Positions 1 through 64,000 of a stretch of 64,000 nt of DNA are shown piece by piece. The notes under the pieces are model-generated. The model had not been told where the DNA came from. It did not search any database and worked only from the letters and a program-made list of their open reading frames with translations. The number at the start of each line of letters is the position of its first letter. The stretch's first letter is position 1. The translations under genes and the position numbers were made by a program. The DNA comes from an uncultured Anaerobiospirillum sp. (GTDB lineage: Bacteria; Pseudomonadota; Gammaproteobacteria; Enterobacterales; Succinivibrionaceae), in NCBI GenBank assembly GCA_944390115.1, contig CALXOW010000005.1, positions 28,843 through 92,842 of the forward strand. Reading direction: 5' to 3'.

Positions 1-2
1 AC

Positions 3-461
3 GGCTCCCACTACATCCCACGTCAGTGCTACTCCCAGGCCTTAGGTCTGCGTCCTCTGTCTTATGGCCTGCCGGGTCATAACACCTATGGTGGGCAGTG
101 CGCCGCTAAGTCTGCTCTGGATAAGGCCATGAGCATCCTGCGCGGTTCTCACTTAAGCGCGCCGACGGCCCTTGCCTCTAACCACGCCTTGCAGCTCTGC
201 CTAAATCCTGAGGCTATCACGCCTCTCTATGGCGCTTTCTTAGCCCAAAACCGGCTCTGTCCTTTAACTGAGCTTGCGCTTTCTGGCGCTGCGCATGAGG
301 CCTTTGCCCAGCATTCGCCCTTGGCTTCCTTACGTGCTTGTCTGGCCTACCACCATCACGATGCCTGGCTTACGCAGCTGTCCCGTGACCATCGGGTCGC
401 CAAAGCCTTGGCGGCCGCGCCGCAAGCCTTGACCGCCTACGGCACCCACCTATGCGCTTAA
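3..461 (+). CDS. hypothetical protein, C-terminal part (5' end outside window)
   Basis: The reading frame is open from base 3 and ends at the TAA at 459-461, so the start lies upstream of the window. An internal ATG at 129 is not preceded by a ribosome site and is unlikely to be the start. The visible 152 residues begin GSHYIPRQCYSQALGLRPL and end in an Ala/His-rich tail. I recognise no domain. It lies 28 bases before the first of four small basic-protein genes on the same strand, so it is probably part of the same cluster. Confidence 0.6.
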   Translation, partial: GSHYIPRQCYSQALGLRPLSYGLPGHNTYGGQCAAKSALDKAMSILRGSHLSAPTALASNHALQLCLNPEAITPLYGAFLAQNRLCPLTELALSGAAHEAFAQHSPLASLRACLAYHHHDAWLTQLSRDHRVAKALAAAPQALTAYGTHLCA

Positions 462-489
462 GTCTCCTTTCGTTTGGAGTTTGTTTCCT

Positions 490-714
490 ATGAAGACCAA
501 TCACCGCCATTCAAGCCGTAAGGCCCAAGAGTTACGTCGTGCCGCACGTAAGGAGCGCGCTGCGCTCAAGACCGAGGTCGCCCCGCAGGAGCAAGTTCAA
601 AGCTGCATTTACATGCAGGGCGGCACGGCAAACATCCGCCGCATCAGATCCTTTGCGCGCCGCCATCAAGCCATCACGCTCGACCAAGTGTCATCGCGCT
701 ATTGGTTGACCTAA
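490..714 (+). CDS. small basic N-terminal protein, copy 1 (74 aa)
   Basis: The protein is 74 aa and begins MKTNHRHSSRKAQELRRAAR; the first 30 residues are dominated by Arg, Lys and His. The ATG at 490 is chosen over an in-frame TTG at 481 because GGAG lies at 475-478 and because copy 2 starts with the same MKTNH after a nearly identical leader. No known domain is recognised. The arginine-rich helix-like start would suit binding of nucleic acid or another acidic partner, which is inference. It is the first complete gene of a rightward cluster ending with an AAA+ ATPase. Confidence 0.65.
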   Translation: MKTNHRHSSRKAQELRRAARKERAALKTEVAPQEQVQSCIYMQGGTANIRRIRSFARRHQAITLDQVSSRYWLT

Positions 715-774
715 CTGAGCTCACTCCCGCTCGTTCTCTTTCGTTTTCTTTTCGTTTGTTTGGAGCTTGTCTTT

Positions 775-1062
775 ATGAAGACCAATCACCACCAGCAAAA
801 CCGCAAGGCGCAGCAAGCGCGTCGCGCCGCCCGTAAGGCGCGCACTGCCCAGTTGCACCCCGTTAGCACCGCTGCCACAGAGCCCGTCTATTACATGGAG
901 CTCAGCTCACAAGTGCCTCAATACGGCAAGCAGCGCAAGCTCATGGGCCGATATCGTTGGACCTTTCACCCTGACAACCTCTCAGCCCGAGCTGCTATGA
1001 AGTATTTAAAGCTCCCGCACTTCCTTATGTCTCTTCTTTTAGGAGGGCGCCTCTATGAGTAA
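775..1062 (+). CDS. small basic N-terminal protein, copy 2 (95 aa)
   Basis: The 95-aa product begins MKTNHHQQNRKAQQARRAAR, matching copy 1 at the start (MKTNH, then RKAQ..RRAARK) and diverging after about residue 27. The ATG at 775 is preceded by GGAG at 762-765, in the same TTTCGTTT-rich leader seen before copy 1, so gene and leader look duplicated together. The stop overlaps the next start by 8 bases, which suggests translational coupling. Function unknown; the C-terminal half (YRWTFHPDNLSARAAMKYLK) is not recognised. Confidence 0.65.
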   Translation: MKTNHHQQNRKAQQARRAARKARTAQLHPVSTAATEPVYYMELSSQVPQYGKQRKLMGRYRWTFHPDNLSARAAMKYLKLPHFLMSLLLGGRLYE

Positions 1063-1585
1063 GCGTAAGCAGCGTCAGCTGCGTAGCCGCAGCAAGAAGT
1101 TTCAGCGCACAGCTGAGAGTCTGGGCCGTCTGGAGTCTCAGGGCTGCCCTGAGGGCGGTCCTGAATCGGATCTCCCGCTGTGTTTTGCCCTCAACCCGTG
1201 CTGGCCTGAGGTGCAGCTCTACTTAGAGCAGCTTAACCCCGGCTATCGCGCGCTCTTTGACACCAAGTCCTGCGAGCAATGTGAGGAGTTCCTGTCCTCC
1301 GATGACTTCTGGGCGCGGGTCAAAGATGGCGTCACGCCACAGGCTGCGGCTGATGCTGTGCTCAGTCATGAGTCGCGCTATGAGCGTCGGGGCGCTCAGG
1401 CTCCGTCCTACCTTGCGATCGTGCGTGCCGCTGAGTTTAACCGTCCGCCTGAGCCTATCGACTGCGCCTTAGAGGCACCGGGTTGGGGTGAGGACGCCGC
1501 CTTGGTCGAGCGCTTCTTGGCCGCGCATGAGGTCAAGGCCACGCATGAAGTCTCGGCCGCACGTGACTGTGGGGCCACGCATTAG
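1055..1585 (+). CDS. basic N-terminal protein, copy 3 (176 aa)
   Basis: The product begins MSKRKQRQLRSRSKKFQRTA, a basic run like copies 1, 2 and 4, followed by an acidic body of about 150 residues with a Cys pair (CEQCEEF near residues 73-79). The start ATG at 1055 has a strong AGGAGG at about 1040-1045. It overlaps the previous gene by 8 bases. The C-terminus carries a short repeat (VKATHEVSAARD). No family recognised. The ORF is in the same codon style as its neighbours. Confidence 0.65.
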   Translation: MSKRKQRQLRSRSKKFQRTAESLGRLESQGCPEGGPESDLPLCFALNPCWPEVQLYLEQLNPGYRALFDTKSCEQCEEFLSSDDFWARVKDGVTPQAAADAVLSHESRYERRGAQAPSYLAIVRAAEFNRPPEPIDCALEAPGWGEDAALVERFLAAHEVKATHEVSAARDCGATH

Positions 1586-1599
1586 TTCGTTTCTGTTCT

Positions 1600-1621
1600 G
1601 CCCAGCTGGGGCTGGGCCTTT
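1600..1621 (+). terminator. hairpin with T-run between copy 3 and copy 4
   Basis: GCCCAGC at 1600-1606 pairs with GCTGGGC at 1611-1617 around a TGGG loop and is followed by CTTTT. It lies 14 bases after the stop of copy 3 and 17 bases before the start of copy 4, so it may act as a partial terminator or attenuator inside the cluster. Confidence 0.5.
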
Positions 1622-1637
1622 TGGGAGATTGTTATTT

Positions 1638-2018
1638 ATGAAGAGCGCTAAGCAACGCAACTTACGCCAACAACGCAGCCGTAAGGCTAAGACTGAGCGC
1701 CGTGCCGCGCGCATCCGCCAGCAAGAGTCGGTCGGGACTAGCCCGTATCGCTGTAGCCCAGAAAAGCTCCAGGAGCACATTAAACAGGAGCTCCCTTTCA
1801 TCATGCTGCTCGTCAAATGCGTACCTAATTACGCCGACTACTTGGACCTGCTGAAAGAGTTCGGCCTGGAATCGGGCCTGGCGATCCTGACCAGCCCTAA
1901 GTTTGGGGATTTGCTCCAAAGCTCGTACTCGCGCTCCGAGGCGGCTCAGCTGACGCTGCTGTATCTGGATTTAAAGCTGAGAGCAGGGAACGGCTCCGGC
2001 TTTACCCCTGGTCGGTAA
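1638..2018 (+). CDS. basic N-terminal protein, copy 4 (126 aa)
   Basis: The product begins MKSAKQRNLRQQRSRKAKTE and continues with RRAARIRQQ, again echoing RKAxxxRRAARK of copies 1 and 2. The ATG at 1638 is preceded by GGGAG at 1623-1627; a longer open frame upstream (from 1488) overlaps copy 3 and has no ribosome site. Residues 45-126 look like a small helical domain (LQEHIKQELPFIMLLVK...) with no recognised family. The gene is separated from copy 3 by a hairpin. Function unknown. Confidence 0.65.
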   Translation: MKSAKQRNLRQQRSRKAKTERRAARIRQQESVGTSPYRCSPEKLQEHIKQELPFIMLLVKCVPNYADYLDLLKEFGLESGLAILTSPKFGDLLQSSYSRSEAAQLTLLYLDLKLRAGNGSGFTPGR

Positions 2019-2117
2019 CGTCGTCCCGCTGGCTTCTGGCTCTACTTCTTTGTGTGAGCTCAGCGAACTTAGCTTTGCCAGTACTGGTATTACTAACTAA
2101 CTCGAGGTTTTATTTTT

Positions 2118-2579
2118 ATGACTAACCCAGCCTTTCATGCCCGTCCTCATGGCGCTTGCGCCCCTGGCTTTAAGTGCAAGCACTTAGGTGCGGTACGCGC
2201 CGTCAAGAACTTCATCAAGTTCAGTCACAGCAAGAGCGGCATCGACTCGGTGGGCCGTGACCAATTGTGGCTGCACTACTTCGATGGCTTCGCGGCCTTT
2301 ATGGTGGTGGCCGGCATTACCACCGTCGAGCGGGAGCGTCTGGCGCAAATGTGCCCAGCGCTGCGTCCTGGTCCTGCCATGGACCCCATCGCGTGCGCCA
2401 CTGATACCGCTCATTGCGGTACCGGTACGGTGGTAGGTGAGCTCAAGCCGCAAGCCCAGGGCATTCTGTCTTCTTCCAGCGACCTGACCGCCGAACCCCA
2501 GCCTGACGCCTTGATTTCCTATTGCGAGCAGCTGTTACGCTCAGCGGTCCGTTTCAACCCTGCTTTTTCCCAGAACTAA
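2118..2579 (+). CDS. hypothetical protein (153 aa) in the AAA+ cluster
   Basis: A 153-aa protein starting MTNPAFHARPHGACAPGFKC. A GAGG at 2103-2106 precedes the ATG by 11 bases, the same loose spacing as copies 1 and 4. There are Cys/His residues near the N-terminus (residues 14 and 20 Cys) and a Ser-rich stretch near 115-120. No known family is recognised. It sits directly before the 583-aa repeat protein, 14 bases apart, on the same strand, so the genes probably form one transcript. Confidence 0.6.
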   Translation: MTNPAFHARPHGACAPGFKCKHLGAVRAVKNFIKFSHSKSGIDSVGRDQLWLHYFDGFAAFMVVAGITTVERERLAQMCPALRPGPAMDPIACATDTAHCGTGTVVGELKPQAQGILSSSSDLTAEPQPDALISYCEQLLRSAVRFNPAFSQN

Positions 2580-2593
2580 GAGAGGTTCTTATT

Positions 2594-4345
2594 ATGACTA
2601 CCTGCATCATGCCATCCCTGCCCGGCACTGCGGCCGCACCAGTGGCCATGGGCGTGCCAACTGCGCTCCCGCCGCTGGCCGCTAAGCCGCGCCCTCAAAC
2701 TTTCTGCGCTCTGCCGCAGAGAGTAGAGGCTTACACCAGTGCACGCATCACCTACGAGTCCCCGGCCTTCACGCTGAGCGCCCTGGGCGACGTTGCATCG
2801 TGGGGTGAGGCCATGCGCGCTCATCCTACTGAGCGCATAGCCGTGCACAGTGCTGCGTCCATCACTGCTCAGGACGCTGCAACTTCCAGCGCTCAGGGGG
2901 CTGCGAGCTCATGGACCCAGCGTGCGGCGTTCACCGGTGCTCAGGCCACTGCAACTATCAGCGCTCAGCCCGCTGCGGGCGTGTTAGCTCCGAGTGCTAT
3001 GGCAAGTAGCACTCAGGCTGATGACTCCGTTGGTGCTCAGCGCGTTGCGCTCAGTAGCGCCTTGGTCGCTGAAGGCGCACACACTCAGGGGAATGCGGTA
3101 CCGGCCCCTGAGACAGCTGGCGCTCACCGTGCTGGGGTGACCCGCACTCAGGGCGCTTGGACTCAGCAAGCGGCCGCGACTGGCGCTCAGTCAGTTGATA
3201 ACACCAGTGCTATGTGCTTTCGTAATGTGCTCTGGGGGCAAAACTTAGTGGCGTACCAGAGCACGGGGATGATTCCTCCGGCCTCTGAGGTCGCGCCTGA
3301 ATCTGAGGCGCTGGCGCTGCCGCCGACCTTACTTAAGGCCATCGCCCAGGAAATGGCCGCTAAGAAACTCGCCTTTAACGCCGAGGCGGCGCACGGCACT
3401 TTTGGTGCGCGCGTACTGGGGGCGACCTTGCCTGATGCGCTGCTTAGCGGCACCGCTGAGGCGGTCGATGGTCCGACCCTGGCGCTGTGGGCACGCGACT
3501 TGGCGGGAGCGGGCGCTCCTTATCTGCCTGCCGATGCCTCGGCGGCCTTGGTTGTCAACGAAACGCGCCGCGATTTGCGCCGTGTTTCGGCGCAGGACAG
3601 CTTGACTGCCAGTCGGTCAGGCTGGACGCCGCTTGATGACGCGGCCTTGCTGGCACCATTGGACCCGGTCGAGCCGGTGCCTTTAATTGAGCTGGGGCAG
3701 GCTGGAGTGCGCTGGGATGATTCCCCGCTGACCGAGCCGCTGCCACGCTCGTGGCGCCTCATGTCCTTATTGCAGGCGGCGCCGGACCTCGATCCTGATA
3801 TGGAGCGCAAGCTCCAAGCAGCCCTGGAGGCGCAAGTGGCCTACGCCGAGCTCTGCCACGATTGGCGCAGCTACGACGGCTTAGGTGAGTCCGGCTTTGG
3901 GGACAGTGGTTTAGGGCCGTGGGCCTGGGATGACGATCTCCTGCCCGATCCCCCGTTCTTAAGCCAAGCCGATCTCGACTGGATCGCCGACGGTTGGAAT
4001 GACTCCAGCGCGCCGCTTGCCGCCGCCACCATTCCAGTTCAGCTGCCCTTAAAGGAGCAGGTGCGCCGCCGTCAGGAGCGTGAGCAAGAGGAGGAGCGCC
4101 GTCAGAGCAAAGAGTACTGCTCCAGCGAGCTACTCCCAGTAGGCGTGCTGCCGAACTCTATTGAGGCGGGCTTATCTGAAGCGCGCTCAGCCAGAATGGC
4201 ATGTGCCACGGGATCCGAGTTGCGTCCAGTCAGCGTGTCATCCGAGTTGCGTCCAGCTGACGTGGCTTCTGAACTGCGCGGCCCCGGTGCTTTGTGGTCT
4301 TGCGCCGAGCCGCACTGCTCGTTATTAGGAGGTTGCTATGACTAA
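2594..4345 (+). CDS. large hypothetical protein with Ala/Gln repeats (583 aa)
   Basis: The ATG at 2594 follows AAGAGAGG at 2579-2586; the open frame extends to 2522 but that part overlaps the upstream gene. The protein has three visible parts. Residues about 80-200 are low-complexity Ala/Ser/Thr/Gln repeats in which SAQ, GAQ or TQ recurs about every eight residues. Residues about 215-480 are of mixed composition with no recognised domain. Then comes a highly charged helix (EQVRRRQEREQEEERRQ) and three SELRP-type repeats near the C-terminus. The stop overlaps the AAA+ ATPase start by 8 bases, the arrangement expected for a co-translated partner of the ATPase. Function unknown; a substrate or adaptor of the ATPase is only an inference. 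Confidence 0.65.
   Translation: MTTCIMPSLPGTAAAPVAMGVPTALPPLAAKPRPQTFCALPQRVEAYTSARITYESPAFTLSALGDVASWGEAMRAHPTERIAVHSAASITAQDAATSSAQGAASSWTQRAAFTGAQATATISAQPAAGVLAPSAMASSTQADDSVGAQRVALSSALVAEGAHTQGNAVPAPETAGAHRAGVTRTQGAWTQQAAATGAQSVDNTSAMCFRNVLWGQNLVAYQSTGMIPPASEVAPESEALALPPTLLKAIAQEMAAKKLAFNAEAAHGTFGARVLGATLPDALLSGTAEAVDGPTLALWARDLAGAGAPYLPADASAALVVNETRRDLRRVSAQDSLTASRSGWTPLDDAALLAPLDPVEPVPLIELGQAGVRWDDSPLTEPLPRSWRLMSLLQAAPDLDPDMERKLQAALEAQVAYAELCHDWRSYDGLGESGFGDSGLGPWAWDDDLLPDPPFLSQADLDWIADGWNDSSAPLAAATIPVQLPLKEQVRRRQEREQEEERRQSKEYCSSELLPVGVLPNSIEAGLSEARSARMACATGSELRPVSVSSELRPADVASELRGPGALWSCAEPHCSLLGGCYD
2841..3195 (+). repeat. degenerate ~24-bp coding repeat (SAQ/GAQ units)
   Basis: Within the 583-aa gene, units of the kind GCTGCAACTTCCAGCGCTCAG recur about every 24 bases and encode Ala-rich octapeptides ending in Ala-Gln or Thr-Gln. 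A second set, TCCGAGTTGCGTCCAG, occurs three times at about 4215-4280. Units are multiples of three, so copy-number change would keep the frame. Confidence 0.55.
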
Positions 4346-6809
4346 GCTAATGGCCCTCATCACGACCGCAGGCCGTGCGGCCTGGTCGTTCCCGCTGCAT
4401 CCGTTTAAGGCCGCGCCGGTCGGCTTTGCCTTAGGGCATGAACCGGAGTGGGCTTCAGCGGCGGCGTTTAGTGCCCTTACGCTGCATACTGAGCCTATTG
4501 ATAGTGTCTGGAGTCAGTACTTCATGGATCCATGGGGTTACGGTGAAATCACTATGATTGCACCGCAGCTGGCACGTGATTTAGGTGCGTTAGTAGTGTC
4601 GCCGGTATGTGCGCAGTTTGCCCCGGTGGAGTCGGCGTCGGTGGTTGCCTCTGGGGTGGCGCTCCAGCCGTGTTCGGTGCTGCCCTCGGTTACGCGGGTC
4701 ACGCTCGCGCCCTTAGGCTCAAGCTTGCCGTCCTTGGTCACGAGCCGCGTCTACTCGGCGGTGCTCCATGGGGCGCCGGTGGATGCTGGCTTTGAGCCGC
4801 CCCAAGCGCATTATGGGGCGCAGCTCTTGCCCGAGCGCACCGGCCATCTCAAGCATGGCTCCATGTACTGGGCGCGTCTTGCCAGCGATGAGGTGCGCAC
4901 CCAGCTGCGCTCCAGCGATGAGGTGCGCATGGTCGATGCCTTCCCGTGCCCGAGCGTGCCCGATGATATGACCTTGTGTCCACCCGGTTGCGTGCCGGGC
5001 AACGCTGAGGCCTGGGCGACGGAGCATTCGGTAGGGGCGGCCAAGCTGCATTTGGCCTTGAACACCACCACGGTGCGCACCGGGGCGGCGCTGACCATCG
5101 CCTTAGAGGAGGAAGTGTGCTCCTACTTAGATGGGCTGGAGCCTTATGGCATGGTCAGCTACGTCGCAGCTCCCGACAGTACGGCGATGCGCGTGGTCTT
5201 GCGCTCGGAGTTCAATCGTGCCGCCTTGCAGGCGCACGTGCCCGCTCCGCTTATCAGCATCAAGGCCCAAAGTGCGCTGGAGCTGCGCTCAGTGGAGCTC
5301 GATGCGCTCTTTGCTGACTCCTTGGTGTCCGGGGGCACGCTGGGCTTGGGCGCGGTGGAGCTTGCGGTAGTTGATCCGGCGGTCGCATCGATGGTGCCGC
5401 CATCTAACCCCAACTACATCTTTGCCCGGAGCGCGCTCTATGAGCTGCTGCTCTATTTGACTGAGCCCAGCCATGACGCGCTGTTCTTATCCGGGCCCAC
5501 CGGCTGCGGCAAAACCTCAGCCGTGTTTGAGGTGGCAGCGCGCCTCAACTGGCCGTTAGAGTCGGTTACCTTATCGCAAAAAAGTGAGGTCAGCGACTTG
5601 ATCGGCGCTCATATCTTAGAGCACGGTCAGCTGCGCTTTAGCTACGGGCCGCTCGCGCGTGCCATGCTCTATGGCGAGATCTTGCTTCTAAACGAGATCG
5701 ACTTGATGAGCCCAGGGGAGCTTGCGGCCCTCAACGATGTCTTGGAGGGACGCGCCTTGACCATCAGTGCCAATAATGGCGAGGTGATCAAGCCCCATCC
5801 TTTCTTTCGTGTCGTGGCGACCGCCAACTCCAAGGGCCAGGGCGATGAGTCGGGCTCCTATCATGGCGTCAAGCTGCAAAACCAGGCCTTCCTCGATCGC
5901 TGGCGCTTTTGCGAGGTGGGCTACCCTAGCGCTGCCCAAGAGCGCTTGATGTTAGAGCGCGCTTGTCCCAAGCTCAATCCGGACTTTCGTGACGGCATTT
6001 TGCGCTTTGCCACCGAAGTGCGTTTAGGCCATAACAGCGGCCTAGACAATCGCGCCTTATTGCAGCGCTTGGAGCAAGCTGAGGTGCGTTTACTCGCCGC
6101 CACCATGCAGGACTTAAAGGAACACGCTCAGGCCTTAAAGGACTTGTTGGCGCAAAACGCCAACTTGCCTGAGGCCTCGGTGGCCGCTGCGCAAGCAGAG
6201 CTGAACAGTGCTCAGTTAAGTCCGTTCTTTGATGAGCTCTTAGCCCACCAAAGCTTGCTCACCCAGTACGACGGCGCGCGCGACACGGTTGAGGCCAATA
6301 CTGCCGCCAACGAGCTCTTTGCTCACTGCGAGGAGCAGATGCCCGGCTTTGAGCAGCTCCATGAAAATAGCTGCACTCAGCTCGAGCGCGCGCAAGCGGT
6401 CGCTAAGGTGGAAGCTGAAACTGCCTCAAGTGAGGGCGCTCCGGTGTCAGGCCTGTCCGCGCCTTTTTCCAGTCGCTCGCTCTTGCGCATCGCCACGCTC
6501 TATTACGGCCATCCTGAGCTTTCGGTGCAGGAGGCGATTTCGCTGGGCTTTGCCTCGCGTCTGCCGCCTGCCGAGTACGAGTACCTGTTGCGCCTGAGCT
6601 ACGACATCTTTGGCTACGGCAGTAACTTCAACGCCTTACCGCACCAGGTGGACGATGAAGCCAAGTACCAGCAGGAGAAGGAGCGCCTGCTCAAGTACAA
6701 CTTGACTCAGGTGCAGTCGCACTTAGCGCGCTTGCAAAAGTGCCAAGCCGACTTGCTCGCGGCCAAGCCTAAGGTCAAGGCCAAGGGGAGGCGTAAGGCC
6801 TCGGCCTAG
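4338..6809 (+). CDS. CbbQ/MoxR-type AAA+ ATPase (823 aa)
   Basis: The ATPase core lies at about residues 355-560. Walker A is GPTGCGKT at 386-393. The Walker B segment is ILLLNEID at about 448-455, with Asn where Asp is commonest. Sensor 1 is VVATAN. A DRWRF segment near 520 is followed by a CbbQ-like C-terminal helical part. This order matches the AAA_5 family (NorQ, CbbQ, GvpN, CobS, MoxR), whose members remodel partner proteins and usually work with a von Willebrand A protein. The first 350 residues match nothing I know, and residues 590-700 look coiled-coil-like. AGGAGG at 4327-4332 precedes the ATG. No VWA partner is visible; it could be upstream of the window. Confidence 0.8.
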   Translation: MTKLMALITTAGRAAWSFPLHPFKAAPVGFALGHEPEWASAAAFSALTLHTEPIDSVWSQYFMDPWGYGEITMIAPQLARDLGALVVSPVCAQFAPVESASVVASGVALQPCSVLPSVTRVTLAPLGSSLPSLVTSRVYSAVLHGAPVDAGFEPPQAHYGAQLLPERTGHLKHGSMYWARLASDEVRTQLRSSDEVRMVDAFPCPSVPDDMTLCPPGCVPGNAEAWATEHSVGAAKLHLALNTTTVRTGAALTIALEEEVCSYLDGLEPYGMVSYVAAPDSTAMRVVLRSEFNRAALQAHVPAPLISIKAQSALELRSVELDALFADSLVSGGTLGLGAVELAVVDPAVASMVPPSNPNYIFARSALYELLLYLTEPSHDALFLSGPTGCGKTSAVFEVAARLNWPLESVTLSQKSEVSDLIGAHILEHGQLRFSYGPLARAMLYGEILLLNEIDLMSPGELAALNDVLEGRALTISANNGEVIKPHPFFRVVATANSKGQGDESGSYHGVKLQNQAFLDRWRFCEVGYPSAAQERLMLERACPKLNPDFRDGILRFATEVRLGHNSGLDNRALLQRLEQAEVRLLAATMQDLKEHAQALKDLLAQNANLPEASVAAAQAELNSAQLSPFFDELLAHQSLLTQYDGARDTVEANTAANELFAHCEEQMPGFEQLHENSCTQLERAQAVAKVEAETASSEGAPVSGLSAPFSSRSLLRIATLYYGHPELSVQEAISLGFASRLPPAEYEYLLRLSYDIFGYGSNFNALPHQVDDEAKYQQEKERLLKYNLTQVQSHLARLQKCQADLLAAKPKVKAKGRRKASA

Positions 6810-6913
6810 CCCACTGCGCTGGGCCCAGCACTGGGTCAGGCGCTTGGGTTGGGCCTGACCATGGTTGGGCCTGACACTTGGGCTCTGCCTTGGTTGGGCG
6901 CTTGGCGCCCACG

Positions 6914-6942
6914 AAAAAAAGCCAGCGGATGCTGGCTTTTTT
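6914..6942. terminator. bidirectional terminator between AAA+ cluster and flgM
   Basis: AGCCAGC at 6920-6926 pairs with GCTGGCT at 6931-6937 around GGAT, with an A-run before and a T-run after. It can stop the rightward cluster and the leftward flgM transcript. Confidence 0.85.
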
Positions 6943-7000
6943 ATGAAGTCTGTCCAAGGTGAGTGCAGGCTCGGGTGCTGCCTTAGGGCAGCGGCCTGCG

Positions 7001-7333
7001 CTAATCGAGGAGGAAGCTTAGATCTTGCGATGCCGCTAACATCTTGGCGGCGGTGCGCTGGTCGTTAAACTCGAAAGTGCCGGTGGCTAATTGATGGCGA
7101 ATGGCCGCGACCTTGGCGTAGTCGATGCCATCAGATTGCAGCGCGAGATCGGTGGCGCGAGCTACAGTCTTGGCGCCTTCGGTGAAGCGGACGTCATCAG
7201 GCTCTTGGGTCTTGGCGGCGCTGCCTGCACTGTAGGCTGCGACCTTGGACTGGGCCTTAGTTGCACTGCGGGTTTGAGCCACACTCTCGGGCATGGCCGT
7301 AATCGCTCTTTCACGTACGAAATCGATTGCCAT
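7001..7333 (-). CDS. flgM: anti-sigma-28 factor FlgM
   Basis: FlgM holds the flagellar sigma factor FliA inactive until the hook-basal body is complete and is then exported. The 110-aa protein has the family layout: a disordered N-terminal half and a C-terminal sigma-binding part (DDVRFTEGAKTVARATDLAL, then VAAIRHQLATGTFEFND). The ATG at 7333 is preceded by AGAGGGAA on the minus strand; the longer open frame to 7432 has no ribosome site. It lies downstream of flgA on the same strand, as in Vibrio and Pseudomonas, but the usual next gene, flgN, is missing; the AAA+ cluster comes instead. Confidence 0.85.
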   Translation of the reverse strand: MAIDFVRERAITAMPESVAQTRSATKAQSKVAAYSAGSAAKTQEPDDVRFTEGAKTVARATDLALQSDGIDYAKVAAIRHQLATGTFEFNDQRTAAKMLAASQDLSFLLD

Positions 7334-7600
7334 GTTAAATTCCCTCTTGAACAGAAAATCTTGGGCCAAAATCTTGCAACGCATACCTATTTGCCCTCGG
7401 TGCTTAATGACCCTTGAAGCGCCTGAGAGCATTGCCCAGAAAAATGGGCTTTGCTTTACCGTTAGTAACGGATTGCGCGCGCTTTTCTAAAGGGCTGACC
7501 GACAAAAATCTTAAAATTTGTGGGGTCGGGCGCGCTGTTGTCACTATTTGGGAGCTCCCAGCTTTCTTTTGGGGCATATCCCCAGATTGCTGCCATAGCC

Positions 7601-7621
7601 GGGCCCAAATAATTTGGGCCC
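7601..7621 (-). terminator. hairpin between flgA and flgM
   Basis: GGGCCCAAA at 7601-7609 and TTTGGGCCC at 7613-7621 form a nine-pair stem. There is no clear T-run, so it may be a stabilising or attenuating hairpin in the 337-base flgA-flgM gap rather than a full terminator. I see no confident sigma28 promoter for flgM in that gap. Confidence 0.4.
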
Positions 7622-7670
7622 CAATGGCGGGGCCCAGTTCGGTGTAGTTCGTTTTAGAAGGTCACTTGCT

Positions 7671-8423
7671 TTAGAAAATCACTTGGACTTCACCAGGGGC
7701 GGTGACCACCGCCGAGATGACCTTATCGCTCTTGATATTGCGCACCCGAATCGATTCATTGACATTGCCTTCTTGCAGGGCAATGCCTGAGGTCTTAAGT
7801 GAGAGGCCGCCTGATCGGGCGACGATGTTGACCTTATCGTTCTTGCACACCACGCAAAAGCCATTGGATCTGATTTGCTCGCCTTGGCGCACGTCACGCT
7901 TTAAGCGGCTGCCCACCAAGACATTAGGGTCGGATACCGCCGTGGTGAGGTTGGTGTTTTCGTTGAGATAGACCTGCTTTAAGTCATCGGGGCTGATGAC
8001 ATTGCCCTTGGTTAAGTTGCGCGCGGCCACTAAGGCCGGAGTTAAGACGCTGACGCGCACCGGAATGTAGAGCGTGTATTGATTGCCCGGCTGGCTGCAA
8101 GAAATCATGACCTGCGAGGAACTGCGAATCTCGTTGCCGCGCAGCTGCGCTGTGAGGTAGCCTTCGCAGCGGCCGCCATAATTGCGCCGCTCATCTAAGC
8201 GTCCGGCTTCAACCTCGACCTTGATGTCATCAGTGCGGTTTTGAAATTGCGCCAGCACATATTGCTCGGCTACCCGCCGTAAGAACTCAACCTCTTCGAC
8301 GGTAGCTAAAGCAGGGGCACACAGGGCCAGACTTAGCGTGAGACTCAGCGTCAGACTCAGCGTCAGACTCAGCGTCAGACTCATCACCATGGCGCCAAGC
8401 TTGTGCCTTAACGATAATCTCAT
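7671..8423 (-). CDS. flgA: flagellar P-ring assembly chaperone FlgA
   Basis: FlgA is a periplasmic chaperone that helps FlgI polymerise into the P-ring. The 250-aa protein has a signal peptide ending near CAPALA, then the FlgA N-domain and a C-terminal SAF-like domain (LVAARNLTKGNVISPDDL, VLVGSRLKRDVRQGEQI, ending PGEVQVIF). The start at 8423 follows GAGGAGG on the minus strand; the open frame to 8498 lacks one. The hydrophobic core of the signal peptide is unusual: it is built from repeated SLTL units encoded by a 12-bp tandem repeat. Divergent from cheV. Confidence 0.9.
   Translation of the reverse strand: MRLSLRHKLGAMVMSLTLSLTLSLTLSLTLSLALCAPALATVEEVEFLRRVAEQYVLAQFQNRTDDIKVEVEAGRLDERRNYGGRCEGYLTAQLRGNEIRSSSQVMISCSQPGNQYTLYIPVRVSVLTPALVAARNLTKGNVISPDDLKQVYLNENTNLTTAVSDPNVLVGSRLKRDVRQGEQIRSNGFCVVCKNDKVNIVARSGGLSLKTSGIALQEGNVNESIRVRNIKSDKVISAVVTAPGEVQVIF
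8329..8384 (-). repeat. 12-bp tandem repeat in flgA signal peptide
   Basis: The unit AGACTCAGCGTC occurs three times exactly (8341-8376), with a degenerate copy before it and a partial copy after. It encodes Leu-Ser-Leu-Thr units forming the hydrophobic core of the FlgA signal peptide. Confidence 0.9.
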
Positions 8424-8481
8424 TTCCCTGACCTCCTCACTGAGCTGGTGCGCGCCGCAACGGTGCGTTGCAACTTTGCTC

Positions 8482-8490
8482 ATTGTACCA
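8482..8490 (-). promoter_or_regulatory. possible extended -10 promoter of flgA
   Basis: On the minus strand the site reads TGG-TACAAT, an extended -10 arrangement, about 60 bases upstream of the flgA start. No good -35 element is seen. Confidence 0.4.
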
Positions 8491-8632
8491 GCCCTCACTT
8501 AGGGGGCACTCAGGGGGCAAAAATGCGATGCAGGTGCGGTTGTGACATGACGAGTGGTGCAAATGGTGGCGTGCTTATCTATACTGAAAGTTGCGCTTTG
8601 CCAGAACGCGGTAATTTAAGCCTGCCGTGATC

Positions 8633-8647
8633 GGGCACAAAGCGTGC
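8633..8647 (+). promoter_or_regulatory. sigma54-type promoter of cheV
   Basis: GGGCAC-N5-GTGC with the GG and GC doublets exactly ten bases apart, about 60 bases before the cheV start. The consensus is TGGCAC-N5-TTGC. Flagellar class III genes of Vibrio and Pseudomonas commonly use sigma54. Confidence 0.55.
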
Positions 8648-8706
8648 TTGCTGAAGCTAGGGTGCCGTGGTGGCGCCGCGTGAGTTTTTTCTGAAAGGGG
8701 ATAAAC

Positions 8707-9678
8707 ATGGCTGGCGTAATGGATAAAGTCAACCAGCTTACCGAGCTGGTTGGTCAGAACCGTATGGAGCTTTTGCTCTTTAGATTGTCCGGATTGACCC
8801 AACGCTATGGTATTAACGTGTTCAAGGTCCGTGAAGTTTTGCCATGCCCACGCTTGACCGTAATGCCACGCTTGCACCAATTCGTGATCGGTGTTGCGCA
8901 CATTCGTGGCAATACCTTGTCGGTGATCGACTTGGCCTACGCTATCGGTGGCCGCCCAACCAAGAACTACGAAAAGGGCTTTATCATCATCGCCGAGTAC
9001 AACCGTTCGACTCACGCCTTCTTGGTCTCCAGTGTAGAGCGCATCATCAATATGAATTGGAATAAGATCATGCCGCCACCTCAGGGCGCTGGTCACTCCA
9101 ATTACATGACTGCGGTCACCGAGATCGACGATGAGTTGATCGAAATCCTCGACGTCGAGAAGATCTTAGATGAGATCGCCCCTAAGAACACCGAAGTCAC
9201 CTCCGATGCCATCAAGGCCCTGAAGGTTCCTGAGGGTACCCGCGTCTTAGTCGCCGATGACTCTAAGGTCGCCTTAAAGCAGGTTAAGCGCGCCTTAAGT
9301 GAGATTGGCGTCGAAGTCATCGAGGCGCACGACGGCAAGGCCGCCTTGCATGCCCTCCATGACATGTTAGCCGATGGCCACAAGGTCCAAGAAACCGTCT
9401 CCTTGGTGATCTCCGACGTTGAGATGCCTGAAATGGACGGTTACACCCTGTGCGCCAATATTCGCAATGAGGCCGCGCTGCGTGACCTCTACGTTATCTT
9501 GCACACCTCCTTGTCGGGCGTGTTCAACCAGAACATGGTCTCCAAAGCAGGTGCTAACGACTTCATCCCTAAGTTCAACCCAGATGAATTGGCGGCTGCC
9601 GTAGAAAAGGGCTTAGCCATCATCCAAAGCGGTACTTCCGGCGCCGACTGCGTCATGAAGAACGCCTTCAAGAACTAA
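8707..9678 (+). CDS. cheV: chemotaxis coupling/response protein CheV
   Basis: CheV couples receptors to the kinase CheA and carries a receiver domain. The 323-aa protein has an N-terminal CheW-like domain (about 15-165) and a C-terminal receiver (about 185-310). The likely phosphoacceptor is Asp237 in LVISDVEMPEMDG, with acidic residues in VLVADDSK and the conserved Lys in FIPKF. AAGGGG precedes the ATG. Its position divergent from flgA and upstream of cheR matches the Vibrio/Pseudomonas order. The protein has its own sigma54-like promoter and is followed by a 458-base gap. Confidence 0.95.
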   Translation: MAGVMDKVNQLTELVGQNRMELLLFRLSGLTQRYGINVFKVREVLPCPRLTVMPRLHQFVIGVAHIRGNTLSVIDLAYAIGGRPTKNYEKGFIIIAEYNRSTHAFLVSSVERIINMNWNKIMPPPQGAGHSNYMTAVTEIDDELIEILDVEKILDEIAPKNTEVTSDAIKALKVPEGTRVLVADDSKVALKQVKRALSEIGVEVIEAHDGKAALHALHDMLADGHKVQETVSLVISDVEMPEMDGYTLCANIRNEAALRDLYVILHTSLSGVFNQNMVSKAGANDFIPKFNPDELAAAVEKGLAIIQSGTSGADCVMKNAFKN

Positions 9679-10136
9679 GGTGAGCTCTCCCCTTTCCTGA
9701 CTTATGGCGTGCGCCAGCACGCCTATCTAGGCTCCACTTTGCTTAATGCGCGCAGCTACTTGCTGCGGCTAGGACTAGGGGCGGCCTTGCTGCGGCGCAG
9801 CCCTGGGGCGGTCTTAAGTTGGGGGATGGGGCACAAATTTGCCAGTGGGTTCATGCCTAGATGTGGCTATGCGCAGCTATTTGCGCTATATTAGATTAGT
9901 TGTCTAGGTTGGGTGTTTTTGCGTAAAACACTGGTGCTAGTTTTAGTAAGCCTAAAGTGCTTACTGCTAGGCTTCGGTTGTTTGATGGGCTGTCGCTGAC
10001 TTGCCAAGGGCAGGCCTCATCAAATGTAGGGCATAAAGCCGCTCCTGTGTAAAATCTGCTGGGCGGTGTTAATTAGCTAGGATGTAGCGCGCTTTGCTCG
10101 CACTGGGCAAGGCTAGCGGCGCAATAAGAGGTACAT
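9679..10136. other. 458-base gap between cheV and cheR
   Basis: No gene with a ribosome site was found. The region has short imperfect inverted repeats (for example around 9950-9975) but no terminator with a clear T-run and no convincing sigma54 site. A cheR promoter is expected here. Confidence 0.5.
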
Positions 10137-11342
10137 ATGGCAGGCTCTCCTCAAAGTCGTTATGGTTCAGATGCTGCTGCGAGTGGTTTAAGCTCGCGCA
10201 CTTCTGGGACCTCGTTTTTCTCCCGTAACTCGCGCTCCAATACGAGCGATGCCCCATCCTCGCTCTATGGCAGCATAACTACCAGTAGCCGAGGCACTAG
10301 CTCAGTGAGCAACCGTGCTGCCAACGGTAACGCCATTGCTTCGGTTATGCGTAAGACTGCGCAGCCTAACCGCGCTCAATTCACCCCAAGCTCCTACCCA
10401 GGCATCACCAACTTAGCCATTGCCTCGCAAAAGGCCGGCTATGATTCGGTCGCGGCCCGTAACCCTGATATTCAGCCAACGACCCAAGATCGCCTGCAAG
10501 TGCAGTCGCGTACGGTCTCGGACGCCCAATACAAGCGCTTTGCGCAGTACATCGAAGATCAAAGTGGCATTGTCTTAGGTGACAATAAGCACTATCTGGT
10601 CAACAGCCGCTTATCCTCGCTGCTGTTGCGCTTTAAGGTCTCCACCATCGATGAGCTCATTAACCGCGCCATGCAGCCTAATATCTACAAGGATATTAGC
10701 TCGGCGGTGATCGACGCCATGACCACCAACGAAACCTTATGGTTCCGCGACACCTATCCATACCTTGCGTTAAAGAACATCATTCTGCCGGAGTTAGCCC
10801 GCAGCGGTAAGTCTCCAGTACGCATCTGGTCGGCCGCTTGCTCCTCAGGCCAAGAGCCTTATTCGATCGCGATGATCGTGCAAGAGCAAGTCACTAATAT
10901 GGTTCACGTTGATCCAAATCAATGTCAGATCATTGGCACCGATATTTCTCCTGAGATGTTAGATCGCTGCCGCTTTGCTCACTACGATAACCACGCCTTA
11001 GCCCGTGGCTTAAGCGCTGAGCGTAAGGCCCGCTTCTTCAAGCCGACCAAGGATCCTAACGTCATGCGCGTGGACGATAAGATCAAGCAGATGGTCACCT
11101 TCAAGCAGATGAACCTCTTAGGCTCCTACAGCTTATTAGGCCGCTTTGATGTCATCTTCTGCCGCAACGTCCTCATTTACTTCTCCAATGACGTTAAGAG
11201 CCAGATCTTAAACAAGTTCTCGCTGTGCTTAAATCCAGGCGGCTACCTGATCTTAGGCTCCTCCGAGTCGATTCAGGGCCTCTCGGACAAGTACGAGATG
11301 GTTCGCTGCAACCCAGGCTTAGCCTATCGCTTAAAGGCCTAG
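10137..11342 (+). CDS. cheR: chemoreceptor methyltransferase CheR with long Ser-rich N-terminal extension
   Basis: CheR methylates glutamates on chemoreceptors using S-adenosylmethionine. The catalytic part starts near residue 127 (SDAQYKRFAQYIEDQSGI) and includes the arginine-rich receptor-binding helix region (SRLSSLLLRF), the SAM site IWSAACSSGQEPYS, GTDISPEML and the typical FDVIFCRNVLIYF. The protein is 401 aa whereas usual CheR is about 275; the extra 125 N-terminal residues are Ser/Arg/Asn-rich and look disordered. The start is supported by AGAGG seven bases before the ATG, so the extension appears real. It ends at a strong terminator. Confidence 0.93.
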   Translation: MAGSPQSRYGSDAAASGLSSRTSGTSFFSRNSRSNTSDAPSSLYGSITTSSRGTSSVSNRAANGNAIASVMRKTAQPNRAQFTPSSYPGITNLAIASQKAGYDSVAARNPDIQPTTQDRLQVQSRTVSDAQYKRFAQYIEDQSGIVLGDNKHYLVNSRLSSLLLRFKVSTIDELINRAMQPNIYKDISSAVIDAMTTNETLWFRDTYPYLALKNIILPELARSGKSPVRIWSAACSSGQEPYSIAMIVQEQVTNMVHVDPNQCQIIGTDISPEMLDRCRFAHYDNHALARGLSAERKARFFKPTKDPNVMRVDDKIKQMVTFKQMNLLGSYSLLGRFDVIFCRNVLIYFSNDVKSQILNKFSLCLNPGGYLILGSSESIQGLSDKYEMVRCNPGLAYRLKA

Positions 11343-11415
11343 CCTAGTGCTAACGCCTTAGCTAAGCGCTAACGCCAAGCTTGCCGCTACCCCAGGTAGC
11401 AGCTAATCTCACCAG

Positions 11416-11444
11416 AGCCTGCGCAGAGCGCAGGCTTTGTTGTA
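11416..11444 (+). terminator. terminator after cheR
   Basis: AGCCTGCGC at 11416-11424 and GCGCAGGCT at 11428-11436 form a perfect nine-pair stem with a three-base loop, followed by TTGTTGT. It separates cheVR from the flgB unit. Confidence 0.85.
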
Positions 11445-11466
11445 TCTGATGGCCTGATTGGGGTTG

Positions 11467-11482
11467 TGGCATAGCTTTTGAT
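11467..11482 (+). promoter_or_regulatory. sigma54-type promoter of flgB
   Basis: TGGCAT-AGCTT-TTGAT matches TGGCAC-N5-TTGCW except for the final C and one base in the -24 box. It lies about 60 bases upstream of flgB, just after the cheR terminator. A TACAAT at 11483-11488 is an alternative sigma70 -10. Confidence 0.5.
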
Positions 11483-11543
11483 ACAATAAGGGCGGAAATC
11501 TGCGGGTGATGTGATCGCCGCAGGGGCAAATGAGGGAACAGAG

Positions 11544-11969
11544 ATGGCGGTAACTTTTGATAAAGTTTTTGGTGTCCACCAGCACACGATGCGCATCCGC
11601 AATCAGCGCGCCGAAGTCATTGCTGGTAATTTAGCCAATGCTGACACCCCAGGCTTTAAGGCCCGTGATATCGACTTCAATGAGGCCTTAGTGCAGGCGG
11701 CTCACGTTCCAACCACGCCTACCACTGAGATGCAGATGCAGACCACCGCGCAAGGTCACATGACCTTAGCCGACCTCGAGGCCATGCAAGAGCCTAATTT
11801 GATCTTGAAGTACCGCAATCCGTTCCAGCCTGACACCGGCAACGGCAATACGGTCGAGGCCAGCTCTGAGCGCATGAAGTACATGAGCAATAACATCGAG
11901 TACCAAGCTACGATGCAATTCCTCAACGGTAAGATTTCCACCTTACGCCGTTCCTTAAGTGGCCAGTAA
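11544..11969 (+). CDS. flgB: flagellar rod protein FlgB
   Basis: FlgB forms the proximal rod of the basal body. The 141-aa product has the conserved ANLANADTPGFKARDIDF motif near residues 28-45 and the C-terminal rod helix (NIEYQATMQFLNGKISTLR). Size matches the family. The ATG at 11544 is preferred to 11511 because it aligns with FlgB proteins and follows a GAGGGA. First gene after the cheR terminator. Confidence 0.95.
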   Translation: MAVTFDKVFGVHQHTMRIRNQRAEVIAGNLANADTPGFKARDIDFNEALVQAAHVPTTPTTEMQMQTTAQGHMTLADLEAMQEPNLILKYRNPFQPDTGNGNTVEASSERMKYMSNNIEYQATMQFLNGKISTLRRSLSGQ

Positions 11970-12050
11970 TCAGAGCTAAGCTCAGAGCGTAAGCTCAGAG
12001 GGCGTGCGCCCAGAGATCTCAAGCAGTAGTCAGAAGTTAACGAGGCTCAG

Positions 12051-12512
12051 ATGAGTGTTTTCAGAATTTTAGACATTGCGGGCACGGCGATGAATGCCCA
12101 GTCGGTCCGCTTGAACGCTACGGCATCGAACTTGGCTAATGCTGAGTCGGTCAGCTCTTCGGTCGAAGAAACTTATAAGGCCCGCCGTCCACTGTTCTCG
12201 GCGGCCTGGGAAGAGGCGGTCGCCCGTAACGAGCAAACCGGCGAGCCGGTTGATCCGGTTAGCGGTGAGCCTTTTGGTATCGGCGTGTCGCTGCGCGGCG
12301 TAGTTGAGTCTGATGCTCCAACCATCAAGGAGTACAACCCAACTCATCCCCTGGCCGACGCTGACGGCTATATCTACCGCCCAAATATCAACCCAGTTGA
12401 AGAAATGGCCGATATGATGAGCGCTCAGCGCTCCTATCAGACCGCTGTTCAGGTTGCCGATAGCGCCAAGAGCATGCTGCTCCAGACCTTACGCTTAGGC
12501 CAAAATAACTAA
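12051..12512 (+). CDS. flgC: flagellar rod protein FlgC
   Basis: FlgC is a proximal rod subunit. The 153-aa product has the N-terminal ATASNLANAESV motif and the C-terminal PNINPVEEMADMMSAQRSYQ segment typical of FlgC. It is 81 bases downstream of flgB with GAGG before the ATG. Normally flgD follows directly; here a terminator and a leftward gene intervene. Confidence 0.95.
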   Translation: MSVFRILDIAGTAMNAQSVRLNATASNLANAESVSSSVEETYKARRPLFSAAWEEAVARNEQTGEPVDPVSGEPFGIGVSLRGVVESDAPTIKEYNPTHPLADADGYIYRPNINPVEEMADMMSAQRSYQTAVQVADSAKSMLLQTLRLGQNN

Positions 12513-12580
12513 GCCTAGTCTAAGCCCTTGGCCTGGCTTAGCCCCTTAGGGGCGTAACCGATTTTTCTCTAACTTGATCT

Positions 12581-12622
12581 AAAAACCGCCTGCGTCCTGA
12601 TAAAGAGCGCAAGCGGTTTTTT
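12581..12622. terminator. bidirectional terminator after flgC
   Basis: AAACCGC with CGC and GCGGTTT forms a stem with a small internal loop, A-run before and T-run after. It ends flgC from the left and the flavin-reductase-like gene from the right, and so isolates flgBC from flgD. Confidence 0.8.
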
Positions 12623-12651
12623 ATTTTGGTGGGGCCCCAACGGGCTGGGCC

Positions 12652-13236
12652 TTAGTCGTCGCCGTACTCAGGCAGGTAGATTTCCTTGCCGATAGCGTAG
12701 AAGTGGCCACCTGCGACATAGTGCAGGGTACGCAGCGATTCATCGGCCGAGTCAAAGTGCCAGTGGTTGTTGTGGTACACGCGGGTATCGCTGATGACCT
12801 TAACGCACTTGCCTAAGAACATATCGATGCTCTGCTCCATTTGCGCATTAGGGATGACCTCGTACTCGAGGTAGGCGGCGCAGCCCTTAGGAACCGGCAT
12901 GGAGATGCCTGGGAGCTCGATTAACTCAGCACCACTGTGCTCGAGCTTGTCCTTGTCATCGTTCTTGGAGATCGAGCCTAACTTCATCACCTGCTTGACG
13001 ATACCGACGGTTGGGTAGCACAGGACAAAGCGTCCCGACTTCTCAATCAAAGGACGGGTGTAGTGGCTCTTATCGATAATGGCATAGCCCTTATCAAAAT
13101 CGCAGACGCCAGCCCAAGCGGCGGCCATATAGTCGAGGTCGCCCTCGTAGGAGGCGCCGATCAAGGTGGTAGCGCCGATGTTGAGCAGGCGATAGGACTT
13201 AGCGATGTCCTGCTCGGCAAAATAGTTGTGAACCAT
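12652..13236 (-). CDS. flavin reductase-like (FMN-binding split barrel) protein
   Basis: The 194-aa protein resembles the flavoredoxin/flavin reductase family: an N-terminal strand pair with GATTLIGASYEGDLDYMAAA, then AWAGVCDFDKGYAIIDKSHY and FVLCYPTVG, consistent with an FMN-binding split barrel that acts as a homodimer. Such proteins transfer electrons through bound FMN; the partner is unknown. It runs leftward between flgC and flgD, against the flagellar genes. The start has no strong ribosome site (GAGAGGAA at about -6 on the minus strand is adequate). No flagellar role is known for the family. Confidence 0.7.
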   Translation of the reverse strand: MVHNYFAEQDIAKSYRLLNIGATTLIGASYEGDLDYMAAAWAGVCDFDKGYAIIDKSHYTRPLIEKSGRFVLCYPTVGIVKQVMKLGSISKNDDKDKLEHSGAELIELPGISMPVPKGCAAYLEYEVIPNAQMEQSIDMFLGKCVKVISDTRVYHNNHWHFDSADESLRTLHYVAGGHFYAIGKEIYLPEYGDD

Positions 13237-13478
13237 AAATTCCTCTCAGCCAATTGAGTCCCTGGGGCTTAAGGGTGCAGACCAAGGCGCGTCGATCAGG
13301 GCGCACTGCCCGTGCCTTAAGGCCCTAGGGGCTATGGCCTGTATCATAGCGCAGCCCTCAAACCTTGCTTGTGCCCCAAGCCACAAAATGGCAGAAAGCC
13401 CCAGTTAAGGGCACTGCTCAAAGCGGCAAAAATGATCCGCCTTGGGGCTAAAATGGCTTATTTATCGTATTTTGCTGG

Positions 13479-13494
13479 TGGCTTAAATCATGCA
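13479..13494 (+). promoter_or_regulatory. sigma54-type promoter of flgD
   Basis: TGGCTT-AAATC-ATGCA, with GG and GC ten bases apart, 70 bases before the flgD start. A separate flgD promoter would be needed because the terminator after flgC cuts the operon. Confidence 0.55.
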
Positions 13495-13563
13495 TTAAAG
13501 GCCCTGAAAGAAGGGGCCTTCGGGCCTGAGAATTTTTCTTATTGGGGGCCATGCGAGGACGTC

Positions 13564-14451
13564 ATGCCTAGTGTTTACTCCACAACGAGCTCCAGCAGTT
13601 CGATCTACGAAGATCTGGGCTTAAACACGACTGAGTCGGTCAAAGAGGCCGCCTCTCAAGTTAAGGATCAAACCTTAACCCAAGAGGACTTCTTAATGCT
13701 GCTCACCACGCAGCTGCAAGCACAAGATCCAACCAATCCAGCCGACAATACCGAGCTGGTATCGCAAATGTCGCAGCTGTCCATGGTTGAGAGCTTAAAC
13801 TCGATCAACACCAGCATGGATGGCATTATCGAGCAGGTTAAGTCGAGCTCGGCGCTCAACGCCACTTCGCTCATCGGTACCTATGTGTACACCGATAGCA
13901 ATAAGGGCTTCTTCGATGGCTCCAACACCTTAAGCTGGGCGATCGATGCCGGTGACGAGACCTATTACGATCTCGAGCTCACCATCAAGGATGCCTCCTC
14001 AGGTGAAGTCGTGTACCGCGATAGCGCCGATGCCTTAACCAGCGAAATCAAGTTTGCCTGGCCGGGCATTTACTCGCCGGATGGCCCAGTGGAGACACCA
14101 TCGACCGGCGGCGGTGAGGGTGATACCTCCACCGGTGATGAGGTTGCCGCCGCTGATGGTACCGATACGGGTACTGATACTGGCACCGATACCGGCACGG
14201 GTGATGAGGTCGCCGATGGCGATGAGGGCACCACCGATCCTGATACCCCAAAGTATCAGCTGTGCGCCGCCGGTAAGTACGTCTTAGAGGTCACGGGCAA
14301 GAATGCCGCCGGTGAGACTATTCGTCTGCCGGTTAAGAGCTTAGGCTTAGTCACCTCGGTCACCTTAGGCAATACCACCAGCGATACCATGCTCTCGATC
14401 TATGGTGCCGGTGAGATTTCCTTCGAGGACGCCAAGAAGGTCACGATCTAA
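13564..14451 (+). CDS. flgD: flagellar hook-capping protein FlgD
   Basis: FlgD caps the growing hook and organises FlgE assembly. The 295-aa protein carries the FlgD N-terminal signature (TQEDFLMLLTTQLQAQDPTN, then NTELVSQMSQLSMVESL) and a C-terminal beta-domain. Between the two halves of that beta-domain, about residues 170-225, lies an acidic insertion rich in Asp, Thr and Gly with several DTGT repeats. The ATG at 13564 follows GAGG at 13554-13557; the longer frame from 13369 would run through the sigma54-like site. The gene that should follow, flgE, is absent. Confidence 0.93.
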   Translation: MPSVYSTTSSSSSIYEDLGLNTTESVKEAASQVKDQTLTQEDFLMLLTTQLQAQDPTNPADNTELVSQMSQLSMVESLNSINTSMDGIIEQVKSSSALNATSLIGTYVYTDSNKGFFDGSNTLSWAIDAGDETYYDLELTIKDASSGEVVYRDSADALTSEIKFAWPGIYSPDGPVETPSTGGGEGDTSTGDEVAAADGTDTGTDTGTDTGTGDEVADGDEGTTDPDTPKYQLCAAGKYVLEVTGKNAAGETIRLPVKSLGLVTSVTLGNTTSDTMLSIYGAGEISFEDAKKVTI

Positions 14452-14717
14452 AGATCGCATATCGTGTCCTCGCCTTGAGGCCAAGGCCCACGCCGTGGAC
14501 CTTGGCCTTGCTGTATTTAGTGCCACAAAGCACGATCTGATCCCAAAATGGCTTAAAATAGCGGGGCTAATCAGCAAGCAGCCACTGCGCGCTAGGAGCG
14601 CAACCTGCGCAGAGCAATGGCGCAACCAAGCGCCGTAAGTACTCAGCAGGATCGCCGCAAAGCGGCGCCAACGCCCGCTAAATGGGGCTTGGCCTGGGCT
14701 TGATGGGGACTTGGGCG

Positions 14718-14733
14718 TGGCATAAGGCTTGCT
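14718..14733 (+). promoter_or_regulatory. sigma54-type promoter of flgF
   Basis: TGGCAT-AAGGC-TTGCT is the best sigma54 match in the window, one base from TGGCAC-N5-TTGCW, 35 bases before flgF. The 317-base flgD-flgF gap otherwise holds only short inverted repeats such as CCAAGG near 14482-14512. Confidence 0.75.
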
Positions 14734-14768
14734 AAAGTTAGGGGTGCTTTTCTCAAGAGGAGTGTCGT

Positions 14769-15515
14769 ATGGATAATTTGTTATGGGTGGCGATGGCCGG
14801 TGCTAAGGAGAATTTTCACTCCTTGTCGGTGCGCTCCAATAATTTAGCCAATGCAAACACGACTGGTTTTAAGGCTGAGTTTGAAAATACCCGTGCCATG
14901 AGCGTGTTTGGCAATGCCTATCCTACGCGCGCCTTTGCCATGACCGAGGTACCAGGCTATAACTTCCAAGGTGGCGCGATGCAGACCACCGGCCGTACCT
15001 TAGACGTGGCGATGCAAGGCGATGGCTTCTTTGCGGTGGCTGATGCCCAAGGCAACGAGGCTTATACCCGTTACGGTAATTTCGCCTTAGGCCCTGATGG
15101 AGTGCTTCATACCTCCAATGGTTTAGACGTCTTAGACGAAAACGGCAATCAGATTGTGTTGCCGATGCCCCTTGCCGAGATCAACATCAATGCTGATGGT
15201 TATATCACCGGCAAGCCTTTAGGGGCTGATTCTGATGTGGTGGAAACCTATCAGCGCATCAAGATGGTCAAGCCTGATTTAACCACGATCGAAAAGGGCT
15301 ACGATGGCCTGTTCCGCTCGCGTGATGGGGCCACCCTTAATATGGATAATACGGCTCAGCTCCAAAGCGGTATGCTTGAGGCCTCGAACGTAAATCCTGT
15401 CGAAGAATTGACGAGCTTAATCCGCGTCCAGCGCCAGTATGAGGCTCAAGTCAAGATGATGCAGTCAGCAGGTGAGATGGCTGACCAGCAAAACCGTTTA
15501 CTTGCTTACGATTAA
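14769..15515 (+). CDS. flgF: flagellar distal rod protein FlgF
   Basis: FlgF is a distal rod subunit. The 248-aa protein has the N-terminal SNNLANANTTGFKAEF motif, central DVAMQGDGFFAV and the C-terminal SNVNPVEELTSLIRVQRQYE helix. AAGAGGAG precedes the ATG. Sixteen bases separate it from flgG, so they are co-transcribed. Confidence 0.95.
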   Translation: MDNLLWVAMAGAKENFHSLSVRSNNLANANTTGFKAEFENTRAMSVFGNAYPTRAFAMTEVPGYNFQGGAMQTTGRTLDVAMQGDGFFAVADAQGNEAYTRYGNFALGPDGVLHTSNGLDVLDENGNQIVLPMPLAEININADGYITGKPLGADSDVVETYQRIKMVKPDLTTIEKGYDGLFRSRDGATLNMDNTAQLQSGMLEASNVNPVEELTSLIRVQRQYEAQVKMMQSAGEMADQQNRLLAYD

Positions 15516-15531
15516 TCAGTAGAGGCTATAC

Positions 15532-16317
15532 ATGATTCCAGCTTTATGGATTTGTAAGACTGGTTTGGACAGCCAGCAGACCAATATCTCGGTTACGTCC
15601 AACAACTTAGCCAACGCCTCGACCGTCGGCTATAAGAAGAGCCGCGCCATTTTCGAAGACCTGCTCTATCAAAAGGTCAACCAGCCAGGTGGTCGCTCGA
15701 CCGCTGATGCCTTCTTACCAGAGGGCTTAATGGTTGGTGCCGGTGCCCGCGTGGTCGCTACCCAAAAGAACTTCACCCAAGGTGATGTTGAGTCCACCGA
15801 TAACTCCTTAGATCTGATGATCAACGGCGCCGGTTTCTTTGAGATTGAAATGCCAGACGGCACCACGGCCTACACCCGCAACGGTCAGTTCACCACCAAC
15901 GAAGAAGGTGTGATTGTCACCGCTGAGGGCTACACCTTATTACCTGAGATCACCATCCCAGAAGATGCAGTCGGTATCTCGGTTTCGATCGATGGCCAGG
16001 TTTCCGTACAGATCGCAGGTCAGACCGAAGCCCAAGACTTAGGTCAGATCACCGTAACCAACTTCATCAATCCGGCCGGCCTTGAGCCAATTGGTCAGAA
16101 CCTGTACTTACAGACTTCGGCCTCGGGCGACCCACAGCAGGGTGTCGGTGGTGAAAACGGTATGGGCACGATTCGCCAAGGTCAACTTGAGACCTCGAAC
16201 GTTAAGGTCACCGAAGAGCTGGTTAACTTAATTCAGGCTCAGCGTGTCTACGAAATGAACTCTAAGGTTCTCACTACCGTGGACTCGATGATGGGTACTT
16301 TAATCCAATCGACCTAA
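15532..16317 (+). CDS. flgG: flagellar distal rod protein FlgG
   Basis: FlgG makes up the distal rod that spans the periplasm. The 261-aa product has the usual start (MIPALWICKTGLDSQQTNIS), SNNLANASTVGYKKSRAIFE, LDLMINGAGFFEIEMPDGT and the C-terminal ETSNVKVTEELVNLIQAQR. Length equals the family norm. AGAGG precedes the ATG. Confidence 0.97.
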   Translation: MIPALWICKTGLDSQQTNISVTSNNLANASTVGYKKSRAIFEDLLYQKVNQPGGRSTADAFLPEGLMVGAGARVVATQKNFTQGDVESTDNSLDLMINGAGFFEIEMPDGTTAYTRNGQFTTNEEGVIVTAEGYTLLPEITIPEDAVGISVSIDGQVSVQIAGQTEAQDLGQITVTNFINPAGLEPIGQNLYLQTSASGDPQQGVGGENGMGTIRQGQLETSNVKVTEELVNLIQAQRVYEMNSKVLTTVDSMMGTLIQST

Positions 16318-16419
16318 TAGCCCGTAAAGCAGCTTAGGCCCTTAAGGGCCTAGGCTTGGGATAAGGAGCGCAACGGTAGCATAAAGCGGTAGCGTACCGG
16401 CAAAACAAAGAGGTAGGAC

Positions 16420-17112
16420 ATGACCAAGTTACAAAAGGCGATGTTAGTAGGGCTAATGCCTTTCCTGCTCACGGGTTGTGCGCTTGATGCATTAGGCCCG
16501 CAGCCGGACGATCCTGATTTTGCTCCTGCCTTGCCGGAAGAAGATTACACTACGGCAGTGCCAACCGGCTCGCTTTTTAATCCTTATTCCTCCAATAACG
16601 GCCTGTACACCGATACCCGTGCCCACAAGGTCGGCGACTTAATCTCGGTGCAGTTAGACGAGCGTACCAGCGCCTCGAAGAATGCTGGTACCACCTTAGG
16701 CAAGAGCAATAGCATTGGCTTTGGTGCGTTGGCAGTGGGCGGCCGTCCAGTGACGATCAATGGTTACGATACCTCGGCTAGCCTCAGCAACACCTCAGAT
16801 TTTGAAGGCAACTCCGACGCGAGCCAGTCCAACAGCTTAACCGGTAATATCTCGGTGAGCGTGGTCAAGGTCTTAGCCAACGGCAATCTGGTGGTGCGCG
16901 GCGAGAAGTGGCTCATGCTCAATAACGGCAATGAGTACATCCGCGTCACTGGTATCGTGCGCTCTGAGGACGTCAGCTCCGACAACACGGTTTCGTCGCA
17001 GCGTATCGCCAATGCCCGCATCCAATACGGTGGCACCGGCGACTTTGCTGACACCCAAGAGCGTGGCTTTATCAGCCGCTTCTTCAACAGCGCCTTTAAC
17101 ATCTTCTTCTAA
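16420..17112 (+). CDS. flgH: flagellar L-ring lipoprotein FlgH
   Basis: FlgH forms the L-ring in the outer membrane. The 230-aa protein has a lipoprotein signal peptide with lipobox LLTGC near residues 16-20. It also has the FlgH core motifs HKVGDLISVQLDERTSASKN, GNLVVRGEKWL and NGNEYIRVTGIVR, and ends FISRFFNSAFNIFF. AGAGG precedes the ATG. About 100 bases after flgG. Confidence 0.96.
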   Translation: MTKLQKAMLVGLMPFLLTGCALDALGPQPDDPDFAPALPEEDYTTAVPTGSLFNPYSSNNGLYTDTRAHKVGDLISVQLDERTSASKNAGTTLGKSNSIGFGALAVGGRPVTINGYDTSASLSNTSDFEGNSDASQSNSLTGNISVSVVKVLANGNLVVRGEKWLMLNNGNEYIRVTGIVRSEDVSSDNTVSSQRIANARIQYGGTGDFADTQERGFISRFFNSAFNIFF

Positions 17113-17127
17113 GCCAAGGAGCTCAGA

Positions 17128-17192
17128 GCTAGCGCGCAGCTAGGCTCGCGCAAGCTAGCGCGAAGTTAGCGCGAAGTAAGCGCGAAGTTAGC
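17128..17192 (+). repeat. short tandem repeat before flgI
   Basis: Units close to GCGCGAAGTTA recur three to four times between flgH and flgI, preceded by GCTAGCGCG palindromic pieces. The region could form alternative hairpins in the flgH-flgI transcript. Confidence 0.55.
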
Positions 17193-17270
17193 ACTCAGTC
17201 AGGGCTAAGCGACAAGCATTAAGCTTAAGAGGGTAAGGCTCGGTTAGGACGTAGGTCAGGATAGTAGGTT

Positions 17271-18383
17271 ATGCGCATTTATAAATTTCTTTTCGCTTTA
17301 GTCTGCTGTGTGCTCACTCTGGGCGCAACCATGACCACCACCCAGGCCGCTCGCCTTAAAGACTTGGCCTCGGTGCAGGGTGTGCGCAGCAACCAATTGA
17401 TCGGTTACGGTCTGGTGGCTGGTTTAGCCGGTACCGGTGAGAGTAACTCTGACTTCACCGAGCAGACCTTCCGCTCGATGCTCAACAACTTTGGCATCAA
17501 GGTTCCAGATAACGTCACCTTAAAGATTTCTGACGTCGCTCCAGTGGTCGTGCACGCGGAACTGCCTCCATTTGCCAAGCCGGGTCAGCAAGTTGATATC
17601 ACGGTTTCAGCGATCGGCGAGGCCGAGTCGCTGCGTGGTGGCTCGCTCTTGCAAACCATGCTGCGTGGTATTGACGGCAACGTCTATGCGGTCGCCCAAG
17701 GCTCCTTAGTCGTCGGTGGCTTAGGCGTATCCGGTGCCGACGGCTCGCGCGTCGTGGTCAACACTCCAACCGTTGGTCGTATTCCTAACGGTGCCACGGT
17801 CGAGCGTGAGGTTCCAACTGACTTTAACTTAACCGACAGCATCACTTGGAACTTAGATCGCCCAGATTTCACCACGGCTAAGAACGTCGCGGACACCATC
17901 AACAGCATCTTTGGTCAAGGCTCGGCCGTGGCCCAAGACGCAGTTTCGATTCGCGTTACGGCCCCACGTGACCCAAGCAAGCGCGTGGAGTTCATGGCCT
18001 CCTTAGAGAACCTCGATATCGCTGAGGGCCAAGAAGATGCCCGTATCGTGGTTAACTCGCGTACTGGCACCATCGTCGTGGGCAGCAACGTGCGCTTAAA
18101 GCCAGTGGCCGTAACTCACGGTGGCCTAACCGTCACGGTCAGCGAAGACCCACAAGTATCGCAGCCTGCTCCATTTAGCCAAGGCCGCACGGCTGTGGTT
18201 CCAAACTCCAATATCAACGTCGAGGAAAAGCAGGGCCGCATGTTCAAATTTGACCCAGGCACCACCCTCGATGATTTGGTCCGCGCCATCAACGAAGTAG
18301 GCTTAGCCCCAGGCGACTTGATGTCGGTATTAGAGGCCTTAGACCAAGCCGGTGCGATTGAAGGCCGCTTAGTCATCATCTAA
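17271..18383 (+). CDS. flgI: flagellar P-ring protein FlgI
   Basis: FlgI polymerises around the rod in the periplasm with help from FlgA. The 370-aa product has a Sec signal peptide (cleavage after TTQAA, near residue 27) and the family motifs [48 protein letters not shown] and [20 protein letters not shown]. Length is typical. It is the last flagellar gene; flgJ, which usually follows, is not here, and a terminator comes 27 bases later. Confidence 0.97.
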
Positions 18384-18409
18384 GCAGCACAAGCAAAAAT
18401 AAAAAGAAG

Positions 18410-18440
18410 CGGGAGGCCACAAGCTTCCCGTTTTCGTCTT
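18410..18440 (+). terminator. terminator after flgI
   Basis: CGGGAGGC at 18410-18417 pairs with GCTTCCCG at 18423-18430 (one G-T pair) and is followed by TTTTCGTCTT. It ends the flagellar unit. Confidence 0.8.
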
Positions 18441-18578
18441 TGCGCTCAGCGCACGGAAGGTAGAGCAGCCTTAGCAGCTTGGCTCAGGCCATTTCCCGCA
18501 TTTAGGCCAGGTAGGATTGGCTCAGCCTACCATTGGCGTGATTGCTCGGGGCTCAATGCTGGGTTGAGCCCGACCCGC

Positions 18579-18674
18579 TTATGAGCGGTTAATTAAAATG
18601 GCAAGGAACAACATCGTTGCCGAGAAGAAAGCGCATAATGCGATAAAGATCCAATCCATCCACGTGAAGTCCAT
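18579..18674 (-). CDS. 31-aa single-pass membrane microprotein, copy 1
   Basis: The minus-strand ORF encodes MDFTWMDWIFIALCAFFSAT followed by a hydrophobic stretch and a C-terminal NRS. GAGG lies six bases before the ATG. One transmembrane helix spans about residues 8-28, with acidic residues before it and Arg at the end, which predicts N-out/C-in. It is too short for normal gene finders. Copies 2 and 3 keep MDxxWMDW, IA-CA-F and the AIL-NR end, and the differences are clustered in the helix. The function is unknown. Candidates are a small subunit of a membrane complex or a type I toxin-like peptide. Confidence 0.75.
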   Translation of the reverse strand: MDFTWMDWIFIALCAFFSATMLFLAILINRS

Positions 18675-18894
18675 TTGGCACCTCAATTTCTAAAAGCGCT
18701 GGTTTTAGCCACACGGCTTCTAACTTGTACCAGCTGTTCACACCTATTAAAAGATGCTGGTGACCTAAAATCTTTCGCTCTATGCGCAAGGATAGTGGTG
18801 GTTAGCAACGCTCGGCTTTTATGGTTGGCTGCTCGCTGCCTCTGGGCTAAACGACATGTGTGAGCTCTTGCTCATGAAATCCGTGCCTTAGAGA

Positions 18895-18918
18895 CAAAAC
18901 AGCCTCAGCGGCTAGGCT
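18895..18918 (-). terminator. terminator of microprotein copy 2 unit
   Basis: On the minus strand AGCCTAGC pairs with GCTGAGGCT (small mismatch) and is followed by GTTTTGTC. The same hairpin recurs in the copy 3 unit. Confidence 0.55.
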
Positions 18919-18936
18919 AAGACTATTTCCCGAATT

Positions 18937-18968
18937 TAGGCTGATTGAGATAGGATTGGTTCAGCCTA
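18937..18968 (-). repeat. hairpin in the 3' tail of microprotein copy 2
   Basis: TAGGCTGA and TCAGCCTA are perfect eight-base inverted arms. The same arms occur at 19475-19513 after copy 3 and in a weaker form after copy 1 (about 18502-18528). A conserved GGGAAATAG follows on the minus strand. Confidence 0.7.
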
Positions 18969-19004
18969 CTATTTTCTGCGTGATGACTGCGGTGCTAAAT
19001 GCCG

Positions 19005-19100
19005 TTATAAGCGGTTAAGCAGAATGGCATAGAACACTGCCGATGCACCGAACAAAGCGCATAATGCGATAAAAACCCAATCCATCCAGTTAAGATCCAT
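19005..19100 (-). CDS. 31-aa single-pass membrane microprotein, copy 2
   Basis: The peptide starts MDLNWMDWVFIALCALFGAS and ends AILLNRL. GAGG lies five bases before the ATG at 19100. A longer open frame reaches 19433 but lacks a ribosome site and would cover the conserved promoter-like region, so the short form is preferred. A minus-strand TATAAT sits at 19171-19176 about 70 bases upstream, and two conserved hairpins lie downstream, so this looks like an independent transcription unit of about 250 bases. Unlike copy 1 in the second half of the helix, nearly identical to copy 3. Confidence 0.78.
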   Translation of the reverse strand: MDLNWMDWVFIALCALFGASAVFYAILLNRL

Positions 19101-19170
19101 TTGCACCTCGATTTTCAAAAGCACTGGTTTGAGCCACACGGCTCCTAAATTGCGCCAGATGGTACTGACC

Positions 19171-19176
19171 ATTATA
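19171..19176 (-). promoter_or_regulatory. -10-like element before microprotein copy 2
   Basis: The minus strand reads TATAAT in a block (AACCTCTTATAATG) that is conserved before copy 3 at 19722-19727 and as TTTAAT before copy 1 at 18746-18751. No strong -35 is seen. Confidence 0.5.
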
Positions 19177-19430
19177 AGAGGTTTGCGACCTGAAAGCAGT
19201 GCTTTTTGCTGCAGGCTTGTGAGTCTCCTACCCCTCTGGGCCTGGAAAGCAAGCCAAATATTCAGACGGGGACAGGTTAATGCGTCGACCACACCGGCTG
19301 TGCTTTTTGGCGCGGCCGTGGTTAGCAATGCTCGGCTTTTCTGTTGGTCTGTCCGTTCCAGCCGTGCACACCGAGCCCAGCGACAAGAGATAGTGCATGT
19401 TCGCAGCTCATAAAAGCCATGCTTTAGAAA

Positions 19431-19460
19431 CAAAACAGCCTTAGCTGTTAGGCCAAGGCT
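19431..19460 (-). terminator. terminator of microprotein copy 3 unit
   Basis: On the minus strand AGCCTTGGC pairs with GCTAAGGCT (one G-T pair) and is followed by GTTTTGTTT. Confidence 0.65.
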
Positions 19461-19474
19461 ATTTCCCGAGAATT

Positions 19475-19513
19475 TAGGCTGATTGCTGATTGAGATAGGA
19501 TTGGTTCAGCCTA
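19475..19513 (-). repeat. hairpin in the 3' tail of microprotein copy 3
   Basis: TAGGCTGA at 19475-19482 and TCAGCCTA at 19506-19513, as after copy 2, with a slightly longer loop. Confidence 0.7.
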
Positions 19514-19549
19514 CTATTTTCTGCGTGATGACTGCGGTGCTAAATGCCG

Positions 19550-19645
19550 TTATAAGCGGTTAAGCAGAATGGCATAGAACACTGCCGATGCTCCGAACAA
19601 GGCGCAGAATGCGATAAAAACCCAATCCATCCAGGTGAAATCCAT
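19550..19645 (-). CDS. 31-aa single-pass membrane microprotein, copy 3
   Basis: The peptide starts MDFTWMDWVFIAFCALFGAS and ends AILLNRL, differing from copy 2 at only three positions. GAGG lies six bases before the ATG. The upstream block with TATAAT at 19722-19727 and the downstream hairpins match copy 2. This is the member nearest to the 182-aa membrane protein gene, which is on the same strand 200 bases upstream. Confidence 0.78.
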   Translation of the reverse strand: MDFTWMDWVFIAFCALFGASAVFYAILLNRL

Positions 19646-19721
19646 TTTAAACCTCGACTTTCAAAAAAAAAGCACTTGCTTGACTAGCAAGGTTCCTAAA
19701 TTGCGCCAGATGTTATTGAGC

Positions 19722-19727
19722 ATTATA
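19722..19727 (-). promoter_or_regulatory. -10-like element before microprotein copy 3
   Basis: Minus-strand TATAAT in the same conserved block as before copy 2, 77 bases upstream of the start codon. Confidence 0.5.
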
Positions 19728-19850
19728 AGAGGTTTGCGACCTGAAAGCTGTGATTTTTGCAAACCAGCTTGTGAGTCGCATTCCTCTTGTAATATTGCCC
19801 TTTTACCGCTGGCTTGCAATCAGTGGGGCCTAGGTCAATGAAGACCAAGA

Positions 19851-20399
19851 CTAACTCTGATCAGAGTTTTGGTTCTCAGGTTTAGTTTGACCCTTTTCTT
19901 GGGCTGTTTCAGCTCCAGTGGTGGCAGAGTATCCTTGGTTAACGGTTACTTTATCTGCCTTGCTTGGGGCAATGATTATGACATTACCCCTTGAGTCAAG
20001 TGAGATATCAGCAGAAGTCTCAGCTTTACCGTTAGCATCAACCTTAGACTCAAGCACAATGTGAACATCAGTCTTTAGACTGTTCTCAGTCTGTGCAGAG
20101 TTTACACCGGCACCGTCAGAAGCAGACGGTGCTTTACCTCCATCACTGGAGTTGGCTTGAGGTGATGGGCTATCTTTCAAATCATTCAAGGTGGTGTAAA
20201 TGGTCCAACCAATAACGATCGTGGCGACGCTTAGCCCTGCCAGTGCTAACGAACAGCCGATAAAGAGCGTAGGCTCTTCGTTGAAGGTGATATCGAAGGC
20301 CAAATAAAGGCCAATTGAGATCGTGGTTCCCAGCATCCAGACAAAGCACTTGTTGCAGTAGCTCAACTTGCGCTCTGTATAGACTCGATTGATAATCAT
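19851..20399 (-). CDS. two-helix membrane protein with polar C-terminal tail (182 aa)
   Basis: The protein starts MIINRVYTERKLSYCNKCFV. Two membrane segments are visible at about residues 18-42 and 50-74, then a 108-residue polar tail rich in Ser, Asp, Lys and Gln with a central strand-like part (VHIVLESKVDANGKAETSAD). The tail is probably cytoplasmic or periplasmic; topology is not clear. The ATG at 20399 follows GGAG on the minus strand; the longer frame to 20606 covers inverted repeats and has no ribosome site. No family recognised. The gene precedes the three microprotein units on the same strand. Confidence 0.65.
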   Translation of the reverse strand: MIINRVYTERKLSYCNKCFVWMLGTTISIGLYLAFDITFNEEPTLFIGCSLALAGLSVATIVIGWTIYTTLNDLKDSPSPQANSSDGGKAPSASDGAGVNSAQTENSLKTDVHIVLESKVDANGKAETSADISLDSRGNVIIIAPSKADKVTVNQGYSATTGAETAQEKGQTKPENQNSDQS

Positions 20400-20430
20400 C
20401 GCGTCTCTCCGCTTGGAGTTAGTAGATAAC

Positions 20431-20448
20431 CTGCCGAGCGTTCGGCAG
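20431..20448 (-). promoter_or_regulatory. leader hairpin before the 182-aa membrane protein
   Basis: CTGCCGA and TCGGCAG form a perfect seven-pair stem with a four-base loop, 32 bases upstream of the start codon. It can also be read as a hairpin on the plus strand followed by TTGTTTT. Confidence 0.5.
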
Positions 20449-20459
20449 AGCCTTGTTTT

Positions 20460-20528
20460 AGCACAGGGGAGGTGATACTCTAAGCGGACATCCTCCTGCT
20501 GTCTTAAGCGAGGATTTTCCCCTGTGCT
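20460..20528. repeat. 10-bp inverted repeat around a 49-base spacer
   Basis: AGCACAGGGG at 20460-20469 and CCCCTGTGCT at 20519-20528 are perfect inverted arms; GGAGG/CCTCC inside allow an alternative fold. It is in the leader of the 182-aa gene and might be a regulatory structure. Confidence 0.5.
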
Positions 20529-20834
20529 GGCGGTATTGCTACAGCCTTGGTTTACAGGGATCCTAGAGCTGACATCTTGGTTTGTTTGCCTTCGAGCAAC
20601 TACCACATCGATCGAAAGCTAACGGGCCGTAATGTCAGTGTTGGAAGGAAAGAGTTAATCACCTTAGCTGTTTGGCCGTAATTAACTCTCCGTTCCCTAG
20701 GCCGTTGCTCTGGGCTTATCTGCCCTCGGTTTGGCGGGAGCGGTTGACTTGGTTTCTATCCTTGTTCTTAGTTTCTCAGGCCTTGATCGAGAATGGAAAC
20801 TTATGTCAATCGTTGCCGCCCAACGCAATTCAGT

Positions 20835-21340
20835 TTACCCCAATTTCCTCTTCACCCCCTTAAAATACCCGTTCAAAACATTTGACCAATGCGCCGGGAT
20901 GGTGGTGGTTGGTCATGTACTGTTGCGCTTACAGCGCCATTGGCTTGTTACCGATGAGCTGTCTAAGTGGTGGAAGAAACATTGGACTGTGGTCGTGGGT
21001 CACTGGTTGGGAAGGATGTGACCGTGACTAAAGTCAATAGTTGCGTTCCACGAAGTCAAGTGTATCCCATCTTTTGCCGCACCCCCTTAAAATACCCGCT
21101 CAAAACATTTGACCAATGCGCCGGGATGGAGATGGTTGGTCATGTACTGTTGCGCTTACAGCGCCATTGGCTCGTTACCGCTGCGCTGTCTAAGTGGTGG
21201 AAGAAATATTGGACTGTGGTCGTGGGTCATTGCTTGGGAAGGATGTGACCGTGACTAAAGTCAAACGTTGCGTTCCACGAAGTCAAGTGTACCCCATCTT
21301 TTGCCGTACCCTCTTAAAATACCCGTTCACTGCCTTCGCT
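20835..21340. repeat. 227-bp tandem direct repeat, about 2.3 copies
   Basis: The marker TTAAAATACCCG recurs at 20860, 21087 and 21314, exactly 227 bases apart, and nearly the whole interval is repeated with few changes. Each copy contains GCGCCGGGATGG, a GCGCTTACAGCGCC palindrome, and a GTCACGG/CCGTGAC element. Overlapping open frames exist on the plus strand but have no ribosome sites. On the minus strand each copy has a TACACT -10-like site. A repeated small RNA gene is possible; function unknown. Confidence 0.75.
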
Positions 21341-21510
21341 CTATGCGCCAGGATGGTGGGAATGTTCAACTGTTTTGGTGGGCTGTTCGCTGCCGCCGGG
21401 CCAAAAGAAAGGGTAAAGTGCATTAGCTCAGAGAGCTTGGGTAGCTATTCGAAGCTGCGTAGATGAAGGTGGCTGTTGGCGCTGTTGCTCGCGCTGAGGC
21501 TTGGTGGTGG

Positions 21511-21541
21511 GCGCAAAAAGGCCAACCGTGAGGTTGGCCTT
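21511..21541 (-). terminator. terminator of the orphan binding-protein gene
   Basis: AAGGCCAACC and GGTTGGCCTT form a perfect ten-pair stem, followed by TTTTTGCGC on the minus strand. Confidence 0.85.
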
Positions 21542-21593
21542 GGCTCAAGACTTAATGTAAGCAGGCTTGCCCTGCTGTGAACTCTTTTTTTTT

Positions 21594-22412
21594 TTACTCG
21601 GCGGCAGGGGCTTCAGCTTGAGCCTTTTCAGCGGCGATTTGCTCAGCGGTGCGGCCCTTGGTGTCCTGGCCAAACCACTTTAAGTGAATGGCGTCGAGCT
21701 CGCCGGAGGCGGTGATCTTATCTAAGCCCGAGTTGATCTTGTTTAACAGCTCCTCGTTGCCCTTGCGCATGGCAATGCCGTAGACGTCGGCCTGCTTCTC
21801 AAATTGTGGGTCAACAAAGTCGATTAAGGTGTCTAAGTTGGCCTTTTGCAGGTAGTAGAGGTTAACTGGACGGTCGTTGATGACAGCCTCGCAGCCACCA
21901 TTGGTCAGCTCTAAGATGGCATCAGGCTCGTTGTTTAAGGCCTTGACGTGATCTGGGCTAATCTTGTCGGCAAAGGCGTGGCCAGTGGTACCAATCTGAA
22001 CGCAAATGGTCTTGCCCTTTAAGGCGTCAGCGCTGGTGTACTCTTGAGCCTTATCCTTCTTGATAATGATCGAGAGCTTGGAGTTGTAGTAGCCCTTGGA
22101 GAAGTCGACGCGCTTCTTGCGCTCGTCGGTGATCGTCATGCCCGAGATAATGAGGTCGAGGTTGCCGGTCAAAATCGATGGGATTAAGCCGTCAAAAGGC
22201 ATCGACTCAATCTGAATCTCATCACCATTAACCTTGGCAATGGCGTTGATGACGTCGAGGTCAAAGCCAATTGGCGTGCCTTCGCTGTCAACAAACTCAA
22301 ATGGAGCAAAGGTTGGGTGAGTGCCCACGCGTAAGGTCTGAGCAAAAGTGGTCGAGCTCAGGGCAGCGCATAAACCTGCGCCTAAGACTAAGGCAGACAG
22401 TAACTTCTTCAT
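21594..22412 (-). CDS. amino-acid ABC transporter periplasmic binding protein (HisJ/GlnH family)
   Basis: The 272-aa protein has a Sec signal peptide (MKKLLSALVLGAGLCAALSS, cleavage near TFA) and the family 3 solute-binding motifs: LRVGTHPTFAPFEFVDSEG, GFDLDVINAIAK, GNLDLIISGMTITDERKKRV, LKGKTICVQIGTTG. This group binds polar amino acids such as Arg, His, Gln or cystine; the substrate cannot be decided. A C-terminal Ala/Glu-rich tail of about 15 residues is extra. Start: ATG 22412 with AAGGA upstream; the TTG one codon before it is less likely. No permease or ATPase gene is adjacent, so it must dock on a transporter coded elsewhere. Confidence 0.85.
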   Translation of the reverse strand: MKKLLSALVLGAGLCAALSSTTFAQTLRVGTHPTFAPFEFVDSEGTPIGFDLDVINAIAKVNGDEIQIESMPFDGLIPSILTGNLDLIISGMTITDERKKRVDFSKGYYNSKLSIIIKKDKAQEYTSADALKGKTICVQIGTTGHAFADKISPDHVKALNNEPDAILELTNGGCEAVINDRPVNLYYLQKANLDTLIDFVDPQFEKQADVYGIAMRKGNEELLNKINSGLDKITASGELDAIHLKWFGQDTKGRTAEQIAAEKAQAEAPAAE

Positions 22413-22615
22413 CAATCACAAATCCTTGGTTTATTGGCGCTGCAAGAGCGCTGGCAATAGGGCGTCGCTGCGGCGCGGGCCCGTGTTTATTAGGAAATAG
22501 GGCGATTTTAGCACCGCTGTGGGGTACACTCAGGCGCTGATTTTTAATGGTGCACCGCTTGGTTTTAGTCAGTTGTCTTGAACCGATTTGGTGCGCTTTC
22601 CTAGATTGCGGGCAT

Positions 22616-22643
22616 TAAAAAGGGCGTGCCCGAAGGTACGCCC
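22616..22643 (-). terminator. hairpin with T-run downstream of mglC
   Basis: GGGCGTACC-TTCG-GGCACGCCC (one mismatch) followed by TTTTTAATG on the minus strand, about 290 bases after mglC. Confidence 0.65.
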
Positions 22644-22862
22644 CTAGGGCATCACATGCATGGTGTGGTGCCTTGAGACAAGGTTTTTTGGGATCTTAGC
22701 AAAAACAGCACCCTTGGTGCCAAGGAAATCGCTGCCGTGCTGCGTACGCGCCCAGAGTAGAGCTGTTTGCGCTCAGCTGCGTGCGCTCTGCGCTACGTTG
22801 TGGTGAGCGCGGTGGGAGCAGCGCGGGAACCGCGCGGGGCGGGCCTTGGCAGGTGCCATAAA

Positions 22863-22911
22863 GCCCTTGGCCCCGTAGGGGGCCAAGGGCGCCCTGGGCG
22901 GGGCCCAGGGA
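22863..22911 (-). terminator. double hairpin terminator region after mglC
   Basis: GCCCTTGGCCCC at 22863-22874 and GGGGCCAAGGGC at 22879-22890 form a perfect 12-pair stem. A second hairpin, CCCTGGGC/GCCCAGGG, sits next to it at 22892-22910, nearer mglC. Together they lie just after the mglC stop. Confidence 0.75.
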
Positions 22912-22933
22912 CTTGTTTTTGTTTGGTTGGGGA

Positions 22934-24154
22934 TTAGTTCTTCTTGCGGTACTTGCCCATATCAATAGCAACAGCGGTGGCAATAATGATGCCCTTGATG
23001 ACCTGCTGCCACATTGGCGATACCGAGATGAACTGTAAGCCGTAGGTGATAATGGTGAAGACGAACACACCAGCGATGATGCCGGAGACGGTTGCAATAC
23101 CACCCATCAGCGATACACCACCAACCACGCACGCGGCGATAGCGTCCAGCTCATAGCCCATACCGTATTGGTTGGTGGCACCAGCGGTACGTGCTGCTTC
23201 TAATACACCGGCTAAGCCATAGAGACCAGCGGCTAAGACGAAGATGAAGAGGTTGGTTGCGTAGACGTTAACACCTGCGACCACGGCGGCCTCACGGTTA
23301 CCACCTAAGGCGTAAACGTTCTTACCAAAGACGGTCTTGTTGAGGACGAACCAGATTGCTACGGTGACAACTGCGGCAATAGGAATCAGAATCGAGATAC
23401 CTGGGAAGCCGCCGCCCTGGAAGAATTTGGTCTGACCTAAGGCCGCAAAGTCTGGACGGACACCACCGATTGGCTGCGAGTTGTTAGGTGGTAAGTCGAA
23501 GTACAGGGAGCACGAACCGTAAACGATAACCGAGGTGGCCAAGGTTGCAATGAACGGGTGCATTTCGTACTGCGCTACCAAGAAGCCGTTTAGCGCACCG
23601 AACAGCATGCAGATCGCGATCGCAATAATGATCGGGATGAACAGTGGCAGTTGAGCCAGATCTGGGTAGAAGCGGTTGGCGTAGTCGGCCGTTTGCAGCA
23701 TCGAGGTGGAGATAACGGCAGCTAAGCCCACAATACGACCAGCGGACAGGTCGCAGCCTGCGATAATCAGGGTAAAGCAGATACCCAAGGCAATGATGAG
23801 CTTAGTTGACGACTGGGTCATAATATCCAAGACCACGCGAATCTGCATGAAGCGCGGTTGCAGGATACAAATGATCAAAACTAAGACCACCATCGCGATA
23901 ATGATCGCGTAATTGGTCAGGACGTTGTTGAGCGTCTTGGCATTTAAAACGATATCACGGGCACCTGGACGTGGATGGGTGTAGCGATAGCCGTTTTGGA
24001 TTGTCATCCATAAGCCTACCAACATCATGATGACAGGCAAATCGTACAAGGTCTTGATAGCGACGAAGTATAGGATGGCGCCTAATACAATTACGCCAGC
24101 GCCTAAGCCCGTCAGAGCCTTGTAGTAGGATTGTTGGGAAATGGTGTTAGCCAT
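22934..24154 (-). CDS. mglC: galactose/methyl-galactoside ABC transporter permease MglC
   Basis: MglC forms the membrane channel of the MglBAC sugar importer. The 406-aa protein has about ten membrane segments and the permease core (LIIALGICFTLIIAGCDLSA, GALNGFLVAQYEMHPFIATL, NVYALGGNREAAVVAGVNV). It is about 70 residues longer than E. coli MglC; the extra N-terminal part adds two hydrophobic segments (VIVLGAILYFVAI, VIMMLVGLWMTI) before a basic loop. AGAGG precedes the ATG. It follows mglA by 11 bases. Confidence 0.93.
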   Translation of the reverse strand: MANTISQQSYYKALTGLGAGVIVLGAILYFVAIKTLYDLPVIMMLVGLWMTIQNGYRYTHPRPGARDIVLNAKTLNNVLTNYAIIIAMVVLVLIICILQPRFMQIRVVLDIMTQSSTKLIIALGICFTLIIAGCDLSAGRIVGLAAVISTSMLQTADYANRFYPDLAQLPLFIPIIIAIAICMLFGALNGFLVAQYEMHPFIATLATSVIVYGSCSLYFDLPPNNSQPIGGVRPDFAALGQTKFFQGGGFPGISILIPIAAVVTVAIWFVLNKTVFGKNVYALGGNREAAVVAGVNVYATNLFIFVLAAGLYGLAGVLEAARTAGATNQYGMGYELDAIAACVVGGVSLMGGIATVSGIIAGVFVFTIITYGLQFISVSPMWQQVIKGIIIATAVAIDMGKYRKKN

Positions 24155-24165
24155 ACAAACCTCTT

Positions 24166-25674
24166 CTACTTCTTAAAGCTGGAAGCCAGGCGCATAATCT
24201 CGACCTGGTCAAAGTTCTGCTTGTCCACAAAGCCGGTGACGTGACCTTCGCACATTACCATGATGCGGTCGGACATACCCATAAGTTCTGGCATTTCCGA
24301 GGAAATCATGATGATGGACTTGCCTTGCTTCAGCTGATCAAGCATTAAGGTATAGATTTCGTACTTGGCACCAACGTCGATACCACGGGTTGGCTCGTCG
24401 AAGATGATGATGTCCGAATTGGTCAAAAGCCAGCGGGCAATTAACACCTTCTGTTGGTTACCACCAGAGAGGTTCTTGATTGGAACCTGCAGGTTTGGCG
24501 TCTTTACGTTGAGCTCTTTACAAGCCTTCTCGGCGGCTGGAGCGCGCTTGGTGGTGTCCAAGATACCCATATGGGCAAAGGACTTCTGCGCGGCAATAAC
24601 CGTGTTATCTAAGATCGACAAGATGCCAAAGATACCGTTTTGACGGCGCTCTTCGGTTAACAGGGCGATACCGTTGCGCTTAGCATCGCGCACCGAGTTT
24701 ACCTTGATCTCCTTGCCGTCCTTGAAGATCTTGCCGTGATCTAAGGCGCGTAAGCCGAAGATAGTCTCCACGAGCTCAGTACGCTGGGCACCAACCAGAC
24801 CACCAATACCTAAGATCTCGCCACGGTGTAACTGGAAGTTAACATCCTTGAACGAACGTGGGTTCGCGGCAGTGAAGTCCTTGACCTCGAGGACGACTTC
24901 CTCTTGAGGGGCTGGAGCATCGGTGCGTGGTGGGAAGCGGTTGGACATATCACGGCCCACCATCTTCTTGATGATGAAGTCTTGGTCGATGTCCTTGGCG
25001 GCATAAGTACCGATGTACTTGCCGTCACGCATAATGGTGACGTCATCGGAGATCTTTAAGATCTCTTCCATCTTGTGGGAGATGTAGATGATCGAACGGC
25101 CTTCGTCACGCAGCTTGTTGATAATCTTGAACAGATACTCAACCTCGTTCTCAGTTAACGAAGAGGTTGGCTCGTCCATGATGATGATCTTGGCGTCATA
25201 GGAAATGGCGCGGGCGATTTCCACCAGCTGGAGCTTGGAGGCAGAGACGCGGCCTGCTAATTCCTTCGGGTCAACGTCCAGGCCAATGCTCTTGAACAGA
25301 GCAATGGTCTTGTCGTACATGGCCTGATGGTCAACAAAACCGTACTTCTTGGGGAAGCGACCAATCCACACATTTTCCATGACCGAGCGGAAGCGGATTG
25401 GGTGCAGCTCTTGGTGAATCATGGAAATACCCATGGCAAGAGCCGTCTTGGTGTTTGGAATGTCATTAATGGACTTGCCATTAAATAAGATCTCACCCTC
25501 ATCTGGGTGATACAGACCAAACAGACATTTCATGAGCGTTGATTTACCGGCGCCGTTCTCACCCATTAAGGCGTGCACAGTGCCTGGTCTTACCTTTAGA
25601 TTGGCGTGGTCAAGTGCCAATACACCAGGGAAGCGCTTCACGATATCGTTCATCTCAAGGATGTACTGACTCAT
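24166..25674 (-). CDS. mglA: galactose/methyl-galactoside ABC transporter ATPase MglA
   Basis: MglA is the double ATPase of the transporter. The 502-aa protein has two nucleotide-binding domains. The first carries GENGAGKSTLMK near residue 38, signature VSASKLQLVEIARA and IIMDEPTSSL. The second has a degenerate P-loop (GIGGLVGAQRTEL), LSGGNQQKVLIARW and IIFDEPTRGID. This layout is that of the RbsA/XylG/MglA carbohydrate group. Length is typical. The gap to mglB contains two hairpins, which would lower mglAC relative to mglB. Confidence 0.95.
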   Translation of the reverse strand: MSQYILEMNDIVKRFPGVLALDHANLKVRPGTVHALMGENGAGKSTLMKCLFGLYHPDEGEILFNGKSINDIPNTKTALAMGISMIHQELHPIRFRSVMENVWIGRFPKKYGFVDHQAMYDKTIALFKSIGLDVDPKELAGRVSASKLQLVEIARAISYDAKIIIMDEPTSSLTENEVEYLFKIINKLRDEGRSIIYISHKMEEILKISDDVTIMRDGKYIGTYAAKDIDQDFIIKKMVGRDMSNRFPPRTDAPAPQEEVVLEVKDFTAANPRSFKDVNFQLHRGEILGIGGLVGAQRTELVETIFGLRALDHGKIFKDGKEIKVNSVRDAKRNGIALLTEERRQNGIFGILSILDNTVIAAQKSFAHMGILDTTKRAPAAEKACKELNVKTPNLQVPIKNLSGGNQQKVLIARWLLTNSDIIIFDEPTRGIDVGAKYEIYTLMLDQLKQGKSIIMISSEMPELMGMSDRIMVMCEGHVTGFVDKQNFDQVEIMRLASSFKK

Positions 25675-25759
25675 GAATTTGATCCTCGTAACTGCGTAAA
25701 GCGCTTGTGGTCAGCGTGCGTTTAGGCGCTTATTCGGTAAGGCCTAGCGCTTGGCTGAT

Positions 25760-25797
25760 AGTGCCGCCGCACCCCCTAAAAGGAGTGCGGCAGCACT
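25760..25797 (-). terminator. GC-rich hairpin in the mglB-mglA gap
   Basis: AGTGCCGCCGCAC pairs with GTGCGGCAGCACT (one mismatch) with a 12-base loop region. It may protect the mglB message or partly stop transcription before mglA. Confidence 0.6.
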
Positions 25798-26079
25798 AAG
25801 TTTCCACTGTAAGAGCTTGTGATGCCTGCGGCATCAGGGCTCAAACCTAGTGCCTTCTAAGCTTGCCCGTTAGGGGGCACTAGGTGCTTTACGCTTTGGA
25901 CGTAGACTGAGCCCTGAGATGAACTGCGCGCGGCAGCTCATCTCAAGGCTCAGTCCCCAACGACCCACCGTGCTGTCAGGTCGGCTCAGGGAGCTTTCTT
26001 TTTGAAGTTAGCTCTTGTTAAGAGCTGATGCTTGGGGAGTGGCCTGAGAGGGGTGGGGCGGGGCTGAAAACTGAAAAAA

Positions 26080-26150
26080 ACCGCCCAGTCGGCCGCCGCT
26101 GCGGCAAGACAGCCGAGCTGTGCTCTTGCTTGTGGCGTCTTCTGGGCGGT
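26080..26150 (-). terminator. attenuator/terminator after mglB
   Basis: ACCGCCCAG at 26080-26088 and CTGGGCGGT at 26142-26150 enclose a structured interior with GCCGC/GCGGC. On the minus strand the stem is followed by seven T residues. It lies just after the mglB stop, where partial termination commonly raises binding-protein levels over the transporter core. Confidence 0.8.
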
Positions 26151-26203
26151 GCCTCAGAGCTTTTTTGCTCTTGGGCTTTAGCTTTCAGCTCAACAGAGAA
26201 CTA

Positions 26204-27232
26204 TTACATGAAGTCCTTGTAGTTCTCTTGGGTTACGCGAACGTATGGAATCCAGACGTACTTGCCATCGGTGATCTTGTAGCCGATGCTCTGCTCGGTA
26301 ACCTCACCACCGCTTGCTACTTGGTTAGCAATGCGAACAGCGGCAGTACCCTGGTTAACAGCGTCGTTTAAGGAGGTACCTAACATCTGGCCCTTGGAAA
26401 TGGCTTGCAGAGCTGGAGCGGTAGCGTCAACACCAACGACTGGGATGAACTTGGAAGGATCCTTGCCATCGGTACCTAAGTTGTAGCCCTCAGACTTTAA
26501 GGCCTCAACTGCACCTAAAGCCATGTCGTCGTTGTTAGCTAAAACGGCCTCAATGCCATCAACACCTAAGGAGGTGATGAAATTCTTCATCTTGTCGTGG
26601 CCTTGAACCTTATCCCAGTTAGCGTTGTCAGCACCAACCTCAACGATGTCTAAGCCAGCGTCCTTCATAGCCTTGACGCAGTACTCAGAACGTAAGGTAG
26701 CGTCCTGGTGGCCTTGCTCGCCCTTGATTAAGATGTACTGGAGCTTGCCGTCCTTGTTCTTATCAGCCTCTGGGTGAGCCTTGAAGTACTCAGCAATTAA
26801 CTGACCGCCGATGGTGCCCGACTCCTCAGCCTTAGCGCCAACGTAGTAGGCCTTATCCCAGCCGTCTAACACAGCCTTGTCTGGCTCACGGTTGATGAAG
26901 ACGATTGGTAAGTCAGCAGCCTTAGCCTTGTCAGCTAAAGGACCAGCGGCCGAACGGTCTACTGGGTTGATGATTAAGGCGTTAACACCCTTGGTGATGA
27001 AGGTATCAACTTGGTCGTTCTGCATTGGCTGACGGTTTTGCGAGTCTACGAGCTCGATCTCAGCGCCTAAGCTTTCAGCGGCCTTTTGCATGTTGTTGCG
27101 AACGCCAGTCATGAAAGTATCGTCGAACTTGTAAATGCAAGAACCGATCAGAACATCGCTTGCTTGAGCGGTGCCAGCAGCAGCGGTTGCAAATAAAGCG
27201 GCAGCAGCAACAGCAATCAGTGACTTCTTCAT
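26204..27232 (-). CDS. mglB: galactose/glucose periplasmic binding protein MglB
   Basis: MglB captures galactose or glucose in the periplasm for MglAC and can also signal to chemoreceptors. The 342-aa protein has a signal peptide (cleavage after AQA near residue 24), the periplasmic-binding fold (IGSCIYKFDDTFMTGVRNNM, ALIINPVDRSAA) and a calcium-binding loop (DKNKDGKLQ, with the later GEQGHQDA). AGAGGG precedes the ATG. It is first in the mglBAC unit. Confidence 0.95.
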   Translation of the reverse strand: MKKSLIAVAAAALFATAAAGTAQASDVLIGSCIYKFDDTFMTGVRNNMQKAAESLGAEIELVDSQNRQPMQNDQVDTFITKGVNALIINPVDRSAAGPLADKAKAADLPIVFINREPDKAVLDGWDKAYYVGAKAEESGTIGGQLIAEYFKAHPEADKNKDGKLQYILIKGEQGHQDATLRSEYCVKAMKDAGLDIVEVGADNANWDKVQGHDKMKNFITSLGVDGIEAVLANNDDMALGAVEALKSEGYNLGTDGKDPSKFIPVVGVDATAPALQAISKGQMLGTSLNDAVNQGTAAVRIANQVASGGEVTEQSIGYKITDGKYVWIPYVRVTQENYKDFM

Positions 27233-27493
27233 AGATTAGTAACCCTCTACAGTGAATCAGCCTTAAGGTTTGGCCCCCTAGACTCTGTTGGTGGTAGCGC
27301 TAGATGCTACCCTGGGCGCAACCTCAGGACACGCTCATGATAGAGAGTTGTCGGGGTAAAAAATGAGAAACTCATCATGTTTTGGATTAAAGAAAATTAG
27401 ACGTAATCGGTAGTGATAGCGCTTAGTTCTTAGTCAAGATACCACGCAAACCCGCATTCGTAAGCCAATGTTACAAATTTTCACGACCTTTTG

Positions 27494-27507
27494 TGGTAAC
27501 GTTTACA
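27494..27507 (-). promoter_or_regulatory. LacI/GalR-family operator upstream of mglB
   Basis: TGGTAA-CG-TTTACA is a palindrome around CG; its right half matches the GalR/GalS half-site (NTTACA) fully and its left half partly. A weaker relative, GTGATAGCGCTTAGTT, lies at about 27412-27427, 80 bases away. A GalS-like repressor is likely, but no repressor gene is in the window. Confidence 0.55.
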
Positions 27508-27526
27508 TTGAACTTTATGCTAACTT

Positions 27527-27542
27527 TGTGAGTGAGCTCACA
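27527..27542. promoter_or_regulatory. CRP (cAMP receptor protein) binding site
   Basis: TGTGA-GTGAGC-TCACA is a perfect match to TGTGA-N6-TCACA. It lies 295 bases upstream of mglB with the operator between, so CRP activation of mglBAC is expected. Confidence 0.8.
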
Positions 27543-28355
27543 CTATGCTTTTTTGACCCTCGTTGACTGTGTCATTTGCGAAGGACGGGGCGCAACTCAC
27601 CGCACTTGCGTGCGTATTGCGCTCAATTGTTAATAAAAGTCATTAGCGCGTATAATCCTGATAAAATCGGTGTTTAGAACGTAAATGGCCGTAGCGCCGA
27701 GTAGAGAGTAGGGAAAAGTTTGACCTAAGCTGTGCTTTTGCCGTAAAGGCACGAAGATTGCGCACGGATAGTCATAAGAGTGGTTAACCATTGCTAACCG
27801 TATAACATGAAATGGTCATTTTTAGCATGGTTTTAACCTGGCCCAAACGGCTCTTTTAGGTGGTTTGGCGGGTGATAAATGCGATAAATATCAGCTTTTG
27901 TTAATGTTACTTAATTACATCAGATCTGTGAGCAAGATCGATGTGAACCCTCACACCAAAAACGCAATTTGGGGACATTTTTAGGCTGGCAGGCCGTCTT
28001 AACCACCGTGCCTTGCTTGTCAAGCCCTAATTTGTCCTGAGCTCGGGGTGTGAACCGCATTATTGCGCTGGCAGCGCGCTCTCAGTCCTGCTCTTGGGAT
28101 GGTTTCCACGCCAACTTACGGCTGAGTTAGGTCGGAGCGCTGTCTGGATTGAGCAGGAGAGCGACTGACCCGTGTGCGTGGTCTAAGCCGTGATCGGCCT
28201 GAACAGTGGTGCCCATAGACGAGATCGGCCAGTGATGTCTTAGGGCGCGTTTGGTCAGTGCTATGAGAGCGCGCGGAGTGGCTTGCCTTGTCAGTGGCGA
28301 TGGGATGGCGCACTGTGTGCGGTAGGGGCGGGAGTGTGGTAGGGCGGTAAAAATA
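27543..28355. other. gene-free 0.8-kb region between mgl promoter and proS terminator
   Basis: No credible ORF. It is AT-rich up to about 27930 and GC-rich after. It contains a good plus-strand promoter (27627-27656), a TGCC-GTAAA-GGCA hairpin near 27738, and a TGTGA-N4-TCACA palindrome near 27940. A minus-strand 65-codon frame at 28116-28313 lacks a ribosome site. A regulatory RNA is possible. Confidence 0.5.
27627..27656 (+). promoter_or_regulatory. sigma70-like promoter reading away from mgl
   Basis: TTGTTA at 27627-27632 and TATAAT at 27651-27656 are separated by 18 bases. No gene lies downstream for 2.7 kb on that strand, so the product, if any, would be non-coding. Confidence 0.55.
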
Positions 28356-28387
28356 AAGCCCCAGCGCTGCGAGGCAGGCGGGGGCTT
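28356..28387 (-). terminator. terminator after proS
   Basis: AAGCCCC at 28356-28362 and GGGGCTT at 28381-28387 with inner G-C pairs; the minus strand continues TATTTTT. Confidence 0.8.
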
Positions 28388-28412
28388 GCAGTACGGGGAC
28401 TGCGATTTAATC

Positions 28413-30137
28413 TTAGAGACCTAACTTTTGCTTTAAGGCAGCTAAGACTTGGTCCTTGGCAATGAACTCGCGCTCACCGGTGCGGCGGTTCTTGTACTCG
28501 AGCTGGCCGTTAGCTAAGGCCTTAGCACCGACGGTGATAACGTGTGGAATGCCGATTAACTCCATGTCCGAGAACATAACACCGGCCCGCTCGTCGCGAT
28601 CATCGTAGAGTACCTCAACGCCTAAGTCCTCGAGCTCTTGGTAGAGCTTCTCGGCCTCGGCCTTGACTTCCTCGCTCTTACCTAAGCCAATGGCGACGAT
28701 GCCGACCATGAATGGGGCCATGGAATCAGGCCAGACGATACCCTTATCGTCGTGGTGCTGCTCGATGGCAGCAGCGATGACGCGGGTGACACCGATACCG
28801 TAGCAGCCCATCTCCATTGGGATGTTCTGACCCTTGCTGTCAGTGACGGTGGCGCCCATGGCCTGCGAGTACTTGGTGCCGAGCATAAAGACCTGGCCCA
28901 CCTCAATGCCCTTACGCAGCTTGATGTGGCCCTTGCCATCTGGGCTTGGATCACCTTCCTCGACATTACGTAAGTCAGCGACTTCGTAAGTTGGGATATC
29001 GCGATCTAAGTTGACGTTGATTAAGTGGTAGCCATCCTCGTTGGCGCCGCAAGCAAAGTTGCTCATGACATTGGCGTTGCGATCGAAGATGATGCGGCCC
29101 TTAAAGCCCACAGGGCCTAACGAACCTGGGTGGGCCCCCATTAACGCGGCGATCTCTTCGTCGGAGGCAAACTCAACTGGGGTCGAGATACCCTCAATCT
29201 TACCTGCCTTAACCTCGTTTAACTCTTGGTTACCGCGCAGGCACAGCATGATGAGCTCGCAGGAGCCGTCTTCCTTAGGCTCACCACGCACGACTAAGCT
29301 CTTTAAGACGTTGTTCGCGTCCATCTTGAGGGCCGCAGCAGCTTCGTCCACGGTATGGCAACCTGGGGTTGGGGCCTTGCTGTATGGCTCACCTGCCGGA
29401 CCACGTTGTTCAGTTGGAGCTAAAGCCTCGGCCATCTCGATGTTGGCCGCGTAGTTCGACTCATCGGAGTAAGCGATCGTGTCTTCACCGGCCTCAGCTA
29501 AGACCTGGAACTCGTGGGAGTGGTTACCACCGATACTGCCAGTGTCGGCCTCGACCGCGCGGAAGGTCAGGCCTAAGCGGGTGAAGATGGCGCTGTAAGC
29601 GTCATACATATCCTGATAGGTCTGCTCTAAGCTCTCGTGGTCAATATGGAAGGAGTAGGCGTCCTTCATAATGAACTCACGGCCGCGCATCACACCAAAG
29701 CGTGGACGCATCTCGTCGCGGAACTTGGTCTGGATTTGGTAGAGATTAAGTGGCAGCTGACGGGCGGACTTAATCTCGTTGCGGCATAAGGCGGTGATCA
29801 CCTCTTCGTGGGTAGGACCTAAGACGAACTCATTCTCCTTGCGGTCCTTGAGGCGGCACAGCTCTGGGCCATACTTGACGTAGCGGCCCGACTCACGCCA
29901 CAGATCGGCTGGCTGCACGACTGGCATCGAGATCTCAATGGCGCCCTTCTTATTCATTTCCTCGCGCACAATGGCCTCGACCTTGTGCAGCACTCTAAGG
30001 CCGGTGGGCAACCAGTTGTAGATACCGGAGGCGACCTGACGAATCAGACCGGCACGTAACATCAGGCGGTGGCTATCGACCACGGCCTCAACTGGATTCT
30101 CTTTTAACGTTGAGAGCAAGTAACGACTTGTGCGCAT
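28413..30137 (-). CDS. proS: prolyl-tRNA synthetase
   Basis: ProS charges tRNA-Pro. The 574-aa protein is of the bacterial type. Class II motif 2 is near [20 protein letters not shown], the editing (INS) domain is at about residues 220-400, motif 3 is in [20 protein letters not shown], and the anticodon-binding domain is at the end ([20 protein letters not shown]). Length matches E. coli ProS (572). Its upstream leader holds a duplicated AAAATTTAACCTT. Confidence 0.97.
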
Positions 30138-30140
30138 GAC

Positions 30141-30182
30141 AAAATTTAACCTTCGTTAAAATTTAACCTTTATTAGGTTAAG
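30141..30182 (-). promoter_or_regulatory. TTAACC repeats in the proS leader
   Basis: AAAATTTAACCTT occurs twice in a row just upstream of the proS start, and the second copy forms a TTAACCT-TTATT-AGGTTAA hairpin at 30163-30181. It could be an operator or a leader structure. Confidence 0.4.
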
Positions 30183-30395
30183 GCACCCTAAACTAGGACT
30201 TAAAGCGCAGGCCGCTTAGGCGCGCGCAGTCCAAAATCCCCTTATTTTAGTGAGGCCGGTGCGCACAATCAACGTCGCGCACCGGATAAATTTGCGCAAG
30301 GCCATACAGATTTAGGCCTTTTGCGCTATAGTTTTCTTAATGTCAGCTTACAATGAGCGCGCCGGTTCACCCTGGAGCGCGCAAGTGAGGTGGGA

Positions 30396-30623
30396 ATGAT
30401 TTACTTAGTGACCTTTGGCATCTTTTGTGTGTTTGTGCTGTGCATGGCGCTCAGTCTGATTTTCAAGCGCGGTGCGCTCAAGAGCGAGAGCGAGGCTCAC
30501 GCCATCTTAGAGGGCATCAACTGCGCGGCTTGTGCTAACACCTCCTGCGGCTTTAACGGCAAAAAGGAGCATAAGCCAACCAAGCATTGCATGCACGAGC
30601 CGATTGAGTTCCAACAGGTTTAG
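30396..30623 (+). CDS. nqrM: Na+-translocating NADH:quinone reductase maturation factor NqrM
   Basis: NqrM delivers iron to the Cys-coordinated centre between NqrD and NqrE. The 75-aa protein has one N-terminal membrane helix (IYLVTFGIFCVFVLCMALSL) and the family Cys motif NCAACANTSCGF, with a further Cys near the end. The ATG at 30396 follows GAGG at 30387-30390; a GTG two codons earlier is less likely. It precedes apbE; the nqrA-F genes are not here. Confidence 0.88.
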   Translation: MIYLVTFGIFCVFVLCMALSLIFKRGALKSESEAHAILEGINCAACANTSCGFNGKKEHKPTKHCMHEPIEFQQV

Positions 30624-30663
30624 GCCTTAATCCAGCAGGTTTAGGCCCTAGAGGGAGGTTGTA

Positions 30664-31788
30664 ATGAAGGTAACAAAAGTACTGACCGCGTCGCTCTTAG
30701 CTTTATCTTTGGTGGCATTAAGCGGCTGTGGTAAGGAGCAGACGCCGGTGGGCGGCACGAGTGGTGATGTGCTCACCCAGCCTTTTACTGAAGTCACCAA
30801 GATCAATGGTCAGGTTTTTGGTACCTTCTATTACATCACGGTGCCAGGCGGCTATCCTGGTGGTGAGGACACCTTACGCTCGGACGCCGAATTTGTCTTC
30901 ACCAAGGTGGGCAAGGCCATTTCGACCTTTGATAAGACGGCCGAAATTGCCCGCTTCAATGAGCACCACAGCACCGGTGACTTCCCAATCTCAAGCTACT
31001 TAGGTCAGGTGCTCGAGGAAGTGCAACGCCAGTCGCGCCGCATCGGCCAAGCGATGGATCCAACGGTAGGACCGCTGGTCAACCTCTGGGGCTTTGGTCC
31101 AAAAGGTCAAATTGAGCATGCCCCAACTGATGAGCAGATCGCCGAGACTAAGACCTATGTCGGCTTAGACAAGTTCTCGCTGCGTAGAGCTGGGGGCACG
31201 GCCTTCTTAGTTAAGACCGACCCACGCGTCGAGCTTGACCTCTCGACCATTGGTGAGGGCTTAGCAGCCGATGAGCTCGCGGCCATCATGGACCAAAAGG
31301 GTGTGGCAAATTACATGATCGCCATTGCCGGTGCCATTCGCTCCAAGGGCGCCAACCCTGAGGGCAAGCTCTGGCGCGTCGGCATTGAAGACCCATTAAG
31401 CAACGGCCAAAAGGTCTTTACCGCTGTCTGCCCGCAGGGCATGGCGATCTCGACTGCTGGTTCTTACCGCAACTTCTTTATCGACGATAAGACCAACAAC
31501 TTCTACTCCCACGTGATTGACCCGAAGACCGGCCGTCCAATTGCCCACCGCACCGTCTCGGTCTCGGTGGTTGATCGCGCTGCTTTAGTGACCGATGCCT
31601 TGGATACCGGCTTGTTAGTCATGGGCGCCAAGAAGGCCGTCGACTGGGGCAATAAGAACGACGTCGCGGTCTATGCCATCGAAATCGATGAGCAGGGCAA
31701 GGCCAAGGAAACGCACTCGCGCGCCTTTGACGTTTACCTCAAGTGCCAGGTGCATCATAACCTCACTCAGACCGTACCCCTCGAGTAA
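30664..31788 (+). CDS. apbE: FAD:protein FMN transferase ApbE
   Basis: ApbE attaches FMN covalently to threonines of NqrB, NqrC or RnfG/D. The 374-aa lipoprotein has lipobox ALSGC (Cys near residue 22) and then the family motifs AMDPTVGPLVNLWGFGP, LDLSTIGEGLAADELA, ISTAGSYRNF, SHVIDPKTGRP and VTDALDTGLLVMG. GAGGG precedes the ATG. The usual GGEIRTKG is AGAIRSKG here. Together with nqrM it is a maturation pair for Na+-NQR. Confidence 0.93.
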   Translation: MKVTKVLTASLLALSLVALSGCGKEQTPVGGTSGDVLTQPFTEVTKINGQVFGTFYYITVPGGYPGGEDTLRSDAEFVFTKVGKAISTFDKTAEIARFNEHHSTGDFPISSYLGQVLEEVQRQSRRIGQAMDPTVGPLVNLWGFGPKGQIEHAPTDEQIAETKTYVGLDKFSLRRAGGTAFLVKTDPRVELDLSTIGEGLAADELAAIMDQKGVANYMIAIAGAIRSKGANPEGKLWRVGIEDPLSNGQKVFTAVCPQGMAISTAGSYRNFFIDDKTNNFYSHVIDPKTGRPIAHRTVSVSVVDRAALVTDALDTGLLVMGAKKAVDWGNKNDVAVYAIEIDEQGKAKETHSRAFDVYLKCQVHHNLTQTVPLE

Positions 31789-31829
31789 GACCAGCTCGCA
31801 GCGCACCTTCTGCCTCTGGTTAGAGCGCA

Positions 31830-32460
31830 CTCAAAGCGAGCTTCAGTCTGGCTCAGTGAGCTCAACTCGAGTCCAGGTGCTCACAGGACGCACCCGGCGT
31901 AGGTACCAAGCGGGCTGAGCAATAGTGCTGACTCAGTACGTGCCCAGCGCAGGCCCATAACCAGCTCAGTGCGTGTGCCCAGAATGTGTTGGGTGCAAGC
32001 TCTCAGCAGATTGAGCCAGAGCGCTCTGAGCGTGTGCTTGCTAAGCTGAGCGCAGGCACTAAGCGAGCTTAGTACGTACCTCGATGGTGCTCGTGCGCGT
32101 ACTTCAAACGAGCTGACCTCGGTTGGCATAGCCGTAAGATACCCAGTGGGTTTAGCTCGTTTCCAGATTAAGCTCAGAGTGGGCTCCCAACGAGCTGAGC
32201 TTGCTACGCTCAGCGTGAACGTAAGTGAGCTTAGTACGGCCCTGAGTGTGTGCCAAACGCTCCAAGGGACTGCGCTCAGCGCGCCTCAAGCGGACTGAGC
32301 GTAGCGTGCTGAGAGCGCGCTTAATACATCCCAGCGTGGGCTCATAGGCTCATAACAAGTTCAGTGCGCTGCGAGCGGCTTAGTTCGCGCGTGGTTCGCA
32401 TAGCGCGCTTAATACGGGTGCCTAGTTGATGCGGCGCATAGTTCAGGGCGCACTGAGCGG
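31830..32460. repeat. degenerate repeat region between apbE and mpl
   Basis: About 630 bases without a credible gene. Variants of AGCGAGCTTAGTACG, AGCTGAGCG and GCTCAGTGCG recur many times, with a rough spacing of 30-70 bases. The pattern looks like an old tandem array. Confidence 0.5.
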
Positions 32461-32525
32461 GCGCCGTGGCGGCGCATGCGCGGTGCGGCAGGTGGCGCGC
32501 CCAGGGCGGCGCGATCGGCTACAAT

Positions 32526-32583
32526 AGCCAAGACTTAGGCTTACTCCCCAGGGTGGGAGAGGGCCGGGGTCTTGGCTTTTTTA
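32526..32583 (+). terminator. long hairpin with T-run just before mpl
   Basis: AGCCAAGAC at 32526-32534 pairs with GTCTTGGCT at 32569-32577 and is followed by TTTTTTATT. An inner CTCCC/GGGAG stem extends it. A TACAAT at 32519-32524 lies just upstream. It is 25 bases before the mpl start, so it could be an attenuator or simply end upstream transcription. Confidence 0.7.
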
Positions 32584-32607
32584 TTCTTGCGAGAAGCGAG
32601 TTTTGTC

Positions 32608-33978
32608 ATGCACATTCATATCCTTGGTATTTGCGGCACCTTTATGGGCGGTATTGCCCTGATTGCACAGCAGGCTGGGCATAAAGTCACGGGCTCAGAC
32701 CAAAATGTCTATCCCCCAATGAACGATGAGCTCAAGGAGGCGGGCATTGAGATTTACCAAGGCTATGGCGCCGAGCAGCTTGATAGCAAGCCTGACCTCA
32801 TCGTGGTGGGCAATGTCATGAAGCGCGGCATGCCGGTGGTGGAGCGCATGCTCAATGAGCGTATGAACTACGTCTCAGGCCCTCAGTTCTTAGAGGACCT
32901 CTATCTGCGCCACAAGACCGTGCTCGCGGTCTCGGGCACCCACGGCAAGACCACCACCACGGCCATGCTCACTTGGATCTTAGAGGCCACGGGCCGTAAC
33001 CCAAGCTTCTTAGTGGGCGGTATCCCTGAGAACTTTGGTTACTCGGCGCGCGCCACCGCCAGTGAGTACTTTGTGATTGAGGCCGATGAGTACGACTGCG
33101 CCTTCTTTGATAAGCGCTCCAAGTTCGTCCACTATCACCCGAATATCGCCATTATCAACAATATCGAGTTTGACCACGCCGATATCTTCAACAGCATCGA
33201 AGACATCAAGAAGCAATTCCACCAGATGGTGCGCATTGTCCCAAGCTCGGGTACGGTCATCTACCCTGCTCACGACCAAAATGCCGTGGACACCATCAAG
33301 AAGGGCCTGTGGTCGAAGAGTATCGCCGTCGGAGCTGAGGACTGCCCTTATACCATTGAGCTCACCCACGAAGATGGCTCAGCTTTCAAGGTCATCGAGC
33401 AAGCAAGCGGCGCCGAGCTGTGCGCGGTTACTTTGGCCGCTACCGGTGTGCACAATGCCCACAATGCCTTTATGGCGCTGTTAGCAGCCAAGTCCATTGG
33501 CATTGACTTTAAGGACGGCGCCCAGGCTCTGGCCACCTTTAAGATGCCAAAGCGCCGCATGGAGCTCGTCGGCACCATTGGGGACATCAAGGTCTATGAC
33601 GACTTTGCTCACCACCCAACCGCGATTGCCACCACCTTAGAGGGGCTGCGCAAGAATGTCGGTCCAGAGCGCCGCATTGTCTGCGTCTTTGAGCCACGCT
33701 CCAACTCGATGAAGATGGGCGCTAACCGCGAGTTCTTAGGTGCCTCCTTTGCCGCCGCCGATGAGGTCTTTGTCTATCACAACGAGGCCGTGCACTGGGA
33801 TATGTCGATCTTAGAGCGCGACTGCCCAAAGCCTCTGCACATCATCATGACCAACACCCAAGACCTGATCGATGCTGTGGTCAAGGCCACCGACGAGCAC
33901 ACCACGGTTGTGGTCATGAGCAACGGCGGCTTTGAGAACGTCAAGGGCCGCTTAGTCGATGCCCTCAAGGCCCGCTAA
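32608..33978 (+). CDS. mpl: UDP-N-acetylmuramate:tripeptide ligase Mpl
   Basis: Mpl recycles murein tripeptide by joining it to UDP-MurNAc. The 456-aa protein begins MHIHILGICGTFMGGIALIA (nucleotide-binding start of the Mur ligase fold). It has the ATP site VSGTHGKTTTTAML near residue 112, NIEFDHADIF, and the Mpl-type YDDFAHHPTAIATTLEGLR. The ATG at 32608 matches the family start; an extension to 32572 covers the hairpin. Its last 90 bases are duplicated 2.4 kb downstream. Confidence 0.95.
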   Translation: MHIHILGICGTFMGGIALIAQQAGHKVTGSDQNVYPPMNDELKEAGIEIYQGYGAEQLDSKPDLIVVGNVMKRGMPVVERMLNERMNYVSGPQFLEDLYLRHKTVLAVSGTHGKTTTTAMLTWILEATGRNPSFLVGGIPENFGYSARATASEYFVIEADEYDCAFFDKRSKFVHYHPNIAIINNIEFDHADIFNSIEDIKKQFHQMVRIVPSSGTVIYPAHDQNAVDTIKKGLWSKSIAVGAEDCPYTIELTHEDGSAFKVIEQASGAELCAVTLAATGVHNAHNAFMALLAAKSIGIDFKDGAQALATFKMPKRRMELVGTIGDIKVYDDFAHHPTAIATTLEGLRKNVGPERRIVCVFEPRSNSMKMGANREFLGASFAAADEVFVYHNEAVHWDMSILERDCPKPLHIIMTNTQDLIDAVVKATDEHTTVVVMSNGGFENVKGRLVDALKAR

Positions 33979-34018
33979 GCCCCGGTGCTTAAGCCCCAGC
34001 GTTTAGGGGTTGCCATAG

Positions 34019-34051
34019 CCAGGCTCAGCTTAAGACGCTGAGCCTGGTTTT
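34019..34051. terminator. terminator of mpl overlapping the end of the convergent ATPase gene
   Basis: CCAGGCTCAGC and GCTGAGCCTGG form a perfect 11-pair stem with a seven-base loop, followed by TTTTAG on the plus strand. The last codons of the leftward gene (PGSAS) are read from this hairpin. Confidence 0.85.
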
Positions 34052-36222
34052 AGATCGAGCAGAGTCGAGATTAACTGTTCGGTCAAAGCAGCGCGATCAA
34101 CCACAATGGCATTAGGGGCATCAGTTGCGAGCGAAGCTCGAATGGCGGCGTTAACCATAGGGGTTAGCTCTGCTGGGGTGAACTTGAGCCCTGCTTGCTG
34201 AAGCTTTTGGTAAAGTTGAACCATTCTAGCAGCAAGACGGTCGGGCGTAATTGTGATCTGATTTTTACTGTTAGGTTGATCGGTTACTAACTCAATCACG
34301 TATTGGAACGTGGTCTGAAGGTGCAGATCAGACTCGACTGGGACAGCATCTGCCTGTTGGTCAGCTGTTTTTGTCGCGTTGGCATCTTGAGTTGCAGACT
34401 TGGAATCCTGAGTCTTATCAGCCTCAGCATCATTATCTTCATCTGTTTCTAACTTACGAACCGGCTCATCTAATGGTTCGACCCAATTTGAGTCAAGCTC
34501 TTGATTTTGATCGAGTTCGATCAGGCGCCAATAAGCAATCTGACGAGTAGCTTCTGCAATAACTAGAATTAAACCATAGCGCTCATTAATACGAGGTCGT
34601 TGCCAAGTAGCCAGATTTTGACCATAGTTACGATTTTTAATCTGAGCTTGTGCCTTGTCTGCTAGCTTCTTAGCTGCATTTTTGCTGCCTTTGGCCGGTA
34701 AACGCTTGAGTTCAATGACAAATAATTTATCGGCAAACTCAATTTCAATGTCAGATCTACCTCTGTAGTTAAAAATTTCTTCCCGGACTCGGTCCGAAAC
34801 TTGACTGTGTATCAAAGCCCAGCAGATATAAGTACGGAACGAATTCTCTAGGGCGTGAGCCCAAATGTCATAAGGTATAATAACTAAAAACACATTGAGC
34901 GCATTGACTGCTTCAGCAGTGTTTAGTGTATGCATGGCATCATGGAGTTGTTGTGCTGTTTCAATAAACCAAGATTTCCCCATACCCCAACGATTGGTGA
35001 TGTATCGTAAAAATACATTGGCATAGACTGATTCAACTTCTTTATTTGGGAAGTAGCACCAGTAACAGCGTGCATAAGGGTTAGTAACTGAAGGGTCAAC
35101 AACTTCCTTTATTGTTAAATATCCAGTCTGTACCATTAGTCCATTGAAACTAATGCTTTCAAATGTTGCTGGTTGGGTAAAATCACTTTCTAAGATTTTA
35201 ATGCCCTGTTCTGTAATTTCGTCTAAGAATGACAAATCTACATTACGAGATTTGAGATAAGTGCGAATAGCCAAAGGTGCGTTAGCACTTTTCATCCAAA
35301 ATGGTAGAAAATTAGGCTTTTCAGTTGGCTTGTTAGCAACCTGTTTAAAAAAGCTGTTGATTGACCAAGGACTGTAGAGTGTAATTTTTGCGTTTACATC
35401 AAAGCAGAAGCCATCGTACTGTTGCTTCAGTTGGTCAAGTAGTTCGTCTTCACTACATTCCAGCAGTTTGGATGCTACCTTGATATGTGGAGCAAAATAA
35501 GTCTTGACCTCTTGTCTAGTGTAACCAACTAAATCGGCAAAATCTGGATCCATAGATAGATCTTCGATATCTTGCCCAGTAAATAATGAGGTATCAAGAT
35601 ACCGGCCAATGCCAGTTACAAAGGTAAAGCGAACTCCTTCAAGTAGACGCAACCACCCAAATAAATCGCTTAGAATTTGTCGATTTTTATCAAAATTACG
35701 GAAATTATTAAGTTGAGAGGATAATGGGTAATCCCACTCATCAATAAGAAAAACTATTTTTTGAGTTTGAGATACAAGAATGTTACTGAATATTTCTAAC
35801 TGTTTGGTCAGAATATCAGATTGACAGTTTTTATCGGATGAAACTTGTGAAAACCCCGCAGCAAAGAAGGCAGAGCGTAGCCGTGTGCAAAGATCATGTT
35901 CAAAGGCGTCAGGATTGCTAAGCTCGAACAGTGAGAGATGAATTACGGGATAACACTGTTTATCTTGCCATAAAGATTGAACCGCCAAGCCATCGAAATA
36001 CTTATTTCCTTGTGCTCCATTAGTAAAGAGCTCTTTGAGCATAGAGGTAAGCAAGGTTTTGCCCAAGCGACGTGGCCGTGAGAAGAAAACCTTCTTGTTT
36101 TTAACTAACTTTGCCAGCTTAGCTGTTTTATCTACCAATAAGGAACCTTCATCAATAATATCTTTGAAATCAGCATTGCCGACTTCGATTGGTTGCAGTT
36201 GTATTTGTTCAAGCTCAGACAT
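34030..36222 (-). CDS. AAA-ATPase-like protein with PD-(D/E)XK nuclease domain (730 aa)
   Basis: The N-terminal AAA-ATPase-like domain has RPRRLGKT (residues 49-56) and Walker B VFLIDEWD (157-164). A C-terminal PD-(D/E)XK nuclease-like motif follows: D491 in GRSDIEIEF and E504-L-K506 in FVIELKR. This is the AAA-ATPase-like plus PDDEXK_9 (DUF1703) architecture, common as multigene families in gut anaerobes; its role is unknown and mobile-element or defence links are proposed. A further 150-residue C-terminal part is acidic, then helical. The gene is more AT-rich than its neighbours. It lies between mpl and a duplicated mpl 3' end, which suggests insertion. Confidence 0.85.
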   Translation of the reverse strand: MSELEQIQLQPIEVGNADFKDIIDEGSLLVDKTAKLAKLVKNKKVFFSRPRRLGKTLLTSMLKELFTNGAQGNKYFDGLAVQSLWQDKQCYPVIHLSLFELSNPDAFEHDLCTRLRSAFFAAGFSQVSSDKNCQSDILTKQLEIFSNILVSQTQKIVFLIDEWDYPLSSQLNNFRNFDKNRQILSDLFGWLRLLEGVRFTFVTGIGRYLDTSLFTGQDIEDLSMDPDFADLVGYTRQEVKTYFAPHIKVASKLLECSEDELLDQLKQQYDGFCFDVNAKITLYSPWSINSFFKQVANKPTEKPNFLPFWMKSANAPLAIRTYLKSRNVDLSFLDEITEQGIKILESDFTQPATFESISFNGLMVQTGYLTIKEVVDPSVTNPYARCYWCYFPNKEVESVYANVFLRYITNRWGMGKSWFIETAQQLHDAMHTLNTAEAVNALNVFLVIIPYDIWAHALENSFRTYICWALIHSQVSDRVREEIFNYRGRSDIEIEFADKLFVIELKRLPAKGSKNAAKKLADKAQAQIKNRNYGQNLATWQRPRINERYGLILVIAEATRQIAYWRLIELDQNQELDSNWVEPLDEPVRKLETDEDNDAEADKTQDSKSATQDANATKTADQQADAVPVESDLHLQTTFQYVIELVTDQPNSKNQITITPDRLAARMVQLYQKLQQAGLKFTPAELTPMVNAAIRASLATDAPNAIVVDRAALTEQLISTLLDLKPGSAS

Positions 36223-36341
36223 AAAGCTTTACTCCTCACTTATCGTATAAGCTCACTCACTTTTATTTTTGGTCACTTACACTCATATTATACCAAATGA
36301 CATGTCTGGCAGATCGGTTAGTGTCAAGGGACTTTACTGGG

Positions 36342-36431
36342 AAAGCCACCGACGAACACACCACGGTCGTGGTCATGAGCAACGGCGGCTTTGAGAACGT
36401 CAAGGGCCGCTTAGTCGAGGCCATTAAGGCC
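36342..36431 (+). pseudogene. duplicated 3' end of mpl
   Basis: These 90 bases match mpl positions 33883-33972 with six differences, four of them in third codon positions, and encode KATDEHTTVVVMSNGGFENV and the following NVKGRLVEAIKA. The fragment has no start or ribosome site. It looks like the original end of mpl displaced when the ATPase gene arrived, or a divergent mpl end carried in with it. Confidence 0.85.
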
Positions 36432-36505
36432 TGGAGCTTCAGGCTCGCTAATCCTGAAAGCTTAAGAGCCAATGGGCTACGGCCAGCTTAGTTTAGACCA
36501 TCAAG

Positions 36506-36529
36506 GCCCTAATCCTCGGGGATTAGGGC
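36506..36529. terminator. hairpin after the second ATPase-like gene
   Basis: GCCCTAATCC and GGATTAGGGC form a perfect ten-pair stem with a four-base loop, no T-run on either strand. Confidence 0.55.
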
Positions 36530-36570
36530 TGGTTAAGCTTGGGCGATAAAGGCCCATCGACTAAGGCGCG

Positions 36571-37830
36571 CTAAGGCAGGTTAGGTAGGGCTGCGATAAA
36601 GCGCGCCACTAACTCATCGCACTCGATCTGGCAGTCATAAGCCATGCCGCGCATGCCCGCAAAGGCGACGCAGCCTAAGACCATGCCCTTGATCTCGTCG
36701 TAGTCAACTTCGACCTCTGCACGCTTGATCACCTCATATTCTTGAGTCAGGGTATTTATCAGCAGGTCGCGCTTGACCGGAACTTGCTTGCGCCAAGAAT
36801 GGGGATCTGAAGACTGTTCAATCATGCTGAGAAAGGCTTGTCGCAGCACTTGATCGCGATTGGGGGCTTGAGGCTTGGGATTTACCAAGTTGCCTGACGT
36901 CGGCCGCATGCTCAGCTTATCGGAGCGATAGCCCTCTCGGCGAAATGGCACGAACTGCGGCTCGCTGTCAGGCTGATCGACCACTTGCTGCAAAAAGTTG
37001 GTGACCGACCACGGGCACGCCACGATGACCTGGTAGTCGTGGTCAAAGCACATGTTGCCATAGTGCTCTTGGATCTGATCGACCAGCTCACTGGAGCTAC
37101 AGCCTAGTAGCTTAGCGGCGCGCTTGAGGTGCGGCGCAAAGTAGGTGCTGATTTCCTCGGAGGTAAAGCCGGTGAGATCGGCAAAGAAGGCATCCCGGCT
37201 GATGTCTCGACAATCACCAACCATGGACGGGTAGGGATCGCGGCCTAAGCCTGTCACTAAGGTGAAAGCTATGCCTTCCTGAACATAGAGCCAGCCCATG
37301 AGCGTTTGTAATACCGCATGCCTAGCCTCGTATGCAGCGACATCGTTGCCGCAGGTTAGGAGCGGATAGTCCCAGTCATCAATCAGCACCGCGATCTTAT
37401 GCCCCAAGATCAGATTGCTCATGCGCTCTAATTGGTGGTTCAGAACATCTACTGGAGGGTCTTGCGCCTTATTAAAACCTGCTTTGACCAAGGCAGAGCG
37501 GATACGGGCGCATAGGCCCGCTTCCAAGCGCTCTGTGTCACTTAGCCCAAAAAGCGAGAGGTAAACCACTGGGTAGCGCCATTCATCCGGCCACTGCTCT
37601 TGAACGGCTAAGCCCTCAAAGTAAGGATTATTACGGGCGCCATGAGTAAAGAGCTCGGTGAGGGTGGTGTATAGCAGGGTTTTGCCCATGCGGCGCGGGC
37701 GCGCTAAAAAGACTTTATGGTTGTTGGCAAGCTCGACCAGCTTGGCGGTCTTGTCTACCAGCACGGTGTGCTCATCGCGCACGCGGCCAAAGTAGGGATT
37801 GCCGAGGGTGAGACGGGGTAGTTGCTCCAT
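36571..37830 (-). CDS. AAA-ATPase-like protein without nuclease domain (419 aa)
   Basis: Paralogue of the 730-aa gene over residues 1-300: VLVDKTAKLVELANNHKVFL, RPRRMGKT at 44-51, VLIDDWDYPL (Walker B with Asp-Asp), and CFDHDYQVIVACPWSVTNFL. After residue 310 it diverges into a charged 110-residue tail with no PD-(D/E)XK motif. The start follows GAGGAG on the minus strand. GC content is like the chromosome, unlike the 730-aa copy, so it is probably a long-term resident. Function unknown. Confidence 0.75.
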   Translation of the reverse strand: MEQLPRLTLGNPYFGRVRDEHTVLVDKTAKLVELANNHKVFLARPRRMGKTLLYTTLTELFTHGARNNPYFEGLAVQEQWPDEWRYPVVYLSLFGLSDTERLEAGLCARIRSALVKAGFNKAQDPPVDVLNHQLERMSNLILGHKIAVLIDDWDYPLLTCGNDVAAYEARHAVLQTLMGWLYVQEGIAFTLVTGLGRDPYPSMVGDCRDISRDAFFADLTGFTSEEISTYFAPHLKRAAKLLGCSSSELVDQIQEHYGNMCFDHDYQVIVACPWSVTNFLQQVVDQPDSEPQFVPFRREGYRSDKLSMRPTSGNLVNPKPQAPNRDQVLRQAFLSMIEQSSDPHSWRKQVPVKRDLLINTLTQEYEVIKRAEVEVDYDEIKGMVLGCVAFAGMRGMAYDCQIECDELVARFIAALPNLP

Positions 37831-37928
37831 GGATATGCTCCTCGTTAAGTCTACAGTGTGGTGTTATTATATACTTAAGTGGTGAACATGGAACGTTATG
37901 GGTGAGGGTTCGTTACGCCTAAGGCCTT

Positions 37929-38122
37929 GTCTCAATGAGCTGGGCGCTGGTGTAGGGGAGCTGCAAAATCACTGGAGCGCCAGTTGTCATCACTGGGACG
38001 CCAACTGTCTCAATGAAAGGTCGCAGGGATGGTCTATTAGTGCCGCACGCTTATGCAATGCAGTAGTCGGATGTTTGAGGCCGCTTGATCGTCATCATTA
38101 CCAACGACCACCGCATTGAGAC
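37929..38122. repeat. GTCTCAATG motif, three copies in divergent promoter region
   Basis: GTCTCAATGA occurs at 37929-37938 and 38007-38016 in the same orientation and inverted as CATTGAGAC at 38114-38122. They lie in the 390-base gap between the two divergent ATPase-like genes and could be operator sites. Confidence 0.45.
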
Positions 38123-38220
38123 GAAGTACCGCCTAACGACCAAGCTATTGAGAGCAGCATACGATCAATAGGGGTACAGCGGTCATGGCGCGCCGACCGT
38201 TGAGTGTCAAGGAGCAGAAA

Positions 38221-39144
38221 ATGGAACAAGCGTTACAAGACTTGCCACTGGGGACGGAGAGCTTGAGGCAGTTGCGTCAGCAGCATAAGCTCTTGGTGGA
38301 TAAGACTGCTCAGCTGGCAGAGCTGGCTCAGGGCTCAACCTTATTTCTTGCGCGACCTAATGGTTTTGGCAAAACCTTGCTGCTATCAACGCTGCAAGAG
38401 CTCTTTGCTCATGGTGCTCAAGACAATCCAGCTTGTGCTGGGCTAGCGGTACAAGCTCGGTGGCCGCACGGCACTTTTCCGGTGGTCAGGATGTCCTTAG
38501 CGGGCCTAACTAACCCCACCACGCTGAGTGCTGACTTGGCAGCGCGCTTGTGCTCTGCCTTTGAGGCAGCAGGCTTTACTGAGGCCGCTGTACTCAGCGC
38601 CCAAGGCTTCTCTTTGACTGAGACCTTAGGTGAGCTTGAGGTTATGACCCACGGGACTGATCTTGTCGTTCTGATTGATGATTGGGATTTTCCATTATCG
38701 GCTCAGCTCCATCACAAAGCGGCCTTTGAAGCCAAGTGTAAGGTGCTCCGGCAGTTAGCAGCGTGGCTACGGGAGTTGCCGAACCTTTGGTTTACGCTCT
38801 TAACAGGAGTGACTTGTCACCAATCTTCCACCATTTGGGGCGGCTCCGACATCCGTGATCTCACCTGGGAGCCTGCGTATGCGGACTTGTTGGGCTACAC
38901 CGCAGCTGAGCTCACCACTTACTTTGAGGATTACATTGAGGTGGCAGCGGCACTCCTGCACCTAGGCACTAAGGAGCTCTACTTCGAGCTTGAGCGCCGT
39001 TATGGGGGCTTTTGCTTCGACCAAGATGGCAATGTTAAACTCTTCTGCCCGCTTGCTATCAACCACTTTTTCGCTCAAGTCGTAGGGTCTGACCACGCTG
39101 TGACCATCCCTATCTTTGATGACTACCGGCAGAACCACGCATAA
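38221..39144 (+). CDS. AAA-ATPase-like protein, short form (307 aa)
   Basis: Third paralogue. It starts MEQALQDLPLGTESLRQLRQ; the ATG at 38221 has AAGGAG seven bases upstream, whereas the ATG at 38185 has none. P-loop variant RPNGFGKT at 45-52 (the usual PRR-x-GKT has changed), Walker B-like VVLIDDWDFPL, then CFDQDGNVKLFCPLAINHFF. It stops about where the ATPase domain ends, so the nuclease half is absent. It may be a truncated relic or a regulator; codon use is normal and the frame intact. Confidence 0.7.
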   Translation: MEQALQDLPLGTESLRQLRQQHKLLVDKTAQLAELAQGSTLFLARPNGFGKTLLLSTLQELFAHGAQDNPACAGLAVQARWPHGTFPVVRMSLAGLTNPTTLSADLAARLCSAFEAAGFTEAAVLSAQGFSLTETLGELEVMTHGTDLVVLIDDWDFPLSAQLHHKAAFEAKCKVLRQLAAWLRELPNLWFTLLTGVTCHQSSTIWGGSDIRDLTWEPAYADLLGYTAAELTTYFEDYIEVAAALLHLGTKELYFELERRYGGFCFDQDGNVKLFCPLAINHFFAQVVGSDHAVTIPIFDDYRQNHA

Positions 39145-39487
39145 CCGGAATGGCTTCTGCAAGGTTGGAGTGCTGCTGCTGCGAAGTTGCAGTGCGTCTG
39201 AGCAGTTAAAGTGCTCTAAGCCTAATGCTTGCTACTCGCAGCAAGATGACAAGCATAAGGTGCACTGAGCTTAACCCGTGGCACGCACCGGTCATAGTGT
39301 CTGTGCGTCACTCGTCTTGGGAATACTCATGGCGTCCTCAGGCCGTTTAGTCAGCTGGCAGGTCTGTACCGCCATGAGTGCGGGCCTACTTGCGCCTCGC
39401 TCGGAGCGGCTGTTACGGGCTGGAGGTAGAGGTGCTCTATCTGGTGGCATTGTTCCTCTACCGCGCCATGATCAGCCGCACGCAAGT
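39145..39487. other. 343-base gap after the short ATPase-like gene
   Basis: No gene, terminator or clear promoter is visible. A 74-codon plus-strand frame (39278-39502) has no ribosome site and overlaps the end of the following convergent gene. Confidence 0.5.
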
Positions 39488-40789
39488 TTAGACTTGGGCT
39501 AAGGCCTGCTCTAAGTCGGCGATGATATCGCTGACATCCTCAAGGCCGACCGAGAGGCGAATTAAGGTTGGGCTGACCCCGGCGGCGGCCAGCTGCTCGG
39601 CGCTGAGCTGACGGTGGCTGGTGCTGGCAGGATGCAGCACGATACTCTTGATATCGGCTACGTGGACCTTTAAGGCCACCAGCTTAAGATGGTCGATGAA
39701 TTGCGCGGCTAACTGACGTCCCGCATCAGGGGCGCTGGCGGTTGCCTCATTGCACTTGAGCGTGAATGAGAGCACGCCCGATACGCCACGTGGCAGGTAC
39801 TTCTGCGCCAACTCGTGATCTGGGCTGGACGTAAGGCCGGAGTAGAAGACCTCCTCGACTTTAGGATGCTTGCTTAAGTACTCAGCCACTGCTTGAGCGT
39901 TCTTGCAATATTGCTGCATGCGCAGAGGTAAGGTCTCAAGACCCAGGTTGAGGTAGAACGCGTTTTGTGGGCTTTGCAGGCAGCCAATGTCACGAATGAG
40001 CTGGGCACGAGCCTTAACGATATAGGTAGCGTTACCGAAAGCTTCGGTGTACACACAGCCATGATAGGACGCATCAGGCTCGCTGAACTCTGGGAACTTG
40101 TCCTTATGTGCGACCCAATCAAACTTACCCGAGTCGATAATGGCACCGCCCAAGCCTAAGGCATGGCCGTCCAAGTATTTGGAGGTCGAGTGCACTACGA
40201 TATCGGCCCCAAACTCAATTGGGCGGCACAGATAAGGGGTGGCAAAGGTGTTATCGACTACCAGCGGAACGCCGTGGCTGTGCGCGAGCTCGGCCATGCG
40301 GGCAAAATCTAAAACGCGCGCCGACGGATTGGCCACGCTCTCAGCGTAGAAGGCCTTAGTGTTCGGGCGAAAGTATTGGTCGAGCTCGGAGTTAGGCAAG
40401 CTCTGGTCGACCAAGGTCACCTCAATGCCAAAGCGCTTCATGGTGACAGCTAAGAGGTTGATGACACCGCCGTAGATCGTGGAGCTGGCCACAATATGGT
40501 CTCCGGCGTGGCACAGATTCATCAAGGCGATAAAGCTGGCAGCTTGACCGGAGCTGGTCAAGATCGCGCCGACACCGCCTTCTAAAGCGGCGAGCTTGCG
40601 CTCAACGGCATCTACGGTTGGGTTAGCAAGGCGTGAGTAGAAAAAGCCCGCAGCCTTTAAGTCAAAGAGGGCCGCGACATCGGCGGTCTGATCGTACTTG
40701 AAGGTGGTGCTTTGGATAATCGGCAGTGCGCCTGGCTCACCATTCTGAGGCTCATAACCGGCGTGCAGGCATTGGGTGGCAAATTCCAT
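39488..40789 (-). CDS. O-acetylhomoserine sulfhydrylase-like enzyme, copy 1
   Basis: A PLP enzyme of the Cys/Met metabolism family, 433 aa. The MetY-like group makes homocysteine from O-acetylhomoserine and sulfide. Visible are the substrate loop YSRLANPTVD, ALEGGVGAILTSSGQAASFI, VVDNTFATPYLCRP and the PLP lysine Lys204 in HSTSKYLDGHA. The start follows GGAGG on the minus strand. It differs from copy 2 by a 10-residue insertion near residue 370 (NEATASAPDA). The two genes lie in tandem on the same strand, 600 bases apart. Cystathionine gamma-synthase or lyase activity cannot be excluded. Confidence 0.88.
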   Translation of the reverse strand: MEFATQCLHAGYEPQNGEPGALPIIQSTTFKYDQTADVAALFDLKAAGFFYSRLANPTVDAVERKLAALEGGVGAILTSSGQAASFIALMNLCHAGDHIVASSTIYGGVINLLAVTMKRFGIEVTLVDQSLPNSELDQYFRPNTKAFYAESVANPSARVLDFARMAELAHSHGVPLVVDNTFATPYLCRPIEFGADIVVHSTSKYLDGHALGLGGAIIDSGKFDWVAHKDKFPEFSEPDASYHGCVYTEAFGNATYIVKARAQLIRDIGCLQSPQNAFYLNLGLETLPLRMQQYCKNAQAVAEYLSKHPKVEEVFYSGLTSSPDHELAQKYLPRGVSGVLSFTLKCNEATASAPDAGRQLAAQFIDHLKLVALKVHVADIKSIVLHPASTSHRQLSAEQLAAAGVSPTLIRLSVGLEDVSDIIADLEQALAQV

Positions 40790-41109
40790 CTTGATCCTCC
40801 GTCGAATTGGGCTTGTGAGCGCTCCATCTTAGCGGCTGCCCAAAGCGCTGCACGCCTTGTCCCACGCTGGCTCAGGCCTGCCCTGTGCTGGACAGAAGGT
40901 AAAGACGAGTGCCAGGTCGCATTGTGCACTTCTTGCCCTGAGCGCTCAGTATAGGTAGGGCTAAGGGGCGGGCGCTTGCCTAATCTTGCACCGAGGCTAG
41001 ATAAAAACGCGGCCTGATAACAATTTTGCTTGCCCCAAAAACAATCACCCCCAGCTACCAGGGGTAGTTGGGGGTGCGGGCTCTGGGTTATGACGAGCCC
41101 AGCATTGGG

Positions 41110-41405
41110 CTTGAGACCAAACCAATTTAAGCCTGATCTCAAGTCGGTTTAAGCCCTGAGCTAAAGCTGACTTAAACCTGAGCTCAAGCAAGTTTAGACC
41201 TCAGCTCGAACCGGACAAACCAAAGCTCAAGCTGGACTGGCCTCAGCTCTAACTGGCTTAGTCCTGAACTCAAGCTGGGCTTAGCATAAGCTCAACCGGC
41301 TTATGTCTGAGCTCAAGTCGAGCTTGGTCTAAGCTCCGCATTAAGTTTGAGCACAAGCTGTGCTTGTTCTGAGCTCAAGCTCGGCCCAAGCTCAAGCGAG
41401 ATTAG
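41110..41405. repeat. ~22-bp minisatellite between the two sulfhydrylase genes
   Basis: About 13 degenerate units close to TTAAGCCTGAGCTCAAGCTGG fill the 3' flank of copy 2 and run into its last codons. Each unit contains the GAGCTC palindrome or a variant. The remaining 300 bases up to copy 1 carry only its promoter region. Confidence 0.75.
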
Positions 41406-42673
41406 GCCTGAGCTAAAGCTTGCTCGAGGTCAGCTAAGGTGTCCTTAACATCCTCAAGGCCAACCGACAGGCGGATCGAACCAGCATCGATACCAGCAGC
41501 GGCTAACTGCTCATCGGTGAGCTGACGGTGGGTCGAGCTGGCTGGGTGCAGGACGCAGGACTTGATGTCTGCTACGTGGACCTCAAGGCTGATCATCTTG
41601 AGGCTGTCGATGAAGCGGACACCAGCCTCACGGCCACCCTTTAAGACGAAGGCGATTACGCCCGAGCAGCCATTTGGCAGGTACTTCTGGGCCAGCTCGT
41701 GGTCATGGCTGCCTGGCAGGCCTGGGTAGGCAACCTGAGCGACCTTTTCGTGCTTGGCTAAGAACTCGGCGACCACCTGAGCGTTCTTGCAGTACTGCTG
41801 CATACGCAGAGGTAAGGTCTCGAGGCCTAAGTTGATGTAGAAGGCATTCTGTGGGCTTTGCAGGCAGCCTAAGTCGCGGATTAACTGGGCACGGGCCTTA
41901 ACGATATAGGCAGCGTTGCCAAAAGCCTCAGTGTAAACGCAGCCGTGGTAGGACTCATCTGGCTCGCTGAACTCAGGGAACTTGTCCTTATGAGCGGCCC
42001 AATCGAACTTACCCGAGTCGACGATGACACCACCGACGCCTAAGGCGTGGCCATCGATATACTTGGTGGTGGAGTGCATGACGATATCAGCACCGAACTC
42101 GATTGGACGGCACAGATAAGGGGTAGCAAAGGTGTTATCCACGATTAAAGGTACACCTTGGCTGTGGGCGAGCTCAGCGATACGCTCGATATCTAAGACA
42201 TCGGTCGATGGGTTAGTGATAGTCTCACCGAAGACGGCCTTGGTGTTAGGGCGGAAGTACTTAACCAGCTCAGAGTTAGGTAAACGCTGGTCAACGAAGG
42301 TGATCTCAACGCCAAAGCGCTTCATGGTCACAGCCAGAAGGTTGATGGTGCCACCATAGAGGTTAGAGCAAGCAACTACGTGGTCACCGGCGCGGCACAG
42401 GTTCATCAGCGAGACAAAGCAAGCAGCTTGACCGGAGCTAGTGCAGATGGCGCCGACGCCGCCTTCTAAGGCAGCGATCTTCTTTTCAACGTAGTCAACC
42501 GTTGGGTTGGCAAGACGCGAGTAGAAGAAGCCAGCGGCCTTGAGGTCGAACAGGGCAGCGACATCAGCGGTCTTGTCGTACTTGAAGGTCGTGCTTTGGA
42601 TAATAGGCAGAGCACCTGGCTCACCATTCTTAGGCTCGTAACCGCCGTGCAGGCACTTTGAGGCAAATTCCAT
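41402..42673 (-). CDS. O-acetylhomoserine sulfhydrylase-like enzyme, copy 2
   Basis: A 423-aa PLP enzyme closely related to copy 1 along its length, with Lys204 in HSTTKYIDGHA as the PLP lysine. The ATG at 42673 aligns with copy 1 and follows AAAGGG; a GTG six codons upstream is possible. Conserved HSQGVPLIVDNTFATPYLCR and SYHGCVYTEAFGNAAYIVKA. The pair may differ in regulation or in substrate (acetyl- versus succinyl-homoserine). The 3' end abuts a minisatellite. Confidence 0.88.
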   Translation of the reverse strand: MEFASKCLHGGYEPKNGEPGALPIIQSTTFKYDKTADVAALFDLKAAGFFYSRLANPTVDYVEKKIAALEGGVGAICTSSGQAACFVSLMNLCRAGDHVVACSNLYGGTINLLAVTMKRFGVEITFVDQRLPNSELVKYFRPNTKAVFGETITNPSTDVLDIERIAELAHSQGVPLIVDNTFATPYLCRPIEFGADIVMHSTTKYIDGHALGVGGVIVDSGKFDWAAHKDKFPEFSEPDESYHGCVYTEAFGNAAYIVKARAQLIRDLGCLQSPQNAFYINLGLETLPLRMQQYCKNAQVVAEFLAKHEKVAQVAYPGLPGSHDHELAQKYLPNGCSGVIAFVLKGGREAGVRFIDSLKMISLEVHVADIKSCVLHPASSTHRQLTDEQLAAAGIDAGSIRLSVGLEDVKDTLADLEQALAQA

Positions 42674-42940
42674 TGAAGAGATCCCTTTCACAATGACTGG
42701 GAACTAAACCAACTAGAGGCGGCGCTAATGGCCCCAGCACACCACAAAACTTAGCGCTCCCAAAAACAAAGGGCAATAAAGCCCCGCAGCAGAGCCGCGT
42801 AAAATGCTAATCTTAGGGGAGATTGGCTCACAAGTGCGCAAACGGTACGCCGCTGGGCATAATTGAGCCTTCTTGCACCAAAAGGTGACATTAAAGCGAG
42901 AGCTCAGAGGGTAAACAGAACAGAGCGGAGGTAGAGGCAA

Positions 42941-43324
42941 ATGATGCGATGGATGATGGCACTGCTGCTGGCGCTGACCTGCGTCACGACCGCACAAGCA
43001 GCACAGCGCGGCGGTATGCCCCGCAATGACTGTGCGACCTTTTACGCGCGCCAACAAGGCGAGAGCTACGACGTGGTTGCCGTGGATATCGTAGGTGTAA
43101 CCCAAGGCGTGGTGGGCGTGCGCATCTTAGGGCTGCCGCGCAAGGTCATAGCCACAGTCAACGGCATGGCGGTCAAGAAGATGGACAGCCGCCAGATTGT
43201 GTGCGGGCGCGAGGCCGTGGGCGAGTACGCGCTCTATGACTTAAAGCCGTTTAAGATTGACGCGGGGTACTTTGAGGTGCGCGCCGATGGACTCAAGGCC
43301 AGCCGCTCGGTGCAGCTCAAATAA
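42941..43324 (+). CDS. secreted hypothetical protein (127 aa)
   Basis: The protein begins MMRWMMALLLALTCVTTAQA, a clear Sec signal peptide with cleavage after AQA (residue 20), and continues with about 107 residues containing two Cys that could pair (NDCATFYARQ, IVCGREAVG). GGAGG lies about ten bases before the ATG. No family recognised; the C-terminal half has a beta-sandwich-like pattern (YALYDLKPFKIDAGYFEVRA). A minus-strand frame over the same DNA is a shadow. Confidence 0.65.
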   Translation: MMRWMMALLLALTCVTTAQAAQRGGMPRNDCATFYARQQGESYDVVAVDIVGVTQGVVGVRILGLPRKVIATVNGMAVKKMDSRQIVCGREAVGEYALYDLKPFKIDAGYFEVRADGLKASRSVQLK

Positions 43325-43325
43325 C

Positions 43326-43362
43326 GCAAAAAGGCGCACGCCCCATAAGGGGCAGCGCCTTA
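43326..43362 (-). terminator. hairpin between the secreted protein and the AT-rich patch
   Basis: AAGGCGC and GCGCCTT with inner GCCCC/GGGGC form a stem; on the minus strand it is followed by TTTTTGCG. It probably ends the leftward gene at 43528. Confidence 0.65.
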
Positions 43363-43527
43363 GGTTAGGTGATAAGACTCACGGCCTTATCCCGAGCAGG
43401 TCATAGCGGCATGTACCAAGCCTCCCTGCCCTAGAGGGGGAAGGCACAGTGGCCAAGGCCCTGTGCCCATAATGTCGCCTTCCTAGCAGCGGCATAAACT
43501 CCAGAGATTAACAGTGGAGCGCACAGG

Positions 43528-44364
43528 CTAAATGCCCGTTAAAACAGCGATTTGCTCAGGGTTAATGATGGTAAGCTTGTGTTGTGGAACGCTTAACTCG
43601 AAAGTATCATCGGTATCATCATATGGCACAAACTTAATGTTGCCTTTGATTTCCGTATAACCAGCTGGGCCGAATGCGTTACTGTTGTAAACAAGAACGG
43701 CACATTCACCATGTTGGGAAGTGAGCGCTGGGATGACTAAAAGTTTTATACCAGGGCAAGCCGTTTTTAGCATGTCCCAAGCTGAAATGCCATTTGCTTT
43801 AGCAATAAGGCAAGGCATAATGGATGCTGAAACTACTAAAGTTATTTGGTCGCTAATGCAATTTAAGCTTTCATTATTTTGGATGCAGAGTTTCGTTAGT
43901 AATTGGTAAGTATCTGAGAAAATTGATGCTTGACCATCAACACTTGTTTTGTGTTTCCATTTTTTGCAACAGCCTGATACAATTCTTCCATTAACCTCTT
44001 TTTGGCTATAAGATAGAGAGGTTGTTGCTTCTTTTAAGGTGATTTGTGGGTTGTTGTCAATATGGTTGACTAACTCGGATTGTAGCGAAATATCGATAAT
44101 CGATGATGCGAGCTTGCTGGCTTTATTGTTAATTTGAGATGGTTCCAAATTAGGGTTAACAAAAATTGGAGAGCAACCTTTAATTGGCTCCCCCCAAGCA
44201 TTTGGCAAATGAAACATCAAATGATTAAATTTGTGCAGGCTAAGCTCATTCGATTGAGCTGCAGGGAAGATGTTGATCAACCCACCATTAAGTGTGCTTA
44301 AAGAAATCTCATTAGGAGCTGGCTGATTGTTGGTGGTGTTGATGTTTTGGTTGTCTTGTGTCAT
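43528..44364 (-). CDS. hypothetical protein, possibly phage capsid-like (278 aa)
   Basis: An AT-rich gene starting MTQDNQNINTTNNQPAPNEI. The middle and C-terminal part (DQITLVVSASIMPCLIAKAN, ACPGIKLLVIPALTSQHGE, CAVLVYN, FELSVPQHKLTIINP) follows the pattern of HK97-fold capsid proteins of the DUF2184 type. That is a resemblance by eye only. There is no other phage gene nearby. A degraded second copy of its C-terminus lies just upstream on the same strand. The gene belongs to an AT-rich patch that also holds a phosphoribosyltransferase-like gene. Start ATG follows AAGGAG on the minus strand. Confidence 0.55.
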   Translation of the reverse strand: MTQDNQNINTTNNQPAPNEISLSTLNGGLINIFPAAQSNELSLHKFNHLMFHLPNAWGEPIKGCSPIFVNPNLEPSQINNKASKLASSIIDISLQSELVNHIDNNPQITLKEATTSLSYSQKEVNGRIVSGCCKKWKHKTSVDGQASIFSDTYQLLTKLCIQNNESLNCISDQITLVVSASIMPCLIAKANGISAWDMLKTACPGIKLLVIPALTSQHGECAVLVYNSNAFGPAGYTEIKGNIKFVPYDDTDDTFELSVPQHKLTIINPEQIAVLTGI

Positions 44365-44452
44365 AACTGACTCCTTATAGTTGTTTTAAAGTTTATTGCG
44401 ATTTAGTTGGTGCAGCGGGTGAGTTGTCGCAGTTATCGCACGCTAAATCCTG

Positions 44453-44600
44453 TTAGATGCTTGTTAAAATCTCGATCTGCTCGAGAATGGTTATGATCAG
44501 CTTGTGATTATGGATCTTAAGCGTGTTAGGTATTGGCGAGCGGGCCGTATAAGCTGGTATCTAAACAAGGTGCTCACTGCCTTGCGGTAGTGGGCGCCTT
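44453..44600 (-). pseudogene. degraded copy of the capsid-like gene's C-terminus
   Basis: The minus strand reads AYTARSPIPNTLKIHNHKLI followed by ITILEQIEILTSI and stop, paralleling the last residues of the gene at 43528 (GYTE..., HKLTIINPEQIAVLTGI). An in-frame TAG and loss of the upstream part show it is not functional. Confidence 0.7.
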
Positions 44601-44873
44601 GGATGCGGCAAAGTTACTTCGCCACCTATTTCACCAGCACAGGCAGCGCTCAATATGGCTTTCTCCTCATAGCTTGCTTGCCGATTGTGACGAGCGCAAA
44701 GGTGCTCATCATTCTCTGATTGATTGCCACAATTTGAAGTTAATTTATAATACATCTTGTTAATATGTTATATTTGCTCGACTATATCACTATTAAACCA
44801 GCGCTTATAGGCTCATCCTTCTTCAGTTGATTTTGAGTAGGGCGGTACTGAGAGGCAAAAGCAAGTTAAGGGT

Positions 44874-44896
44874 AAAAAGGCGCACCAATGGTGCGC
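44874..44896 (-). terminator. terminator of the phosphoribosyltransferase-like gene
   Basis: GCGCACC and GGTGCGC form a perfect seven-pair stem with a three-base loop, followed by CTTTTTACC on the minus strand. Confidence 0.75.
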
Positions 44897-45062
44897 TCTT
44901 TGTGCGCCGTCAGGCAGTGACAGCTTATAACTTGGCCTTTGTGGTCTTAGTGCAGCTTAAGTTGCGCTTTAACTAGATCAGAGCTAAAGTCATGCTCGTC
45001 TTTATGATGTTGTGACTTTACCGGTCATAGACTTTGTTAAGAAAACTTACCTGCAGCCAGAT

Positions 45063-45638
45063 TTAAAAGATCTTTGGGGTGTACAGCAGTGACATGCACA
45101 ATACTGGTTTTGCGCCTAAGCTTCTGAGCTTATAGATAAAGGCGCGCATAGAGTCACCTGAGGTAACGATGTCATCAAACAGGATGACCTTCTTCCCCTC
45201 AAAGAAGTCGGAATCAAACTGAAGATCGCTCTCCATATTCCAGTTTCTTTTTGTTGCAAATGGTGAATACTTGGGATCCTTTTCATTGATGATGGTTAGG
45301 TGATCGAATCCATTTTGGATCCCTAAGTATTTGCAAATGCTCTCGGAGAAGTTCTTGAACCGAGCTTCGTGATTTGCTTTCTTAGAAGCAGGAAGGCAGA
45401 CAAAAGCGATATTGCTTTTATCTACATTTGGCTCTTGTAAGCCTAAATTGTTAATGGAGTTTTCAACCAGCTCAATTGGCCATTCTTGACCAATGCCCTG
45501 CTTGAACTTCATTATGTTATCGTGTGTTAAGCTAGGCTCGCTTAAGAGAATATCTGGTTTGTTATTTAAAACAAACTCTGAAGGGTAGTAATCGATGTAC
45601 TCAAAATGAGTATCACCAATATAAGTATGCATATGCAT
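45063..45638 (-). CDS. phosphoribosyltransferase-like protein (191 aa)
   Basis: The C-terminal part has the PRPP-binding motif of type I phosphoribosyltransferases, VILFDDIVTSGDS at residues 151-163, followed by a helix and the strand AKPVLCMSLLYT. The N-terminal 75 residues are not recognised. Relatives with this architecture (ComF-like) include purine salvage enzymes and proteins of unknown role near mobile or defence genes. The gene is AT-rich, unlike the flanking chromosome, and belongs with the capsid-like gene as a probable acquired patch. The start is ATG 45638 with AAAGGAA upstream on the minus strand. Substrate unknown. Confidence 0.75.
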   Translation of the reverse strand: MHMHTYIGDTHFEYIDYYPSEFVLNNKPDILLSEPSLTHDNIMKFKQGIGQEWPIELVENSINNLGLQEPNVDKSNIAFVCLPASKKANHEARFKNFSESICKYLGIQNGFDHLTIINEKDPKYSPFATKRNWNMESDLQFDSDFFEGKKVILFDDIVTSGDSMRAFIYKLRSLGAKPVLCMSLLYTPKIF

Positions 45639-45721
45639 AGTTCCTTTTAGGATAAAGGCTCATGCCGCTCTTATGCAGCGTTAATTGTGCCCTTGGGCTA
45701 GCATGAACCTTTAGTTTAAGG

Positions 45722-45745
45722 GGCTCAGGCCGTAAGGCCTGAGCC
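45722..45745 (-). terminator. hairpin after the autotransporter gene
   Basis: GGCTCAGGCC and GGCCTGAGCC form a perfect ten-pair stem with a GTAA loop, 34 bases after the autotransporter stop. There is no T-run. Confidence 0.65.
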
Positions 45746-45778
45746 GGTTAATCAGTTAGGAACAAGCCCTAAACCTGA

Positions 45779-48700
45779 TTAGAAGGTGAAGCGAGCGTTA
45801 GCGTTAACACCGAACTCGTCGACGTTCGAGCTGCCGGTGTAGCCTACGCCAACACCGAAGCTGAAGCTGTTGCTCTGAGCCTCAACACCCAGGGTGGCAC
45901 CATAGGTGAAGTTGTCAAATACCTCAGAGGTGACGCTGGTCGACAGGTTAGTGCCGGTCCAAGCAACCGAGCCCTCGGCCTCGTCGTCACCGAACTGGCC
46001 AGTGACGTGGAGATCTAAGGCTGGGGTTACTGTCCAGCTCTCGCCCTCGAAGCTCTTAGCGAAGGTTACGCCTACTGGGATGGAGAAGACCGATAAGGTA
46101 TCACCGTCGTAGTTGGCGACCTGGCCGTGACCTGCTGCCTCTAAGCTGTAGTCGTCGAGGTCAAGCGAGGTGAAGCGCAGACCAGCGTGTGGCGTTACAT
46201 CAATCGAGGCAAAGCTGAAGGCGTACTGGCCGGTAACACCTAAGCTCCAAGCCGAGGTATCGCTCGAGGCAGTCAGCTTACCAACCTCGTTGCTGCCCTC
46301 GAGGTCGTTGTCGATCTGGGTGTAGCTTAAGTCGCCGGTGACAGTCAGAGCACCTGCTTGGTAAGCACCGTACAGAGCAAAGCCGAAGTAATCAAAGTCG
46401 TTGGAGGTACCAGCGGCAGCGGCATTGCCTTGGCCGTCTAAGGAACCAGAACCGACGTTGAACATCGCACCTACGGTGATCTCATTCGTGACCTTGTAGT
46501 CACCGCCTAAGGCGACGCCATAGAGGTCAAAATCAACACCGTAGTCGAGGCCTTGAGCATCAAAGCCATCGGAGTCTTGGCTCTTGTAGATAGGAGCTAC
46601 CCATAAGGTACCACCCATACCGTTTTGAGCTACGTTCAGGCTTTGAGCGTTAGCGCCAATACCAAAGCGGCTCTCTAAGATGTCAGAGTTGCTATTAGCG
46701 GCAGCTAAACCAACCTGAGCGGCACCACCGTAAACAGCTAAACGAGCAGCCTGCTCAGCAGGAGCACCATGGGAAGCAGTTACGACCTCGTTTAAGAAGG
46801 AGCTGCTGCCGGTGACCTTGGTGGCTGGAGCAGTGTTGTCTGGCTGATCAACAGGAGGCTGCTCGTTGTTCTCGCCTGCCTTGGTCTCAACTTGAGCGGT
46901 CTTTTGAGCATTGTCCTGAATCTCAGTCCAAGCTACGGTTTTAGCGCCGTTGTCAGACTCAGAACCAGTGCCGGTGCCAGTGCCATTGCCTGCATCGTTA
47001 CCGCTGTTGCTGTCAGCTGGTAAGCGATCCTCGTGGTAGGAGATCAGGGTTTGGACTACTGGGTAGGAAGCCTCCGACATGACTTGGTAAGCACGATCGG
47101 TATCGACGTGTAAGACCTCGTCATAACCGGCCTCAGTACCAGCCTCTAAGGTGGTGAAGAGGAAGCCGTTCTGAGTGTAGACCTTGATGTCCTGACCTGC
47201 GATGTAAGCGCCCTGGTGTCCCTCACCGTCATTGTCCTTGAAGAAGTTGAGCTTCTGAGCGGCGTCAAAGGCACCAACTAAGACAATGTCACCGCCTTGG
47301 CCATTAACGACTGCATTGGTACGGTCGAAGGAGATAGCGACACCAGTCTTCTCACCCTTCTCATTCTCGAAAGCAGCCTCAGTCATCAAGATCGCGGTGT
47401 TCTTACCTAAGCCTAAATCAGCCTCCTGGTCTTGGACTTGGCTGGTGATGGTGTACTTGAGGCTATCGCGAATACCGTCTAAGGTCTTAACGTTAGCATC
47501 AGAGTTCAGCGCAATCTCCGAGTTGCCGTCTAAGGTCAGCTGGCCATTTAAGTACAGGATCGAGCCATACTTGTTGGCATCTAAGGCACCGTTGTTCTGG
47601 TAGGTAGCGATCGCCTCACGGGTCTCAGCTAAAGTAGCACCGATACCTAAGGCTGCGTTCTTACCAACTAAGACTTGACCGTTGACAATGCCGACATCAT
47701 TGAAGACAGTGTCATAGGTCTTATCTTGGCCGTTCTTGAAGTTCATGACAGCGGCAACCGAGGTGGCCTCGTCATAAGCAGGATCAACTACTAAGCGTGC
47801 ACCGTTGAGGTCTAAGTAATTAGAAACCTCTAAGTAGCCAGTGCCGGTGTAGTAGGAGTTCTCGTGCTCTTCCGAGATGATATCGGTGATAGTATCGATA
47901 TCAAAGCCGACTTGAATGGTGCTGCCAGTGCTGTTGTTGGCTACCGTGACGCTATCAGTGGTGATAGTACCGCCATGAGCTGCGTTCAGATCAGAAGCAT
48001 CCTCGAGCACAATGCTGCCAGCCTTAATTTGGCCGCCTAAAGCTAAAGCCTCGCCATCACCATCCGTACCGGAAGTGCCATTGACGGTTAAGGAGCCGGA
48101 AATATTAGCAGTACTCTCTTCGACCCAGAGCTCATTGATATCAGCCTGAGTGGTGGTCAAGGTAGCGCCATTTAAGACGTTGACCTCACCGACATCACGG
48201 ATGCCGTTTTCACCGGTGACCGTGGTGTTGCTGCGAACATTGACGCGGGTAGCGTAGGTGCCGGTGGCGTTTTCATTAGAAGCCGTGATCGACTCAATGG
48301 TGGTATCGCCATCTGCGATGTCTAAGGTCGTGTAGTTACGATCGACATCATCAAGGCCGTTTTCTAAGGTGATATGGCCGATAGCACCACCACTTAATAA
48401 GGTCAGGGTCTTCTGGCTTGCGACCTTGGCACCTAAAGCGGCACTGTGGTCATGATTGCTGATGAAGAAGCCGTTGTTACCTGCAGCGTAATTGAGCCAA
48501 GTGTTGCCAGCGATGTCAACTTGAGCCCCAGTTGCGACTCCAGAATCCATCGATAAGGAGCCCCAAGAGCCCTTAACCTGATCAATTAAGCCGATAGCGC
48601 GGATGTTGGTGATGTTCTTGACATCATTGGTTACATCGTTGCCGTAGATATCGCTGAAGCCCTTGACCTGCTCCCAAGTTGCGGTATAGCCATCTAAGCC

Positions 48701-51700
48701 CGTGCCCTCAAGGCGCTCGGTGATGTTAAAGCCCTCGAAGGAGGCTGCACCGATGTTGAGGATACCACCGTCCTTGAGCATACCATCAGCAGCAAAGCTA
48801 CCAGCGGTAAAGAGCGCATTCTTAAAGGCAATGATTGCCTCGTCATCAAAGGACGAGCCCGAGTCAAAGTTTAAGTAGAGCTCACCACCATTGTTGTCGA
48901 TCCGGGTGTAGCCATCCTGTAATTTGATAGTAGTACCGGAATAGTCACCATCGGCTAAAATTGCACCGTTAGTTGCGAGGTTGTCAAAGCGCAGCAGACC
49001 ATTATTCTTAATGCTGATGGAACCCGCAGTGTCGCTGAAGTGAACGCCATTGGTGGTATCACCTGAAACGCTGGCGCCAATGATGGTTAATTCACCTGCA
49101 ACACTTACTGCACCAGTATCATTTAAGGCCGAGAAGTCAGCAGTGGTTACCGTAGCCTTACCGTCAGCCTGCACTGCGAAGGTGGAGCCTTCACCCATAG
49201 CCAGGTGGTTGAAGGTTAAGCTGGCCTCGGTCTCGTTGTCATTGATATCAGTATGAGGGTCACCACCGACGGTCAAGCTGGTGTCTGCACCGCTTAAGGT
49301 GATGTCCTGAGCGGTCCAGACACCGTTTTTGACCGTAATCGAGCCGGAGTCAACGCGCAGGGTGTTGACATCAACCGTGCCCTCATCACCAACGACGTCG
49401 CTATTTAAGTATAAATTGGCTGCGCTGCCAGTTTCACCTAAGATGACCGTGTCGTTGACCGAGCTTAAGCTCTTGGCTACTTCTAGCGTGCCCGAGCTTA
49501 CCTTGACTTGGGATGCATAAGAGGTGGAGCCACCGCTCTTAACAGTCAGTTGCAGATCGTTGAGCAGTACGTCATCAGCGCGGACCGTGCCCTCAAAGTC
49601 GATCGCGGTCAATGCATCAATGTAGTCGGCATCGTCCTGATAGCTCTCGCCAACTGTTGGCTCGTCATTGGCTTTTTCAACGTTGAGGGTGTTGACCTCT
49701 AAGATACCATTGCTGGCTAAAGTAAAGCCATTGGTATTAGCTTCGCCATCAAAGTCGCTGAAGCGTGCATTAATTTCACCATCAACTTGGAGTACACCAT
49801 CATCGCTGGCGACAAAGAACGCACCGCTGGTGTTGCTAGTAGCGTTGTGGTTTTGACCTAAGATGGTGTTGACGTCAGTGGCAGCTAAGCGAACTACACC
49901 GTCTTTAGTAGCTTCGATGGTAGCCTTGCCGTTGATTTTCTCAGTGTTACCTTCGACATCACCTTGCATGGTGAGGCCGCTGGTTAAGTCTAAGATGACA
50001 TCGCGGTCGTCACCTGGGCCATTCCAGCTTCCGTGGTTATCACCATCAGCAGTAACTTTAGCCTCTTGACCAGCGGAGGTGGCTGCACTGACGTCAAGGA
50101 CTACACCCGAGGTGGTTAAGGTTGCATCAGGTAAGCTGTTATTAACTTTGTTTACAGCCTTAGAATCGCCGCCGACCACTAAGGAACCGCCCGAAGCGAC
50201 CGTGATTTGGTCGTTAGCGATCCAGTGACCGTCACGAATATCTAACTTACCGCCCGAGACAATCTTAACTTGGCCATTAACATTGCCGTCTAAGGCAGTG
50301 TAGTACTCAAGCTTCGAGTTCTGGTCATTGGTCTTCATGAAGTTGGAGCCAATAACCGTAGTGGTCAGGTGATAGCCGTCGTTGAAATCAGTATCAGATG
50401 GAGTACTGGTGTCCTTACCCGTGGTGGCCGCTAAGAAGTTGATATTCTCCTTGACCGTGGCGTCAGCAAAGCTGATATTGGCACTGTCGGAGGTGTTCAG
50501 GCCAGCAGCACCTAAGTTTAAGGTATTGGCAACCAAGTGGACTTGCGAGGCGTCAGCGGCAGTCAGCTTGGAGACATCAGTCTGAGTGGTTGCATCCTTA
50601 GCTAAAGCGTGCTCGACATTGATCGTGCTGGCCTTGAAGTAGGCGGCGCTCTTAGACTTTTGTACGACAATGGCACCAGCGGTGTCAGCATCGTTAAAGT
50701 TGAAGTTGCTCAGGGTGACAGAAGTACCGAAATCTACAGTACCGCCCGAAGAGACCTTGAGCATACCAGCCGAGCTCTTACCTACGACCTGAGGCTTGTC
50801 ACCCTTGTTCTCAACTGGCAGGGGGATATTGGTGGCCGAATCTGCGGTTAAGTAGTCCTTAATCTGCTGCTCAGTGGTCTTTAAGGTAGCGTAGCCCTCA
50901 TCCATTGGGGCAACATCGCTATCTGCAAACTTGCTCTTGGTGCCATCGACATGGATTACAGCCTTATCGGCTAAAGCGTAAATCTTGCCCTGCGAGATAT
51001 CGAGCTCGTTGTGGACATTGATCGTGCCTTGGTTGTAGATGTTGCCCGTTAAGGAGCCAGTACCAGTAAAGAACTTATTGTCAGCAGCTGAAGCACCCTC
51101 TTTGATGATACCGCTTACGGTTACGGTGCCACCGGTTTTCGCCCAGACTGAGCCCTTGATCTCGCTCTCATCACCAGCGATGTTTACGGTCTTGCTATCC
51201 ATGGCGATGACTACGACGTCCGAGTCGACGATAGCCTTATTGCCCTCGTGGATGATCTTATTGGTGTCCTCTTCGTCAGTGGCATCAACGCCCGTAACCG
51301 CTGCTGCGATAATCGAGGTGTTCTGTAACACGGCTTTGCCGGTCACCTTCAGGACGTTGCCCACGGCCGTGGTGACACCATCTGATTTGGCAGCAGTTAC
51401 CGAGTTAACGGCACGACCAGCGTAGAGGTCAACATCGGTCAGCTTAACATTGCCCTGAATGGTCAGGGTGTTGTTGCTAGCCTCAACCGTAACATCCGTG
51501 CCACCTGAGGTTTGCTTAGCTAAGCCGCCGACAATGGTTGCACCCTTACCTGCCTTAGCTGCTGAAGCCATATTGATCTCGGTGCCTTTTGGGGCCTTAG
51601 CGTCGATCGTGAGCTTGTTGCCCGAAGCTTTGACCGTGGAGCTGCCGGTAGTACCTTCAGATAAGGATGAGTTAATAGCGGCACCGCCGTAGATGCTGAC

Positions 51701-52963
51701 CGAGGTATCGGTGGCTTGAGTGGTAATAGCCACGTCGGTTAAGGTCAGCTCGTTATTTGAGGCGGTAGCGACACCTGCTTTAATTTTGTCGGCATTGGCA
51801 GCATCAACTTGATTATTAGCCATACCGCCGAAGATAAAGGCTTCCTTACCAGTATTGGATTCGGCATCGTAGCTCAGATTAGTCAACTGAGCGATATTGC
51901 CGCTGGCCTCAACGCTGTTGTTGGTCTTGCTGGTGCCGCCATCAAGCTTGTAGAGCGTAGCATAACCACCACCAAAGTAGGATTTTTCGGTGATCTTGGT
52001 TAGGGTATCAGTATCTTTGCCTTTTAAGATCAAGTGGTTGGTTTTGGCATCAGCACTGCCGCCAGCGCTGCGAGCATAGCCACCGGCCAGCATGGTCGAT
52101 GGAATGCCGATTCTGCCACTTTCATAGAAAGTGGTTGCGGCTTGCTTGACGTTGTTTGAGCTGTAGTCGAGGGTGTTGCCGCTAACCGAGGCAGTACCTG
52201 ACTTGTCATGCACAGCATAACCTGCGATGACAGCGTCATTAGCGTAGTAGTTATCCTTGACGTTTAAGGTGCTATTGGTAACCGATACGGAGCTTGGAGA
52301 CTCTTTGCCTGAAACAGTATTTTGGTAGCTCATGGCCATACCAGCAAAGAGGCCACCGCCGGTGTGATGTTGTGTACCACTGATTGAGAGCGTAGCACGC
52401 TCAATATTGAGAGCTAAATCACCACCATTACCTACAGTCAGGGTCTTGCCATTGACATTGGAGGTTAGAACTAAGCCAGTACCATCAGGAGCGGTGTTAG
52501 TAGCACCGACGATGTTAAGATGCTTAATGGTAGGAGTCAGAATATTGAGAACCTGATCTTCAGGGTTAGGGCTATAGCTTAAGGCTCCGCCGGAGTAGTT
52601 GGTAATAGCACCGCCCATAACAGCAGCAGCATCTGGAATTTGCCCCATGTTGCTCGCAGTTAAATTACTTAAAGCATTTAAGGCGTTGCCGATGGTAGCC
52701 TCTGTGAACTGGGCGTACTTGGTCGTACCATCGGCCCAACCATGGGTAATACCATTGGTATAGCCTTGGAACTGGGTGTCAGCAGCCTGAGCTTGGCCAG
52801 CGGCTAAGCCTGCGGTCAGGATGACGGCAGAGGCGATGCCCTTGATGTAGGCACGCTTAAAGATGGCACGGTATTGTGCCAGTAAGAAAGTGAGCGCAGA
52901 GGAAGTCTGTTTCACTTTGGAAGAGTTTCCTTTGGTATAACTTTGCACATGCAGCTTAATCAA
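45779..52963 (-). CDS. giant autotransporter (type Va) adhesin-like protein
   Basis: A 2394-aa protein with three parts. The long signal peptide carries basic residues and a hydrophobic core ending AAGQAQA near residue 59. The Thr/Ser/Asp/Gly-rich passenger of about 2000 residues is a likely beta-helix with many short strands (VNVLNGATLTTTQADINELW). After a Pro-rich linker (QPPVDQPDNTAPA) comes a C-terminal beta-barrel of about 290 residues, from GGTLWVAPIYKSQDSDGFDA to NANARFTF with the typical terminal Phe. The start is uncertain: TTG 52963, GTG 52948 and GTG 52915 (after AAAGGA) are all possible. The role is likely adhesion or aggregation. Confidence 0.9.
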   Translation of the reverse strand: MIKLHVQSYTKGNSSKVKQTSSALTFLLAQYRAIFKRAYIKGIASAVILTAGLAAGQAQAADTQFQGYTNGITHGWADGTTKYAQFTEATIGNALNALSNLTASNMGQIPDAAAVMGGAITNYSGGALSYSPNPEDQVLNILTPTIKHLNIVGATNTAPDGTGLVLTSNVNGKTLTVGNGGDLALNIERATLSISGTQHHTGGGLFAGMAMSYQNTVSGKESPSSVSVTNSTLNVKDNYYANDAVIAGYAVHDKSGTASVSGNTLDYSSNNVKQAATTFYESGRIGIPSTMLAGGYARSAGGSADAKTNHLILKGKDTDTLTKITEKSYFGGGYATLYKLDGGTSKTNNSVEASGNIAQLTNLSYDAESNTGKEAFIFGGMANNQVDAANADKIKAGVATASNNELTLTDVAITTQATDTSVSIYGGAAINSSLSEGTTGSSTVKASGNKLTIDAKAPKGTEINMASAAKAGKGATIVGGLAKQTSGGTDVTVEASNNTLTIQGNVKLTDVDLYAGRAVNSVTAAKSDGVTTAVGNVLKVTGKAVLQNTSIIAAAVTGVDATDEEDTNKIIHEGNKAIVDSDVVVIAMDSKTVNIAGDESEIKGSVWAKTGGTVTVSGIIKEGASAADNKFFTGTGSLTGNIYNQGTINVHNELDISQGKIYALADKAVIHVDGTKSKFADSDVAPMDEGYATLKTTEQQIKDYLTADSATNIPLPVENKGDKPQVVGKSSAGMLKVSSGGTVDFGTSVTLSNFNFNDADTAGAIVVQKSKSAAYFKASTINVEHALAKDATTQTDVSKLTAADASQVHLVANTLNLGAAGLNTSDSANISFADATVKENINFLAATTGKDTSTPSDTDFNDGYHLTTTVIGSNFMKTNDQNSKLEYYTALDGNVNGQVKIVSGGKLDIRDGHWIANDQITVASGGSLVVGGDSKAVNKVNNSLPDATLTTSGVVLDVSAATSAGQEAKVTADGDNHGSWNGPGDDRDVILDLTSGLTMQGDVEGNTEKINGKATIEATKDGVVRLAATDVNTILGQNHNATSNTSGAFFVASDDGVLQVDGEINARFSDFDGEANTNGFTLASNGILEVNTLNVEKANDEPTVGESYQDDADYIDALTAIDFEGTVRADDVLLNDLQLTVKSGGSTSYASQVKVSSGTLEVAKSLSSVNDTVILGETGSAANLYLNSDVVGDEGTVDVNTLRVDSGSITVKNGVWTAQDITLSGADTSLTVGGDPHTDINDNETEASLTFNHLAMGEGSTFAVQADGKATVTTADFSALNDTGAVSVAGELTIIGASVSGDTTNGVHFSDTAGSISIKNNGLLRFDNLATNGAILADGDYSGTTIKLQDGYTRIDNNGGELYLNFDSGSSFDDEAIIAFKNALFTAGSFAADGMLKDGGILNIGAASFEGFNITERLEGTGLDGYTATWEQVKGFSDIYGNDVTNDVKNITNIRAIGLIDQVKGSWGSLSMDSGVATGAQVDIAGNTWLNYAAGNNGFFISNHDHSAALGAKVASQKTLTLLSGGAIGHITLENGLDDVDRNYTTLDIADGDTTIESITASNENATGTYATRVNVRSNTTVTGENGIRDVGEVNVLNGATLTTTQADINELWVEESTANISGSLTVNGTSGTDGDGEALALGGQIKAGSIVLEDASDLNAAHGGTITTDSVTVANNSTGSTIQVGFDIDTITDIISEEHENSYYTGTGYLEVSNYLDLNGARLVVDPAYDEATSVAAVMNFKNGQDKTYDTVFNDVGIVNGQVLVGKNAALGIGATLAETREAIATYQNNGALDANKYGSILYLNGQLTLDGNSEIALNSDANVKTLDGIRDSLKYTITSQVQDQEADLGLGKNTAILMTEAAFENEKGEKTGVAISFDRTNAVVNGQGGDIVLVGAFDAAQKLNFFKDNDGEGHQGAYIAGQDIKVYTQNGFLFTTLEAGTEAGYDEVLHVDTDRAYQVMSEASYPVVQTLISYHEDRLPADSNSGNDAGNGTGTGTGSESDNGAKTVAWTEIQDNAQKTAQVETKAGENNEQPPVDQPDNTAPATKVTGSSSFLNEVVTASHGAPAEQAARLAVYGGAAQVGLAAANSNSDILESRFGIGANAQSLNVAQNGMGGTLWVAPIYKSQDSDGFDAQGLDYGVDFDLYGVALGGDYKVTNEITVGAMFNVGSGSLDGQGNAAAAGTSNDFDYFGFALYGAYQAGALTVTGDLSYTQIDNDLEGSNEVGKLTASSDTSAWSLGVTGQYAFSFASIDVTPHAGLRFTSLDLDDYSLEAAGHGQVANYDGDTLSVFSIPVGVTFAKSFEGESWTVTPALDLHVTGQFGDDEAEGSVAWTGTNLSTSVTSEVFDNFTYGATLGVEAQSNSFSFGVGVGYTGSSNVDEFGVNANARFTF

Positions 52964-54337
52964 TCCGTCGTTAACTGCTGGGACTTACTCTAAGTACCTT
53001 AAAGCCGAACTCACACGGCTTCCCATGTCTCATTTTGGGCGCACTGCCCCCAGACCAAGCCTCCATTTTGAGCATAAAGCGCATAGAAATGACTTTGCTG
53101 CCTGGAGACTTCTCTCCTGATCTTGTTTGGGGACTGCGCTAAAACCACGCCTCATGGCTGGTTTTTGCTCATCACCGCAGCGCTGTTCTTGGAGCTCGCA
53201 CCTGGCTTTCGCCAGGTCGCAATCCTTTGCGCTTGAGCTCCAAAACCACGCCTGAGCCTAAAGGCTGCCCTGTGCCTTCGACCTTGGTCTGCCCGAGCTC
53301 ATCAGAGCTTGTTCATACCATGGGTCGTTTAGCGGCAGGGTGCCTTGAGTGCAGTGCCTTGCTTTGGTCAAAGCTTGACCTTACTTGAGGCCAGTACCGG
53401 ATTTTGGTCGCAGTATGGCCTTTTTTAGATCAGTTTTGCCTGGTTTAAGGCGCACTAAGCCTTGCCCTTGGGCCCAGATTGCTCTTTAGCCCTTAAGCAG
53501 GTCGGCACTTGAGGTGCTGGTGTTTTGAGACAATGGAAATCAGGCCAAAAACCTAGTCAATGACAGGATTTTTCAGTCCAGAGCGACAGTTTGGTCGTCT
53601 GGGCTGAGTTTCGGGCACCGAGCTTAGTGGGGGTTAGCTTCACTGTTTAGTGGGGGTTAGCCTCACTTGGCTTGCGGTGCTTGAGCTGCCTGATTTATAG
53701 GTACTATGCCTTGCGGCATATGTAAGTCCGTTACGTCCGTTATTGGCGCGCACTTACCCTTGGACTCGTTAGGTTTCATCGTGGGGGTAGGTGGCGGCGT
53801 ACCGCTTGACCGCGCTTGGTAAGGGCGCGGGCGCGACTTAGCTCTTAGGTAGGGTTAGGTCGTTTTTTGAGCGCAAAAGCATTGGCCCCATGGGCTTACG
53901 CCAATAGGGTGATTTTTTCTTTTGTGCTTTGGGAGTGGTACGCGAACGGAGATGCCTCGGTTTCCGCGCGGGTACAATGACATGCTGGGCCTGCCCTTGA
54001 GGGCTGACTCAGAAGTGCTCCGTGAGAATTGGGAGCGAGCGCGACGTAAGGTTTGCGGCCTTACGCTTGGTTTCCTTTGGTATCAGTTAACTAACGCATC
54101 AGTACGAAGAGTACAAGCTTAGGTACGGGATTAAGCTGCGTTACGTTGCTCCTTTGGTGACCCTGCCCAGTGCTTCTTTTGGTATGTGCACTTCCAGTAA
54201 AGGCGGGCCGCAACATAACAATGCGTTGGGCCGCACAGGCCTCAGTTTCTGGCTGAAATAAAAAACGTTACTTCCTTACTCTTGAATAAACTCGGAGATA
54301 ACGCCGTTTTGTCTTTTCTGTTTGCTTTTTGCGTATC
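52964..54337. other. 1.37-kb gene-free region upstream of the autotransporter
   Basis: No credible gene. Visible are a hairpin ACCTGGC-TTTC-GCCAGGT near 53198-53216, a doubled TTAGTGGGGGTTAGC near 53626-53660, and repeated AAAACCACGCCTNA near 53140-53250. A plus-strand 66-codon frame at 53922-54122 has GGAG touching its internal ATG and no recognised motif. The autotransporter promoter should be near 52970-53100. Confidence 0.5.
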
Positions 54338-54838
54338 TTATTTAGTTTGATATTGACGCTTGTAATCAAAGGCTTGCATATCCCCAAAGCCCTCGTAGTA
54401 AGCGACGCCACAGTGCTTGAACCCAGTTTTTTGCAGCAGCTTAATCATGGCGCTGTTTTTCTCAAAGGTATCAACCCGCAGATAGTCACAGGTCGCTTGG
54501 AGATGGGCAATGATAAACTTACCCGCGCCTTGGCCTGGGATCGTGCCCATGCGGTGAATGACCCGGTACGGCAAGTCGTAGTTCCACTGACCGCTCTTTA
54601 ATTGGTCATAGACCGGCTCGTGGCCGCCTAAGGCCCAAGTGCCTAAGACAGTTTGGTCATCATCAGCTACGCAGACCCAGCCTGTGCCTGCCTTAATGTC
54701 AGCTTTGACGACTTCGATGGTCGGGTAATCCTCACGCCATTGGCTGAAGTTGCCTTCACTGCGCTGACGGGCAATGCCTTGAGTGAAGATCTTCTGGATC
54801 TGAGGTAGGTCGCGCTCCTCGGTACGTCTGATTTTCAA
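54338..54838 (-). CDS. GNAT family N-acetyltransferase
   Basis: The 166-aa protein starts MKIRRTEERDLPQIQKIFTQ and has the GNAT acetyl-CoA motif A in HRMGTIPGQGAGKFIIAHL, then KNSAMIKLLQKTGFKHCGVA near the end. The start codon is TTG at 54838 with GGAG five bases upstream; no ATG fits. Substrate unknown. Confidence 0.85.
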   Translation of the reverse strand: MKIRRTEERDLPQIQKIFTQGIARQRSEGNFSQWREDYPTIEVVKADIKAGTGWVCVADDDQTVLGTWALGGHEPVYDQLKSGQWNYDLPYRVIHRMGTIPGQGAGKFIIAHLQATCDYLRVDTFEKNSAMIKLLQKTGFKHCGVAYYEGFGDMQAFDYKRQYQTK

Positions 54839-55034
54839 TTTTGCTCCAGGAATGAAAAGTCCTCACTACACTGAAGGAGGAGCTCAGTGCATCGGGGCGG
54901 TGGTTCTTATGTGCCCGCTTAGTGGGCAAGCGCCCGCCTCTGAGTTACAAACCAAGTTCGTGCGCGCAGGCGGGCGTTAGCTCGTTGTTGTAGCCGTAGA
55001 AGCTTGCGTGTGCTTGCTCCTGAACCGCGTGATG

Positions 55035-55650
55035 CAGCTGCTGCCATAGTCACACCCAGGTGCGGGCGCTGAGTGCGTATTGCAACTCACCGGCACGCTC
55101 TACCAACACAGTGTACCTGGGCCGCGTTTGCAGCTGCTGGGTGCCAGTCACGCTCAGGTGCGGGCGCTAAGCAGCGCATTTTGTGGTTCACCAGTACGCT
55201 GTGCCGACACGGTACACCCTGGCCACGCTATGCCGCAGCTGTGTGCCAGTCACACTCAGGTGTGGGGGCTGAGCAGCGCACTTTGCAGCTCACCAGTACG
55301 CCGTACCGACACGGTATGCCTGGGCCACGCTATGCAGTCGCTGGGCACCAGTCATACCTTGGTGCGGGCGCTGAGTTGCGCATTTTGCGGTTCACCAGTA
55401 CGCCGTGCCGACACGGTGTGCCTGGGCCACTCTATGCGGCTGTGCGCCTTAGTCACACCCAGGCGCTGCGCAACGCATTTGCGACTCGCCAATACGCTGT
55501 GCCGACACTGGGTGCCATGGCCGCGCTATGCAGTTGCTGTGTGCCCTAGTCACACTCAGGTGAGGACGCTGGGCAGCGCATTTTGTGGCTTAGCGGTAGG
55601 AAGTGCTGACACGGTGTGTTGTGGCCACGCATGGTGTGCACTATTACGGG
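55035..55650. repeat. ~102-bp tandem repeat, about six copies
   Basis: The marker AGTCACACTCAGGTG or a close form recurs at about 55048, 55146, 55248, 55350, 55451 and 55548, mostly 102 bases apart. Each unit also has GAGCAGCGCATTTTG, CACCAGTACGC and GCCGACACGGT. Because 102 is a multiple of three, several frames stay open across the array, but none has a ribosome site. It lies between the GNAT and valS genes. Confidence 0.8.
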
Positions 55651-55711
55651 CGCCCGCACCTTACCACCGTGCGCGGGTACCGCTACTGTGTTTGACTGCG
55701 CACTGATACGC

Positions 55712-55746
55712 GTGCGGCGTACAACTACGGGAGCTGTACGCCGCAC
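55712..55746. terminator. strong hairpin downstream of valS
   Basis: GTGCGGCGTACA at 55712-55723 and TGTACGCCGCAC at 55735-55746 form a perfect 12-pair stem with an 11-base loop. It has no T-run. A smaller CACGGC-CACA-GCCGTG-type hairpin is nearer the valS stop at about 55758-55776. Confidence 0.6.
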
Positions 55747-55791
55747 ATGGCTGCGAACACGGCTGTGGCCGTGCCTGGTTACAGGCGCTTT

Positions 55792-58659
55792 TTAGAGGCG
55801 CTCTAACTCGGCGATCTGAGCCTTGATCTTGGCTAATTGCTCCTTGTTGAGGGCAACTTGAGCCTTAGCACCTTCGATGATCTTGGCTGGAGCCTTGGAG
55901 ACGAAGGCCTCGTTGTTGAGCTTAGCCTCACCACCCTTGATTAAGCCCTCGAGCTTGGTGGCCATGTCGTTTAAGCGCTTTAACTCATCTTCCTTGTTGA
56001 TGAGATCCTTCATCGGGATGAGCACTTCGGCGCTGCCCAGTGGCTTGGAGACGCAAGGTGGTAACTCTTGACCAGGTTCTACGAACTCTGGGACGTCGCA
56101 GTTGGCTAAGAGCTGTAAGTAGTTGGCGTAGTTCTCAACGCACTTGTGCTCAAGCTTGCCTGCGCCACGCAGCATGACATTTAAGGTAAGAGCTGGGGAG
56201 GCCTTCATCTCGGCACGTAAGTTACGGACACAGGTGATGAAGTCCTTGATCCAAGCAATGGCCTCTTCAGCTTGCTCGTCTTGCTCATAGTCTTCGGCCT
56301 TAGGGTAAGGAGCGAGCATAATGGTCTGCTCCTTATTCATGCGGCCTAACATTGGGGCGGTCTGCTGCCAAATGGTCTCAGTAATAAATGGGATTACTGG
56401 GTGAGCCAGGCGTAAGACGGTCTCTAAGACGTTGAGCAGGGTGTAGGCGGTGGCGTTCTTTTGAGCGGCCGTGGCCTTCTCATCCTTTAAGGTGGCCTTG
56501 GTGAACTCCAAGTACCAGTCGCAGTACTCGTTCCAAATGAACTCGTAGAGGGCAACAGCTACTTGGTCGAAGCGGTAAGCATCCATATAGTGCTCGACGC
56601 TGGCGATGGCCTTGCTCAGCTTCGATAAGATGAACTTGTCGGCCAGGCTGAGATCCTCTGGCTTAGGGGGGGTGACCTCACCTTGGACATTCATCAGCAC
56701 AAAGCGCGAGGCATTCCACAGCTTGTTGCAGAAGTTGCGGTAGCCTTCAAGGCGCTTCATATCCCAGTTGATGTCGCGGCCGTTGGAAGCCAGGGCACAC
56801 AGGGTAAATCTGAGTGCATCGGTGCCGTGTGGGGCGATACCGTCCTTGAACTGTTTGCGGGTGCGCTTGGCGATCTTCTCGGCAATCTGCGGTTGCATCA
56901 TGTTCGAGGTGCGCTTGGCCACTAAGTCGTCGGCGCTGATACCGTCGATCATATCGATTGGGTCTAAGACGTTGCCCTTAGACTTCGACATCTTCTGACC
57001 TTCTTCGTCACGAATCAGGCCGGTGACATAGACGGTGTGGAATGGGACTTGGCTGGTGCCATCCTCATTCTTCATGAAGTGCATGGTCATCATGATCATG
57101 CGGGCGACCCAGAAGAAGATGATGTCAAAGCCCGTAACCAGTACGGAGGTTGGGTGATACATCTTCAGGGCGTCAGTATTGTCGGGCCAACCTAAGGTCG
57201 AGAAGGTCCATAAGGCCGAGCTAAACCAGGTGTCTAAGACGTCTGGATCTTGGGTTAAGGTGACGTCAGCACCTAAGTGGTACTTTTGACGGACCTCGTC
57301 CTCATTGCGGGCGACATAGACCTTGCCTTGCTCGTCGTACCAAGCAGGAATGCGGTGACCCCACCACAGCTGGCGCGAAATACACCAGTCTTGCAGGTCG
57401 CGCATCCAGGAATAGTACATATTGGTGTACTGGGCTGGGACGAACTTGATTCGGCCATCTTCAACGGCCTCTAAGGCTTCCTTGCCTAAGACCTGGGCGC
57501 GGACATACCACTGGTCGGTGAGCATTGGCTCAATTGGCACACCACCACGGTCACCAAATGGCTGGGCTAAGGTGTGGTCTTCGATGTGGTCTAACAGACC
57601 TTGAGCCTCTAAGTCCTGTAAGATGACGTCACGGGCCTTGAAGCGATCTAAGCCACGATAAGCCTCAGGGATGAAGTCAGTGGTCTCGGTGGATGGCTCA
57701 CCATTGGAGTTGCAGACCTCAGCGCTCTGACGGACGGCGGCATCTTCAGTGAAGATGTTGACCATTGGCAGGTTGTGACGCTTACCGACCGCATAGTCGT
57801 TGAAGTCGTGAGCTGGGGTGATCTTAACGCAGCCGGTACCAGTCTCCATATTAGCGTGCTCATCGGCGACGATTGGGATGCGACGGCCCACTAATGGCAG
57901 CACTAAGAACTTGCCCACTAAGTCGTTAAAGCGGGTGTCCTCTGGGTTTACGGCAACGGCGGTATCACCTAATAAGGTCTCAGGACGGGTAGTAGCGACT
58001 AAGAGGTAGTCCTTACCTTCCTTCGTCTTTAAGCCATCAGCTAATGGGTAGCGGATGTACCACATCGAGCCCTTAACCTCGCGGTTCTCAACCTCAAGGT
58101 CAGAGATCGCAGTACGCAGCTTTGGATCCCAGTTAACTAAGCGCTTGCCGCGATAGATTAAGTCCTCGTCGTAGAGACGGACAAAGACCTCGAGTACAGC
58201 ACGCGATAAGCCTTCATCCATGGTGAAGCGCTCACGGGTCCAGTCAACCGAGTCGCCTAAGCGGCGCATCTGACGGGTAATAGTGCCGCCGGATTGCTCC
58301 TTCCACTGCCAAATACGGCGGATAAACTCCTCACGACCTAAGTCATGACGGGTTAAGCCTTCTTCGGCTGCTAACTTGCGCTCGACCACCATTTGGGTGG
58401 CGATACCAGCGTGGTCGGTACCACATTGCCATAAGGTGTTGTCACCCTTCATGCGGTGGTAGCGAATTAAGCTGTCCATGATGGTCTGCTGGAAAGCATG
58501 GCCCATGTGCAGCGAACCCGTCACATTAGGTGGTGGCAGGGCAATTGAGAATGCACTCTTGGTGGTGTCGCCATTAGGCTTGAAGAAGCCTTGCTCTTCC
58601 CAATTCTGGTAAATTTTGCTTTCAAAATTTTCCGGTTGGTAGGTCTTATCCATGTCCAT
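55792..58659 (-). CDS. valS: valyl-tRNA synthetase
   Basis: ValS charges tRNA-Val. The 955-aa class I enzyme has the HIGH motif in [14 protein letters not shown], the CP1 editing domain ([20 protein letters not shown]), KMSKS in [20 protein letters not shown] and a C-terminal coiled coil ([14 protein letters not shown]). Length is close to E. coli ValS (951). The start is not certain: ATG 58659, ATG 58653 (aligns with the E. coli start MEKTY) and TTG 58668 are possible. A long cloverleaf-like inverted repeat lies 50 bases upstream. Confidence 0.95.
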
Positions 58660-58708
58660 GAAAGTCAAGAACTCTCGCTCAAAGTGTTAAGGAACGCAGG
58701 CAGCCTGG

Positions 58709-58915
58709 CACGGCGTTTCCTTAGGTGTGCTATGCCCAATTAAGCAAGAGAGGGGGCAGGTGCTAAAACCTGAGAGCAGACCACAGCGCTTGCTTAAAGC
58801 GCTCTTGTCAGCAGGTTTTATTGCCTGCCATTCTGTCAGCTCTTACCTCAGACTCTTACCTGAGCTGCTTTAACTCTACCGACTTAATTGGGCATAGCGT
58901 GACCTAAGCGCCGTG
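58709..58915. repeat. 207-nt cloverleaf-like inverted repeat upstream of valS
   Basis: The outer arms are 58709-58744 and 58883-58915, with a perfect 16-base core (GCTATGCCCAATTAAG) and outer CACGGCG and CTTAGGT blocks that also match. Inside are two further stems. Stem 1 pairs 58755-58772 with 58812-58829 (GGCAGG and TAAAACCTG) and has an AGCGCTT/AAGCGCT tip. Stem 2 pairs CAGCTC at 58837-58842 with GAGCTG at 58862-58867. The whole folds as a three-way junction. It could be a valS leader RNA or a small palindromic mobile element. Confidence 0.85.
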
Positions 58916-59011
58916 ATGGGCCTAGCTCTGCTAAGTAGCAAGTGATTTTACCTTAATTTTCCCGATAGACATGGCCTATTTTGCGCTTTGGGGGCGTCAC
59001 TGCCCCGCTTT

Positions 59012-59167
59012 GGCCCGCACTTTACGCTGGTAGGCCTGACACTTTACGCTGGCTGGGGCGGCACTTTTCGTTGGTAGAGCCCGTACTTTAGGTGGCCGGG
59101 GCGGTATTTTGGGCGGCTGGGGCGGTACTTTACAGCGGTTTGGCCCGTACTTTACGGTGGAGCGGCC
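59012..59167. repeat. ~22-bp minisatellite upstream of mltG
   Basis: About seven degenerate units close to GGCCCGTACTTTACGGTGG lie in the gap before mltG. The remaining bases to 59351 include a likely promoter for mltG. Confidence 0.75.
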
Positions 59168-59351
59168 TCAATCAGGGTAAACTAGGCCTTCGTGCTCAGC
59201 ATAAGTTCACAGACTTGAGTGAATTGATTTGACAAGCTGTCGGCGCCCGATTAATTTGAGGCTTTGGCTGTGAAGCCGTCACGGGCGTGTCAGTCCTGTG
59301 TATTAGTTTTAGGGTTTGTTTTTTCTTGGTTGAAGGCCGTGGAGGTAAGGC

Positions 59352-60530
59352 ATGAGTCAGGGCGCATCTCAAGGGCGTAAGCCCCATATTCCACCTGCCC
59401 CCAAGCCGAAAAAGCAGCACAGCATTTGGTTCTACCTCATGCTGGTGGTGCTCTTGGGTCTCTTAGTGTTGGGCGGTGCGGCCTTTAAGGTCTATCGAGA
59501 CTTACAGAGTATCGATACCTTGGTGGTTCCGGCTCAAAGTGAGCCTTATGAGCTCAAGGAAGGCGCGACCTTACAAAGCGTAGTGCGCGACTTAACGGGC
59601 GGGGCGTATCTTCAGCGCGTGGTCAGCCTCTGGGTTAAGCTCCATCACCTAGAGTACCCAGTCATCCAAAAGGGCCCATACCTCATCGATGGCACTAAGA
59701 CCTTGCCCCAGATCTTAGCGGACATGCGTGAGGGCAATATCATCAAGATTAAGCTGCCTACTATCGCCTTAATCGAAGGCATGACCGTCTCGATGGTCGA
59801 GCGCCGTTTATTAGCCCGCACGGAGTTAGTGCAAGATCAGGCCTTAGCGAAGGTCTTTGCGGATCCGCGTGACTTCATCACCTCGGTCTTAACCAAGGAA
59901 AGCGGTGACGATAGCTTACTGCGCGCGATTGGGGGTGCTCACGATAATTTTGAAGGCTTGCTGATGCCTGCCACCTATGAGTATGAGCCGGGTAAGACGC
60001 AAGCCAGTTGGCTACTTGCGCAAGCTTTAACCAAGATGGCCTACTTCATGCGCGAGCAATACTTAGAGCGCGACCAAAGCATCGATAAGGTGGTCTCAAC
60101 CCCATACCAAGTGCTGATTATGGCCTCCTTGGTGGAGCGCGAGAGTTCCTTAGAGGAGGAGCGTACCTTGATCGCCGGTGTCTTCTTAAATCGCCTGCGC
60201 AAGGGCATGATGCTCCAGACTGATCCTGCGGTCATGTATGGCGTATCCCCAGACTTTAGAGGACCACTGTTACGCTCCCAGCTTAAGCGTGACACCCCTT
60301 ATAACACCTATACCCGCGCCGGTTTGCCACCGACCCCAATTGCCATGCCGTCCGAGAGCTCCATTATGGCCGTGCTACATCCGGCCAGCACCAAGGCTCT
60401 GTACTTTGTCGCCAAGGGACCAGATCCTGATGACGGTCACGTCTTCTCGGAGACCTTAGCCCAGCACAATAAAGCGGTCCGTGAGTACCGCCGTGCGGTG
60501 CGCGCCTATAAGAAGAGCCTGGAACAATAG
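59352..60530 (+). CDS. mltG: endolytic murein transglycosylase MltG
   Basis: MltG (YceG) cuts nascent peptidoglycan strands in the inner membrane. The 392-aa protein has a basic, Pro-rich cytoplasmic start, one membrane helix (residues 24-46), a LysM-like region and the YceG domain with the catalytic Glu in SLVERESSLEEERT. Other motifs are LQTDPAVMYG, YNTYTRAGLPPTPIAMP and YFVAKGPDPDDGHVFSETLA. GGAGG precedes the ATG. Followed by tmk and holB as in E. coli. Confidence 0.95.
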   Translation: MSQGASQGRKPHIPPAPKPKKQHSIWFYLMLVVLLGLLVLGGAAFKVYRDLQSIDTLVVPAQSEPYELKEGATLQSVVRDLTGGAYLQRVVSLWVKLHHLEYPVIQKGPYLIDGTKTLPQILADMREGNIIKIKLPTIALIEGMTVSMVERRLLARTELVQDQALAKVFADPRDFITSVLTKESGDDSLLRAIGGAHDNFEGLLMPATYEYEPGKTQASWLLAQALTKMAYFMREQYLERDQSIDKVVSTPYQVLIMASLVERESSLEEERTLIAGVFLNRLRKGMMLQTDPAVMYGVSPDFRGPLLRSQLKRDTPYNTYTRAGLPPTPIAMPSESSIMAVLHPASTKALYFVAKGPDPDDGHVFSETLAQHNKAVREYRRAVRAYKKSLEQ

Positions 60531-60738
60531 CTGATGCGCCATTTAGTACGGGTACGCAGCTACGGTTCGGTAGGGATAACAAACCACAACAAAGCCAGTT
60601 AGAGCGCAAGCACTGGCCGGGTAACGGCAGCGGTCATCAGCAAGGAGACTTCAGTAAGGCTTCTTGCGGGAGCCGCCCGCAGGCAAGTCAGCGGCAATCG
60701 GCCAGGGTAATTGTTGGAGTCGCTGGTAGGGATAAAAG

Positions 60739-60763
60739 CGGGGCAATGAGCTTGCCCCGTTTA
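60739..60763 (+). terminator. hairpin between mltG and tmk
   Basis: CGGGGCAA and TTGCCCCG form a perfect eight-pair stem followed by TTTAG in the 285-base gap. It may reduce read-through into tmk. Confidence 0.65.
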
Positions 60764-60815
60764 GGGGGCTTTGCTAAATTAAGCCGAATTTGAGCTTTGG
60801 CAGGGAGATAGCCTT

Positions 60816-61454
60816 ATGGCGCAGCGCGGTTTCTTTATCACCTTAGAAGGGGGCGAGGGCTCGGGTAAGAGCACCCAAGTCCCAGTAGTCGCGGATTTCT
60901 TTCGTCAGCGCGGCTATGACGTGGTGTGCACGCGTGAGCCGGGCGGCACTAAGCTCGCCGAGCAAATTCGGTCGGTGCTCCTAACTAAGGATCCTGATGA
61001 AGACCTGTGCGATAAGAGCGAGCTGCTCTTAATGTACGCGGCGCGCGCTCAGCTAGTGGAGACGCTGATTAAGCCAAGCTTAGCGCAAGGCAAGGTCGTC
61101 ATCTCCGATCGCTTTGATCTCTCCACGCTTGCCTACCAAGGCGCCGGACGCGGGATTCCCTTAGCGGAAATTGCGGCCTTACGTCAGGTCGCCATCGGTG
61201 ACTTTGCCCCTGACTTGACCTTACTCTTAGATGTCCCAGTGGAAGTAGGCATGGCGCGCATGCGCGCCCGTGGCAAGGCCGATCGCATCGAACAGGCGGG
61301 CACGGCGTTCTTTGAGCGCATTCGCACCGGCTTTAGGGAATATGCCTTAAGCCATCCCGAGCAGGTGGCCCTAATCGATGGCACTCAAGAGCTGGCTCAG
61401 GTCAGCGCTCAGGTTGAGCAGGTGCTCAATGAGCGCCTGGGCGCAAAGCTTTAA
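60816..61454 (+). CDS. tmk: thymidylate kinase
   Basis: Tmk phosphorylates dTMP to dTDP. The 212-aa protein has the P-loop GGEGSGKST near residues 11-19, the DR(Y/F) motif in VISDRFDLSTLAYQGAGRG and the LID region RARGKADRIEQ. GGGAG precedes the ATG. Length is typical; 23 bases before holB. Confidence 0.97.
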   Translation: MAQRGFFITLEGGEGSGKSTQVPVVADFFRQRGYDVVCTREPGGTKLAEQIRSVLLTKDPDEDLCDKSELLLMYAARAQLVETLIKPSLAQGKVVISDRFDLSTLAYQGAGRGIPLAEIAALRQVAIGDFAPDLTLLLDVPVEVGMARMRARGKADRIEQAGTAFFERIRTGFREYALSHPEQVALIDGTQELAQVSAQVEQVLNERLGAKL

Positions 61455-61477
61455 GCGCAAGGAGGTAAAGAAGAAAA

Positions 61478-62656
61478 ATGCTGCATCCTTGGCTTGAGCC
61501 CTATTTTGCGCAATTTGTCGCCGCCTTACGACAAGGCCGCTTACCTAACTCCGTTATCATCTCAGGTGTTGAGGGCTTAGGGGGTAATGAGCTGGCTCTT
61601 GCCATGGCTCAGTACTATTTGTGCCATGACCCCAAGGAGCATGGCCCCTGCGGCGTATGCCGCTCGTGCGCAGCCTTTAAGCGCTTAATGCACCAAGACC
61701 TCAAGGTCGCCTACACCTCCACCGCTGATGAAGCCGATAACGAGCTTGATTTCACCTACGATTGCTCGGGCTTAATTGCCCGCAGTGAGCCCACCGGCGC
61801 GAGCCGTCGCACCATGCGCATTGACACCATGCGTAAGATTACGGACTTCTTAAACGAGTCCCCTGTCTTAGGCGGTCGCGGCAAGGTCGTAATTATCTCA
61901 GGGGCGGAGTCGATGTTAGTTGGAGCGGCCAATGCCATCTTAAAGACCTTTGAGGAGCCAAGCCCTAATAGCCTCATTTTGATGGTGACCAAGAGCTTAG
62001 AGTCGCTCTTACCGACCATCTTATCGCGTGCTACCAAGATGGTACTGCGGGATGTTCCGACCGACCTGGCGCTAGGCTTCCTGCTGAACCCGGCCAACCA
62101 ACAGCCGGTGGTCATTCGACGTGTCGACGATGAAGACGGCTCTGCTTACCTGCAAGAGGCCGAGGAGGCCCGCGCCAAGTGCCCAGGACTTGCGCAGCCC
62201 ATTACCCCGCCGCGTGCGGAGATCGCCTTAGCACTCAATTCCTCCGCGCCGCTGTCGGCCATGCGGATGCTCCTAGACGGCACCGACCTCAAAGCTATTG
62301 CCGTAGTACAGCAGCTCATCAACGCCATTATGGGTGGCGACCGCTTTGGCAATGGGGTCATTCAGGCCTTAAAGGACTTACCTAAGCCGCTGCAAGGACG
62401 ACTCTTCTCCGAGCTCATCTTGGAGATCTTAAAGTACAAGGCCTACGTTGAGGTCAGCCAGCTGCCATTAATCAAGTACGCCGGGCCCAATCCGGAGCAA
62501 ACGGCACAGATCTTAATGCGCCTACAATGCGATCACCTGTTTGATGCCATGGACAAACTGCGCTACATCGAAGATCGCCCACCGCTCATCCCAGCCCGCG
62601 CCCCGCAGGCGATTGTGCGCGCCTGGCTCAAAGCCTTTAGCGCCGACCTCGCCTAA
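61478..62656 (+). CDS. holB: DNA polymerase III delta-prime subunit
   Basis: HolB is the delta-prime subunit of the clamp loader. The 392-aa protein has the family zinc module (CHDPKEHGPCGVCRSCAAFK near residues 50-70), no functional P-loop as expected, and the sensor-like VIISGAESMLVGAANAILKT and LPTILSRATKMVL. A strong AGGAGG precedes the ATG. It is slightly longer than E. coli HolB (334). Confidence 0.93.
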   Translation: MLHPWLEPYFAQFVAALRQGRLPNSVIISGVEGLGGNELALAMAQYYLCHDPKEHGPCGVCRSCAAFKRLMHQDLKVAYTSTADEADNELDFTYDCSGLIARSEPTGASRRTMRIDTMRKITDFLNESPVLGGRGKVVIISGAESMLVGAANAILKTFEEPSPNSLILMVTKSLESLLPTILSRATKMVLRDVPTDLALGFLLNPANQQPVVIRRVDDEDGSAYLQEAEEARAKCPGLAQPITPPRAEIALALNSSAPLSAMRMLLDGTDLKAIAVVQQLINAIMGGDRFGNGVIQALKDLPKPLQGRLFSELILEILKYKAYVEVSQLPLIKYAGPNPEQTAQILMRLQCDHLFDAMDKLRYIEDRPPLIPARAPQAIVRAWLKAFSADLA

Positions 62657-62698
62657 GCCCAGTCACGCTCAGCGCAGACGGCACACTCCGCAGCAAGC

Positions 62699-62733
62699 AG
62701 CCCTCAGCTGCTCAGAGCCACGACCTGAGGGCT
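62699..62733. terminator. hairpin after membrane peptide A
   Basis: AGCCCTCAG at 62699-62707 and CTGAGGGCT at 62725-62733 form a perfect nine-pair stem. It lies one base from the stop of peptide A on the minus strand and between it and the convergent holB. Confidence 0.6.
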
Positions 62734-62734
62734 A

Positions 62735-62800
62735 TCACTTGATCATGTAGGCGAAGGCGCCAAAGATCAGGCAGAACATGAGGAAAACGTAGAGTTCCAT
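62735..62800 (-). CDS. 21-aa membrane peptide A
   Basis: The minus strand encodes 21 residues, MELYVFLMFCLIFGAFAYMI and a final Lys, with GGAGG five bases before the ATG. The sequence is almost entirely one membrane helix, with Glu at position 2 and Lys at the end (N-out/C-in predicted). Peptide D is the same family (MELY...FGAFAYMIK conserved, centre changed), and peptide B is related (MEFF...GFAYLVK). Function unknown. It could be a small subunit of a membrane complex, a regulator peptide or a type I toxin-like peptide. Confidence 0.75.
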   Translation of the reverse strand: MELYVFLMFCLIFGAFAYMIK

Positions 62801-62858
62801 GTGAGCCTCCGTTTAGTTGGCTTGAGGTGGCAGGGGGTGCTGTGCGGCCTGCATGATC

Positions 62859-62924
62859 TTATTTAACGAGATAGGCAAAGCCTAAGCAGATTAACACAAA
62901 GTGCAATATTACAAAAAATTCCAT
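62859..62924 (-). CDS. 21-aa membrane peptide B
   Basis: The peptide is MEFFVILHFVLICLGFAYLV plus Lys. GAGG lies five bases before the ATG. It overlaps in layout with peptide C: C's stop codon lies eight bases before this start, with the ribosome site in between, so the two are probably translated from one message. Same length and charge pattern as A and D. Confidence 0.7.
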   Translation of the reverse strand: MEFFVILHFVLICLGFAYLVK

Positions 62925-62931
62925 TGCTGCC

Positions 62932-63066
62932 TCATTGGCTGGATTTGTTGATATTTGACCTGTTTAATGCAATTGTTGTCGAATGCCACTCATTAAAAAT
63001 GAGATACAATATAACAGGGATGCTTACGCCAATTATGATGGTTGCTATTGCAAGTATTCCGAACAT
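62932..63066 (-). CDS. 44-aa membrane peptide C
   Basis: The ORF starts MFGILAIATIIIGVSIPVIL and ends with a polar tail (FNEWHSTTIALNRSNINKSS). One membrane helix at residues 2-24. The ATG has no clear ribosome site; the in-frame upstream codons (KKKARL) reach a stop without another start. It sits between peptides D and B on the same strand and overlaps B's leader. Confidence 0.5.
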   Translation of the reverse strand: MFGILAIATIIIGVSIPVILYLIFNEWHSTTIALNRSNINKSSQ

Positions 63067-63139
63067 GAGGCGAGCTTTTTTCTTAAAGAGAAAATAATTG
63101 TAATATAATTAAGTTATGTAGAGACAATAAAAACAAAGC

Positions 63140-63170
63140 TACAGTGAGCCAATTTTATTAGCCCACTGTA
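63140..63170 (-). terminator. terminator after membrane peptide D
   Basis: On the minus strand TACAGTGGGC pairs with GCTCACTGTA (one G-T pair), ten pairs, followed by GCTTTGTTTTTATTG. It separates peptide D from peptides C and B. Confidence 0.75.
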
Positions 63171-63218
63171 TTTTCGCTTTTGCTTCAAAGCATCACTAAA
63201 GATGCTGTTGCGCATTCT

Positions 63219-63284
63219 TTACTTAATCATGTACGCGAATGCGCCGAAGAGTATGAAAAACATGATAATCATGTAGAGTTCCAT
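63219..63284 (-). CDS. 21-aa membrane peptide D
   Basis: The peptide is MELYMIIMFFILFGAFAYMI plus Lys, with GGAGG five bases before the ATG, the same leader (CGGAGGC) as peptide A. Identical to A at MELY and FGAFAYMIK; the middle differs but stays hydrophobic. The conservation of ends and of the ribosome site, with a changed centre, argues for a translated gene family. Own terminator downstream. Confidence 0.75.
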   Translation of the reverse strand: MELYMIIMFFILFGAFAYMIK

Positions 63285-63347
63285 AGTTGCCTCCGTTGGT
63301 GGTGCTAGGGGCTGCAGTGCTTTGCTCTGCGGTTAACATGCCTTTAC

Positions 63348-63419
63348 TTAACGCGAAAAATGTATAATATATTGAAGAAGGTAAATTGCAAACAATCCGC
63401 CGACGATAATAAAAGACAT
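63348..63419 (-). CDS. 23-aa membrane peptide E (candidate)
   Basis: The minus strand encodes MSFIIVGGLFAIYLLQYIIH plus FSR, a single membrane helix. No good ribosome site precedes the ATG (only AAGT further up). It resembles A-D in size and place, but not in sequence. Weaker than the others. Confidence 0.35.
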   Translation of the reverse strand: MSFIIVGGLFAIYLLQYIIHFSR

Positions 63420-63436
63420 GCTATGGATCTAACTTG

Positions 63437-63951
63437 TCACTTGAGCCATTCACAGGCCTTATCAAAATTAAGCTTGCAACTTTTTTCTAATAAACGGGCT
63501 GCTTCAGAAAGGTTGTGTTCAACTCCTTCTCCATTCAAGAACATTGATCCAAGTACCGCACAAGATTCACCATCGTTAAGATTACAAGCTTTTGTAAGTA
63601 GCTTGCCGATTTTAAAAGGTTTTTATCTACCCTATCACCCAAATAGTACAATGATCCTAGCTTAACACAGGCATCAATATTGCCAAAATCGCATCCTTTA
63701 TGATATAGACTTTGCGCTTTGGATATGTTTTGTTCAACGCCATTTCCTTCCAAGTATATCTCTCCGAGAAATGTACAAGCACTGCCATTATTAAGTTCAC
63801 AACCTTTTTGCAATAGGTTGATTGCTTCAGATAGGTTGTGTTCAACTCCTTCTCCATCCAAGAACATCGATCCAAGCACCGCACAGGCGTTGCCGTCGTT
63901 AAGATTACAAGCTTTATGTAAGTACTCAAACTCCCTGAAGGTTATACGCAA
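63437..63951 (-). pseudogene. frameshifted Sel1-repeat protein gene
   Basis: The minus strand encodes Sel1-type repeats, each with paired Cys (KACNLNDGNACAVLGSMF, KGCELNNGSACTFLGEIY, KGCDFGNIDACVKLGSLY), as in HcpA-like secreted proteins. Near 63588-63597 one A is missing from an A-run (CAAAAGCTTG where CANAAAGCTTG is expected). The frame then leaves the repeat and stops at 63535. In the other frame the pattern continues (CNLNDGESCAVLG, CKLNFDKACEWLK) and stops at 63437. The start is unclear (TTG 63951 without ribosome site), so the 5' end looks cut too. Two units are nearly identical, showing recent duplication. Confidence 0.75.
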
Positions 63952-64000
63952 AAAGGCACGCAGTTAAAGCTAAATACGATATATAAGCCATTATATGCCA

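Follow-up and report, generated by a model that had tools for sequence, protein, structure and literature searches.

Predicted tandem 21-aa membrane microproteins beside holB in an uncultured Anaerobiospirillum sp. and their tentative comparison with type I toxin peptides

The open reading frames A, B and D, located beside holB near the end of the 64,000-nt stretch analysed here (the window), constitute, as judged from sequence comparison, a real paralogous family of 21-aa peptides whose protein sequence is kept while the synonymous sites change. Their assignment as a real family of membrane microproteins is well supported by the excess of synonymous changes, the repeated layout of start codon and ribosome site, an in-frame relative in the sister genome G003 and the chance controls. 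Regarding function, a mode of action like that of the type I toxin membrane peptides (Ibs, Ldr, Zor) is tentatively preferred, at somewhat less than even confidence and with no claim of membership in that class. The features discussed are collected in Table 1; the names of the long genes (holB, lptF, flgI, der, glgP and gyrA) are presumptive, having been assigned by eye from the translations.

Table 1. Location and main characteristics of the cluster features and of the further microprotein arrays (window positions, unless a locus is named)
Feature	Position	Strand	Description
Peptide A	62735..62800	minus	21 aa, MELYVFLMFCLIFGAFAYMIK, ATG start; ribosome site GGAGGC 62805-62810
Peptide B	62859..62924	minus	21 aa, MEFFVILHFVLICLGFAYLVK, ATG start; ribosome site TGAGGC 62929-62934
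Peptide D	63219..63284	minus	21 aa, MELYMIIMFFILFGAFAYMIK, ATG start; ribosome site GGAGGC 63289-63294
Leader/spacer between B and A	62801..62858	minus	homologous to the spacer upstream of D (63285-63347)
ORF C	62932..63066	minus	44 aa, hydrophobic, no ribosome site
ORF E	63348..63419	minus	23 aa, no ribosome site
Promoter-like site TTTGCA, 17 nt, TATTAT	63364..63392	minus	about 80 nt upstream of D, inside E; consensus match only
Terminator-like hairpin and T run	63140..63170	minus	downstream of D; consensus match only
GC-rich stem AGCCCTCAG/CTGAGGGCT	62699..62733		between the 3' ends of holB and A; no T run; from folding
31-aa family, three tandem membrane microproteins	18579-19645	minus	homologous leaders; tail to tail with flgI
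27-aa array, five copies	L116 14073-15377 (G000 contig 15)	plus	MGIATV...RIR type
23-aa array, four copies	L140 16354-16733 (G000 contig 15)	minus	MIGVLFSLGTL...DWAAR type; 30-31-nt spacers; tail to tail with der

The whole set lies on the minus strand, in the order E, D, C, B, A along transcription, and is arranged tail to tail with holB. As originally predicted, A and D have in common the MELY start, the FGAFAYMIK end and the GGAGGC ribosome site, found 4 nt before the ATG in both; the proposed kinship of B is equally borne out, since it is 52% identical to A and carries TGAGGC at the same distance. Residues M1, E2, F9, F16, A17, Y18 and K21 are invariant across the three peptides, the positively charged K21 being the C-terminal residue in each, and the best 15-residue hydropathy mean is 2.5-2.7. 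The window ends where the contig ends, so the sequence farther upstream sits on another contig.

The comparison of A with D provides the clearest sign of coding constraint. The two differ at 15 of 66 nucleotides, and by the Nei-Gojobori count the differences affect 7 of 11.0 synonymous but 7 of 52.0 non-synonymous sites (pS 0.64, pN 0.13). No changes are present in codons 1-4, two synonymous and six non-synonymous changes occur in codons 5-13, and codons 14-21 contain three synonymous and no non-synonymous changes; conserved ends around a varying helix centre, as had been proposed, therefore describe this pair correctly, all non-synonymous changes falling in codons 5-13. When the substitutions were placed at random (20,000 trials), equal residue retention with no stop and the start kept was reached in 0.03% of cases (P = 0.0003), with every substitution weighted alike and on short sequences. 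In the pairs with B the synonymous sites are saturated (pS 0.9-1.2), with pN of 0.33-0.37.

The occurrence of such ORFs also exceeds chance expectation. A strict scan of the 64-kb window (G?GAGG, 3-8 nt, ATG, 15-45 aa, best 15-residue hydropathy of at least 1.6) returns exactly six ORFs, namely A, B, D and three 31-aa ORFs, whereas shuffles of the whole window (n = 20, 1-kb blocks) averaged 0.65 and reached at most 2. Within 62657-64000 three such ORFs are found, whereas 200 dinucleotide shuffles averaged 0.02 and never gave more than 1.

The alignments further indicate two diverged tandem units with homologous leaders, one ending in A and the other in D. The two genes have in common a direct repeat of 77 nt at 77% identity, and their upstream spacers align with a local score of 51.6, a value not reached in 500 mononucleotide shuffles (maximum 36.9). 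For the whole upstream region the score is 84.8, versus 68.5 in shuffles; in this alignment B of the A unit is matched with E of the D unit, a portion that is weak on its own (p 0.036), and no similarity is detected downstream of A and D. The B-type copy within the D unit has neither start codon nor frame, and ORF E is therefore read as probably overlying a decayed relic of this copy.

The original prediction of a cluster of 21-44-aa membrane peptides is supported for A, B and D, but not for C and E. ORF C lacks a ribosome site, and its best match outside its own genome in 11 genomes of the genus is not convincing (E value 0.16); its status as a real gene is doubtful; its predicted overlap with the leader of B is nonetheless confirmed, as its stop codon (62932-62934) falls within the ribosome site of B. 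ORF E, also without a ribosome site, had been brought in by extending the cluster to 63419, an end point that is not upheld. Promoter-like sites number 8 in the stretch, against 3.0 in shuffles, and one terminator-like hairpin is observed, against 1.3 expected. Close by, the reading frame of a Sel1-repeat ORF (63437-63951, minus strand) shifts near its 3' end, which reflects either a frameshift in the gene or misassembly close to the contig end.

Among 57 genomes of the family, the A/B/D profile (E ≤ 0.05) yields three matches in the present genome (G000) and one in G003. The G003 relative is located directly downstream of holB and preserves residues 4-21 in frame, 16 of 18 being identical to A by eye. 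The lack of homologues with a preserved frame had been named as the finding that would speak against the family, which narrowly survives: the frame is kept in G003, but start codon and ribosome site are lost. A DNA search of G003 with the G000 cluster recovered solely this A-like piece beside holB. Its divergence from A (pS 0.35, pN 0.057) exceeds that of holB between G000 and G003 (pS 0.153, pN 0.002), and the piece may therefore represent a different paralogue or a copy already decaying.

Outside these two genomes, the best match in a search of 59 genomes (E ≤ 10) has an E value of 0.077. No match to A, B or D was obtained at E ≤ 10 among Pfam, NCBIfam, PHROGs and PADLOC families and PDB chains, and tblastn with D against phage and plasmid records gave zero matches, a search in which a 21-aa query has little power. 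Literature searches on small proteins of Succinivibrionaceae and on small membrane proteins of Anaerobiospirillum found nothing on such peptides, and among the listed works on tandem small membrane proteins in general none was judged relevant. Several weak matches were rejected as chance: a pattern match in a viral collection (L036), opposite a 183-aa ORF; a genome-collection match (L039) with an in-frame stop; and three profile matches at E 1e-3 to 1e-2 among 395 genomes of the order, of which L095 has no start codon and L096 and L097 lie opposite long ORFs. Within the window, a 19-aa frame at 54307-54342 matches with E 0.28 and is present in G003 too.

The interval between holB and lptF deserves separate description. 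In the eight other genus genomes in which the holB locus was read, lptF lies at most about 1.1 kb downstream of holB; in G000, G003 and G010 the two genes are on separate contigs, which points to a variable or hard-to-assemble segment between them. At the equivalent place beside holB in G010, a third species, there is a different, very hydrophobic 26-aa ORF with a GAGG site (L042:2913-2993), rejected as a relative of A, B and D because the similarity is not significant (p 0.10-0.56). A dispersed repeat of about 145 nt (L042:2759-2908) lies next to it; the repeat matches 10 more places in G010 but none in the 10 other genomes of the genus that were searched. No hydrophobic ORF with a ribosome site occurs within the scanned stretch at these 10 matches.

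The claim that the genome has at least two microprotein families proved too modest, as two more tandem arrays, of five 27-aa and four 23-aa copies, were recovered besides the 31-aa family. The wider sample comprised 40 stretches of 20 kb plus the window (864 kb, 24% of the 3.64-Mb genome), and the strict scan was applied there to ORFs of 15-60 aa outside longer open frames. It gave 12 matches, nine in the four tandem families and three single (57, 44 and 35 aa), one 31-aa copy being lost to the filter; the 27- and 23-aa arrays were completed from the sequence surrounding these matches. At least four tandem families with 15 ORFs are thus present in this 24% of the genome; they show no significant homology to known families and, where this was tested, none among themselves. 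Among the 57 family genomes, each occurs at E ≤ 1e-3 in G000 and G003 only, with 3 and 1 matches, respectively, for the 21-aa peptides (the G003 one truncated), 3 and 2 for the 31-aa, 5 and 3 for the 27-aa and 4 and 5 for the 23-aa peptides; the weaker matches include E 0.0041 in G060 (best for the 31-aa profile) and E 0.0042 in G080 (27-aa profile).

The single-span 31-aa peptides have a WMDW start and two relatives in G003 and match no Pfam or NCBIfam family at its cut-off. Like A, B and D, they are minus-strand tandem microproteins placed tail to tail with a long gene and, at E ≤ 1e-3, limited to the two sister genomes; unlike them, they have another length, start and leader. The original description of the two sets as unlike is roughly right, in that their homology is not significant (hhalign probability 3.4%, P 0.013), but a faint VF...C..FGA.A pattern is common to both. 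The lowest p among 12 pairs is 0.002 (A against one 31-aa copy), and for B against the 31-aa copies p is at least 0.69 in all four pairs. In the fold of five 31-aa units, 1 of 35 pairs is changed on both sides.

The other arrays show signs of constraint, too: within G000, pS exceeds pN in 10 of 10 pairs of the 27-aa array and in 6 of 6 pairs of the 23-aa array, where copies 2 and 3 differ by 8 synonymous changes and 1 non-synonymous change. One 27-aa paralogue pair between the genomes has pS 0.230 and pN 0.236. The three 160-nt spacers between copies 2-5 of the 27-aa array are 82-90% identical, the coding parts being 64-87% identical and thus partly less alike. Inside the same array lie a hydrophobic ORF of 24 aa that starts with GTG (L116:14281-14355) and, beside it, a second short hydrophobic ORF (about 14420-14505), which are perhaps a further small family. 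On G003 contig 67 (L152, L156) the 3' part of der is repeated near the 23-aa array, as though the der end and the array had been copied jointly.

A blind search for similar neighbours on the same strand identified 33 pairs in range in the 864 kb, 17 of them above the score cut; 16 of these 17 fall inside the four arrays and the last at L132. Elsewhere, the corresponding numbers are 0 of 9 pairs in 400 kb of G009 and 1 of 13 in 400 kb of G005. The G005 pair consists of tandem 49-aa microproteins (L184:7477-7784, plus strand), tail to tail with gyrA and with an apparent out-of-frame third copy near 7918. In five of five cases a long gene has its 3' end turned towards the downstream end of the array (holB, flgI, der and glgP, and gyrA for the G005 pair), an arrangement of about 1 in 32 if orientation is random, although the pattern was sought post hoc.

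On two E. coli K-12 stretches, the same blind search recovered ibsA/ibsB and missed ldrABC; the signature is therefore common with the known toxin class, the search is incomplete and the resemblance partial. In PMC8309996, membrane type I toxins are described as hydrophobic peptides of fewer than 60 aa with one putative transmembrane helix, positively charged C-terminal residues are common but not universal (exceptions are named), and tandem duplication is given as the search criterion by which ZorO was found. Peptides A, B and D match the features listed there, as far as sequence tells, being small, hydrophobic, single-spanning and basic at the C-terminal residue.

Among known toxin loci, Ibs/Sib, Ldr/Rdl and ZorO/OrzO are the closest parallels. 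The Ibs peptides of E. coli are likewise hydrophobic (18-19 aa), with ibsA and ibsB in tandem about 330 nt apart in an intergenic region, but each ibs gene is under a Sib RNA on the opposite strand, and the sequences are unrelated by eye. The ldrA, ldrB and ldrC genes, 535 nt apart, also encode small membrane peptides in tandem, and their arrangement with the housekeeping gene kdsA is tail to tail, like that of A with holB; Ldr, however, has 35 aa, and antisense RNAs (RdlA-C) are annotated on the opposite strand. ZorO, a 29-aa hydrophobic peptide from two tandem, highly similar gene pairs, was itself found via tandem small hydrophobic ORFs, but it has a known antitoxin RNA, OrzO, and a 5' leader hiding the ribosome site, according to PMC11264685 and PMC8309996; neither was found for A and D.

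The search for an antitoxin RNA covered promoter-like sites, Rfam and inverted repeats, which together constitute weak evidence of absence. No plus-strand promoter-like site is placed to read across A, and none is equivalent for A and D; Rfam gave four weak matches, all below the gathering score; and the inverted repeats provided no consistent candidate for A and D. The leader folds of A and D show no shared structure and no conserved sequestration of the ribosome site. At the 31-aa loci, plus-strand promoter-like sites occur at equal places in two units, which are duplicates, with 1.6 expected by chance.

A, B and D are probably translated and would span the inner membrane as single helices, the acidic N-terminus lying on the outer side and the C-terminal lysine on the cytoplasmic side; D probably has its own short mRNA. 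In the toxin-like reading, the peptides might normally be silenced by RNA-level control and, once made, could act directly on the membrane, lowering its potential and slowing growth; the 31-, 27- and 23-aa arrays may be parallel sets of like kind. This reading is favoured by the synonymous-site excess between A and D and the number of ORFs above chance, the tandem units with a homologous leader, the agreement with type I toxin features, the three further tandem families of like build, the recovery of ibsA/ibsB by the pair search, and the narrow distribution with a change in copy number between two sister species. Against it stand the unsuccessful search for an antitoxin RNA, the leader folds without conserved sequestration and the failure to recover ldrABC. 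The strongly conserved FAY..K end also exceeds the needs of a generic membrane peptide, which suggests a specific contact as well. Small accessory or regulatory subunits of membrane proteins or complexes are known, such as CydX, KdpF, AcrZ and MgtS, and a similar role, with the ends touching a partner and the helix centre free, is nearly as likely as toxin-like action, though still well short of an even chance. It is consistent with residues that remain invariant although synonymous sites are saturated in the pairs with B, with the 27-aa array beginning 32 nt after a larger orphan membrane protein (a 296-aa coiled-coil ORF also present in G003), and with the location of the 21-aa cluster in the holB-lptF interval, where the lptF side in G000 contains Sel1-repeat ORFs and a membrane coiled-coil ORF of roughly 100 aa. 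However, no partner gene is common to the four arrays as far as they were read, three paralogues in a row with changing copy number would be unusual for a stoichiometric subunit, and no relative of known small subunits appears in Pfam, NCBIfam or PDB.

The remaining explanations are less probable. Young, nearly neutral or decaying short hydrophobic ORFs, born in this lineage, multiplied by local duplication and now disappearing without a settled function, would account for the presence in just two sister genomes of 57, the G003 copy without a start and the decayed look of the B-type copy in the D unit. This explanation is nevertheless improbable, as the A/D values of pS and pN imply long constraint, and the G000/G003 orthologues show synonymous/non-synonymous changes of 0/0 and 1/0 (27-aa) and 3/0 (31-aa). 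Still less probable are secreted or surface peptides directed against competitors, or peptides protecting the producer from them, with duplication as the source of diversity: tandem paralogues with a varying helix centre would fit, but no leader, transporter or maturation gene is seen in the cluster, the C-terminus and ends are conserved, and pN below pS in the pairs compared gives no sign of diversifying selection. Lastly, the 77-nt repeat, together with the variable holB-lptF segment and its contig breaks, could point to a DNA element (a recombination or regulatory site) with incidental open frames; this is very improbable, given that the changes concentrate at the synonymous sites of one frame and the ribosome site is held at a fixed distance.

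Annotation misses peptides of this length, and guesses about what they do rely mostly on hydrophobicity. The several tandem families found in 24% of this genome, together with constrained paralogues and copy-number differences between sister species, constitute a natural test series for whether such peptides are toxins, subunits or something else, and candidates without a homologue in the searched databases can be found by a rule as simple as a ribosome site, a short span and a similar neighbour. Arrays of single-span membrane microproteins may even form a genome-wide system of this lineage, a fast-renewed membrane-control layer rather than a set of classical antisense-regulated toxins, although this broader view is considered rather unlikely at present.
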